From Polytrichum commune (Eukaryota; Streptophyta; Polytrichopsida; Polytrichales; Polytrichaceae): 64,000 nt of DNA. The DNA lies in assembly GCA_950295325.1 (NCBI GenBank), contig OX485807.1, positions 42,934,440-42,998,439 on the forward strand. Reading direction: 5' to 3'. Numbering within the stretch: the stretch's first letter is position 1; the number at the start of each line of letters is the position of its first letter. The translations under genes and the position numbers were made by a program. Below the pieces are notes generated by a model. It was not told the origin of the DNA and ran no database searches. It saw only the letters and a list, made by a program, of their open reading frames with translations. Of the stretch, positions 1 through 64,000 are shown piece after piece.

Positions 1-978
1 TTTTGCTGGTGATTTTCAATAAGAAGTATTATGAATTCAGTATTTATAAATTTCTCATTAAAAAACATGTATAACATGTTTGTAGGCCTTTACCTACAAG
101 TGGGTGGCAAGGGATTCAGATTGTGGACCTCATGGCCCCTACTTGGATGCCTTGGCCACCAACTCATTGCACTACACATGTACAAGGTGGTGCTATAAAC
201 CATTCTATATGGCAATGCCACTTTTATCTCGACATGTAAGGATTTATCAAGTAAGGATTTTCCAAGTAAAGTACTACACATCCATCCAACGTAAAAATAT
301 GTCCAAATAGATTTTTGGCAGATTCATCTCAAGTGACTTGGACTAGACTAATTTGGGGTCTTCAAACCTAAATCCAGTGTCTAAATAACTAAAATTGGTA
401 ATATACATAATATTTACTATTTCAATGCTTCTATGTTGGATGAATGAGACACACACTTGTATGCAGTAATTCGCTCTCTCCCACCTTATTAAATACTTAG
501 GAAGATGACTCACATCTAGATCTAGAAGGTCTCTGAAACTAAATAAAGCTAGAACATTCCGTCATGGACATTCAATAATTAAAATGGAATCTAGTGAGTA
601 AGTTTGAATGAGTAGCCAAAAATATAACAATTTTCAAGAGGAGAAATATATCATAATAAGAAGAGTTCTAAAGTAAACAAAGAGAGAACATTCCTCCATG
701 TGCATTCAATAATATACATGGAATCCGCTTGAATGGATTCTATATCTAATGAGTAAACATAGAATCTAGATCTATTGAGTAGCCCATAATATAAGAAAAT
801 CTCCACGGACCTTTTGCATGAAAAAGAAATGACACAACTCCCATATATGAAAGAAAAATCACTAAACATTATTCATACTTGTTGGCTTTCACACTAATTT
901 TAAATCTTTATTTTAAATTATTTTTATTTAAATATTTAGCTATATTATTTTTAATGTCACAGGACCCTACACTTGTAC

Positions 979-1328
979 CTCGGGGGGGAGGGGGGGCAGT
1001 GTGTTAAAAAGTTAAGGATATAGGTGCGAACAACCACTATTTTATAGGGGGGTATTACTTTCAATTCTCTTTTTTTTTTCACATGCTATCATTATGTAAA
1101 TTTCTACTTTGGGTTAATAGAAAAATGGCTTGCATTACTTATAATTCCAAATTACCTATTATTCCATACCCTATAGTACTTTAAAGGTGTCCAATGCCAT
1201 TTTTGATACCCTATATTACTCTTAAGTCCATTTATAAATTTTAGCCCCCATGTTTTTAAAATACCCTATCATTTGTTCGCACGTATATTGCTACTCCAAT
1301 CAATGACTACCCCCCCCCCCCCCCCGAG
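979..1328. mobile_element. hAT-like MITE with G-tract/C-tract ends and an 8-bp target duplication
   Basis: The element starts CTCGGGGGGG and ends in a long C run followed by GAG, so its termini are inverted repeats of CTC plus a G tract. It is flanked on both sides by the direct repeat ACTTGTAC (971-978 and 1329-1336), an 8-bp target-site duplication of the size made by hAT transposases. A second inverted pair lies inside: GTGCGAACAA near 1023 and TTGTTCGCAC near 1272. There is no ORF, so it is non-autonomous. The superfamily call rests on TSD length only. Confidence 0.6.
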
Positions 1329-3190
1329 ACTTGTACATGGATTGATGTTTGCCTGCACCTTCACTTCTCAAGGAACGACATGGATTGAAGGGGGGATTGA
1401 ATGAATCTTGAAGGCAAAAAATAGTCCACCATGTAAGAAACCACCTATATTCTAGTCTAAATTTGATGGCCCATATTCCTCTTGTGCATGAAGGGAGTGG
1501 TGCATGTTAGGATTGAATGCTAACAAGGGAAGATGATAACAAGATGTTTGTGGGATTAGTATGAGGCCAATGCCAACATCCCAAGTATAAGAGGGACCCC
1601 ACTTCTACACGTTGGGGAACAATGTTAAAAGCTTTGTGAGGCCAGACAAGAGAAAAGGAAGAGGGAAATTGTAACCTAGAGAAATGTATTGCACATAACT
1701 ATGATTGACTTCTGTTTCTATATTTAACACTTGACATGGGTTTCCATTTTCTTACCTTCATGGGAAGAACCCTAGATAATAAGAAGAAATCGATGCCAGT
1801 TTGAATAGCATGATACTTGAATAGTGTTGGTATGAATAGTGATGGTGTTTTTAGTGAATAATGCTAGGATGAACAATGCTTCTTGTGAAAAGTGCCGGGA
1901 ATATAACTCCACCCAAATTTTATGACGGTCAACTTGAATGCATGAACAACAACTGAATACTACTACTTTGTTCGAGGGGCCCACATAATATAGTTACTTA
2001 ATATGAGGATCTAGTAAACAAACAACTATGGTTAAGTGATGAGTGGAACTAAATCACAAATATGAGAATTTAATATCCACACAACAAGATTACTTGAATT
2101 GGAACACATTTTCGCACTTGTGTTAATTATACTTCTCTATCATGTCGTGTAAACTAAGATCGTTAAACACAACAGATCGAGTGTCGTCATCAACATCAAT
2201 TAGCAAAATAAACATAGCAAACTAATATGCTAAACAACTACCTCTTCAAGATGAGGGTTTCTCTCTCCAAGCTCAAGAAACTAAGAAGTCTTCTTAGAAA
2301 GCTCAAGAAACTCTGAAATTCACACACAAGAGTCAAGCTATCTCTCACTCCACAAAGGGAGAATCCAAGAGTGCAAGTGATGGAGAAAGAATGCAAAGGC
2401 TTTACTCATGATCTACTACACCATAGCCATAAGATAGCAACAACAAGCTCTCTCTCTCTCAAAACACACTCACAAGACTTGACTTGACAACAATGGCAAG
2501 TCAAGATGCCTTCCTCTCCACATAACCCCAATCCTATGTGGATTTCATCCATGGAGTGGATGAACAACTAACTAGGACTCCCAATGGAGTCCATCACTCA
2601 TCCAAACACACATGGACTCTTAATGGAGTCCATTTACTCCTAATTCGACGTGACTTAGCCCCCGATGTCAACTCACGTGACAATCAAGTAAGACTAGATG
2701 CCGAATGAGCACAAATGAACATAATTACTACAGACTAAAGTTTTATGCCATCTAGCAATTCAACACTACCTTTTCCTAATTGTATGATAAGTGAATTGAG
2801 GTACCTAAAGTGTATGGTATTAGGTAGTTCAACCGAAAATCTCTCAATAATTGGGGATGCACAACCTCAATATCATAGTTCAGGGTCACATGGGAAGGAG
2901 TTGCTAAATCTCAAGAGAATTCGATAGCTAGAATCTATAGGAACTTTTAAAAAGAAGAAAATATGGTTTATTTCATAGATTTGGGGTGCGTATTGAATGA
3001 CACAAAACATATAGCATCATGGATGTGTGCATGTGCCCTTAGGGCGGGTCTAGACTTGGAGTCAGGGCTCAAAAATGGGATGGGGTGCAAGAAATCCACT
3101 CCTCTCATTGGTAGAGAGGCTGGGACTCGCCTCTTCAAGTTTACACCATGAGTTGGGGCCAATTAACAAACAAATTATTTTATTCATCAT

Positions 3191-3264
3191 GACAATGGCC
3201 TCAAGCCTTGGAAAAGAGAGCTCCTAACCTTGTGGACTCTTTCCCTCTAGTTGAGGCCATTGTC
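3191..3264. repeat. Short perfect inverted repeat
   Basis: Arms GACAATGGCCTCAA (3191-3204) and its exact reverse complement (3251-3264) enclose a 46-bp loop. It may be a small MITE remnant. No flanking duplication is evident. Confidence 0.5.
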
Positions 3265-4358
3265 AGAGCTTTTATTTGCTTGTAGTAGTTTATTCTTTGA
3301 GCATTGAATAAGAGGGGAGAAATTCTAGATTTATTATACTTTAATCATTATTCATAGAATAGTTCATGAGTACGTTGGAGCCCTCTCATAATTGCAACCT
3401 CCAAGTGGCCCCAACCCCACCTAAATAGGTTTACACATGAAAGAAATGAATGGAGTTAGGTTACTTTCTTATTAATGGCCTTGGGGGCCCATTTGCATGC
3501 CACATGGAACATATTGGCCTTCGTTCATATTGGCCCTGGCCCCAAGTCTAAATAGGCCCTAAGTCCATAGTGCAACACGCTGCTCATAAAACTGTCATAA
3601 ATCTATTGATGAGTCGATTTTATCATGAGAACAATGAGAGCTAGACCTTGATTAAGCACCAAGAGTTCCAAAACTGTTAAGATGAGGCAGTTGTGTGCTA
3701 TAAAATAGGGTCAAGTACCCCGCATGCCAAATTATGTGCCTTGGTTGATTTTATTGCTATTAATTTCTATCTGAATTTATAGTTTTGAAGCGGATCAACA
3801 ATTTCACGACAAGCCTTTGCCCAAGCTTCCTAAAAGTTGGCATTGAATGTCCTATTGCATTGCAACCCTAGTACATGTTATCGGTAGACTATGAGAGGGT
3901 TTGATTTTGGGGTGTTGGATTCTCTCAAAGGCTGCAAATTGGCGCTCAACTGATAGGCCGGCTCACTTCCCATACCTGCAATTAAAATGGGAAAAAATAA
4001 GATTTGCCAAGTCTTTGTCTTGATCATGGATTAGCATTAACTAAGATCTCTCGAGCTCATAATGATGGTAATTCGTAGTGCAATTTTTATGTTTCTATAT
4101 TGGAAAGTGTGAGACCCTTTGCAGTTGGCTAAACTACCATATGAAGATGACTCCACAGAACTTGCTCAACTTTTACAATGTGATGTGGATTGATTGATAG
4201 GAAAGAGATCAAGATGTTTGTAAGTCACATACAAAAACTGTGTTACATAATAAGAATCTTTTTCTTCGATTTTATGTGAACTGTTTCTTTTCTTTGGTCT
4301 TCTTTGGTTTTACTTTTTGTTGTTCAGAAAAAGGAAATAAATAAATTATTTGAGTCAA

Positions 4359-7300
4359 TTAAAATAAGAGAAAATATGCCCAACCTGTTCTGGATTGTGG
4401 GCGATCCTTTGAGATGATGTTCACAGAGCCATTATATAATTCCATATTCTTTATTTGCTCCCTCCGTAGGGCAGGGCCAAGAGTACTTTGGCTTGTCTTT
4501 GAATTTAGGTTGTCATACAAAGGAGAGCTTCTTCCCATGCTCATTGTATCCCAACTTGGTGCGCCGGGTTTCAATGTTGCTTGTGGAATATGAGTCAAAA
4601 TATCCACTGGTACTGCATCACTGCTGGTAAAGACAAGGGGCTTCTTTGTTGTCTCATATAAGTATTGCTCAAAATCAACCTGTAGTTTTTGCAAATTAGT
4701 TGAGTTGTCTCATAGGGACAATTATCATTGCTGTGCATAGTATCATAAATAACTGTAGCATTGGCAATAAATATTTATATACATATATTGTTGAAGAATT
4801 TTCGACTCCTAGATACTTATGAAGTTGAAGAAACCTGAAGTTGATCTCGGTTTTGTTCAATTAGTTTAAGGAGATGCTCAATTTCTTTCTTCACTGCCCT
4901 TAGCCGGTTAAACCCTTCTTTATAGGCACGCTGCATTGTTATAAATTTTTTACTTGTTCATTACATCATCTAGGCACTCGTGTTGAAAACAGTGCATGAG
5001 ATAAGTCAATTACAAAGTTGTTGGGAATCTAGAAAGTGATTACATCATCTTGCATGTACTTGTTTCACACCAAAGTTCAAGTTGTCTGGCAAAAATCCTT
5101 CTAAGGTTTGTTGGTTTTTCCATTTTCAAATCAAATCTCAGCTCGTCTTTCAAGTGAATAGTGAGTCAGCTGGAGAGAGAAGTATGAGCACAATCAACTT
5201 TATAAAAACTCCTTAAGGGAAAAATGTTAGCATTTTCAATTCATGTTAAAGTTGCCATTATGTGTGTGATTTTGTATGTGACTAACCAACCTAGTGAATA
5301 TCTAATATCTAATTCTTCTGCTTTTCAAAAGATTGCAATTCAAGGCTGATCAAAGGGGTATTTGAAATATGTGAAATGATGTGTAAGCCATATGGGTGGA
5401 TATTGTAACTACGATTCCATACAATGGTAGAAGCACACCTTTTCAGCATTAATGAGAGAGATGAGATGTTCTTCTTCTTGGTCAGATTCAAACTTAGCAC
5501 CGCTTCCAGAGACAAGATAGATCCTAGCGCTTTCCAAACGGTGCTTCTCAATCTTTTCCTTCAAGTCATTAATATTCTGTTGGGAGGCCATATACAACGT
5601 AAGTAACACGTTGTATTGAAAAAAAAAAAAAATCCTTAAGTTATTAGCAGGATTGAACCATATTCATTCGATTTGGTTCAATTAGTGTCTCAAGATCATT
5701 CCCTCAAAGGGATTCTAGATGTTTGGAAACATGCAGAGTATCAATACCTATGTGATGTGATGTGTAAAACACGAGTTGTGCACTTAGTGCAGTTCAAAAC
5801 ATGTCGACTACCAAAACAAAGTTATTTACTTAGTAGCAACTACACTACCAAGCAATTAAATACAATACTTTATGCATTGCACTTTATCTAGGAGAACAAG
5901 TAAAGCACTAATGAGGGAGCCTAATTAAGCTTTCATGGCAATGAATATTTGGAAAAGTTTGCGTACCTCATGGGCATGATTCACCTTCTCACTAAGAACT
6001 TTTGCATCCTCATACATTTTCTTGAGCAAAGACTTGTTCTCCTCAAAAGCATCCCTTTTTGTGTAATTCTTCAAAAACCTACACTTCAAATCAAATTTGA
6101 AATTTGCTAATAGCACTTGGGAAGGTTTACTTATTATGATATGAGTGGTGCGTCTGTGTCCCTAGGTGCCCATGAGGAGAACTATCACCACCATTTAGTG
6201 GTTTTTATGTCGAGAAATGGCTTTACATTGCAGTCGCCCTATTTCATATTTAGCCACAAGCAATCTACGTGTGTTATCTTGTATAATTTGATTTGACATA
6301 TGACTAAACCTCTTTTTGCAAAAAGCCACTCCACAAAATGAAAGTCTCATCTTGTGTTTTGGCTTAAGTAACAATAGTTACATCAAACCCTCGAATATGC
6401 TCAAAAATCTCAAAATGCTTTTGTATTTTCCGGAAATAATCGTAACAACAACGTTGCCATTAATAATTGAATGGAGAATCTTTTAACCTTATAAGTTGCC
6501 TTAGCAAAAGAATTAGATACTTATTTAAAGGCCACTTCACCACTATTTGGAAGCTATTCACCAAGCACAAGCCTAGTGTATTTGTGTATCCGGGAGGTGC
6601 ACTTTCTTATAGAATGATGCGTACTTGACATTGTTGGAACCCACAATACAATTTCAGAAAGATATATATCTTTGAGTAAACTGTATGTTGTTTCAGGTTT
6701 AAAACAACGAACTATGATGGAATTCTTTTAATTGCACTGGGTTTTGGAGTTGTTCCTTGATTCATCACTCTTCATTTTATAAGAGATGATTCTGGCGATG
6801 CCTTAGATTGATATGTACTATAAGGTTAGCGATTCTCTTGATTATATTTATTCAATTATTTTAAAGCTTCATTTGAATACGGCATTTAACTTACAACTCA
6901 TAAGCTTTGTCTCGGTCAGGCATTTCGGCCTTATCCACAACATCTGGCCGTTGCACCTCACCTTTATAGACAACACACACTTTAGGGCTACTGAATTGTT
7001 GGTCATGGGATCCTACAATTCTTGGAGTGACTTTGGACTCAGTAATGACCAATTTGTCTTGTGGGCTATGATCCCCATTTTGAGATGGAGGGCTACTTGT
7101 CACAAATCTTGTGGCATTTTCTCCTGATGTGGCCTCACGCTTGCGGATGAAGGCAACAAGGATTTGGATCTCATTATCCCGTTGTTGCAACTGTCCAGAC
7201 ACAATCCACAACCAGAAAAAATGAACTGACTAGTCCATACAACCAACTAAATGATACGCCAACCTGATTAGTTCAAATTATTTTGTTTCTTTAATGGTAA

Positions 7301-10300
7301 TATGTAGCCCTGCAAGCTATACATATGCTGAATCCAAAAATGAGGAGGTCACTCTAGTTATGTGATAATTGACCATATGAATCTTGCCTCCTCTCCCTCG
7401 TCCCAACCATATATACCATTGAGGGAAAATAATAAAATGTGTTAGATTTCATGTTTGCACCTGGTATTGTAGGTCGTTTACTCGAGCTTGAAGGGTCTTC
7501 ATGCCTGTTGATTCTACAATTCCAAGATCTCCCATGTCTGGTTTCATATTATTTCCTGAACTTTGTGTATTTATGGCTTCAGTATTGTTGAGCATTTCCT
7601 TGAAAATTTGGAAGGCAGCTCGAATATGCATCATGCTGCCTGCGCATATAGACTCCCTGGTGTTATAAATTTGATTATAAGAGATATGTAGCTATCTTTA
7701 AGTCCGATATCTATACATGATTATGGTATTTCCTCCTGTTGAAGCAACTAGTAGGTTTTAAGTCCTCAAGAATGAAAATAGAATTATGGTCATGCCCAAT
7801 ATAAGCAACACAACCGAGATGCTTAGGACACAATTTTGGCCGTATGTGTATATATTTATGAATTGGTAATTTTCTTGAATTGAGGAAGGATTGGCAAGTT
7901 TTTATTTTATTTTTATACCTCCACAATGGAGAGCTGCATCCATGCTCCTGTCGCTGACAAAACCGACAACTTGACTGCGAATCACTTCTATTTCACTTGC
8001 AGTGAGTGGTGGCCTCTCTTCATTTTCCCCACGCAATATAGCAAGTTCTTCCTAAATCAACAATGCAAGATGTTAGAATAAAGAAGTAGCTGCAAGGGTA
8101 TTTTCATGTGATTCTAATGACAAATAGGGCACCATAGTCATTGAATGAAGCTCTGAAGTTTCAATAGGGACATTATAAGACACCTTGATTGGAAACAAGA
8201 TGGAATCTACAGAGTACACAAGTGCAAAACTTTCTTGTGTAAGGGAAACTATGCCATAGACGGGATGAAGACGATATGTACAAAAGAATAGTCACCTTTC
8301 GTGTTAAGTCTGAAGTACTTTTCATTTGATCACATTCTTATACAGATGATCCGCACCTTCAACTCAAACACTTGTTGCTTGAGCCGCTTGATGACCAAGT
8401 TGGGATCGATTTCTTCATTCAACATTACCTGTAAAAAACCATGCAGCAAGTATTACCTCAATTGCACTTTTAAGGACATTCAGTTTATACTTAAAAGGTG
8501 AGGTAGGTACCTTCGTTTGAGAACGTTCTCATATGCTAAAGATTTTCTATAACAGAGATTAGCTAGAAAAAAAGCACATAATGCAGAAAACATACATGCA
8601 TTCAAAAGCTGCAAGAATTTCTATCACACCTGGTTGGAAATCATTGCAACCCGTTGGGCAAACCGGCATGTGGAAATGGTTTCCTCTATTTGCTCTTGTG
8701 CAACAGTCACTGTTGCTATCATCACCTGCAACAAAACATAGAATATATGATGATTGGTAACCTTTTGCTACACTGTACAAGCAAGCACTGGAAATTAAAC
8801 AATTGTTCTTTCCTTATGATATGGTAGTTGTGAATTACTAGTGAGGACTCATAACCCAACAGAAGCAACTTTAATTTAAACATCCTTCAAGCACCCACTC
8901 AAGTTTAGTACTGATAGATAAATTAGGTGCATGGAAATTGATTCCAAATCCATCAATCAGATTTTTGAGGAAGCATGAATATGAAGATATTTAGAGGTTG
9001 GATTCGATACTGTGCGGCAATTGCCTCCAATTGAATCCCTAAGCACAGACGTCATCATTGAATTGCGGTAAGGAATATGGCTGCGCGGCTTCCCTTGGGA
9101 CCTCTCTTGCAAGGCCACTATCACCTGCCCCTCATGCCCCAATACCTTTACAAAGTTGCAAATAGCATATGACTTCCAAATATGTAAACTATATGTTAAA
9201 GCAACAGTAGCCATTCAATTAGAACTTTCATACTTTACATAGAGGGGAATAGTGTGGAAGGATTGTACCTGTTCAAGGAAGTGCAGAGACAAATTGATGT
9301 ACTTTGCTTCCCTTAATATCTGCACCTCAATACCAAAGAACAGAGAATTTTTTTTTGAGAATTAACCTTTCAAAAAGACTATGATCATGCATTCAAACAA
9401 AAGAGGGTAGTGTTGTGCTTCACTAGTGTAATTGATTGGTTGCAACTATGACTGTGTTGCTGCAAAACCCTTGCACCACATGAATCAAGTCAAGAATCAT
9501 GAGTCGTCACATGTCTTGTAGGTGTGCATGCATGCAAATCTTTCCAAAAAATTGTACTTGGAAAGTTAATATTTTCCCAAAATTGACATGATCTACCTGA
9601 CCATCCACTCCACTTTTCCATACACGTTCTGATCCAGCAAGATCCACAAGGTTGAGCTTTGATTTGCGCACTGTCTCTTCTCCAGTTTTACATGCAAGAA
9701 TATGAGCTGTGAATATGCAATGTGAACGTGAACTGGCCATATTCATAGGAGTGGAACTGATTACTCTGTTGGTCTCACCAACAAAGAGTAGGTTCAAAGC
9801 TTCCTCCTCATTTCTGACGGAAATCACAAGAAAAGTTCACAACAATTTGTGTCATTTTTTTATGCATGCGTTGACAAAATTACTTGGCTAGCTAAGAATA
9901 CATCTTGTCTAATCTAAGAATTTGGGACATGCAACATTCAATCTGGTTGTGAGAATCCCCTCCTGGAGGTATGCAACGATTTCCAGATCATATTTATCTA
10001 ATTCATTGCTAAGGCGATGGCAAGATTGACAAGATTAGGATCTGCATGATCTGGTTGTTGTTGAGGGTTATGTCTAAACAAAACCTATGTAAAGTACATG
10101 AGAACAAACACTTCTTCCCAACAATGCAATTTTATTTTATCACATTGTAGGACAATTTTAATGTCTTTGAGATATGCACGTGCATGTGCAAACACACACA
10201 TTATGACAATAAAGTACTCAGACTTCTACATTATGCTATTAAGCCAAGCCTCTGATCATGTTTTTGCATCTCAATTCATTAAATTAGCTGGCAACCTAGG

Positions 10301-11822
10301 CTATTCATTTCTATGGTTGCAAGCAAATGAGCAATCACTTTGAGAAGTTGATTGGAAGAGGCTCATGTGAGAAAGTAGAGCACCTACATACGTGGCAAGG
10401 TGCTGCGAAAGATTCCGGAGATGGAACATGCTGTCCTCATCTTCCAGCAACGTCACCTGACTCCAATGCAACCACATCATGTTTATTGTTACCAAAATAA
10501 TGACTAAATCCAATTTTCCTCAAACATATCCATTACCATGAGTGACTATATGTACTTGCTTCACAGTTTGCATTGTAAATTTATGTGTATTTTGACCGTC
10601 TATATATATATATGTATATATGTATATATATATCTTTGCCCAATTTTCAAAAGCCCCATGACTTGGTTGGACGGATCCTTCTATGTGGATTTGTCATTAC
10701 AAAGGATTTTCTATGCTTGAATCATATTACTATAGCGACCACTATACAAGAAACATCTGAAGATGGTCCATGTGCCCTAATTAACAACAATAAAAAATTG
10801 GAGAGGTATTACCAAGAAATAGATATGCCAAATTGGATTTAGAATGGATGGAATTTCCTTGTACCTTGGGCAAATCTTCCAAAGCTTTAGTTTCATGGTC
10901 AGGGTCGAGAAGGTCATAGCCTGTCTCATTGTAAATCTCCAGGTAGGAGAAATGCACGGTGTATGTGTAGTCGCTCCGCTGCGCGATTTCGCTGAAAATG
11001 AGAGAGAGGGCGCGCGGGATGATTCCACGGTCCACATAGCGCGCAGTTCCCCCAGTGATGGTGTAGGTCTTGCCAGACCCTGTCTGGCCGTATGCAAAAA
11101 TAGTGCCATTGTAGCCTTCCAAAGAGCTCACGACCACCTGCTCAGCCCAAAAATCCGACGTCAAAAGAGTAGTAAGCAATCGTGAACAAATTTTACATCT
11201 CATAACAGAATATATCTTAGCCCTTGGGTTTTGTTGTGTCTTGGATGCCACCTAGTGTAATACCCAACACTTCACAATGTATAATTCAGATAAGGTCAAA
11301 TGCCCTGCATGTTCATGACGATCGGCAGATTATGCTTAACCCCATTACATTGAGTCGACCGTAAAGTGATGCGGAACCCTTTTTCCTCTCACAAACTCGC
11401 ACAAAAATTTGACAACCATGTTGCTTTACCTGGAAACTGGTTGCTGAAGAGAGGTAATAGCCACATTAAATAAAATGCTTCCCAATCTCTCTTATTCTTT
11501 TCATATTATACTTTCCAGATAAAAGCTTAAGAACAAGTCTCACACATACACACCTCTTCAAGGTTACAATAGAGAATGTTTTTACCTGATGGGCGACTTT
11601 TTGGAATACTTCATCCTGCTTGCTCTCCTTATCAAAGATGTCGCTGAAATTGAAAGTGTAATGCTCACGCTGATGGTTGGTCACTCCGAGTGATCCAGAC
11701 CTTGGGATTGTCCATTTCACATTCCCCTCTTCTTGGTCAATCTCATATAAGGCAGTGGGTCCATTGTTAATAGGCCGGACCCTAAGATAAATGTCAATGG
11801 TACTCTCGAACCCCGCCCCCAT
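4359..11822 (-). CDS. Kinesin-9 family motor protein (KIF6/KIF9-like), 15 coding exons, 799 aa
   Basis: Microtubule motor ATPase; kinesin-9 proteins act in axonemes and cilia. Exons in coding order: 11586-11822, 10865-11137, 10392-10456, 9597-9813, 9269-9319, 9011-9124, 8630-8725, 8357-8428, 7919-8051, 7461-7639, 6895-7190, 5967-6078, 5439-5576, 4835-4930, 4359-4679. They sum to 2400 nt and close in frame. The N-terminal motor covers residues 1-351. The P-loop GQTGSGKT is at 96-103, switch I NMASSRSH at 216-223, switch [10 protein letters not shown] at 248-255, and HIPYRN at 297-302 is followed by [14 protein letters not shown], a KIF6/9-type signature. The neck (about 352-375) contains [14 protein letters not shown], also KIF6-like. 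The tail is charged and partly coiled coil. The length matches the family (about 800 aa). The start is the only ATG before the motor, two residues ahead of GFEST. Exon 15 could instead splice near 4386, but read-through to TAA gives family length. Motor identity is certain; KIF6 versus KIF9 subgroup is inferred. Confidence 0.92.
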
Positions 11823-13607
11823 TGCAGGAAAAAAACACTACCTACAATGCTTGCAATGTAGTGAGGCTTTTAGCCTGCTCAATACTTTCAATGCTCACAA
11901 TTGAGCCATGTACAAAAATTAACACTTTACAATATAGAAGTTATCCCTCTTGCCCTCGATAGCTTGTGAGTCTTCCCTTTGCATGGCCTCACAAGTTATG
12001 CATCAGGAAGGTATATTCTTAACATATAAACCAATATTTGCAATCAACGACAATAGAAACACGTGAACTTTGTCTGTCTCCAACACAAGTGTGCCCAGTA
12101 GCTCGGTTATAATCATAGCGAAATGGCCCATTTCCTGCAATGAATTAGGTTGAGAAGGGTGCCCATTTTTACTTCTTCACAAACTATCCCAGCTCTGTGC
12201 TATGAGATCCACACAAACCAAAGTACATAGTAGAGTCACATAGAATGAGCTCCGATCTTCGACAGAGAGTAGCCCAAGTGAAGATGAATTGGAAGCTACA
12301 GTAAGAGCTAAGCATTGACATGCATTCACAATTTCCTAAAGACAACCCACAGGAATGAGTCATCGGATTGCAAGTAACATTAGCATTTCACCTAATATCC
12401 ATGCAATGCGTCCGGACTGAAGGATTAAAGAGCATACTGCAATGTTTATGCAACTGAGAAATGCATAGAAATATCAAGAGGATGTATCGGAAAACCTTTA
12501 GTGAAAGTCCTGTAGTATATCAAGAAAATAGAGTTAGATGTATCTTGGAAATAAATAACAATGTTTGAATTCTAATTGAACTTGGACCTGGTGAACCTCA
12601 TAAAGAATCACACCGCCAACCACCAAACTACCACATGAGCCGACAGATACTTCAGCCGGTTTTCCTTCGACTGCGGATTGAGGATGGATGATGATTATTC
12701 TCATCTATGCCTCTGGATGATTCCTGATTAGGTACAAAACCTTACAAAGCATAGCTCTTCGCTAAACAGTCCGCATGTAGCAGTGCATAATTGACATATG
12801 GGTTACATCTAAGATGGATGATGTCCAAATTGGCATCTTTGTTATATGCAATAGAGAAGGTTCTGAAATCTTCAAGAATACTCGACAATACTCATGAACC
12901 AGATTCAACCAACAATGATCAAGGGAGATACCATAGTAAGTACAAACATGTGCGACCTGGTCGGACCCAAGTGGTGTTTCATTCAGACAGGTGGTTCACT
13001 GGTTTTAGCTGGACTATCCTTCCACCCGGGTCAAGTGCTTTTAGGCATCACAAATGTTTTGAAAACGTTACGAGTCCTCCTTGGTGAATGTATTCTAGGA
13101 TAATATAAGAGAAGAAAAAGTGTGAGATAAGCCAATCTTTCGAGGGGACTTTTTCTGTGGTTACTCTCCTCAAAGATGAGCTCCCCAGATTCTCCCACCA
13201 TATTGCTGCATTCTGGGGTAGAATTCCTATCAACACAACCGTCTTTGAGAATTAAGCTAAGCTAAATGGTTGCAGAACCTGGATTCATTGTATAGACTAA
13301 TTGGAAAACAAGCTGACTGTCAGCTTAATCACAGTCGTGACTGTCCAGCACAATCGCTCCTCAGATGGAAAGCACAGGATCTTTGTTCCAGTTATAAGAA
13401 CGAATCCCTCTGAGCTCTTACCATACAAAAAAATCCTTCTCAAGAAGAAAGTGGTCATCCAAGAAGTAAGCTGCAGAAACTGGTACAAAAATGGAGTCTG
13501 TATTTTTAGAGATGATCATAAACAGAACCAGGTTTCCCTTACAACATCTGATTTGAAGGCACAATTGGATCCTATGAGACTTCACTACCATTGTTTCTAA
13601 GAATATT
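11823..13607. other. Spacer between the kinesin 5' end and the eL27 3' end
   Basis: Both flanking genes lie on the minus strand, so this 1.8 kb should hold the kinesin promoter and 5'UTR and the eL27 3'UTR and terminator. I see no clear TATA element, no ORF of recognisable family and no repeat structure. Scattered short frames here look like chance. Confidence 0.5.
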
Positions 13608-16055
13608 TCAGAACCGAAGCTTGCTGAAGAACCACCGATTCTTGCCTTGCTTGAACCTCTCTTCCAGGACTCCCTTTGCTGCCTGTAGAACATAATCAAC
13701 AACCTCAAGTTCAATAGCCAGTCCAGAACTAAGAAGCCATCTGGGGTAGAAGCAAACTAATGGTTTCAATCACCCTACAACCCACTCCAGCTTCAGCAGA
13801 AATACATGAAGGCCTAAATTTACATGCATACTGGGCCTTGGGCTGGCTTTCAAAAAATAAAGTACCATATAGTGATCTGAGCCAATGAATAAGGTTGAGG
13901 CATCTACAACTGATAAAATAGGAGAGTTTGCATCTGTTGAGGAGGAGTGATAGTGGGGAACTATATTTGTTGTGCAGAGAAACATATTCTAATGAGATTG
14001 CAATTTTTTAATTTCTTTCATAAATATGGAAATTGCTACAAATTTTGAAGCGGTACAGTTTACTTCAACTAACACAGTCAATCTTTACGTCAACCCAAAA
14101 CTGCTCATCTAAATGCTAATTCTTGGCTACGACAGTTGTCAAAACTCTTATGAAGGTAATCAATCACAAGCTGCCACCACTTAAACCTTAACTCAGTTTA
14201 CCTAAAAATTATAGATCTCATCCATGTTGGCATTACATGTACCCTAGTGAGCAGTTGATGAACCTGGTCAACTGTGGATGCCTTGACCTTATTCTGATTG
14301 ACGAAAATAACCAACTCAAACATAAAGCTGATGGGCTTGCAATGTAAGCAGTGATTACCTTCCTGGCCTCAACACGACTGGCTGTAGACTCTAGCTTCTC
14401 TGGGGTCACAACAGTCTTGAGATCGACATCCAATGTGTACCTGAGAATAGTACAAAAATAACTTGGTAAGTATGAAGTGCCTACTACATTATTTCCTGGA
14501 CGTTGACAGTCTCCTAGTTGAGATTAAATTAAATACTTCAAGGACTTTAACCATTTCTATCAAGCTTCAAAACTCTAACCCCTCAATCATTGTTTCTCAG
14601 ATCACATATCCCAAGAGATAGTCTGCTGTGACATAACAAAATTGTATAATAAGTGAGGGCACTCTATCTTATTGCAGTACTTTGAAAAATTCGTACTTCG
14701 GGTAATGGGTCCAATTGCTCAACCCGTGCACATAATATCAAACCTAGGGAAATTGGTTATAGTGCCAAATTCAGGTATTCATGATGGAGTCACTCAAACA
14801 GAATGGCTTCAAAAGAGAATAGTAGGAAAGATACCTTGTGGGCATAATGTGGTTGTAGTTAACAACTTTTGTGAAGGCTTTCAGTCTTGAACGCTTCGCG
14901 ATGGTCTTCTTTGAAGCTTTCTTGATAACCTGCAGTAAATTAATCACCCTAATCAGAAAAAAAATCATCCTCTTGGTGATTACCAGATTGGACCTTGGGA
15001 CTCATGCTCTTAAATCTCAGACGCAGATGTCACTTCCTTCCACAGAGATGCAGAAAGAAAGCCCCACCAGAATAGATTACTTGTCAGGCATCTTTCGGAA
15101 TACAAATGCAAAGCACACAAACAGAATAAGACGCATATTGCATCAGCACATGTGGAACAATAGCAAGAGGCAACGTGCAGTCATTTCCACCAATGCCAAT
15201 AAAAACCGGCATTCAATTCGAAGTGAGCTCTCAGCAAGCGAGGTCATTGAGCTACACCATGACACTTCCAATTTTTCCTTCAACCCTAACCCTCCCAGCA
15301 AGCTAAACCATCACTTCATAACCATGCTAAACTGCACCATTTAGGAGCTTTTATGTGTTCTGCTCTCTAATCACTATCAGGGATTTCCAAAAGCGACCTG
15401 CCACTTGTGCAGATACTTGGACGAACACAGTGTAATCTGACGTTATCCCTAACCCTGAGCTTATCAGCACGCTAGACCACTCCTTCAGATAGATGCTACA
15501 CCGCACCACTCAGGAATCTTCTGCGTCCTGATTTTCTCGTCAAATTGCCAAAGCATCCTATCACACAACTAGCACCGGTTCTTGGCATTGCGCGCACACA
15601 ATACAAATCCGAAATTGAACCCTAAGTCTCTCAGCAGGCTAAACCATCACATCAGCCAAGATGCTACACCGAACCATCTAGAAAACCTCCACGTCGTAAA
15701 CTATCGAGAATTTCCGAGCACATCAACCTGCCACTGAGCTTGCGCAAATACTTGGAGAGACCGCACAGAATAAAATCCGACATTCACCCTAACCCTAAAA
15801 TCTCATCACTTCAAATGAGATGCTAAGCCAAACCACTTGGGGAGATTTTATCTGCGTCCCGCTCCCTAATCAGATTCAGAAAAACAATTTGAATCCCACC
15901 TTGCGGGGGTACTTGGCAATGCCGCACACGATGGCGTGGCCGTATGGGCGCTCCTTGGTGCCATCGTCGAAGTTCTTCACAATGACAGCCTTGCGACCGG
16001 CATATCGCCCCTGCAAGAGCACCACCACCTTGTTGGGCTTCAGAAACTTCACCAT
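13608..16055 (-). CDS. RPL27: 60S ribosomal protein eL27 (L27e), 4 coding exons, 135 aa
   Basis: Structural protein of the large cytosolic ribosomal subunit. Exons: 15900-16055 (52 codons), 14835-14929, 14359-14440 and 13608-13682. They total 408 nt, giving 135 aa plus stop, the canonical plant eL27 length. The N-terminus [20 protein letters not shown] holds the KOW-like segment; the protein ends in [11 protein letters not shown], the conserved eL27 C-terminus. The ATG chosen is the one at MVKF; an upstream in-frame ATG at 16163 would add a non-conserved extension. Splice donors and acceptors are standard GT/AG and phases fit. A telo-box lies about 107 nt upstream of the ATG. Intron 1 (14930-15899) is unusual: it carries tandem units that repeat the exon 1 end (separate entry). 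Identification is near certain. Confidence 0.97.
15284..15950. repeat. Exon-derived tandem repeat array in eL27 intron 1 (three units plus the parental exon edge)
   Basis: Three imperfect units of about 163-173 bp start at 15284, 15447 and 15620. A fourth starts at 15787 and runs into coding exon 1. Each plus-strand unit begins CCCTAACCCT or CCCTAAGTCT, then has a shared segment like AGCANGCTAAACCATCAC and ATGCTACACCGNACCA. Each ends in a block resembling TACTTGGCAATGCCGCACAC, which in unit 4 is the coding end of exon 1 (residues CGIAKYPRK on the minus strand). The first three units therefore hold decayed copies of the exon 1/intron 1 boundary. They are too diverged to code. Unit edges are approximate. 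Confidence 0.7.
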
Positions 16056-16161
16056 CGTGACACTGCACGAGAGGTCGACGCCGGAGCGTACGTGGAGGAG
16101 GCGAGCGAAAGAGCGAGGCCAGGGAACTCTCCAGCAAAAGAGCTTTCCTGAATCGATCGCC

Positions 16162-16170
16162 AAACCCTAA
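16162..16170 (+). promoter_or_regulatory. Telo-box upstream of eL27
   Basis: AAACCCTAA, followed by CCCTA, lies about 107 nt upstream of the eL27 ATG, within the likely 5'UTR or core promoter. Telo-boxes near the transcription start are common in plant ribosomal-protein and other translation genes. Position and sequence are seen; the regulatory role is inferred from plants generally. Confidence 0.6.
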
Positions 16171-19100
16171 CCCTACGGCGAGGCTCCTCGCTCCAGAAGC
16201 CGTTTAGGATCCCCACCGCTACCCGCTATCTTCCCCCTCCAACCCCACTTTAGTGGGGAAGGTGGATGAAGAGCACTACACTAAACACCTAATTTAGTGT
16301 GGTGTTAAAATTGGTGTGAAATAATAAATAAAAATTGGTCTTTGTGACTTGCCCATGTAGCATAAAGGGTCAAACGACACCCTCTTTAGTTGACATGCAA
16401 TGATTGCAAGACAATTAATGTAGGGGTCATGATGAATAGTGTGGACTACACTAGACTAAATCATATTCCGATATAATGCACCTCCTCCACACTAAAATTT
16501 TGAGGGAAAAAAAATAAAAAATTGATGTTGGTTGATTGTCGATTCGGTTGTGGCTCATTATTGGAATATATGGCTCAAATAAATAATCAACCAACTGATA
16601 TTGATATTTGTAACTTGGCTCTTGGAGCCTCCCACCATAGCACATTGTCTTTAGAAATGTAGATGCACAAAAGTATTTCTCTAGCCACAAAGAATAACTC
16701 TTATGTGTATTGTCTTCACATAACGACACATTCTCGCAGCTTGACAAAGACTTTTGATGGTGTTAAAGACATGGAAATAAATCAATCTAAAAAAACGCAC
16801 CTCTAGTTATGCACGTCTGACTATAGTCAATAAGTCTACAACCCGCAAAGGTCCCCCCAAAAAATCCTTCACCCTATGATTTTGGCTTCAAGGCTATGAA
16901 TGCCTTGAACCAAATTAAAGGGATAGAAAAAGAACCTCATGCAAGCGTGAGTGAACTTACAAAAATGAGTATGTATGAAAGAAAAAACGTTAGAGTGTCA
17001 AAATATGATAGAACCCATTTCCATATGTAATTCAAGAGATGTGGCTAAACAAGAGGGATAATAAAGACGGTCACAGTTTTCATATTATATAAATTTCCTC
17101 TGATGTGGAAGTCAACGATGGTTTTGTTATGAACCACTATATTGCATTATAATTTGATCTTGAGGAAATGGTTATCCCATAAGACGAGGGATTAAACAAA
17201 ATAACTAAACGATTGGACGAAATGAAAATATTATTTCGGGAATGATATTAGTGATCCTATAGCAATAATGTGCACACATTGAGGAAAACAATGGTCTGAA
17301 CACGTAACAATCCATTTCAAACATGTACAAGATGATGGCGTTCAACTCCTCCAAGGATTGCACCCATTCATAATCTGGCTTTAGGATTTAAAAAATACAT
17401 AGAGGTTAAATTCTATAAAATCTTATGATAATATTGCCTCCGGTGAGTTATTATACATCAAAATTACAACTAATATTATTAGGGAGAAGTCTTGGTCTAA
17501 AGTGTACGAGGAAATAGTGGATGAGGATGTCAAACGTGGTCATGATTTTAAAATCACCTATGTTAAAAAAAAACAAGATACTCACAATTATGCATGGGTT
17601 GTTGCAATTAAACTTGAACAATCTGCCAACATTCGTAACACAAAATCACATTTGAAAATGAATATACAAAAGTGTTGGTATCAAGTGGCAAATCCACAGG
17701 TGATGACCTTGTAAAAAAGAAACGCCTTCATCCTCATTGCAAAGAATCTAAACCAGTTCAAACCATTATAGGCGCTCAAAGGAGAAATTTAGACATACAT
17801 GGGTGATAGAAATGTCTAAACACTTATTTCAAATACGATGTGGATGGAAACCTCATTGGTGTATTTAATATTTAATGCTTGAGTGCCACCAGTTACAAGA
17901 ATTTGTAAAAGAAATCATAAGATATGTAAATGTGTAGAGTTTATCCCTCATTTGAAAATATTGGATGGTATATCCAAGCCTTCGAGTGAAGAGTTCACAA
18001 GATTATAATTTGATGATGTTAGTATAGTTTTGCCAAACAAGATAGAAGCCTTGGAAAACGTTTCATTCAAAGAATTAGAAAGAAAAGACATAAATAAATT
18101 TGTAGAAGAAGCCGTTGCCAAAGGGGCTGAAATTGTCCATCATACAATGCCAATCATGGAAACTGGTCTCACAAATCAAGCCAATTTTATGCCATGTATA
18201 CAACAGAGAAACCAACCAAGATACTTATGAATCCTTAAGAACATAGAATTTAAATTGAGTCATAATTTTGAATTATACTTAAGAATCCACCTTGACATCC
18301 GTGCTACAAATAATTAAAATATATTTCAAAACCCAAAAAAATATATTTTCTTAAATGCCACAATTCTACTAGAAACACTTACCAACACAATCATTACAAA
18401 ATAATGAAATACTAAGACAACAAACAATCTATACCAACAAACTATATATGACAAAAGACACAACTTAGCAACTAGCCAATCAAACTCACCAATTACACAA
18501 TTGGCTTGAAAACGATGATATATACAAATCCTTATCAAATGACTTTTAGAAAAAACCCATTACAACATGCAAACATAAAACATGCCCAATTAAATTCCAA
18601 ACCGAACAATATATGGGTCACGCCTGCAAACAAATGTTCTTTGGCAAAGAAACCTACCCATCACACACATGCCCTTTATGGAACTCAACGGACACAAATA
18701 CATGGCTACATGTAATGCAAATAACAACACATTCATATGTTAATAACCAAAAGATGCAACAAAGCGGTATGGATACTATGTAAGCTTCTTATATCAAACA
18801 AAATATAAAAAATCTACGCACTCATGAATGCAAGAACTCACAATGGATAATCTCAAGAGAACACAATACCAACATGGCTACTTCCATGCATCTATGGCTC
18901 CCAAAGATGTCACTGTAATGCCAGCTTCAAACCCAATTTACTTTGCATAATAGGCCACCCATACAACCACCCCCACCATAAAACCCTACACTAGAATTCA
19001 CCACAGTTTATCGAGTTTACATATTACAATGGTAGATTCTCCCTAGTAGCCCTCAAGAGGAAAACCACAAAATACCAATTGTTCATCAACAACATCGCAA

Positions 19101-20929
19101 TACAAGGATGGAATAGAGCCCCAATCATAGTCTTAGTTGCAAGAGCTAGAGCCACCTCACACATTCCATCAATGAAAAGTTTGGAAACTACATTAAAACT
19201 CCCCATTACAAAAACAAAAAAATCAGGAGCACATTTAAGCAAATCAACACAATAGCCATACAATATGCACACTCCATATTATTCCACAAAAGAAGACTAG
19301 AAAATAGACAAACCATCGCAGACCTCCACAACCCAGCATATGCCAAACCATTTGTGACTTAAACACCATAATTCAAATCCTCAAACTTAGCATATAAGTA
19401 ATATGCATCCCACTACCAACCCCCCACATCCCACTGCAAAACAACACAAGAATAAAAGACTGGTAGTGGTACAAACCACCTTTAGTTCAACTAGCAATTG
19501 CTTAGGGATAGGCCACTTGCTAATACACATTTCTTGCCTACATTCGCACCTAGCAGTATCAAATCACTTCACACCCATATGCACTCAAATGAATTCCCAA
19601 GAATAAAACCTGGACTAGATATAGGGCACAAACACTCACTCCCAACCAGCATGGAGCTAATGACCCGGTGTCCATCCTTTTGCAAAATACACGTTGTATC
19701 CCGAACTACAATGTGCCTTTGGACAAATATCCACTCACTACGATTACAAACTACTGGTCACTATTAATGATTATTGGTTACTAATATAGTGTCTACTCCC
19801 CACAAAGGGTAGAACTAGTTCCACACCAATGGTCATTGTCCTTTAGGATGTGGCCTCAAATGTCTTATGAACATAAATTTTATTCACTCCAACCTCCATA
19901 ATGGAGATCAAAGTTATTATTGTGGATACACAAAGAGCACTAGGGCACTAGAGCACTAGAGCACATAAGATGGTCAATTTTATGATCTTATATGTTAGAA
20001 CATCGTAAAGCTATAGATGTCATCACATGTACAGAACCTCAATCCAAACCTTTGTGTTATTCATTTATGATGTAATGAGTTGATATTAAAGTGCTCACCA
20101 AATTATTTAAGGACACCCAAAGGTTTGCAAGTGGTTCTTTGGACCAATATCAACAACTTTGGTTCACAAAGTTTACAGTTACTTTTTATCTTTGCAACCA
20201 TCAATTTAACAATGTGTATTATTATGTGAGAGGCTTGAGCTCCGAGGGTTTAATGATATTGAAGATAAGTAAAGTGCAAATAGATGTCATGTGACAGTGC
20301 TCTTGAAAAGCAGACAACCTAAGCTATAAACATGAGGTTAACTTTGAGAACTCCACATAGACTATACTAACTAGGTTTGATTCTTGGAGGTGCTACACTA
20401 ATCAAGTTCTTAGAATTGAATGTACTGCTAAGAGATAAGACTTTGTATTCAGAAAGATGTATAAAATCAAAATATGTAATCACTAGTAGGATTTCAAATG
20501 ATTTTGAAGAACCTACCATCTTAAGAGTGGCAGATTGTTTGCATAGGCTGACAATCAACTGAACAGATAATCCACAGGTTCAGGAGAACTCCAAACCACA
20601 CTTGCTCTGTTTGGGCGTTGAATACTCCAGCAAACAACATGATGATAACAGAAACTGTGTAACAGTAAGCATATGCCTGACTTCCAAATCGGTCCATCAA
20701 TGAAATATCACAAATGAAATATCACCAATATCACAAGCTTGAGCCTGCATTGATAATTCAGCTAAGGGCTAGACAAAGACCATGATGAGGATTAGTCCTC
20801 ATCCAGAACACAAATCCTGCTATCCCCTCTCAATAAAGCCACCCGCATTTCATATCCTACAGATTGCAAGCAAAGACCTCTCCAATAATATGCTTGGTGG
20901 TAATTAAAATCACATTGAGAGAATTATTC
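16171..20929. other. Intergenic spacer between eL27 and the EDRF1-like gene
   Basis: The first 100 bp or so are the eL27 promoter side. The rest is AT-rich with no supported gene. A segment near 16270-16460 carries TTTAGTGTGG and CTACACTA motifs like those of the MITE family seen elsewhere in the window, but without clear paired ends. Broken frames at 17500-18230 may be remnants of a decayed element of unknown type. A 10-11-bp GAGCACTAG-type motif repeats about three times near 19937-19962. Confidence 0.5.
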
Positions 20930-23900
20930 TCAACTGTTCCACATGCCACAAAGTGCCCGCAAATCATCCTTCACCGTAAGATTCAAGGCAACCCTGTACA
21001 TCTCCTTCAACTTCTCAACATCACTCGCCCTTGATGAGGAAAGGTGCAGGTCACTACGATTGCTCTTTTCAGAACTCTTTCGTATTCTCGTTTGAGCACT
21101 CCCGCTTGGCTTTGCAGCCGAAATAGCAGATCCAAGCATAGACTTGAGTAGCCTCTGCATCTGCAACAGAAAAGAGGTAGCTATCTCTAATGAGGGCTGG
21201 CAACTTGTGCTTTGCAAATCTTGCTGATCATTAAACCTTACTACTCGGCACCCTTCCAAAAGATGTGAAAGAGCTTGCTCCAGCATCTGCATGGCCAATA
21301 GCAAACCTTGATCAGCAAACTATAAGACATTCTGTCATCTGCAAATTTTTTAAAACTACCAGATCCTCATCATAATGTTAATACCAGGACACATAACCTC
21401 ACACCCAACTGCAACATATTCAAACTTCTAGTTCTCACAAAATACAATCCACTAACCATAATCTAGGTGTCAAAAATGAAGACAGTAGCATCAGTCTCTT
21501 ATGAAGGTATTTTAGTGGTATGCAAGTGAAAAATGCACAGATAGACAAATAACAGAATGAAATCTGCAGATTCAAAAATTGCTGACCAAGGTTAGAAAGT
21601 CATTTTGTGAGTTAGGGTACCATATTTGGTTGAAACGATGGGGCCACAGCTAAGCACATAGCTGATCTCTCCATTAAAATCTGTAGAAACATGTCTGGAT
21701 GAGTCTCAGCATGGTAATACTCTAGTGCTTTTTGCCAGTAGCGATCTGCCATAGATGCAAATCGCTTAGCTCCCTGTAATCTGCTGTCTCCTTTATCAAA
21801 GTCGGACTCAGATTGACCAGCCAGTGATGCAAGGCAACAGTCCCTTTGTTGACATGCTAACTGGAACTGGGCATACGCAGCTTCTTGTGCACGAAGAGAA
21901 CCAAGAGATTCATACAGCACCAATGCTTTGGATATAGCTTCTTTGGCCAAAAGGCCTGATTTTTTCTCCTGTCCCAAGTCAGCGCCAACAGCATATGCCC
22001 TCTGTTCTTTTAGCTTTTGATGGGCTCTGGTAAATTTCTCCTTCCGTGCAAGAAGCATCCCTAATTTCAGGTATGTGTGGGCTAATTGCGTATGGACCTC
22101 GTTCCATAACCCACGCATTGTCCGTTCAACCCCATCTCCCCATCCCATGAGTTCCCTCCTGCCGTCACCATAAAATTCCAGAGCTTCTTGATAGAATGTT
22201 CTTGCTTGTGCAGCCGTTTCAATGTACGCAAAGTAGAATTGAGGCAGCTGGCAATCTTCCCAAGTGGACAGCTGGGAAGCAAATCCCTCAGCAGCTGCTC
22301 TTCGACCATGAGCAAGATTGCAATACACAAGAACTATGTTGGGCAAGTCTTTTACTGCACGGAAGGAAAGAATTGCTGCCTCAAATGCTTCTTCCGCTGC
22401 ATTTACACTTCCCTGTGCAAGCCTCCTACGGCCTAGCTCATTACAAGCCCACCCTTTCTTCCTGAGAGCACCCTCATATTCTGGCAAGTATATAGAATCT
22501 GCAAAAGCAACTACTGCACAGGAGTAGCACTCAAATGCTGCAGATAGGTTACTCTCCCAGTCATTTGTTAATGGCCTCCCAAGGTAGGAAAAAATATCTC
22601 CAAAGTAAGGTTCTTGTTTGCGTGGTTGTTTGCATAAAGGAGTTGTAGCTTTCATAACAGATTTATTTGTGCTTTCCTTTGCTTCTTCTGCCTCTGGGCT
22701 GGAAGTTTCACTTTGCTCAGGCACTATGTCAGGAGTTGCTGCAGGAGGAATCTTGCTACTAGTCCTCTTGACATGCTTACGGGGATACTTTGCTGCATTG
22801 CTGGCAGAGGAAGGACTGCAACTACTACTAGCAGAGTATCCACTGCTTGCTCGATCATTTTGGCAGCTACAGCTTGTCAGACTACAAATCTCGCAGTTGC
22901 CTCGAAATTGTCCCACTTTCTTCTTCAACCTTTTTACCTCCTTCATAACCTCTTGAGGCATCTTTAGATCATCTCCCTTTTTGGTTTCTTGATGTCCTTG
23001 AACATCAGTTTCACCAAAAGACTGCTGAATCTCTGCAAATACATCTCCAACAAAAACCCACACTTGTCCCCAGAAGAGTCCTCTCCCCTTTGGAGTTTCT
23101 GATTCTTTTCCAGTATTGGAAATTCTGGTGGAATACACTGTGTCATCTTTCTGAGCACAAACACTTCCATCCTTGTCTGCTGCAACCAGTTGTGGTGTAG
23201 AACCTCGTGCTAGACAGGCTAATTCTGCAGCTTTCAATGCTCGAGAAAGCTGACCATCTTCTTTATATGCTTGCCCAAGCGCAAGGTAGGACTCTCCAAG
23301 GAGGAGGAGGAGTTGCCACAGTTTTTCATCCATTCCAAAACCTACCTCTATGTCTCGAAAATTACAGATTGCAACACACTCTGGCTCTCCACATATACAT
23401 TCTGTAACCTGTTTTGTATGAATGTGGGGCTCCGGGTCAACACGTTGAGGAATGCTTTTCTCTCCAACATCTTGGAGCTGCCTTTGCCATCTCAAAGACT
23501 TTATTGCCTGAGAGATATGGTGCACAGCTGCCAAACGTGCTGATATAGGATCTGCGAGTGCTCGGATCACTTGTGGAGCCGGTTCCAAGACAGTCAACTC
23601 TCCTTGAGAGTCTGCAACAGCAACACTATTGTAACAGTCACCAGAGAAGGATGAAGTTTCATCAATAGAGCCATTTACTAGAACCATCTCCTTAATGGTT
23701 AATTCACCACTACAGTCTGGCGTCACCTCCTGGCATTCTTGTAGAAGAGATATAGTATTCAAGCTCTGCTCTAAATCCACATCACCAATAATTGGTCCTG
23801 AAGCTGTCTTGTCCTGTAGACCAAGATCTGTTGCTTCAGAGGGCAGCTCTAAAGCAGGTGCTTTCAAATGTGTGCCAAGTGATGAATCAGACTCATTGCT

Positions 23901-26900
23901 TTCTAATAGCAGGGGCTGAAGCATCATTCCTAGTTGCTTGTAGCATGCTAAGATAAGTCTGGCGGCATGCTCATGTGCAGATGCCCGTATAACCTGGATG
24001 TAAAAAAATGGTCAGGAGGCAAGGGAAGCCAACTAGAAAGTCATATTGGATATCACAGCAGGTATAGTCTTTGACCAAATCACGAAATCTAGCATACTAA
24101 ACTTCTCAGATTGCAGTTGAGTATGTCACTAAAAATTATGTCTGAACAAATGGACATTAGGTTTTCTCACATTAGGTGACAGTGAGACTCACTTGCAATT
24201 AGAGGAACAAAACCCTAAGCCTCAAAAGTCCTCTATATACATTGAACAATATATGCCCATCATGCTTTTTAACAACAGAGCTACAAACTATAAGAAAAAT
24301 ATCTCTGATTTGACGTAAGAGTTCAAAATACAAACCAGGTGCTCTTGCTCATCCATGAACTCCAGACATTTTCCAAACAGCTTTGCGCACTTCAATCTGT
24401 CAGCTGGGTCCTGTTGAAAGTGAAATGTGAGAACTTCGCTGTAAAGTCAATGCTATAAAACCTTGCAGTCTGTATTCCAGGATCCAAAAATGACCAAAAA
24501 CACTCAATTACAAACATGGAGTACAATAAACCTACTGAGAAGCGCAAAATTAACTGTCTAGGAAGTCAACACAAACAAAATACAATATACAATGAGTACC
24601 TGAGAACGGGAAAGTCGATTTGCAAGACGATATAATAGCATAGCTAATGGAAACGAGTAGTGACCATTGCCCCGATTCCTTGAAGAAGGTAATGTGCCAC
24701 AGTTCTTATCTTCTTTATCATTGCATGTTTTGGAAATGACAGACAGGTCAAAGAGCTGCATAAGATCCTCTCCTGCATTCTTGAAAAGCTGCACAAAAAG
24801 TAAGCCAGGTAGGAACTCTTAGACCATAAGAAGTGCAGACACACAAAGCACAACTACTGTAGTCAAGCCAAGGCCCCACCCTGGCCCCTCCCTCAAACAG
24901 AGGCTCACCCTGTTATTTTTCATGTCCCCATTTCCCATTTCATCATAATGCAACAAGTTGTTTTGTATTGTACAAAGGAGGCTGCATACCCAATAAGTTC
25001 CTGGGTCTTGTTTGCAGTTTTCTTGGAGGAACCTAAGTACCGATGATGCATTTTGCTGAACCACATGAGGATGGAAAAAAGCAGTGCCATCTTCTGCAAG
25101 TCCCTTTAGAAGAAAGATATCATCTGTCTTTAACAGCTCGTACCCTTGAACAACCCCATTTCGATGATAGCACACTGCCAACTCAGGAATACTTGCCATT
25201 ACATTATCCAGCCATGCGTCCAACCACATCAATGGTGTGACCTATTGGAGAGTACAGAACAATTATCAGAATCGCTGAAATCAATACCATTGCAATGACA
25301 GGTCCACCTAGAACCTCTTCAAACTACTATACAAAAACTCAGAGGGCAACAACAGTTGGAATCTGAAATCCCACACATATTGCTACAAGGTGACAAAAAA
25401 GCATACACAACATTGATAGTCAGCAGTTCAGGAAAGCTATGTTCTGAATATATAGTGACCTTTGAGATCAAAATTTGAATCTTACTATTCAACATTTATT
25501 ACTTTCTGTAATTGTGCTCTCCACTTTTCAAAAGACTATAGAGCAATCCAAGCACAACACCGACTGGATGTAGGAGCTAAAAGATGCATTGATAAGTTCT
25601 TCAATAAGAATGAATAAGGTCAAGGTCTATGTCCCACCTGACGTTCAATCTCCATGAGATGTAAACTCACAGCAGCATGTTTCTCATTGCTGAAGAGAAG
25701 TAAGTCACTTCCTAAAAGCATACGCAGGTTCTGAAATTGCCAAAAGAGAACCCTCAGAAAGTTCTCCGAAGCAGACTGCCTTGTTGGCTTCTCTGGATCC
25801 TTGGGAACAAAATTGGTATTCTGCTGCTCACGCAAAAACTTAGCCTTTTGGAACTCAAGTCCACCATTGCAATGATTTCGGCGACTGACAGCTCTTTGTT
25901 TCCCCTTCCTAGTTGTCGATGGAGGCATCGGTCTTGCATCATCTTCACTGCAACAGCTTGTGCTTTCTGAACACGGCTCTTCCACCACCTGCCATGGCAT
26001 GTGCCCTGCCCCCATGTTTACAAAACCCGGAGGGGCAGGGCCGGGTTGTCTCCTTGTCCTAGACGACCCTTCACTGTCTGGCGTTGGGCAAGAATCTGAA
26101 CCATCGCAACTTTCATCATGTACTGAGTGTTGTACAAACTTTGAGAATAAGTTTCGCTCAGTTGCCTTCGCCTGATTTTTTTTCCTTCTTGCAATCTTCT
26201 CACCTTCTTCAATGTCAGGTCTGTAAATGCCAATTAGAAATCACAATCAATATCCTTTTAACATGCAGGCTCCTGAAGCAAGAGTGTGTTCCACCTCATA
26301 TGATATCCACAAAGTTCCACTATTAATGATTATTGTGTTCCTGCACCTAAGAATAATTTTGGAGCCTCAACAGTGCATGGACTATCACTCTGGCATTAAC
26401 TGCATCTGTATGTGCTCTTTTCACATTAAAAAATTGTCCACTTGTAGGCAGGGAAATGTATTTTGGTTAGCATGCTTTAGCTCTCCTTACAATAGCAGTT
26501 ACATTCCTCAATGTTTAATCTTGACATAACCAGTGTACAGAACAGAATCGCAATATATTGTGAACAAGAACTTTGTTGAATTGCTAAAGCAGGCAACTTT
26601 GCATACTAAATGGTATCTCTTTATGGGGTGTTACTCATATTTACTTGATCCTACCTTTGATTTTAAATCACATACAATGCAATAAGTAACTTAAAACACA
26701 CACTAATATGTGAACACCTATTCAAGGGATTGACCCTACCACCTAACTTTTGAGCAACACACCAAGAAAAGATTGCCTTGAAAATATCTAAAACCAAGGG
26801 ATGAAGACTTTCTTACCCAGAATTCAATATCAAAGTGTGACCAATACGGTGTACAGCAACTGATAATCGACTTTTGCAATAAGGGGTTTTGAATATTTGT

Positions 26901-28354
26901 TTCAATATGTCTACTGGTGCTACCACGTCAATCTCATCTCCATATCCAGTAAGAGCATTGACAGCTAAACTTTCGCACTTCCTTGCCAAAGGCTGATTCA
27001 AATAACCTCCTTCCCATGTATTGCACAAACCTTGAAAGTCATAACAACACTAGAAACATGTCAGCAATATATCCTCCAACCATTCGATCACCACAACCAC
27101 TTGTCCTTCAAAGCCTTGAGAAGTAAATGAAAGAGTTACTATGAACTGGGAGTTTCTACCTCCCATGTATCAGAAAGAAGACTTTCATGATTTGCAACAA
27201 TGGACAAGATAACAAAGGTCATTGTGTTAGGACTGTGATAAAACCTCTAGACCGAGAGTACAAACTCCTTCATAAAGGTAAAATGCAACACAATAGCAAT
27301 CTAGGCAACTTGAAGCCCTTCCCTGCGCAGCCACTCTGCACCAGGGCTCTAAGGCTTCAAGTCTCAGCTCCCTTCTCTGAATTGGGAATTAATACAGCTT
27401 ATGGATGCAGCAAATCACTAAAGTCACATTAGGTTGAAGTTGAACTTCTACATCCTTTGGTCCTTTTAGGAAAGGGTTGCTTCACTTACCACCTGCATCA
27501 TGCGATGCAGTGACTGGCAGGAACTCCTCAGGATAGATTCCATTAGATGGAGCACTGTTGAGGTCAGTTTCAGTAGGCAGCAATCGATACCGAGGTGCTG
27601 ATGCTCTGCAAAATCATTGATGCTGACCTTGTCAGCAGCTATAAGAGATTGCAATGCCTATCACTGTCTACTGTGAAAAATGTAAGCCCAATATTGGAAC
27701 CGCATCGAGAACCTGCAAGAACTAGTTGAATGCTATTCAAGTGGTTGGATTGATATTGTATTCCCACTTGGATTTTGAAAGCATGCTAAAACCAACACCC
27801 TAATACCTTGTTGTATAAGTGCATATCGATTTTTTGAATGCCCACCACCTTAACATCAAGCTCCCGTGTTGGTTTTAGGTCATCTACCAATAAAACTTTG
27901 AGCCCTTTTAGCTTTTGCATACGGAATTCAAATTAGGCATACTCTGGTGCGTTGAAATCCCCATCCTATAACTGACCAGAAACATCTGAAACATTTTCAA
28001 TCTAATAAAAATGAATACACTTAGCGCTTATAGTAACGGTTTTAGCAACATCTAACTTATACCCTTACTCAAAGATTCCGGTAGATCAATTTGACCTGAT
28101 CATAGCTGACATGATTATATGAACCTATCCAAACACATGTCTTCAAGACAATGCATGCAGAGTATGTGGAATGGCAGGATTTACCTCTGGCTCAGAAGAT
28201 TGATGGCCGGGACCAGAGCAGCCTGAGTGGGAGAAAGAGGTGTATCAGAAGGATTTACAGTCGGCACAGGCAAGCTACCACATATAAACCCCAGCTGCAC
28301 AGCTGGCTGTGCACTTTGCACTTGCAGCTGCCCCACATACCCCTCATGACGCAT
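20930..28354 (-). CDS. EDRF1-like protein (erythroid differentiation-related factor 1 family), 9 coding exons, about 1441 aa
   Basis: Large TPR-containing protein conserved between animals and plants; animal EDRF1 is tied to erythroid gene expression, and I know of no settled plant role. Exons: 28185-28354, 27493-27605, 26817-27030, 25638-26220, 24990-25241, 24600-24788, 24336-24410, 21621-23993, 20930-21286. The sum is 4326 nt, in frame. Landmarks: LGFICGSLPVP in exon 1 and ASAPRYRLLPTETDLN in exon 2; the family block DILKQIFKTPYCKSRLSVAV in exon 3; the FQNLRMLLGSDLLLFSNE block in exon 4; WLDAWLDNVMASIPELAVCY and QGYELLKTDDI in exon 5; and a 791-codon exon 8 with helical, TPR-like repeats and a Cys-rich insert (CEICSLTSCSC). 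The length matches plant homologues (about 1400 aa). The start ATG at 28354 is the least certain point, since an upstream in-frame ATG at 28456 exists but an acceptor-like CAG lies between. Exon 2 could end 3 nt later using GTAAGT. Confidence 0.88.
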
Positions 28355-29180
28355 AGTGCTGACCGACCGCAGAGTCTTCAAAATATTTTTATCTCTGCCT
28401 GTAGATGATAAATATATGCAACGACTTAGAGAGGTACCATTACAAACTTTACCCAATGAGTGAGAAAAAGTATCACCCCTACAGAGAGGATGAAGCCTTC
28501 AAAACAATTTAGCTATTCTGAAACCTACAAGGAGATTCTATCATCCTGAACCACAATGTTAAACACAACTCTTCGGATTCCTTACAATCAAAACCTTTGA
28601 AAATAGCTCAGCTCCATGAGATGCAGATAAATGCCTTCATGATAGTGGACGAATGTTTTGCACAGAGAAAACACTTGAGAACTCAAGGTTACCCTGGAGA
28701 ATTGTATAACAAAATCACTTAAACGCTTGACAAGTCCCTTCTAGGGAATACTAAACGGTTCCAATGAGTAAAAACTAAAAGCTTAAGAAGAGTGAAATAA
28801 GAAACATACCTTCAAAACATCTAGGCCTAATATATCAAAAGGGCTTGGGAGTCTGAATTGCGGTGGAATCTGAGGACAACAAATTAAATGTTAAACCCTG
28901 ATGAGAACCGCTTTTCTTTTCGATTGCTAGATCATTCCCAGCACCAATTCCAATGACTTACTGAAACCAGAAACCGACTCCCCCGAGCTCCCGGGAAGGA
29001 CCAAAACTGACCAGAAATCGATATCTTCCATAACGAACAAACAGCAGATTACCAAAATTCCAGAGCTCCAATAATTAAGTAGCGTCTCCGTTCTTCCGAT
29101 CCAAATAACAGAGCAGGTCACATTCAGAAACAATAATTGCCTGCGACCGAGAAACTCCACGGTAACATACCGGATCGAAG

Positions 29181-29189
29181 TTAGGGTTT
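29181..29189 (-). promoter_or_regulatory. Telo-box near the EDRF1-like 5' end
   Basis: TTAGGGTTT on the plus strand is AAACCCTAA on the gene's strand, about 830 nt upstream of the predicted start codon. Given probable 5'UTR introns it may lie close to the true transcription start. It is the same motif as upstream of eL27. Confidence 0.45.
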
Positions 29190-29368
29190 AAGGGGCTATG
29201 TCGGCGAATATGTGTGACAATTGAATTGGTTGCGTGTAGAATGACGTTGCAGACATGAGTGTGTAAGTTAAGTATTGATACTTCGAGAAACTTCTGATGG
29301 AATTGAAGAGGAGGAAGGGTCGGATTGCGAAATTGCGAGGGACGAATTAGAAAAATCTGCAAGAGGAG

Positions 29369-29398
29369 GGAGAGAGACAGAGAGAGAGAGAGAGAGAA
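29369..29398. repeat. GA/CT microsatellite
   Basis: An almost pure (AG)n run, CT-rich on the strand of the EDRF1-like gene. Plant promoters and 5'UTRs often carry such CT tracts; here it sits just upstream of the telo-box. Confidence 0.7.
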
Positions 29399-29707
29399 GG
29401 TTGAAGCTTCGGAAGAATTTTTCATGTCTAGGTCTGAACAGCCAGTAAGTAGATACATGGAATCGTGGAAACTTCTCGAAGTAGACTGAGAAGTCTTTAT
29501 TAGTGTGGGTTCCCATTTGGAGTTACATGTTGCCATATTCTTTTGTTGAGATTAATATTGCCCTTTGTTGCATATCATGGGATTAAGGCATTGTGGTGAC
29601 TGTCTCTGAGTGGTAATAGGGTCTGGGTAATGCATGTCAGAATCTAATGAATAAGGTTTGGTGAAGCTCAATGAGATTTCCAATTTAATATGCAAAAAGT
29701 TACATTA

Positions 29708-30131
29708 ATTATGATATTTAGTGTCATCAATTCTAATTGTCTTACTCAATACTAATTGTAAACCATGGTGCAGTGCCACTGCGGTATTTAGTGTCACATG
29801 GTATTTTATGTCACTATGATAGCTTTTCTAATGACACTTCTTAAGAATAAATTTACAAGTAATGTCATCCCAGCTTATTTTGCGTTCATTCAAAGGCCGA
29901 TTATTGACACATTTTTTGGTATACTATGCATCCTAAAATTTAGGTAGTGAAATATCGTCATGGATGATTGAAATTTAGATTTCACTTTGTCAATCCATAC
30001 TGCCCAATTTTTTTTACAAGGAATGACGAATAATGTTAGGTTCACATTGAGTGTTGGTGGTGATACTACACGGGCGGTTTGCAATTAGTATTGAAAAAGA
30101 CAAATAGAATTGATGACATGAGATACAATAT
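29708..30131. mobile_element. MITE family 1, copy A
   Basis: The left end (GATATTTAGTGTCATCAATT, then TCTAATTGTCTTACTCAATA) is matched in reverse by the right end (GTATTGAAAAAGACAAATAG, then AATTGATGACATGAG), giving diverged terminal inverted repeats of roughly 70 bp. The interior includes a CATGGATGATTGAAATTT segment shared with copies B, D and E. There is no coding capacity. Confidence 0.6.
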
Positions 30132-30259
30132 ATATGAGTGTTTGTATGGATGTCAATGAACATATTATAACTTACGTGACCAAAAAATGATAATCTTGGT
30201 TAAAAATTATTGCAACATGTAAATGCAGATGATACCCCACATGAATAGGACTATTTAGT

Positions 30260-30365
30260 GCAATTAGAGGTGCTCAATGTCATCTTTACCAATGTCGGAA
30301 TATTTTTTCCACATGGGATTTACATCAGTCTAAACCAATGTAATATGACATGTGGTGTTGGATGG
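30260..30365. repeat. Dispersed repeat, also near 37825-37925
   Basis: About 100 bp (ATGTCATCTTTACCAATGTC and CATGTGGTGTTGGATG region) resembles 37825-37925 within P450-A intron 4. Both include the order TTTAC(T/C)AATG(C/T)CGGAA, CACATGG or CATGTGGCAT, and ATGTGGTG. Type unknown. Confidence 0.4.
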
Positions 30366-31747
30366 GGGGATTTTTATTTTTTTTCCTACTTGGTTTAGAT
30401 AGCCTTTTAATATTCCATGCATTTGGGTCGATTTCGTAATTATGTTTAGTTTTTGTAAATTTTTTTGCACAAATTTAAAGGGTCAACAAAGTTATTTTTT
30501 AATGCATGTACATCCTACTTGGGCGATTTTGAATCTTAGATGCGGTTTTTTGTTGTATATTTAAACATATATATTGAAACAACTAAAACTTGTTTTTTTT
30601 TTTAAAAAAAATTGTAATTGTTTTTATGAAAAGTCTCTTGTAATTCTTGTTTTCCAAAATGAGCATTTTGTAGATTTTGGTCTTTCATAAAACAATATGA
30701 TTTCCATCGAAGCTCCCATGTAGGATGAGTATTTAGGGTACGAGGGCAGTTCTAGAAAACAAGGGGTCGAATGGTGACAACCCATTGTCAAAGTCTGCAA
30801 CTCATTTTAGAATGAAGGAAAACTTGTTTTGGTGGTTGGTTAGGCAGAAATGAGTTTGCCCTACTATCCCTAGTATTCGCGACAAGTTGGCTAGTCCCAA
30901 CTAATATAATGATATGTTATAGAGTAGACATACCTATTTCTGTTAACTTAATTAATTTTGCACAAGTGTAGTACATGTGTTATATTGGGGACCCTGACTC
31001 CCCATCCAAACACACAATGCCCAAGTGGATCCTCCCCAACCAATGCACTTGCCTCCCCACACAATGTCACTACCTACACAAACTATGCCCTGATATACCA
31101 TAGAGGGCTCCCTATTACACACACGATAAATATTTTCCCTCAAAAGTTGCCATGTGTCATGCTCACATTGGCCACAACCCGTTTTGTATCCCACGTGGAA
31201 ACTACATTCCGGTACATGTAAAAGACGAAATAGGGAGCCCTCTTTGGAACTCTTGGTCAATGGCCTCCCCACACATGCCATGCCCCCCTCACACCCCTCC
31301 AACACCTTCTCAATGAAGTTACATACTGCCATGACAAATTTATAGGGATAGCCATCCAACACAAACATGATAAATACACCCCCTCATGACTGCCATCACT
31401 GCACACAGGTAGAGAGTCCAACCACTCATTATCACGACTACAGGGCAAAAAAGTGGAATCCATAAAGAAAATTCCATGATTCTCTTATTGTCATTTAGTA
31501 GTGTAGTATCGTTATATTTTGATATTTACTTTGGATTCATTGAGAGGAATAATATTACCGTGCCTGCAAATTAAGGTCTTGGACCATCCCCACACCATCC
31601 TTGCATTGAACACGGCACCGTCAATGGCTAACGATGTCGTAGCTTGGAACAGTGATTGCTTCAACATCCACATGTCCTTATATTTGTAGCTTTATGAGCG
31701 GTTTGTTAGAAATAACATTTGCAATAGGTACACTAAGTACACTAAAT

Positions 31748-31975
31748 GCTATAATTAGTGTCACCAATTCTAATTGTCTTGCTTAATACTAATCGTGTAG
31801 TGTCACCAACACTAAATGTTAACTTGACATTATTTGTCATTCCTTGGAAGTTTTTTTTGGCATTATATATTTACAGTGTTGCAATTACTATCGCTTACTA
31901 AGTGAATTTTCATCCAAATTTCAATTATCCATGACAATATTTCATCATAGATTTCTTAGGATGCAAATTAATTCC
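31748..31975. mobile_element. MITE family 1, copy B (one-sided)
   Basis: It carries the family's left half: AATTAGTGTCACCAATTCTA, then TAATACTAATCGTGTAGTGT, CACCAACACTAAATGTTAAC and TTCAATTATCCATGACAATA. The far terminus is missing or too decayed to see. Same orientation as copy E. Confidence 0.55.
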
Positions 31976-31978
31976 GGG

Positions 31979-32130
31979 GGGTGGACTCTTCATTGGAAAT
32001 CTAAATGACGTGTGTGGGTCACTATGAAATTAAACTCCAATATACAAGAAGTTTATAATGAAACACAAATGTATGTGTACTATGTATACGGCAAGCTAGA
32101 AAATGGACTCGTGTATTTATACTAATTTTT
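31979..32130. repeat. Dispersed repeat family 2, copy 1
   Basis: The block GTGGACTCTTCATTGG, then CTAAATGACGTGTGTGGGTC and ACTATGAAATTAAACTCCAA, recurs at 47962-48090 and, in the opposite orientation, at 60002-60130 and 62830-62966. No terminal structure is clear. It may be an end of a larger DNA element. Confidence 0.5.
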
Positions 32131-33311
32131 TCAATCTAATGTGATATAAACAAAATAAGACTTAAATAAGACTTTATTATTTGCAGAATTCAATTTTACT
32201 TCCCAATGAGAAAGTCATTGAATGTTTTTTTCATCCACAACATGTAACTCAACGACTACATCAAGCAAACAAAGACAAGAACACAATAACTTCGCCACAA
32301 TCCAAAGAGGAAAAATCCAAGGGGAGGCCATGAGCACTTCAAGAGCCTCCAATTTATAAAATCTAGAACCCAAATGCAAACCTTGACAAGAATGGACAAG
32401 GTAGTCATTGAGGACTGTCACCATATGACAACAATGGATGAAACTAACACATCTATTATCAAATTTTCTCTAAACATTTAGGGCCCCCAATTTCTTCATT
32501 TACCTTTCCTTCAAATTTCTTAATAGCCTTTTCTAAATGTGCACACTAGGATATATAAGTCTCCCTTATATATATATATATATTATGTGCATTACTACCT
32601 CAATACCCCTTCTTACACTCACATTAGTTCATGCATTGTATGAAGAGTCCACCCCCAGGACAAATTGTACCAAACTTTCTTTCAATAATTGGCATTTGGA
32701 TGACTTGAAAGTAAGTTGGGATGACAATATTTGTAAACTTATTCATAGAAAGAGTCCATAAAAAAGTTACCGCAGTGACATAAAATATGATATGGCATAA
32801 GATATAATTTTTAGTGTAGTGCTAATACTATGGGCCACTGTAATTTTCTAGAGCCCACGCTAATTCTCATAAAGAGAATCAATGTGGGTCATGTTAATTT
32901 TTGACACAAGCTTTTTTTTCTTAAAAGAAATTAAACGTGGGGAAAAATGTTTCTTTTTGTAGAAAATTAATCTGGGTTATTTCTTTTTGCTACTTTTGAT
33001 GTAAGATGACTAAAGATTTTTTTAATGTAAGGTGTTGGTTGGTAGCCTTCATGAAGACTTAGGGGAAGACCCTAGGTCTTGGACCCACACTAATTCCACC
33101 TTGACTAGAGAGAAAACTAGTGTGGCCAACACTAATTATTTCCACTCTAATTTTCCTACTAGGCCTATTTAGTGTAGTAATTTGTAGCTTTTACTAATTT
33201 GTAAATTTACTAGGAAGGATTTATAAGAAATAACAAGGGTAAAATGTTCGCCACTCTTGAGAGGGTGCTTGAGCTATGGCTTCGCAGCTCATGGTCTTCG
33301 GCTGTTGAGCT

Positions 33312-36106
33312 ATGGCGACCTCCTCCACCACGGGACGCCTCGCAGCCTTCCCTCCTCTGCTCATCTCACAAAATCCTCGCTCACATCCCACTCGACTGCG
33401 CTTCAATCGCGTGGTGCGGTCTCTGCATGAGGAGAAAGAAGCAGCGGCGACAAATGGCGTTGATTTTGATGGCAAATTGCCTCTATTTGGTGCGCCATTC
33501 CTCTCTACCTCCCAAACTGCATTTCGTCAGAAATCAGCTCACCATGAGTTTTCATTTGGATTGTTTCTAGTTGAATTTGCGAATTATATTATATGGGAAG
33601 ACTTGGAAACGTGTCCTGCATTGTGTTGTTTCTCACCGTGAGGTTGATTTGCAGCTCCTTCGGTGTTCCGGAGAAGGTTCATATTGGGAACCGTAACGGG
33701 GACGGTGATCGCATTGGGAGCTGATTTCTTGGGAAGCACGAGCGCCGTCTTATCGTTGAATCCAGAATTCTTTCGTGGTATTCGAGCCGACGTACTCTAT
33801 CCAATACGGGATTACAAACGCTGCTACGAAACAAGTAGAGGATTCGGTGCGCCCCAATTCCTCCTTCCCTGCCTCGCTTTCTCTACTTAAAGGTTAATTG
33901 GTTATTTGTATCTTTGCTTCCAATTAACCTCAAAATTTTCGTCTTTATGGCTCTTGTGGGGATTTTCTCCCTGGTGCACTGTTAAGAGGTGAAAAATTCA
34001 CGAAGATTGACTATTACACCAGTCGCACACGGCGAACGTCGGACGTTTTGGTTGGGAGCTCCTTTTTGTGCACTTCAATGTTGGGGGACCGAGAAGGTTC
34101 GATGTCCGAGCGTGGCATTCTACCTACATAAGACGAAAGACCAAGTTACCTTCCTCGTCACAAATTCCAGGTTGCGATTGGTAACGATTTTATTGGATTC
34201 TCATCCTCATGTGTGAGTCATGAATGTTTACGGGAACACTTTACCCGAACGCTGGATGTTTCAAAGCGTTTGACGCCTCAAAAAGTTTTGCGCTCGCACA
34301 CGCAAGGCTATTTTTGGAAACATCGAACGTTCTGAAACGACCGACGATCGGCGTGTGTGCTGTGGACTGTAGAGAATGTAAAGATTTAGTTGCATCCATC
34401 TTGGGACTGACTTGAAGTACCTCACCCCACTGGTAATAAGAAAGCAAGCAGCGGATCAACTAACATTCATAACATTTGTCTACTCCCATCGCCATTCTTA
34501 AAACGAATTTAATATAAAAATATTAATCATATTCTACTCTCTGGCAGGATTCCTTTTAGCATGGAGAAAGACACATCTTGCTTGCAAGCTCCATACTCCT
34601 TACTAGATTTATTTGAATATTAAGAGCCTTGGAACAACAGTAGGGTAGCTCGAGATAATCTTCAAAAATACTATTAGGTCCACGAGTTCACGTTTAGAGG
34701 GCGTAGCAATATTATGTCATACGTAGTACTTGTGTATATTAGGCCTGGGAAATAGTCGATGAATGACCCACATTGCTTTCAACTTTTTTTACATTGGTTG
34801 AACTGTTGTTCATGCAAATCGACTTTTTCATTTCTTCAATCCCAGAAGCCATTTGAGGCAGCACTGCAGATGCTCAAGGGTGACATGTGTACAATTATGA
34901 ATGTAGTCCTCACCTGCTTGCTATGGTCCATATCCATTGTGCTCGTGTCCAATGAAGATACGAAATGTCAATGAGATCTGAGATGGTGGGCACTACGGAG
35001 GAGTTGGGCACCTTGTGCAGCCATTCTCTGACTTGGGTGCTGAATGTTTGTGGACCAGAATTCATCTTTCCGAAAAATTGGGTAGGAGATCAAACACTCC
35101 TGTACAGGGCCATAGAAAGAGGAGAGCGAGAACGTTCCCTTGATCTTCCATCTCTACAACAGCAGAACAGACGTAGAGCCACAGAGCCCGTGGTTGCATT
35201 TGGGCCTCCGGGTTCCATTGGCGAGTTGAATGTCAGTGTCATTGTTGCCCCTGTGGCTTCTGGATTCAAGTAAGTGCACTATGTTTCAGCAAATAAGTCC
35301 AATTTCTCTTTACATGATACCAGTTGAATTATCTTTTGCTTATTAAATTATTTACATTGTCTTGTCCTTGAAAGTTTGTTTCCTATATTTCTTGGTTGAA
35401 GTTCTGTTCAAACTGGTTACACAATGCCAGGAGCCTTGACTTAGGCTGATACAACAACCTGTGTAAGTTTGCTAGGAGGAAGCTAGAAGAAAACACTTCA
35501 ACTACAGATCAGATACCATGCATCTAACATACTTATGAAACAGTCTATTAGCATGTATTTCACAAATTATCTGCTGCTTCGTCATCGGCTCTGAATATGC
35601 ATGGGAAGCCTGAGAATATTTACAACCTATTTGATCACAGAAGCATAACTGAAATAAACCTCCAAGGGGGTGTTGAACTTTCAATCTTAATAGCACAGTA
35701 AGAATCAGAGATCAATCTTTTGATTCCAGAACACAATTTCCTATCTGCATGTTGGCAAACACTCGCACTCAGCATGCTTGTGTGGTTATTCTTGTGGTGC
35801 AGGCTTGAAAAGCTTGGAGATCCTGAACAAGCGGGCACCACCATTTTACTGAAATCTATAGCCCCAGAGGGATCGAATAAAGTGGCAAAGTTGATCAATG
35901 CGTCAAGACGAGATGACACAGGTGTTGTGTACTACACCTTAGAGTACACAGTTCAGGGTCCCTTGTTCTTTAGGCATAATGTAGCAGTGTATGCAGTCAA
36001 CAATGGGGAGCTTTACTCCTTGAATGCACAAACATCGGAAACTGCATGGCCAAGTGTACAAGAGCAATTTCGGAACATAGCTAACTCATTTAGATTGCTT
36101 CTTTAA
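33312..36106 (+). CDS. PsbP-domain (Mog1/PsbP-like) chloroplast protein, 4 exons, 294 aa
   Basis: PsbP-like proteins are mostly thylakoid-lumen factors that assist photosystem assembly; the exact role of this member is unknown. Exons: 33312-33489, 33655-33846, 35059-35269, 35803-36106. They total 885 nt, in frame. Residues 1-60 are Ser/Arg-rich and acid-poor, fitting a transit peptide. At 65-92 a run of arginines (RRRF) precedes a hydrophobic stretch (ILGTVTGTVIALGADFLG). This could be a Tat-type lumenal signal or a membrane anchor. The PsbP domain runs from about 105 to 294, with DVLYPIRDYKRC, GFEFIFPKNWVGDQTLLYR across the exon 2/3 joint, AFGPPGSIGELNVSVIVAPV and ending EQFRNIANSFRLLL. Introns 1 and 2 both start GTGCGCC. 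The chosen joints recover the family motif GFEFI(Y/F)P exactly, which supports them. Start: the first ATG, at the transit-like N-terminus. Confidence 0.87.
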
Positions 36107-37301
36107 ACTTAAGTACCATGTTCTGCAATTGCTATTCCTGGTCATAGACAGAAATCTACTCTTCATAAGTTTATCCTTGGGGTTGGCTGCAATTTTGGTC
36201 TCTATTTTTTTGGCTCCTATTTTTATTTTACGTTATCTCATTCTTGTTGGCATTTTGCACCTGAAATACTTCAACAACTATAACTGTATAACTTGGTGAT
36301 TGCATTAACAGAGAACAGTACACAGCAACGTGGTCCTCCTAGAGATTGCTTCTTCTACTTTTCAGCCTAAGTTTCAACTTATGACAGTCATTATTTATTC
36401 TGTCGCCAGTACTTTAGCATAGTTGGGCACATGTTTGAGCTCTTTGGCAATCATGTACCATTAAAAGCTCCTCAATCACGAAGTGGTTGTTTCCATCTAC
36501 AGCATTTCCGTACCTGCATAGTGCTACTGGATTGTCACAATGCAGTAAATTCAGCTATGTTACGAAGGTTTAACAACTCCAGAGTATCGACCACTGTTTC
36601 ATCTGACCCTCTGGTTGACTTCTCTGAGAAATGCGAGGAATAAGAGACTCGTCTCCGCATCATCACACTTTTGCAGCCTATTTTAAGGAACTCGTCAAGC
36701 ATATTTAAGGAATGTTTTGCAGGCTGCAAGTCTGGGCACTTTGATTACCTACTTAAATTATTATGTATATCATGCCCACACTCTTCTTAAATGATAAAGA
36801 TGTCACTAAATAATTCAAGAATTCTTGATTTTGGATGTGTTGATACATAAGAGTGTGTCCAGATTACTCTACATATTTACACCCTCATATCTCAGCTGGT
36901 TTAACGCTGGAAAAGTGCATTTATGTCTTATTAATATACCAAGACATTCCACATCTGAACAGAATGTTAAAGGTTTGTACGTTGTTGCATTGAATTAACA
37001 GTGTGCACTGCTTCATATGCAGTAAAATTATTTGAATACAAATACTGGCTATGAAGAGTCAAACGTTAATTCTACGAAAAAGCTGACAATTAGACAACAT
37101 GATCTATGTTACATGTAACTTCAGAGTCCACTGACACTGGACTTGCGGGGGACAATGTTCAACGCCATGTTGAATGAGGTTAACCTTGAGAGATTCAAGG
37201 GTCAAGGAGATTCCGACTAAACCAGAGTATATACTCACAACTAATTCTCTCATTTGTTTATATACGGGGTCTAAGGTTTTGTACATCTGATGGATTAGTT
37301 T
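36107..37301. other. Convergent spacer between the PsbP-domain gene and P450-A
   Basis: The 3' ends of two convergent genes meet here. It should hold both 3'UTRs and polyadenylation regions. A short frame at 36431-36643 has no recognisable family. No repeat or RNA gene is seen. Confidence 0.5.
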
Positions 37302-40300
37302 CTAAGAACCGACCTTTTCCATCACAAGAGGCATACCATGTTGAGGAGCAAGGGTAAGAATACCGATCATGGGAGTATGGCGATACTGAGGGGACAAGCG
37401 GAACCGGAATTGACGCAGCAACATTGCCATAATAACTTTTGCCTCTTGCATGGCAAATGTGTGACCCACACACGTGCGAGGTCCGAATGAGAATGGCAGG
37501 AGCGCCAGTTGGTGTTGGCCAACTTTGGCAGTTCCTTCAGAAAATCGCTCAGGCTGGAACTTCATGTAGTTGTCACCCCACAAGTCAGGGTCATGGTGGA
37601 GTGCTATCACTGGCAACCACACTCCGAGGTCCTTTGGCAACTCAAGGTCACCCAGTTTTACGTCGCGGGTTATAAATCTCCGATTGAGTGGAACTGGGGG
37701 GAACAACCGAAGCGACTCGTTCAATATCATAGTCAACTGCAACAAAAGCCACCACATAATTTGCATTAGTCAACATTCTCTTTCGAGTGAACCACTAATA
37801 AATAAATGCCAACTACATTACTGTAAAGGGCACTCTAATGTAATCTTTACTAATGCCGGAAATCAGTTTTCATGTGGCATCCAAGTGGGTCTCAAGCAAT
37901 GCAGGAGTAGCATGTGGTGGCATAAATGAGGTGAAAATATAGAGCCTTCTATGGTACATAACAAGTGCTTGTTACTCAGAAGAGAATTCACGAACTCAAA
38001 ATATTCATGTGTGCAACTTGTGCCTTGGAATTCCGAAGACAATTAGTTATGTGACTGGAATGGAAGATTATTTACCGAAACCAAGCCAAGATTGTCAAGA
38101 ATCAACCTCCACTTCTGTTCAGAAGTTGTGGACCATCAAAAAAATTTAATGCAGTTTCACATGGTCTACCGATCAGAATGATATGACTGGTGTATACTGG
38201 AAACCTATCTAATACAGGAAAGTAGCAAGGACAGTGAGAAAATTACATGGCAAGATTTGTCATGGGTGTAGAAAGCTTACAACTTTTAGCTTGCCGATGG
38301 CATCTGTATCCAGAGGTCGGTCCCCACAAACCTCGAGAACTTCAGCGCGTGCACGATCTTGCCATTCAGTATGCGTGCCCAACAACATTACTGTCCATGT
38401 CAACAATGTGGATGTGGTTTCCTGGCCTGCTGCGTAGAAAGTTTTGCATTCATCAATCAGAGCTTGCATATCAAAATGTGCCTTGCCACCTTTAGAAGAC
38501 ACGTCTTCATCAGCGGCCAGTATCATGAGGCCCAGCAAATCATGCCCGTAGGTTTCACTTTGGCCCTTCTTGATCTGATCCTTGCGCCCTTGGATGAGCT
38601 CTGTGAGCGCTAGTTTGAGCACCTTCTGTTGTTGCGCAATTTTAAGATTAGCTGGTGTTGGAAGACCTCTGCATCAAAAATGTGGGGGGTATCAGCAAGC
38701 AAGAGTTATACTTTCTCATGATGTATGGCCTCTAAGGGTCAACTGAAATGGAGTGAACCACGTGTAAGAAAAATAAATGATTTCAGCACCATGGGCGTGG
38801 ACATGCTCATAACCGCTTAGAGCCTCTTGATCCATGTCACCCGCATGGTCAGACCTCATCATGAAAGGAAGACATTCGATTATAGGATAGGTAAGAGGTT
38901 GAATAAAAAAGTGATGCGCCATGCCATGGGAATATGCAAAAGTCCACATTGCACAAATGGCTGCCCCTCAAATGAAAGTACCTCCAGAGAGTGTGAGGCC
39001 ATGGACGGAGAGGGCCACCATGGCAGCGAACATTTGTAAGTGTTGCTCCATTGCATGTCATATGCAAGGGCCATTTCAACGTTGTTCAAAAATAAATATT
39101 GGCTTAATACCATTCAAATGCCGCTTAAAAGTCGCATAGGACACTTAAAAGTAATATTTTGAAGGATGTTTGTTTAAGAATCCCACATTATGTGCTTGTG
39201 ATTTGTAGGCAGAAAGTAAATGGTTGTCATCCCTTTGCATTAAAGTTGATCTTACTTTCAATCAAAAGGAGGAAAGGAATATTTTTGGATTGCTTTGTTG
39301 AATATAGTATAATTATGGAATGAGAGACAATTTCACAAAAGAATGATGGAAGTTGAGGGCGTGGATGAGAAGAATTGAACCTGAAGAGGGGAATGGAGAG
39401 GAAAGGGTTATTCGCAGCCAGCAGTGTATAAAGCTTGTGTTGCTCTTCAAACACTCTTGTTCCTTTCTTGTAGCTACTTCCAAATGCGGTCCGAGAAATA
39501 ATGTCTGCTGTGACATTCTCAAGGTGCTTCTCCATCTGCACTTCCGCACTGCCACCTCCTGAATCGACCACCTTCTCTAGATCCTCCAGCATGCCTACTG
39601 TGCTCTCCACCATAGCTCCAAGCATGTGCTGGAAAAAGTAAGGGCAGAAAGTAATGAAGTCTAGGAAGAAAACTAATCTGCAATAACATAGACATCCCTC
39701 ATTTGGATTCTTATGAGGACAACCTACATTTGAGTGGTATGTGGCTGTTTGGGGTGGCCCCAACAACAGATACCAAAAATACACGAGTTTGAACGAGATT
39801 GGACTATATGATCAAAATATATATGATAACCATTCTAGACTCAATAGTCAAAATAATTGGGAGGACTTATATGGCCCTTTAACAAGCACAAGAATCTTCA
39901 CTTTAATATAGAACAAGATATTCATGAGCTCCAAAAATTCTGAGGAAAGTGGCTATGGTGGCCTCGATTTGAATTCTGCTAACCTTTTTGTACCAGTTGC
40001 ATGTTTCACATCCTGGGAGACGCGGCTGGTCCGGAAAAGCAACCATTTATGACCCATCTATGCTAAGTGTAATTCCAATAGGCACCACGGGCCTTGGCTT
40101 GGTGGTTAGGGCTCATGGCCCCCAATGAGGAGGTTGTGGGTTCTATTCCCCATGCCGGCGTGGTGCTCACCACCTTAGTCCATCCCAACTATGGTGGGGG
40201 GTCCTTTGGACCTTGTTGTATGGGTACCTCAAAGCCCTTTGGGGGGATACCATGTCGGGTATCTTCAAGGCACTAGTGGCTAGCTAGGAACTAGTGTGGT

Positions 40301-42877
40301 GTGTCACTATAGTGTCCATCCTCGAAAGGGGAGAGTAGTATTGTCCCAATGTCCCCTTGTCCGGTGGGCATCGGGTCATTGGCATTACGAACGGACACTT
40401 TATTCACGCCGGCCCCTTGCAAAAAAGGGACCGGAGTTTCTATCTATCTATCTGTAATTCCAGTTAGGTCTGCAGGAGATGTTCCATGGTCAAACTAATG
40501 TCTGTCTTAAATGCCTAAGGTTTGAGATATCCATCACCTGACAAAGTGGAAGTTGATCTGTAATTAAAAATGATAAGTTGGATGATGGGGGATAGGAATG
40601 TATATAACCAATTATTTACCTTGATTCTGTCATGGTGGAATGCAGGACTAACAATTCGGCGGTGGAGAGACCATTCTTCCCCAACTGTGCTCACAAGCCC
40701 CTTGCCCAACAATGCTGTCAAGCCTCGCACCTGCTCATCGCTTTTTGAGTTGAACCCATTCTTGTTCAACAGAACTTCCTTGATAAGCTGGGGGTCTGAA
40801 AGCGTCAGCAGTGGGGTACGCCCGAACCACCACAGGTGCTGCTTCCCTGCAGATTCATGTGAATGTCTAGAAATTAGTGATTAAACCCAATGTTGGACTG
40901 GTATACAGGCGAATGCATGGTATCAAGAATCAACATCAATAATGGAATCAAAGAACCTACCCAACTGGATCAAAATTGTAATATCAATTAAAAATTGATG
41001 TTGGTGGGTATCTCAAGATGAGAGAATCTTTGTTTCCACAGCTTATTATTGGGTTCAATACCATCTAAACCATAAGGATATTAGAGCGACTTTTACCAAG
41101 TATGTATGAAAGTTCTTGCATGGTATATGATATTGAAGAAAAATATAATCTTCAAAAACCCATACCCTACTAGTATCAAAAACCTTAAAATCCTCACTAT
41201 AGATACTCGAATGGTATTAAAAAAAGAAGACAATATCAGTTTAACACTGGCTTGAACCACATGATTAAGTTCTCAAACAGCTACTTGGATATCAAGCGAC
41301 CGGTTATGGTTGTACTTCACAACACATAGCATTCTCCACATGTCAGTTAAAGATCTAAACCCAAGTTGAATCATACGCACAAGGATTGTTTTCTGGGATC
41401 ACGGGGGGAGCTGGAAAATATAATTACAAAACTTCAAAGAAATCTCAGATTCTTCTTCTTACTTACTATCTGTTTCATAGTTGAAAGATAATCGAAGACT
41501 TCAACCCCAGTTGAAGCCGACAAGGATTCTTCTCAGGGATCACAGTGGGAGATGAAAGGTCGAATTACACAACTCACAAAAACGCTCGAATTCTTCCTAC
41601 TATATATTTCATGATGGAGAGGTAATTGAAGACCTAAAACCCCAGTTTATGCCTACAAGGGTTCTTCTCTGTGATCACAGTGGGAGGAAGATCGAGCATA
41701 TAAATCACAAAAACGCACAAATTCTTCTCACTATCTATTTCACAGTGGAAAGGTTGAAGACGTTGCAGCCTACACGGATGCTTCTCTGGACAGCCGAAGC
41801 TGGAAGATCAAATCACAATTTTGTTTTAAATGATCAAATTCTCCTTACTATCAATTTCATAGTGGAAAGGTAATTGAAGAGTACTAAAACCCAAGTTGAA
41901 GCCTTCTACAATTCTTCTCTGGGATCACGGTGGGAGGAAGGTCGAATTACAAAATTTCTTAATTTCTTCTTACTATCTAAGTACTTCATAGTAGAAAGGT
42001 TGAAGGCCTAAACCCAAATTGAAGCTTACAAGGATCCCAAGTGGAAGCCCACAAGGATTCCTCTCCGGGATCACAGTGGGAGGAAGTTCGCATTACACAA
42101 ATCCTCAAATTCTTCTTCTTGCTGTCGATTTTTATAACGGAAAGGTAATTGAAGACCTAAACCCAAGTTCATTCAAAGCCCACAAGAATGGATTGTTCTC
42201 TGGCAAGATGACAGTGGGAGGAAGATCGAATCACAAAAATGCTCAATTTCTTCGTACTATCTAAGTACTTCATAAGGGAAAGGTTGAAAGCCTAAACCCG
42301 AGTTTAAGCCTACAAGAATTCCTCTCTGGGATCACAGAGGGAGGTGGAAGATTGAATTAAAAAAATCACAAAATTGCTCAAATTCAGATTATACTTCCAT
42401 AATAAAGGATTTAATGTAATCAAAGACCTAAACCCAACTTCATTCGAAGTCTACAAGTCTAATGGATTGTTCTCTGGGCTAATGACAGAGGGAGCAAGAT
42501 CCAGAGTTATCTATCTAGCTAGCTTGCAGCCACTTACCATACTGCTTAGTCCAGGAGACATGGAAGGGCAGAATTCGCGGAACAAGGTCGTAGTCACCAA
42601 CATCCATATCCTTCTGCTGCACCTCTAGGACCATCTTCCTCCGCTCAGCCATGTTGCCCAGCAACCACTGGGGCGGAGGCCCAGTCACTCCCTGCCTCTC
42701 CATCACCTGCCTCACCCTTCGAGGGACCAACACAAATTGCTGCACCATCGGCAAGGTCAAGTGCACAAAGATTAAGCCAAGCACCGTGGGAATGATGGCA
42801 GCAGCCCACCACCATAGTTGCTGATGCTGCTGCTGCTGATCATCATGAGCAGCCTGCAGAAACTGCAACAACTCCAT
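37302..42877 (-). CDS. Cytochrome P450, CYP72 clan (CYP734/CYP735-like), P450-A, 5 exons, 545 aa
   Basis: Membrane-bound ER haem monooxygenase. CYP72-clan members hydroxylate hormones (brassinosteroids, cytokinins) and terpenoids; the substrate cannot be read from sequence. Exons: 42538-42877, 40620-40846, 39381-39628, 38281-38668, 37302-37736. They total 1638 nt, in frame. An N-terminal hydrophobic anchor (WWWAAAIIPTVLGLIFV) is followed by RQGVTGPPPQWLLGN. The I-helix AGQETT is at 352-357, the K-helix ESLR at 408-411, PERF at 463-466, and the haem ligand loop FSFGPRTCVG at 483-492 with Cys490. All key P450 residues are intact. An in-frame ATG at 42994 would add 39 aa; the 42877 start gives a usual N-terminus. 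Intron 1 holds a degenerate tandem array and intron 2 a SINE. It shares exon number, phases and the 227-nt exon 2 with P450-B, so they are tandem duplicates. Confidence 0.9.
40078..40452 (+). mobile_element. tRNA-derived SINE in P450-A intron 2
   Basis: The head has a pol III A-box-like TTGGCTTGGTGGTTAGGG and a B-box-like GTGGGTTCTATTCCC about 35 bp later, as in tRNA-derived SINEs. The body is about 375 bp and ends in a (TCTA)n simple-repeat tail. A 10-bp target-site duplication TGTAATTCCA flanks it (40068-40077 and 40453-40462). It lies antisense to the P450 transcript. Its 60-codon open frame is incidental. Confidence 0.8.
41340..42500. repeat. Degenerate tandem array (about 8-9 units of 117-148 bp) in P450-A intron 1
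   Basis: Units recur with the landmark GGGATCACAGTGGGAGGAAG or a near variant at about 41396, 41537, 41671, 41788, 41921, 42068, 42202, 42327 and 42476. Each unit then has AAATTCTTC(TT)ACTATCT, TTCATAGTGGAAAGGT, GAAGACCTAAACCCAAGTT and ACAAGGATTCTTCTCT. Units vary in length and have small indels. The last ends about 40 bp inside the intron from exon 1. No coding frame persists across units. Confidence 0.8.
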
Positions 42878-43240
42878 AGCTTGAACTACCAGAATTATCT
42901 GCACTCCTGCAAGAATCTGGAAACGTTTGCTCGCTCTTGAAGCGGTGATGTTGGGGTTGTTGATGATGTGATTTTTGGGTTCCTTGGTGTTCACAGGTTA
43001 TGTAAGTTGGAAGATTTTCTGATCAGAAGCTTCCTGCAGAGGATGGAATCATGGGGCTTGGCGAACTCCAAGGACGTCTGGTCTTGCAGAAACTATTGCA
43101 GAAGTTGACTGTGTTATTGGTGATGACAGGATGGAGGATAGTATGATAGTTTGATCTCAGTTTTGTGGAAGAGTCTGTGGCGGCTAGATCCATTTTTATG
43201 GACTAGACTAAAATGACCAATCACTTAAGAAAAGATTACT

Positions 43241-43393
43241 TAACATTATTCAGATCCATAACAATGTTCTGTGGAACTAACAATATTCAACAAAATATTC
43301 CCATATATACTTCACATTCAGTATGAATGTGGGGAATATTCTGTTGAATATTGTCAGTCCCACAAAACATTGTTGTGGATCTGAGTAATGTTA
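43241..43393. mobile_element. Hairpin MITE family 3, copy 1
   Basis: The left arm TAACATTATTCAGATCCATA continues to about 43302. It is mirrored by the right arm ending GGATCTGAGTAATGTTA, giving about 60-bp inverted arms with roughly 85-90% identity by eye and a short loop. A second copy is at 49104-49249. No ORF. Confidence 0.7.
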
Positions 43394-44059
43394 TGTATGT
43401 GCCAGATTTGGAGAAGTATAAAGGCGGTGCAAAAAATTTCCCGTGTAGGAGGATAGAAATAAGGAGGATTGCAAAAAAATTGGCAATTTTATTCCTTGAA
43501 CTAAAATTACTATGAAGATTTTGAAGCCAAAAGTTGGTCTGAACATATTACCAATGTCTGGAGTCCACTATAACTGCTTAGTTTAATCGCTCATTCTTCC
43601 TCAGTTTTGGCACTCAAAACCAAGACATGCGTCATGACACTATTGGTTCTGGCTTGATTGACATCGAGCCCTAGCATGATCAAAAGTCCGGTACTCTACA
43701 TGTTGCCGATGGGCCTTGATTGGGAATAGACTCCTCTAGTTTAGATAACCAACTGAGACCAACTTTTGGCTTCAAAATGAGAGGAGAGTGGATAATGAGC
43801 TGCGGATGTGAGTCATTCTCCTACTCGAGCTAATTATTAGTTATAATTGATCATCTTGTGGAGTGAATTTGGGAATTGTGGATGATATCATCATGCCTTC
43901 ATGGATGAAAAAAATATGACAAAGATTGATACCCCTTGTGCTTGGTTATGAGATGGTGTACGAATGCCCAAAGAGGAAGAAAGTGGATTTATGTGAAGTG
44001 AAAGGCAAGAGAATAGAAATGTGCTTTAAGTTTATGGATTTGACGTGTATGCAAATGTG

Positions 44060-45085
44060 ATGATGATCAAGTAATTGGAGTAAGTCAACCACAATATCGG
44101 AATGAGCATGCGACCAATCGCGTGGAAGGTGAGAGGTAATTGTTGTGTTTACTTCCGGTGTGGTTCGTGTGAAATGGGTTTGGTCGGGAGAGGTGAAACC
44201 CACTTGTTCCCACTTGTGACTCCTTTGGCACTCTCAAGAAAATTTTCCTTGTCGACCAACGGTTGTGGTACTAGGAGGAAGTTAAATTTCTTCATTACCT
44301 CCTCTTGAGGGTACTACTCTGGAGAATTTTTTCATAAGAGGGAATACAATGTTGTGTTCTAGTCCATCAGGCAATCTTGAGGCTAGCTAATAGGCAAATG
44401 TACCACATGATAACACACATTGGTGGCCTTACCTTGGAGATTAATTTATTCATATTATTACCTATCATATTCCATACTCTTGGTTGTGGGTCTCAGGTGC
44501 CACAATGCAGTTTACCTTGACACTTGTTAATTTGCTTTTAGATTTTCCAAATAACTTGAAGTTAACAAAAGAAGCATTTCTCAACAGATCAAATTTGTAT
44601 TACGTAGGTCCAACATCTAGTTGGATCAAACATAATTGTTCAAGTATGATCAGCTTATTGGCCAAAGAAATTGGTACACAAGATCGGAATGAACATACAA
44701 CCCGATTACTATGAATCTAATAAGTTTTGCTTTGACTCCTCTTGGGCTTGGTGTGAGATGGGTTTTCCTTGGGAGGGGTGAAATGTATAGTACTTCACCT
44801 CCTCCTTTGCAATTTCAAATGTTTTAAATCCTTGTCAACTATTGGTCGTGGTACGTAGGAGGAGGTTAGTCTAACATTTGTTAGGACCTCTTACCACCAT
44901 GAGAGACATTAAACAAGGTGCTACAATGCATCTTGAAGCATGAAGGCTAATAGGTAAATGTACCATTTGGTAGTCTGCAGCCCCTACACTTGGAAGTTGC
45001 ATGAGGATTCCATCCACCAAATAGTTGTGGGTTTCTGGTGCTACTTTTAATGCCAATGAACTCTACATTGGCACTTGGTTTCGAG
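44060..45085. repeat. Diverged direct duplication, period about 590 bp
   Basis: Segments near 44060-44530 and 44640-45085 share ordered blocks: CGGAATGA(G/A)CAT, GTGTGAAATGGGTTT or GTGTGAGATGGGTTT, GGGAG(A/G)GGTGAAA, CTTGTC(G/A)AC, GGT(T/C)GTGGTAC, GCTAATAGG(C/T)AAATGTACCA and TTGTGGGTNTC. Divergence is high with indels. No coding function is evident. Confidence 0.5.
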
Positions 45086-46703
45086 TGCCATAAAGTGTGG
45101 GGCCCTATAAGTAGATTAAGGAGACAACCAAGAGGATGGAACCTTTAAGCTGTGGCCTCTTTTTTTGTGCACTCAATTCACGGAAAAAAATGCCATTCAA
45201 TTAGCAGATCTTGTACAAATCTAATGCCATAAGAATGAGATTGAGGTTCGCTCACCTCAATTGGTGAAGATTTTTCCAGAAAGTGTCTACGTGGTCTTCT
45301 GAAATGATTATATAAATGCGCCTAAAGTGGTTGGTGCTAAACGGCTGTCATTGAATGTTAACTTTTTAACTATTCCAACCAATGAACCATCTTGTCAACC
45401 CTTTAAATAAACAATAAACTGAACCATTTTACAACCAAAAGTAAGTGTTTAACTAAACCTAGCGTTCTACAAGCCTCAGGTCTCGCGCCAGTTGCAACAC
45501 TCCAAAAAACACCATATTCTTGGTTCCATAGTCTTTGTATTTCCGAGCTTTACCGGAATTGATCAATTCATTTCCGAGAAAACGATGTCATAGGCACGTT
45601 GACACCCGAGAAATCCTTAGAACGCCGAAGGCACCGTTTATTGTGTGGCACTTGGAAACTTAAGAGAACCTTCATAGCAATGGGGGGTTGCAAGGGTCCG
45701 GGCCAAGAAGTGAACCTTGAGAGTCAAAGGGGCCGTGGGCAGCACCACAATGCACGACACACCCAGCTTTATAAGCACCTCGCTTAGTATCGCATGCTCA
45801 TGCAAGGCTTTCACTAGCAGCTTGTGATGGCCCATTTTCCTTTTCCCTACAAGCTTCATATCTCCTTCACGTCTTCCAAGGGAAGATTCTCCCTTTGCAT
45901 GTGTTCCCCGGGTGAATGTTCACAACACCTACTGAGGGTTGGTTTACACTATAGACCAGGAAGTCGTTCCATAGCGTTGTAAGAGTGTTGATTGGTTGTT
46001 CAACTCGTCCCAGGATCACTTCAGTTTACACCAAGGGAAAAATGGTGGAGTGATCGTGGAGGTTGAGGTCCCCAAAGACATATTTTAAGGTCTAGTTAAT
46101 ACACTGACATGATCCAACGGGTGAGAGAGAGGCAAGAGAGGTAGTATGGTAGGAAAAGGCAGGGGCCCATGGCAGAGAAATGTTATTTTTTTAATGAAGT
46201 TATTTTTTTGAGGGGGGTTTATGTACAACTCTTTCCACTAGGTAAGGCTCACAAGGCACAATTTTTGGTATTTATATGATGTAAATGAATCTTGAGAAGC
46301 AAGTATGCCCTCTATGTGCCTAGATCATATCATAGCCCATAAGACATACCGTTTCTTTCATGCCCTACCCCTTTAACTTGCTCCCACATGTTTCATCAAA
46401 CAATGTGGGACATCTAGCACTCAAGAATTTGAGTACACATGGTGAAGCGGGTTGCAAATAATGCTCATTGTACAACACAAGGTACATGTCACATGTAAAT
46501 TGCATTGAACATGAACAAATCAAATCGCTCATTTTTTTTTGTTGTAAAAGTTGTTGTGAGAAGATTTGCAAGCCACATCTTTGACACATTTAACAAGAAG
46601 TGAAGACAAATAAAGCCCAAGAGAAGACAAGAGAATGAGCAAACTTGAATTTTTCTCAAAAATGCCCTTTTTGGTGCATGGTTGTTCTTCTTGGTCCACA
46701 TTT

Positions 46704-46841
46704 GGTTTACACCTAGTGAGGGGCCCAAAGCTTTTAAAACATATTTTTAAAGAAGTCGGACCATGGAAATTGGATCATGAATTCAAGCCATTGAAAAAGC
46801 CCCCCTTCCATGGTCCGACTTCATGGTCTATAGTGTAAACC
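46704..46841. repeat. Nested inverted repeat
   Basis: The outer arms GGTTTACAC (46704-46712) and GTGTAAACC (46833-46841) enclose the inner perfect arms GAAGTCGGACCATGGAA (46752-46768) and its complement (46806-46822). A related string GGTTTACACTATAGACC begins at 45941. It is probably a small MITE or foldback element. Confidence 0.5.
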
Positions 46842-47961
46842 GGCCCATGAAGGGGAGGGGAGGGTGGAATTGCTTATTGTTATTTCATAGCCCAGAGCTT
46901 CTTATATTTAGCTAAGGTAGATGAGGCTATTTCGATTAGCTTCCTTAATCAGACACCTATTTTTGGTTCTTAATCGGCAAGACATCACTTTCATATTATT
47001 TGGGTTAGTCACCTTTGCAAAAGTCAAACTACATCCACCATCCTCCATAATAATGAATGCTAATCAACTGAGCTATCATGACACGCTTGATTTTTGTGGG
47101 TGAGGTGGGAAAATTAGGAGGTGGCATGTGGTTGTGAGGTGCCCACCAACTTGTATTGTGGGTACTCTATAATGGAAAGCCAAGCCAACAACATTTTATA
47201 TTACTTGTGACCACTTTAGAGACATTACACAACCATTATTGGCATTAAAATATGGTCTTTAGTGGCAAATGACCCATGTAAAATCTAGTAATGATGTCTT
47301 CCACTTACACAACAATGAATGATGAAAGAGTACCCCTTATGACATCAATTTGAGAAGCAAAGAATCTTTGACTATGGAGCTTAGATCAACATCTTCCTCA
47401 ACTCCAATTTCAACGATTTCAAATTCTTTGGTCTTGATTCGCAATTGCTAAAATGCTCAAGCTTCTAATGATTGAATCCATCAACGAATGATTCCACAAA
47501 GCTTGAGGTGTCCACATTAGCCTCATCTACCTTAAATCAACCCTCAAATTGGGGCTAGAGACCTTAAATAAGTCTAGAGAGCTTAGATTTGAATGAATCA
47601 ACAACCAAACCTGTAGAATCAGTTTTTTACTATTTCCCTCTTAGTAGGTGTTGGGAAACCAACCGGTGTGTCAAGTGATTTAACTTAGGGTGGGATTAAA
47701 CTTGGGTCCACGTGCAAAGAAATTTCAAAATTGAGTGATCTTATTGGTCAAGAGCAAAATTTTGGACCCAAGGTGTTTACACCATGGTTTATGTTCAAAG
47801 CATAAAAAAAATGAACGGTGCTAATGTGGCATCACATTCTAACCAAATTATAGATTTCTTCACTCAAAGAAATTATTGGACCTCCTAGTGTGAGATGCAC
47901 AAATCTTCAAGCTTGGGTCCAATATCAAATCCGAAAACATGATCATTACATGTTATTTCCT

Positions 47962-48090
47962 AGGGGTCATCGGAAACCTAAATGACATGTGTGGGTAGCT
48001 ATGAATTTGGGCCCCTTATATACAAAAAAATTATAGAGAAAAAGAAATGTATACGTACTAACCGAATGCCAAAAAATGGACTTATGTATC
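47962..48090. repeat. Dispersed repeat family 2, copy 2
   Basis: It contains CCTAAATGACATGTGTGGGT, GCTATGAATTTGGGCCCCTT and, later, GCCAAAAAATGGACTTATGT. These parallel 31979-32130 in the same order and orientation. Confidence 0.5.
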
Positions 48091-48309
48091 TTATTGGCCT
48101 GCATATGTGGCACCTACGGCCCAGGTGGTACACTCTAAACTCCGAAGTATCACACCTTTGGCAACCAAAGTGCACGTGATATTACGGAGTTTGGCAGTGT
48201 TAACATGGATGCTACACTGTTACCTACGCTAGTGTGGTCCACTCCACTTGGCCTTCCCGGGCGATGTGACGGACGCATGCACCAACGTTCAACAAGTGGC
48301 ATAAGAAAA

Positions 48310-48329
48310 AGAAGAAGAAGAAGAAGAAG
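48310..48329. repeat. GAA microsatellite
   Basis: About 20 bp of pure (GAA)n. Confidence 0.8.
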
Positions 48330-48736
48330 GTGACACTCTGCATGTTGACACATGGCGTAATGCGAGGGTGTGGGTGACTTCTTTCATGGTTTGCATTAAT
48401 GACAAATTTTGTGATAAAAGGGAGAAAAATGTGACAATAAGGAGTGAGATTTGAACTATGAACATCCGTTCCCTAGGGTTTTGGGATACTGGAGAGTGTG
48501 TGACATTATGAAGGTTGATATTACGGAGTTTAGGGTGTAGTTGTTGCCGCCTCGACATGAGTAGCCCGGGCAATTGGCCCTGGAAAGTCACTTTCACTTC
48601 TCATTCACTATGTGGACAAAGTTGAGTATTCGGAGTTACCTTGGGGTTGGTCAAGCTTTGGGCCACCCTAACCCATTGAGTGCTTTGCTTGTGGTAGGCC
48701 CTTCCTAGGGCTCATGTGCCAGGGGCTTAAGGGTGA

Positions 48737-48867
48737 GTTTTCATGTAGGCCACTCGTCCACTGGATTCTAGTGGAAATGTAAATTGCATTGGCTAGAATT
48801 TACATCTCTGCTAAGTGGAATATACATTTCCACTAGAATCCAGTGGACGAGTGGCCTACATGGAAAC
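48737..48867. repeat. Long near-perfect hairpin, 45-bp arms
   Basis: The left arm is 48737-48781 and the right arm 48823-48867. The arms are reverse complements over 45 bp with a single mismatch that I can see, separated by a 41-bp loop. Key inner string: GGATTCTAGTGGAAATGTA. The high arm identity implies a young foldback MITE or a structured RNA source. No clear target duplication is visible. Confidence 0.8.
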
Positions 48868-49103
48868 TAATGTTTCTCTATTGAGCATGGCCCCATGGCG
48901 CATATAAATGAATGCACATGTTCACAATTCTTCATTCAAAATTAGATTGGCAACTTTTGCAACTTAAGTTTCCTATCAACCGTTGATGACCAAAAGTCTG
49001 ATCCCACTCATTCTTGGGGTCGGCGATTGGCCTCCTGTCTCTATCAAATTATTGAAGGAAAATTAAACTGAAAGTCTTGTGACAAATTCTGTTTGTAGTA
49101 TCA

Positions 49104-49249
49104 TAACATTATTCAGATCCATAATAATATTTTGTGGGACTGACAATATTTCATGGAATATTGTAGAATATTCCCCATATTCAATTTAAAATAAGGAAAA
49201 TATTCTGTAGAATACTGTCAATCCCACATAACATTGTTATGGATCTGAA
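49104..49249. mobile_element. Hairpin MITE family 3, copy 2
   Basis: It starts TAACATTATTCAGATCCATA as copy 1 does and ends CATTGTTATGGATCTGA, with the terminal TAATGTTA of copy 1 missing. The interior also shares AATATTCTGTAGAATACTGT-like segments with copy 1. Confidence 0.65.
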
Positions 49250-49569
49250 GACAAACTTTCTCCTAAAACATATGGGCTGACTCACTCACACCTTCCAAGT
49301 TTCACGCGACAGAAGCTGATATATTCACTCCCTTTCTATTACATAACATAAATCATCATATTTTCTGAGTGAAAGTATAGTGTTCTTGTGCTAATTTGTT
49401 ACTATACGTTTGAATTGCAAACTCTAGCCTCAATTGCAGGTGAAACTGGGCAAGCATGCCTACAATCATGTAGAATGTGGAGGATTTTTTTTGTGGGGAC
49501 CATCATGGGCTCGACACTTGGTATAACTTAGAGATAGAAGAACAATGTTAGGATCATCACAAGTACACT

Positions 49570-50125
49570 AGGCTAAATATGATATTTAGAGTCATATGGT
49601 ATTTTATGTCACTATGGTAACTTTTCGGATGATACTTCTTATGAATAAGTGAACAAGAAAACGGTAGAACCGTGAGGCTCTGTCCTTTACTATGAAAGAC
49701 TACAATATATAGCTCTCCACTTTGCTCATGCCAATCCATGGTTATTCACTATACCAAACCTTTCTTGGATTTTGGGCACCTTCTTCTCAAATGCGGGTCA
49801 AGGATTGAAACTACTCATTTATCACTCGAAATTTTTAAAATGGATAATCAAGAACTACCGAAATAACTATAGTTAACTAGATTTCTTTCAATGCATTTTA
49901 GGGAGCAATTATATATATTTATATATAGAGAGAGACCACATTAAATAAAGTGGACCAAAAATAACAAGAACAAGTAACGTCCAAGTGTGAATGCAAAGTG
50001 TTAGGAAATTTGCTCTTGAAACGAAGAAGTTGATGCATAGTCTCTGTCCTGCAGACAAAGCCAACAAATATTGTCATGGATGATGGATGAGTTCATCCAT
50101 GGGCCAAAACCCTACCTTCTCTTGG
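49570..50125. mobile_element. MITE family 1, copy C with a probable nested insertion
   Basis: The left end (AAATATGATATTTAGAGTC, then TGGTATTTTATGTCACTATG and GAATAAGTG) matches the reversed right end of copy E. After about 49650 the match stops and resumes near 50064 with AAATATTGTCATGGATGATG and CCTACCTTCTCTTGG. About 410 bp therefore appears inserted, flanked by a possible 5-bp duplication AACAA. The insert has no recognisable content. Confidence 0.5.
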
Positions 50126-51569
50126 CGGCAATTCCTTTTTTTTTGGTTCCGCCTCCACCCTAGGGTCTCCTTGCGTGCTTGAGATTTCGTTCCGTGTGAT
50201 GCGGCTAAGCTTAGTGTTGGTGTGATTGGGGATGCATATTGCAAGTAATGCATAGAAGCAAAAGGGATTGGCTTTTGCAAAATTTCATTGTTTTAGTTGT
50301 TCTTGCCGTTGAATTTGTGCATTTGATTTGTTGCTACTTTTGGTTATTTTCTACGCAACTACCTCTTAGTTTCTTAGATCGATGTCTAGTTCAACACTTT
50401 TGAGTGCCGAAAGTTAGTTTGTGTCCAACACTCTACGGTAGTAGATTCGATGGGCTAGAAGCCAAAGGTTGAATAGTTAGCCGACATGTGTGACATAGAA
50501 GCCAAGGTCTTCTATAGGTTTCTACACATGATTTTCTTAACTTGTGCAAACTAACTAATCTAATGTGCAAGCAATTGATGATGATCCTCACTAACGCAAC
50601 AAACTGCCATCTCCAATCCATCACAAGACTGCCATCACTAAGTACCTCCCACATCCCTTCTACAACGCACGGGGAGGTCACTCCATTGTAAAGTTGAACA
50701 ACCACACGCGAACACTTTACATGTAAAAAATCCTACTTTTTACATAAAGCATCACCAAAGTGGGTCAAACTTTTATCAATTCTTTTTCATGAGTAGATAT
50801 ACACGGTACCTATTACATAGTAAAAAAATGGTAACTAAATTTAATGATTTTGTTTTTCATAAAACATACCGTTTCTAACTAGCATGACGCAGAACTGAAC
50901 TAAAAAAATTACTAAAAAAAATCAAGATGACTAAAGATTTCAAAAAACCATACAAAAGATACTATCAATGGTTATGTATATGTAGAAAAAATATCATAAA
51001 TTTTAAAAATTATCTATGGCATGTAATATAGGGGTAGCAAACTTTGCTCACACGTGGTGTTCAACTTGACAATGGAGGGACCTCCCCATGCTGCAACGGC
51101 TGTGATTAGATCACCTAGGGTGTTTTATGAAATCGAGGGTAGAAGATAGCTAGGTTTGTCTACATCTTTGAAATTGTACGCCAACAATGTAGTTCGAGTG
51201 AGGCGTGACAAAACAACCGATCATCTAGAAACAAGATCATTCCAAATTTCATAGGGTTGGGTTATATGGGTAGAAACACACAGAAGCTTTCCTAAGATTA
51301 TTATACACATATTTGTAAGCTTTCTTCATACCATTGCATGGGTTTCAAACATAGATGGTTCTTGGATCAAACTCCCAACATATTCAATCTCCTTCAACTT
51401 ATGTGAAATAGGCGGGTATGCATCCAAGGTACAAGAATTGTAACAAAGTGGATTCGAAGCAGTAGCCTAACATAGCCAAATATCTCATCCTCTCTAGAAA
51501 GTTGCGGTATTCCAAGTTTGAGAGACTTGTATTCTACACTAATTTTCCAATTTTTTTCCTAAAAATATG

Positions 51570-51780
51570 TGATGAAATATCATCATGGATGATTGAAATT
51601 TGTATGAAAATCACTTAGCAATCGCAACATTATTAATCTATAATCCCCCCAAAAAATTTACAAGGAATGACAAATAATGTTGGGTTAATATTTAGTGTTG
51701 GTGACACTACACTGGAGTTTATAATTAGTATTGAGCAAGACAATTAGAATTGGTGACACTAAATATCACATTTCATATAG
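51570..51780. mobile_element. MITE family 1, copy D (reverse orientation)
   Basis: It reads GATGAAATATCATCATGGAT, then TTTACAAGGAATGACAAATA, GTGTTGGTGACACTACACTG and GAATTGGTGACACTAAATAT. This is the reverse complement of copies B and E (left half). The other half is absent. Confidence 0.6.
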
Positions 51781-52343
51781 TATTTGCATTCTCTACAATT
51801 ATATGAGTATTTGGTATTTGTCCCATGTCATTGGAAACTTGTCTTATGTCACTAGAAGATTTGCAAATTTACCATGGTGGCCAATTTACATTGTTCTTTC
51901 ACCAACACAAGATGAATTCATATACTAGTAGTATTTTGAACACTTATTTTACAACATAATCTAGTTACTAACTAGATTTTAAGCAAAAGTTAAATAGCTT
52001 AAAGTAATGATGCACACATGGGAGATTTTTTTTGCGCCGTCAAAACATGTACATTATAAGAGAATTTATTTGGGGAAGAAAATTAAAAGCATATGATATA
52101 AACCCTACCAAACTCTGTAAGACAACCCTTCGTGAGGAACATTCATCACCAAGTCATGAAAAAATATTGTAATAATTGTAATCAAACTTCAAAACCACGA
52201 GGTTCAGCGTTTGCCAAGTTGGTGTCCTTGTAATTTCAAGTCCAAGGAATGTTCAAGGTTACACTAGTATATCTATAGTAGATCCCATTTCCCATTGGTG
52301 GCAAAGTTGGGTCTAAGGATTTTGTAAGAAAAGCTAGTAGTTT

Positions 52344-55300
52344 TTAAGTATTGGCCTTTTCCACGATGAGAGGCACACCGTGCCGAGGGGGAAGAGTGAT
52401 GAAAGTCATCCTAGGAGCATGACGGTAACTTGGAGATAAGCGGAATCGGAATTGTTGTAACAACATTGCCATAACAACTTTGGCCTCTTGCATTGCAAAC
52501 GTCTGACCCACACAATTGCGAGGTCCAAATGAAAATGCCAATAATGCTGCAGCCGAATGATGTTTTCCGGCCTTGCCAACCCCTTGGGCAAATCGTTCGG
52601 GTTTGAACTTTGTAGAATCTTCACCCCACAACTCTGGGTCATGGTGGATTGCTACTAATGGCATGTAAAGTCCAACGCCGTTTGGAAGGTCAAGCTCGCC
52701 CAATTTTACATCCCGGGCCGTTGTCCGAACCAAGAGTGGAACGGGGGGAAACAAACGAAGACTTTCATTGAGTATCATGGTCAACTGCAAAGCCACCACA
52801 TTTACAAACAATTTACTCATTAGTTAATTCCAAACATGATCTTTTCTTACATGATCCTCTTTGAAAGCTCATAACATTGTTAAGTATCTTATGGGAGGGA
52901 ATCTCGAACCCTTCCTGAAGAATAATGGGTTACTCCTCACTGGGTTGAGACTAATTCTAGAAACGTAACTCATTCATGCCATATTGATTCACCCTATTCA
53001 TGCCTATACTCAAAAGGGCAAGTTCCCAACTATCATTAACAATGTTATGCTCGTGAATGTCGCTACTCATAACATTACTCAACAACATGGACCCTCATAA
53101 CATAACAGTGAGATGTTGGGAGTTCAGTCTGAATCTGAGTCTCCTTGCGTAGCATTTCTAACATCCACTATTAAATTCTGAGGGCCCACAGAACGAGAGT
53201 TGAACACTAAGTAATGTTATGCTTCTTTGTTAAGAAGGCCACGAGAAAACTATACATAGATTTACAATGAACCCCCCAAAAACAAAAATCTGGAAACACA
53301 TCCACACTTGTTTTCCCTATTATCAAGAATAGCTCCCAAAACTGATGAAATTTTCCACGATGATGCTTGCAATGCTGTCTCTTTGATTTTGATGGTTGAA
53401 CTAAAGAAACTGGAGAGGCGATGGGCACGGTGTAGAAGTCTTACAACTTTAAGCTTGCCAATGGCCTCCGCATCGACGGGTCGGTGACCGCAAACCTCGA
53501 GAACTTCAGCTCGTGCTTGATCTTGCCATTCGGTATGAGTTCCCAATAACATGAGCGTCCACGTGAGCAATGTAGATGTGGTTTCGTGGCCCGCAAAGTA
53601 GAAGGTTTTGCATTCGCCGATCAGAGATTGCATATCGAAATTTGCGTTTCCAGCGCGGTGGAGATCCGACGCATCTTCATCGGCCGCCAACATCATGAGG
53701 CCCAACAAATCCCGCCCGTACGACTCACTATTGCCCTTCTCGATCTGATCCTTGCGCACTTGGATGAGCTCTTTCAGTGCTTGGGTCCACCGCCTATGTT
53801 GTTGAATCATCTTGAAAGAAGGCCGCTCGGGAAGATAGCTGCATCAAAATTTCTCAAAAAACAGTAGGATCATTTGATCAGCATTGGAAGATAGTCTAGT
53901 GACTGTCATCTGGACGTTTTGTAAAGGTATGCGGGTATTATCCGGATACTTTTCTTCATCGGACACCTATGTTTTCAAATTACATTAGCTACTCCACACT
54001 CAAAATAGTGAACATACTTGGGAAGATTTGTGTTACTGGTTAAGGAATCAACAAACATGCAACTTTTCATAACCGTACCTAAATCAAGGGAGATCCAATT
54101 TTAAATCCAATTTTTGTTGATGTCTCATCGTAGATTTGCTAATGAAACATGAGTTTCTTGGTGTAGATCTAATCAGGAGAAGTTGGAGAACATGAAAAAA
54201 ACCCGAATAACACGCACATTCTTTATGGTTGTCATTGTTGAGTAGATTTCAGGCGAAAACGGATTTCAGAGTTTGTGAACTGTGGAGGAGGTAAGGTTCA
54301 AACTGATAACTGCTTGCAGAGAAAACCATACCCATTTATAGAAATCCCCATAATTTGTATGAACTTCAAGTATGAGAGAATGCCCAAGGCACTTGTATGC
54401 GAACAAGAGCCCAATCTGAGTTGCCTAATGCCCTGGGCCAAGAACCTTATCAAGTACATTGGAGGACGTAAATATTCAGTTAAAACATGTGTACACCAAC
54501 ATAACATTACTCAAGGACATGGGCCCTCTAAATATAACAATGGGATGGTGGGAGCTTAATGTGAATTTGAGTTTCCTTACGCACCATTTTGACTGTTCTT
54601 ATATTCTGAGGGTCCACATAACGAGAGCTGAACATTGAGTGTTGTTATGAAAACTGAATTGTGGGAGGATTGATTGAAGTTGAAGGAGGGACCTTGTGGC
54701 TTTGGCACTTAGAACCAAGAGATTCATGAGCTTCTTTTGTTCTTCAAACACCTTCTTCCCCTTCTCGTAACTACTCCCAAATGCTGTGCGAGAAATAATA
54801 TCGGCCGTGACATCCACCATGTGCTTTTGCATCTCCACTTCCACGCTGCCTCCTCCGGATGATAGCACTGCCTTCTCGACACTGTCAAGCATGCCTGCCG
54901 TGCTCTCCGCCATAGCCCCAAGCATGTGCTGAACAAACAAGGACAACAAGTAGCCAAGTGGATTTCAAATACAGGCCTTGCAATTACTATATAACCAAGG
55001 GAACTAAGGTAAGTGGATCCTGAGTGGTCACTTTTACCTCTGCAACCACGTCCTAGAAAACTATGAAACACGCCATTGGTACAAGATGATTAGCATATCC
55101 AAATCGTGTATGTAGTCATTTCCTCGTTACATCGGAGCTCATATGAATTCATTGTCAGTGTGAATATTAATTCTTCTCCTATTAATTGATCATATAGGTC
55201 TCCCCCCAATAATGTTGACTATTGAGACTACAATGGTTAACAAACTTTGCGTGCACACATAGTTTAATCCGATTGACATAAACATATAATTAGTAGTCTG

Positions 55301-57482
55301 GATGCTAGAAAGCCCAAATCTCGTGCAGGCAACCACTGAGGTGTCAAAAATGTTTATTTTCCGGTTTAAGAAATCCACCACAGACACACAGTCGTGTGAG
55401 ATGATTACATAATGAGAATGTTATGTGTACAGGTGCATGAGGTTTTGTACCTTAATTCTGTCATGGTGGAAGGCAGGGCTCACGATTCGTCGGTGAAAAG
55501 ACCATTCGTCCCCAACAGTGCTCACTAGCCCCTTGCCCATCAATGTTGTTAAACCTTTCAACTGAAAATCGTTCTTTGTGGCAAATCCATTCTTGTTCAA
55601 AAGAATTTCCTTCACGAGCTTGGGGTCTGTGATTGTTAGCATCGGTTCATCGTCCATCCACCATAAGTGGCACTTCCCTGGAGATTAATTGTAAGAAAAA
55701 TAACACTCAAGAATCAGTGACAGGCCATGTAATTTCGGTAGCTCGATGTGGACATCAATCCAATAGTGAATAAGATTGTCTCCGATGTGATTTAGTTCAA
55801 TTTGAGCGCAACTATGTGTTTCAGCCATCATGTAGGAAGACAAAAGACAGAGACTCGCCTGCTTGAGGCATCGTGTAAGTTAATGAATTATTGGCACTTT
55901 TGGGAAAATCTGCATCCATCTACAGGGTGCTTAATAACGTTCCTCAATTGGTTTTCTTGTCGAATTCTTTTAAGTTAGAACAAGCTAGCCAGTCACAAGA
56001 TAGTTTTAATCAATTCTAGTTGACCACATGCGTACAATTTATTGGTCGTTTGCAAGACATTGATTGCTATGAGAATAGCTCAGAATGATTTCGGTGACAA
56101 TAGATGGGTGGTATGAAACTGCAGAACTGGGACTGCACAGTCGTTGGACTTTATTTTACTGTAGTTGCTTACCTAGTTTGGCATAAATATTTAGTGCCAA
56201 GTGGAAGAAATTTGCCACATGTAATTATATCATTTGGAGGGAGTGTATAAATTCCCACATGACACTACGTTTTGGCACTCAATGTGTTGATCCAGATAGC
56301 CATCTACGGTAATTGCTCTAGATATCTTTGCCTAATCCTGACTGGATTCATGACTGATGAGCTTATAACTGGGCTGCACGTGTTTCATTAGTAAAAGTTA
56401 AATAAATAAACATAACATAACAAAGGTTGTACGGCTGGACAATAACATGTCAGAAACTCCCCACAAACCTCACGTACTCTAAAATGCACGCCTTTCTTCT
56501 TCTCCATTCATGTGACTCACAAATGTGGAGAGTTTCACGGAATCGATAACTACACCCAATGGAAGTATTGAGGAATTCAATAATAATTTTCTGCATGAAT
56601 CCGAGATCAAAGTTCAATTGAGGTTGCACCTTATTTACTGACCATACTTCTATCTCATTGCAAGTAAAAACATGACAATAAAATGACAGCAACAAGTCCC
56701 CAGAAACTTGACACATTGTTTAAACATTCTCAACTCCTTTCTCTTTCATACGACTCATAAATGTGGATCTGAATTCATGGAAACTGTGATTACCTAGTAC
56801 CCTATTGCAGCGTACCAGACTCCATTAACAATATCTGTGATTGAGGTGTAGCTTAGTACAGACCACACTGCTTTGTCAATGCATCATGGACAGGCAACAC
56901 ACGCGGGAGAATGTTTTAGTCCAACACATCAGGCATGTCGTTCGATTCAATTGACTCTCTTATATATTGATCATCTCCTTCTGTTCAGCTCAATTCTCAA
57001 CTCCTTTCTCTTTCATATGACTCATAAATGTGGATCTGAATTCATGGAATCTGTGATTACCTAGTACCTATTGCAGCGTACGTACCAGACTCCATTAACA
57101 ATATCTGTGATTGAGGTGTAGCTTAGTACTGACCATACTGCTTTGTCAATGCATCATGGACAGGCAACACACGCGGGAGAATGTCGTAGTCCCGCACATC
57201 GGGCATGTCCTTCGATTCAATTGACTCTCTTCTTTTGATCATCTCCTTCTCTTCAGCTGTAGAGTTCCCCATGAACAACCGAATTCGAGGTCCCATCACT
57301 CCCTGCTTCTCCAACATCCCCGTGATCCGTAATGGGGTAAGCACTTTCCGCTGCAGGAGTGAGAGAGCAAAGTGCACGAGCACCAGGGCAATCAACGTGC
57401 CTGCGGGCAAGGCCATCCATGACCACCCTGTAAGCTGCTCATAGTCATGAGCATTTGAAAAGCTCGACATGATGAACTCCAT
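52344..57482 (-). CDS. Cytochrome P450, CYP72 clan (CYP734/CYP735-like), P450-B, 5 exons, 548 aa
   Basis: Haem monooxygenase of the ER membrane, tandem paralogue of P450-A. Exons: 57134-57482, 55451-55677, 54693-54928, 53445-53838, 52344-52784. They total 1647 nt, in frame. An N-terminal anchor (WSWMALPAGTLIALVLVHFAL) is followed by EKQGVMGPRIRLFMGN. The I-helix AGHETT is at 353-358, ESLR at 409-412, PERF at 464-467, and the haem loop FSFGPRNCVG at 486-495 with Cys493. All catalytic landmarks are present, so it looks functional. Exon 3 donor: ACAAG|GTCCCT keeps the frame and yields a linker about five residues shorter than in P450-A; this joint is the weakest. The start ATG at 57482 could be replaced by one at 57470. 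Intron 1 carries a duplicated exon 1 fragment; introns 3 and 4 carry MITE-like inverted repeats. Substrate unknown; annotation pipelines often call such proteins cytokinin or brassinosteroid hydroxylase-like. Confidence 0.9.
52867..53052. mobile_element. Inverted-repeat element a in P450-B intron 4
   Basis: The left end GCTCATAACATTGTTAA mirrors the right end TTAACAATGTTATGCTC over about 15 bp, 186 bp overall. The CATAACATT terminus is shared with the two adjacent elements, suggesting one superfamily. Confidence 0.5.
53068..53221. mobile_element. MITE family 4, copy 1, in P450-B intron 4
   Basis: Left CATAACATTACTCAACAACA with GGACCCTC; right GAGGGCCCACAGAACGAGAG with GTAATGTTATG. These are inverted ends with imperfect match, 154 bp. 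About three quarters identical by eye to 54500-54649. Confidence 0.6.
54500..54649. mobile_element. MITE family 4, copy 2, in P450-B intron 3
   Basis: Left CATAACATTACTCAAGGACA with GGGCCCTC; right GAGGGTCCACATAACGAGAG with GTTGTTATG. The interior shares GTGGGAGCTTAATGTGAATT-like and GAGTTTCCTTACGCA-like segments with copy 1. No ORF. Confidence 0.6.
56726..57262 (-). repeat. Tandem duplication covering the end of P450-B exon 1, with a pseudo-exon
   Basis: A segment of about 267-270 bp occurs twice head to tail: 56726-56992 and 56993-57262. The second copy includes the 3' part of coding exon 1 (57134-57262). The first copy therefore holds a pseudo-exon at about 56864-56992, inside intron 1. 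It still reads as NDMPDVLD, stop, NILPRVLPVHDALTKQ relative to the real exon; the in-frame TAA is at 56916-56918. Its GT donor survives (GTCTGTAC). The copies are about 93-95% alike by eye, so the duplication is fairly recent. Confidence 0.8.
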
Positions 57483-57581
57483 AGTTGATGACCTTTTGCA
57501 AAAAATCTCAAATCTGGAGGAAATTCACTCTCCGAGTGGTGTTTGCTGTTGAGGATGAAGGTCATGTGCATCTCTCCTGTT

Positions 57582-57590
57582 GTATATATA
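57582..57590 (-). promoter_or_regulatory. Candidate TATA box of P450-B
   Basis: GTATATATA (TATATATAC on the gene strand) lies about 100 nt upstream of the predicted ATG at 57482. This spacing suits a short 5'UTR. Supported by position and sequence only. Confidence 0.4.
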
Positions 57591-58272
57591 CATGTATACC
57601 GAAGGCCCTTGATAGGTGTCATGAAACTTCACCCCCTGTAGGCCCTCAACCGTCTTTCAGTTAGAACCTGGTTTGAAGTTTCTAAATTGTTTTAAGAGCT
57701 TAGCACTACTAAGTTCCGGGAGTTGCTTTCATTACTGTAAGCACTTTCGAACTATGAAATCTAAGAAATTCCGTAAGTTTTTACTAAAAGTGAAACAAGC
57801 GGCTCGCCACGAGAGGCTATGTCCTTTTATTAATGTATTCTATGGATCCTTAATACATTACATGAACATGATTTTAGCTCTTCTTTTTTGTTAATAAAAC
57901 CTAGACAGCATATAGATTGTAACAACTTTGAATGCTATTAAGATTTATTGTTGTGTATTGGGATTGTGTTCAGTAACTCAAAGGAAATAAATAATACATT
58001 TTCCAAGCATGTTTATCGTCTTTGTTAACGAAGACATATTAATCCATCGGAAGCATTAAAAGTCATGTATCAAAAGTTCCTCCAAAGTCCTTGAAATTGT
58101 CCCCACTTTCCCTCTTATTTGGTAAAATTTGATGGGTTCTTCTTACCGCAATCCCAAGAACATCAATCCAAACTGCCAGTACAATGTTTTATCTAATTAT
58201 TGTGGGTTCGGAGTTAGGTATTGCTGTAACATTTTACCGAGAATATCATTTGTTACCCGAATAATACAAGTA

Positions 58273-58617
58273 AACTAATATGATATTTAGTGTCACCAAT
58301 TGTTTTGCTCAATACTAATCGTAGACTGCGGTGTAGCGTCACCAACACTAAATGTTAACCCAACATAATTTGTCATTCCTCGTAAATTTATGGGGATTCT
58401 AGAGCTATAGTGTTGCAATTTCATCCAAATTTCAATCATCCATGACAACATTTCATCACAACTTGCTGACAAGAGAAGGTAGGGTTGTGGCCAATGGATG
58501 GACTCATCCATCATCCATGACAATATTTCTTCACTTATTCAAAAGAAGCGTCATCCGAAAAGTTAACTGTGTGACAAAAAATACCATGAGACACTAAATG
58601 TCATATTTAGTGTAGTT
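58273..58617. mobile_element. MITE family 1, copy E (most complete)
   Basis: Both ends are present: left CTAATATGATATTTAGTGTC and right GACACTAAATGTCATATTTA with GTGTAG, imperfect inverted repeats. It is about 345 bp. The left half matches copies A, B and D; the right half matches copy C. The interior carries two CATCCATGACAA(C/T)ATTTC motifs. No ORF. Confidence 0.65.
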
Positions 58618-58632
58618 AGTATGCACATCGAA

Positions 58633-59087
58633 GAATATGATACAACTTAGTTGGTAAAATACGATAATATTGGTTTAAAAAAAAGGTTATAGGAACAAGT
58701 AACTCCAAAATGGCGACCCACACTAATTAGACAAAACGTTATACTTTTGAGAGCTGAAGACGAGAGGTGATCTCGATTTCCTTCACGCAAAATTCATGCA
58801 TGCCAGTCAATGTGCACTGGTGAGCAGACATTACTAGGAATGCTGAAGCTTTTCCCAGCTTTTAAGCGACTTCCAAAGACTCCCTGTAACTATAGAATTG
58901 GGTCAACCAGTGATGCAGATTGCTAGAGTCGGTGGCCGATTTCCTTTGCCCTTCTTCTTCTTCTTTCAAAGAGACTTCCATCGTCTGTTGTTGATCCTAG
59001 AAGATCTAGAGTAAAGAGTCGTGACATTCGATTGAGTTTGTTGGCCAACTCCCATCCAACAGGCCGTGCTCGCTGTTTGTGATCAAT
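58633..59087. repeat. 455-bp direct repeat, copy 1
   Basis: It begins GAATATGATACAACTTAGTT and ends CTGTTTGTGATCAAT. It is about 93% identical by eye to 60867-61311 in the same orientation, 2.23 kb away. Differences are point changes and a (CTT)n length change. The sharp ends suggest a mobile-element segment. LTRs of a short non-autonomous element are possible, but TG...CA termini are not evident. Confidence 0.7.
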
Positions 59088-60001
59088 TCAGGTTCTTCAA
59101 GTTGTTTTTGTAGCACATTGCAGCGTCCATAGTATTCAGGCTTCATCATGTCAATGCACGCACCAAACAGAGTCTACCCTGTCTAAGTTAAGTGTCACCT
59201 CTCGGGAGTATAAACAAGTGACACTTATGGCATTGTACCACTAAACTCAAAAATTAATACTTATGAGGATAATAGTTATGTAGTAACAGTAAAGTTCTTA
59301 GTAACACTTATAAAATGTCATCACATTTATTAATAGAAAAAAATCACAGTAATTTAGTGACTAAAATAAGAGTGTGTTGTTGTTTGATAAGACTCTTGAA
59401 TACGGAAAATAGTGATGAATTTTTCTGAAGACAAAAGCTTTGTCCTAAGTTCACTCACATTGCTTTATTGTTGTTATGGAAATGTAGACCTTTTCATGGT
59501 TATTTAGCTACAAAGCCTTGTAGATCCTAGATTGTAATCTGAACACAAACTCTTCGGCCTTTGGCGGGGGCACCGGTTTGTTGTAGGGCAGGTTGACCCG
59601 AAAAGAATATTAGGGTTGCCATTGCTTCTTGCACTTGAGAAAATACACATGGACTCCTTGCCACCCTTAGAATGAAAGGCTTACATGTGATTCAATTTGG
59701 ATAATCAAATTGGTGAGGCTCACTCTACACCATGCTCCCTATTGGCTCACTCTGTACACTTCAAAATTGTCACTTAGGGTAGTGGTCATAAATTCACAAT
59801 CATGAGAGTATATGTTTCATGGATTCTGGTGCAAATAACAATTATACAGTGGAAATTCACAAAGAGGGGGAGTAAATGTTTTGAAATAGAGTAACAAAGA
59901 ACACTTACTAGTGTAGTTTTCAAGGGAGTATGAAAAGTGTAGCACTTACGGCATTGTAGCACTCAAAGAGGTAACACTTAGAGAGGGTAGATGTAGGGGG
60001 T

Positions 60002-60130
60002 CTAATTCATAGTCACCACACACACCGTGTAGGTTCCCAATGAAGAGTCCATCCCCAAGGGTCAGAACAAGCAACAATAAACAATGTGGTTTTGTGAGTA
60101 AGTGCCAACTTTGCATCAAATGTCATAGAA
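60002..60130. repeat. Dispersed repeat family 2, copy 3
   Basis: TAATTCATAGTCACCACACA, CCCAATGAAGAGTCCATCCC and CAAGGGTCAGAACAAGCAA match 62830-62966 closely, and 31979-32130 in reverse. Confidence 0.6.
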
Positions 60131-60866
60131 ACAAGCTATGTTGCCACCAACACATCAACCATGATAGCTCCTCCCTTGTGACGTACCTCCAATTTTAAGG
60201 AAAAAAAATTATCGTACTTTTTGCCAACCTTAAATTTGAATAAAACAATGAAAAAGAGAGAGAAAAAAAACTCTTCATTGTTCATACATAACATTAAGTA
60301 GCAATGCCAGCAGCATACCCTTTGAGTACCCACAATATTACCTCAACAAGAAGGGAAAAGCTTGTAAAGCAAGGGTGAATGAATGGGCAAACAATTAAAA
60401 ACAATAGTTTAAAAAAGGTGTTGAAAAGGTTTCCAACACGGGTTTCAAAAGCTATTCCAAGAAAACATGGCTACCTTTTGACCTCACCAACTATTCCCAT
60501 TGCTTTATCCTAGAAACCCATATAATTCATTCTTAATAATGAAAGTACCTCCCCAAGAAAAATCAAAATGACCTAAGAACAACTCAAAGGTAACGCCACC
60601 TTTACTCCTAAAAATAGCATCAAAGCCGCGCACGCCGGTTTGATGCCCTTTCGAGAAGGTTGTTTCAAGCATATTTCTTAATGTTATGTTGTGTAACCAA
60701 CATGCAAATATTCAGGAAACCCATAAAAATAATACCCTATTTTCGGCTGAAACTTCAAGCACTCAAAAAGCTCATGGACAAAATCTATTCAAATGCTTTC
60801 AATGTGGAATTTACTAACAACACAAATACGCAACCCCAAACCAACAGCTTCTCCTCACACAGTGCA

Positions 60867-61311
60867 GAATATGATATAACTTAGTTGGTAAAATACAATA
60901 ATGTTGGTAAAACAAGTTATAGCAACAAGTAACTCCAAAATGGCAACCCACACTAATTAGACAAAACATTATACTTTTGAGAGCTGAAGACGAGAGGTGA
61001 TCTCAATTTTTCTTCACAAAAAATTCATGCATGTCAGTCAATGTGCACTGGTGAGCAGACATTACTAGGAATGCTGAAGCTTTTCCAGCTTTTAAGTGAC
61101 TTCCAAAGACTCCCTGTAACTATAGAATTAGGTCAACCAGTGATGCAGATTGCTATAGTCGGTGGCCGATTTCCTTTGCCCTTCTTCTTTCAAAGAGACT
61201 TCCATCATGTGTTGTTGAGCCAAGAAGATCTAGAGTAAAGAGTCGTGACATTCAATTAAGTTTGTTGGCCAACTCCCATCTAACAGCCCGTGCTCACTGT
61301 TTGTGATCAAT
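60867..61311. repeat. 455-bp direct repeat, copy 2 (445 bp here)
   Basis: It begins GAATATGATATAACTTAGTT and ends TTTGTGATCAAT. Its right edge abuts the point where the MULE-type transposase frame stops making sense (61311). Confidence 0.7.
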
Positions 61312-62567
61312 ACACCTTGTTTGAGTGGTGTCGAAAGTTGCATCAATTGCAATTGCAGAATTATGACCAAATCACGCCATTATTTGTTGTTGCCATTCGG
61401 ATTGAATACCAAGAGTGGATGGTGCGTCTTGTTGGTCATTTTTGTTTAAATCCAAAAGACCATGCTCTTGATAAAAAAAACAAACTTTGGATTTTCATGT
61501 ACCCACGTACATACACTAATGGGGTCCGATGGATGTTTCTTCCATAATTCTTCTGCTCGTTTACGACATATGTTGCGAACATTGAATGGCAACAATAACG
61601 TGTCACGGGTGACAGGTTGGTTGTTCATTGCTATATCCCTAGCCTCTTGCTTGTGTTGAGACATGATTTGTGCCGGTGAAAGACCAATTGCATGCATTTG
61701 TTTAATACGCAGTTTGATCTTATTGGATAAGTTGAAACCAAGTGCATGACGGGAGCCCGCAACCATGCTCCCATGGCAAGGATCCCCGGACTTGTTGACA
61801 TGCTCAATATGTTCGTATATGAGTTGACATAAAGAACCATCAATGTACAGGTGTTTTGCCACGAACGAGCATTGATAACCACGCTTAATTGACATCCCTG
61901 CAAGTGTTTTCCCAATTCTCTTTACAACCTGCCCAGTTGAGCAATACACTCAAAATGAATTATATTCGAGTATGGTTTTACAACTTTTTTTGCCTTTGCC
62001 TCCGTTGTCTTCTTTTTGCACTTCTTTTGAGTTGACTTCAAGAGTTCTTGCATGTCTTGGCGGACAATGCCAGTTTTATCTTCTGGTCCAAAATTACACC
62101 TATATCTGGCACAACTAAAGGTATTCAAATTAGATAGATTACATGTTGAAGGACGTGAATGTAATGCATTTATGTAGACTGTGCGACATTGCAAGACAAG
62201 GATAGTCTAAACAAGAATAGATTTGAACAAAATAAAGATGGATAATTTGAATATGGAATTATGCATATGAAAGTTACCTTATGGCTATAGAAACACTATT
62301 GGCTTGTGGGTTGCTCAAAGGATTAGGGTGGTTTTTGCAGATGATGTCCTTTGTTAATTTGCAAGGAAAGACCTCATTGGTTTGTTCTCCAACCACAAAA
62401 TCATCCAGTAATTTCCATTGGATCATATTATAATAATAGGTGTTGTATCTACCCTTTCCAGATGAAACACGTGGTGTGCGCACCACACCTTGCTTGAACC
62501 ACGTGGGCAGGGAGGTGAAAAGTTTTGGGGGACAAAGGCGGTGGTGGGCCCCATGAGTGTATGTCAC
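61312..62567 (-). pseudogene. Broken MULE-type transposase (N-terminal half)
   Basis: Remnant of a Mutator-like DNA transposon. The frame reads from 62567 to 62278, splices at a plausible intron (62106-62277), and resumes at 62105 with YRCNFGPEDKTGIVRQDMQE. It then shifts frame near 61945. The next part has a Cys/His zinc-finger-like block (YQCSFVAKHLYIDG, then HVNKSGDPCHG) and DPISVCTWVHENP. A second shift occurs in a T8 tract near 61482-61489. Beyond it, the other frame gives FYQEHG, LGIQSEWQQQIMA, a TGA stop, FGHNSAIAIDATFDTTQT. IDATF is where MULE transposases carry the first catalytic Asp. Coding sense is lost at 61311, so the rest of the DDE domain is missing. The MULE assignment rests on this ordered pattern, without a database search. 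Confidence 0.6.
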
Positions 62568-63469
62568 ACCGGAGAGACTTGTTGGGGTCCCTCTAGCGTC
62601 CGGCCTTTGTTGTCAATGCAAGGTAATGGTCCCCAATGATTACTTTGCTCATTCTTTTAGGGTTTTGTATATGTCATAAGGGTTCATTTGTTTTTAAGAT
62701 TTATATGTTGTGTATGTAGTGGAGGCATTTATCACATGACATGAAAAAAAACTTAGTGTTGAGTTTATTTTCTAGCCTATTTTTAGTACGTATACATTTG
62801 CTTTCCTCTATGAATTTTGTTTTGTATAAAGGGTGTTTAATTCATAGTCACCCATGCATGGCATGTATGTTCCCAGTGAAGAGACCATCCCCAAGGGTCA
62901 GAACAAGCAATAATTAACAACATGGTTTTGTGAGTTCGTGCCAACTTTGCATCATATGTCATAGAAAACATTATATTCATTAATCGGAGACTTTAGAAAG
63001 TCTCAAAAGAAAATACGCCCATAGTTTGGGATGCCAATATTGTGAACATACGGAACATTGGGAACATTAGGAACATGATGGTTTACAAATTCGCACGTGG
63101 AGAATATTCATATTACTAAAAATAACAAGCCTTTAAATCATAATCAAAACATGAACTACACATGGAAAATAATAATTGAATTCCAAAAACAAATGGTTTT
63201 ATGTCATTATAAAGTTTAGGGTACGCATCCCATACATAAGGGTTTTATGGATGGCACATCCCAAACGTATATATAAATTTGAATGTAGCTACAATAAAAC
63301 CAAGTCTATGAAGTGCCCCTATTTTTTGCCATTAATTTCAACCTACATTATGTTTCCCCATCTTCATCTTCGCTTCATATTCATCTTCGGCATCAATTTT
63401 CGCAGCTGCAATACATGCCAAATTGTCTTTGGCAAAATCTATATGTTTTTGGGGGATGGTCATTGTTTT
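62568..63469. other. Spacer within the mobile-element region
   Basis: AT-rich, with no supported gene. It contains the fourth family 2 repeat copy (62830-62966). The 110-codon plus-strand frame at 63176-63508 is not recognisable and overlaps the end of the minus-strand frame. Confidence 0.4.
62830..62966. repeat. Dispersed repeat family 2, copy 4
   Basis: TTTAATTCATAGTCACCC, CCCAGTGAAGAGACCATCCC, CAAGGGTCAGAACAAGCAA and GCCAACTTTGCATCATATGT run parallel to 60002-60130, with several point changes. Confidence 0.6.
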
Positions 63470-63883
63470 TTATTTAAAACCCTTGCGCGGCTTCCAAGCA
63501 CAAAGTAGGGTATCCGTGTTTATCCAAACCGGTATGTACGTTGAGTCCATTGTCCACTTGAAACTCTTTTTAATGTCCCAACCTAAATAGGTGCGGAACA
63601 CATTCTGGTCTTTGGTGCTTGGACAACAATATTCCACTTCAATTTGATGAAAGTTGGGGCTAGTTCGAACAAAATTGGGTGAAGAAAATGCTTTTACCAA
63701 CCAAATTGGCTTGGGATGCTCCTCATCTCTTGTTCGTACAAGGACCATATAATCTTTGTGGCAATCAATACCTACACGAAACAACGGTGCCGGTCCATTA
63801 CGCATGGCCAACGTAATGCTTGTCCATTGCAAACTCTTCATGGACGTCTCCATTGCTGAAGAACATGGTGTCCGACTCCACAA
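63470..63883 (-). CDS. Partial unclassified protein frame, probably mobile-element associated
   Basis: A frame of about 137 codons ending in TTA (stop on this strand) at 63470. It has a compositionally ordinary protein pattern: GIDCHKDYMVLVRTRDE, KPIWLVKAF, IEVEYCCPSTKDQ, YLGWDIKKSFKWTMDS, WINTDTLLCAW. Spaced tryptophans and a PxWLVKA-type strand recall BAH-like or other beta-barrel modules in plant transposon proteins, but I do not recognise the family. In another minus-strand frame, the last 160 bp of the window reads LGLDNTWWRHPYDFDIGILA and may belong to the same broken or spliced gene, which leaves the window. No reliable start is visible. Confidence 0.4.
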   Translation of the reverse strand: MWSRTPCSSAMETSMKSLQWTSITLAMRNGPAPLFRVGIDCHKDYMVLVRTRDEEHPKPIWLVKAFSSPNFVRTSPNFHQIEVEYCCPSTKDQNVFRTYLGWDIKKSFKWTMDSTYIPVWINTDTLLCAWKPRKGFK

Positions 63884-64000
63884 TTGTTAAAAGACTTTGT
63901 GGCCAAAATCCCTATATCAAAGTCGTATGGGTGTCGCCACCAAGTATTATCAAGGCCAAGCAAATGCCATCCCAATACGCGATCAACGGTTAATGAGTAT

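Follow-up and report, generated by a model that had tools for sequence, protein, structure and literature searches.

The 64-kb stretch of Polytrichum commune DNA analysed here (the window) carries on its reverse strand a gene for the ribosomal protein eL27. Exon 1 (15900..16055) spans 52 codons, translated as MVKF...YPRK, and is followed on the same strand by exon 2 (14835..14929), exon 3 (14359..14440) and exon 4 (13608..13682, stop codon included). The joined protein of 135 aa has as its top matches the eL27 of solved ribosomes, including plant ones, and PF01777 and KOW are matched by a version of it that is 3 residues short at the last junction. Intron 1 (14930..15899, reverse strand) measures 970 nt, with donor AAG/GTGGGA and acceptor CTGCAG, as delineated from the sequence and the reading frame. 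Two paralogues with an intact exon 1 are found on C2 and C4. The exon 1 protein is identical to that of the C2 paralogue and 98% identical to that of the C4 paralogue, and the position of intron 1 is common to the three genes. The 408-Mb genome is nearly all contained in seven large contigs of 42-78 Mb, which suggests n = 7.

Intron 1 harbours a tandem array of a segment of about 168 nt, read on the reverse strand. Unit U0 (15773..15932, 160 nt) straddles the junction, with 33 nt from the end of exon 1 and ~127 nt from the start of intron 1; it bears the functional donor and would be the ancestral copy. It is followed by three decayed intronic copies that together occupy 15772-15265: U1 (15603..15772, 170 nt), in which the aligned donor GT is lost or displaced, U2 (15433..15602, 170 nt), in which the exon edge is best kept (15602-15577), and U3 (15265..15432, 168 nt), which contains CACAAGTGGCAGGT. 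The copies lie head-to-tail at the source locus, all in the same orientation, and the unit comprises exonic and intronic sequence of one gene. A candidate extra half-unit, corresponding to the second half of the unit, lies at 15180..15264 on the same strand (P = 0.024 versus U1; 1.7 bits, E 0.069), and is only suggestive of an array reaching past 15265.

A reading of this DNA from the sequence alone had already described intron 1 as an array of three decayed copies of the exon 1/intron 1 junction. The three copies were confirmed and their derivation from the junction is supported; the repeat length, however, is 160-170 and not the proposed 165-173 bp, and the unit starts at 15932, inside exon 1. 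Tandem Repeats Finder is blind to the ~168-nt array because the copies are too diverged, and the period is seen in pieces by standard repeat search. All six pairs among U0-U3 align with z = 8.6-12.2 over dinucleotide-Markov shuffles, none of the 500 shuffles reaching the score. Identity among units is roughly 55-65% in global alignments (about 56-65% with MAFFT) and 69-79% in gapped local alignments when only aligned letters are counted; the latter give higher values by gapping out poorly matching stretches. When the 45 nt at the end of exon 1 were compared with the intron, the best match was 15602-15577 with a score of 30, the maximum of 1000 simulations being 24, so that the similarity to exon 1 expected off the diagonal of a self-comparison is significant. 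A profile built from U1-U3 only, a non-circular test since U0 is left out of the model, recovers 15932-15777, that is the real exon edge and intron start, with E = 4.5e-12. As this match starts 33 nt inside exon 1, the unit boundary was placed there. No further match to the profile was found in the window or at the two paralogue loci.

The coding sequence of the exon edge can be followed into the copies. The real edge encodes CGIAKYPRK, its counterparts read CGLSKYLRK in U1 and CSSKYLHK in U3, and U2 holds a frame-disrupted remnant. The notion that the copies still code was rejected: their frames differ, they are decayed, and an in-frame stop lies before them.

Tandem organisation is also what would be found if a satellite or a transposon had landed in the intron and resembled exon 1 by chance. 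The units are not dispersed genome-wide: DNA searches of the 408 Mb, for which the queries were the whole array and the U1-U3 consensus, returned the eL27 locus only, on a criterion that very diverged copies, or a very diverged family, could escape. The C2 and C4 paralogues are without the array in intron 1, and the unduplicated state is thus present among the paralogues. Because the array is detectable at one locus only and does not occur in the paralogues, it does not qualify as a satellite or a transposon; the exon-edge homology, moreover, runs in phase with the repeat period. On these grounds such an origin was rejected, and its probability is considered negligible.

In the paralogues, the exon edges alone match the unit profile, and only if the profile includes U0. 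Their intron 1 displays no significant similarity to the array-bearing intron 1, and this intron is not alignable among paralogues. Differences at four-fold sites among the paralogues amount to 8/25, 14/24 and 11/24. The distances are 0.42-1.13 for the paralogues and 0.26-0.66 for the units, paralogue divergence being of the same order or larger. These values are consistent with a duplication later than the paralogue split, of which they are no proof.

The sequence-only reading considered that the remnants of the splice donor could act as decoys and regulate the output of the gene. In such a scheme, U1-U3 would provide regulatory donors, and mRNA with an early stop would be degraded, tuning eL27 output. 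Autoregulation through unproductive splicing is known for ribosomal-protein genes of other organisms. GT sites are indeed present in the copies, namely CAG/GTCGCT (15397), CAG/GTTGAT (15727) and AGG/GTGAAT (15787). Read-through of the true donor meets an in-frame stop after 7 codons, and this stop, 21 nt into the intron, would be kept by any such use, so that mRNA from array donors would be expected to be degraded. The donor-like AAGTGGCAG singled out earlier is real and lies in U3 at about 15404-15397, but its GT is preceded by CAA and not by AAG. Donor strength was evaluated as a simple duplex energy with U1 snRNA, not with a trained splice model. On this scale the true donor (-8.8 kcal/mol) ranks first among 59 GT sites of the array, with -6.3 for the runner-up, and is therefore 2.5 kcal/mol stronger than any array site; strong decoy donors were rejected on this basis. 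At the position aligned to the true donor, every copy has lost its GT or has it displaced. The array is not conserved in the paralogues. Their true donors, in genes devoid of it, are weaker and come 20th among 88 and 9th among 62 GT sites. Competition of the copies with the true splice site, conceivable in principle, is not supported by the sequence, where nothing points that way, and a role of U1-U3 as decoy or regulatory donors appears very unlikely.

Tandem units of ~168 nt inside a ribosomal-protein intron could also correspond to a cluster of snoRNAs or other structured RNAs, as snoRNA clusters are found in ribosomal-protein introns of plants (PMC3022908). The Rfam, C/D-box and folding results all speak against it. 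Rfam returned no match at the gathering score, the weak ones being far below the cutoff, and no C/D-box pair with a stem was detected in a scan of intron 1; H/ACA anatomy was covered through Rfam and folding only. The folding of intron 1 shows no meaningful excess over shuffles (z -1.0), and the consensus structure of the unit has an unfavourable covariation term, with little covariation. An intronic snoRNA or structured RNA cluster was rejected from the combination of Rfam, C/D-box scan, folding and covariation, and is regarded as extremely improbable.

The units contain a short motif that had been read as a telomere-like start common to all of them. This is true of three of the four units: CCCTAACCCT is present in U3 (15284..15293, forward strand), U2 (15447-15456) and U0 (15787-15796), whereas the counterpart in U1, starting at 15618, is AACCCTAA (15618-15625). 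A telo-box, AACCCTAACCCT, is found upstream of exon 1 (16163..16174, forward strand), and all three eL27 paralogues have a telo-box upstream of exon 1 at about the same place. As the motif precedes exon 1 in the paralogues also, a telomere-derived repeat was rejected and telo-box is the better name. The telo-box is a cis-element already known from plants, where it is enriched in 5'UTRs, ribosomal-protein promoters and the first two introns (PMC3022908). Here a motif of the same class as the AAACCCTA of plant ribosomal-protein genes is present both upstream of exon 1 and early in the gene, in intron 1; the difference from an ordinary telo-box is that the intronic motifs were multiplied along with the larger unit in which they lie.

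The repetition of AGGGTTAGGG in a promoter-proximal intron might raise eL27 transcription, the array being then an enhancer. All four occurrences of CCCTAACCCT in the window lie within the eL27 gene, 0.15 being expected, and AGGGTTAGGGTT is about 6.6 times commoner in the genome than its reversed control. The enrichment of telo-boxes in plant 5' regions, first two introns and ribosomal-protein promoters would agree with such a function, as would telo-box tandem arrays elsewhere in the genome. One of these, degenerate, is located in an intron of a homologue of WDR75 (ribosome biogenesis; C3:14472041-14475219), and two are immediately upstream of apparent start codons, with units of about 71-83 bp (C3:36033281-36036455) and 70 bp (C5:20594309-20597458). 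However, extra motifs arrive automatically with the duplicated segment: as the telo-box lies inside it, its repetition requires no selection. Furthermore, permuting the columns yields invariant runs as long as those observed (P = 0.22). The repeated telo-box may have weak added enhancer activity, and an array existing as an enhancer seems rather unlikely.

Other tandem arrays were observed in the window and in the genome. In the window, a 270-bp segment is duplicated at 56726-57258 (2 copies, 92%) and a 135-bp segment at 41456-41752 (2.2 copies, 77%). At C1:31803800-31807800, a 130-bp telo-box minisatellite (5.7 copies, 92%) has a close relative at C3:16223957-16224228; it is unrelated to the eL27 array, its kinship with which was rejected, and no gene was recognised at this C1 locus. 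Intron 1 of the C2 eL27 paralogue (C2:25690500-25695000) has its own tandem duplication of ~285 nt, which does not include the exon edge. All three eL19 genes (C2:14534800-14539800, C3:20197000-20202000 and C6:2051600-2056600) have unrelated arrays in the intron that follows the first coding exon, with respective periods of about 196, 244 and 187. The separate duplications in the C2 eL27 intron and in the three eL19 introns imply that the process is common in this genome.

The frequency of such arrays was compared in 3-kb neighbourhoods of family matches. Arrays near exons were found in 9 of 16 ribosomal-protein-type genes, the three eL19 genes with their first-intron arrays among them, and in 6 of 21 Ras-family genes (one-sided P = 0.09), the latter resulting from the merging by eye of 30 loci, of which 6 had an array. 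The sample is too small, and since the genes of both sets were selected without regard to first introns, which tend to be longer, the comparison is a lead and not a result. Copying of the exon edge was assessed at 46 ends of domain matches, which are not always exon ends, by comparison with the following DNA; eL27 alone stands clearly above shuffles (z 5.8), the next value of 3.5 being within its own shuffles. It has been considered that ribosomal-protein and ribosome-biogenesis genes might have had their leaders and 5'-proximal introns enlarged, repeatedly and independently, by local tandem duplication of segments bearing a telo-box, selected for the repeated motif. The eL27 array, with a unit starting in the exon by chance, would be one instance; this broader scenario is given a low probability.

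Tandem duplication across an exon-intron junction is already known in kind (PMC4974935). The potato RdRp gene PGSC0003DMG402000361 underwent a tandem duplication across an exon-intron boundary, and one of its introns also contains a duplication of 83 bp (Ma, Lan and Niu 2016, PMC4974935). As in eL27, a segment of a plant gene crossing the junction was tandemly duplicated, with splice signals inherited from the parent structure. In potato, a new intron and a new exon segment arose, whereas neither is evident in eL27, where the duplicated piece combines an exon end and an intron start and its several copies all lie within an existing intron. Intron gain through tandem duplication of sequence containing AGGT (Rogers 1989; Hellsten et al. 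2011) and several tandem copies in one intron of fission yeast SPOG_01682/SOCG_00815 are cited in PMC4974935. As described there, AGGT-mediated gain resembles the present case in being a tandem duplication around an AG/GT site, but it creates a new intron from exonic sequence. Intron 1 of eL27 pre-exists, at the same position in three paralogues, and its presence in the C2 and C4 genes means that no new intron was gained.

The eL27 array is real intron growth, mostly of an ordinary kind. It very probably originated in local tandem duplication across the exon 1/intron 1 junction, followed by mostly neutral decay. A segment of ~168 bp, starting 33 nt before the end of exon 1 and ending ~127 nt past the donor, would have been duplicated in tandem and stepwise in one eL27 copy only, with the original exon edge and donor retained in the 5'-most copy. 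As this 5'-most donor splices out all extra copies with the intron, the duplication would have been harmless to the protein. Intron 1 would have become longer by about 500 nt, and the intronic copies would then have decayed to the point of no longer making coding sense or offering a good donor context. The array, its phase, its homology to the exon edge, its uniqueness and its absence from the paralogues are observed; from them we infer the mechanism of duplication (replication slippage, unequal exchange or break repair), the order of the steps and the near-neutrality of the process.

Counting against this reading, the unit is unevenly conserved along its length (P = 0.005 for the variance in the number of invariant columns per 20). 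The most diverged part is just past the donor, and the exon edge and the half bearing the telo-box are better preserved. This could reflect constraint, or merely poor alignment around gaps, and alignment gaps can explain the trough. The persistence of four telo-box motifs in the decayed array is mildly above what neutral decay needs.

The eL27 gene thus offers a natural example of an intron that lengthens by tandem duplication of the junction at its donor. No harm results, since splicing from the first donor takes out every later copy. If the pattern seen in 9 of 16 versus 6 of 21 genes were true genome-wide, it would suggest that high expression, telo-boxes and local tandem duplication are connected.
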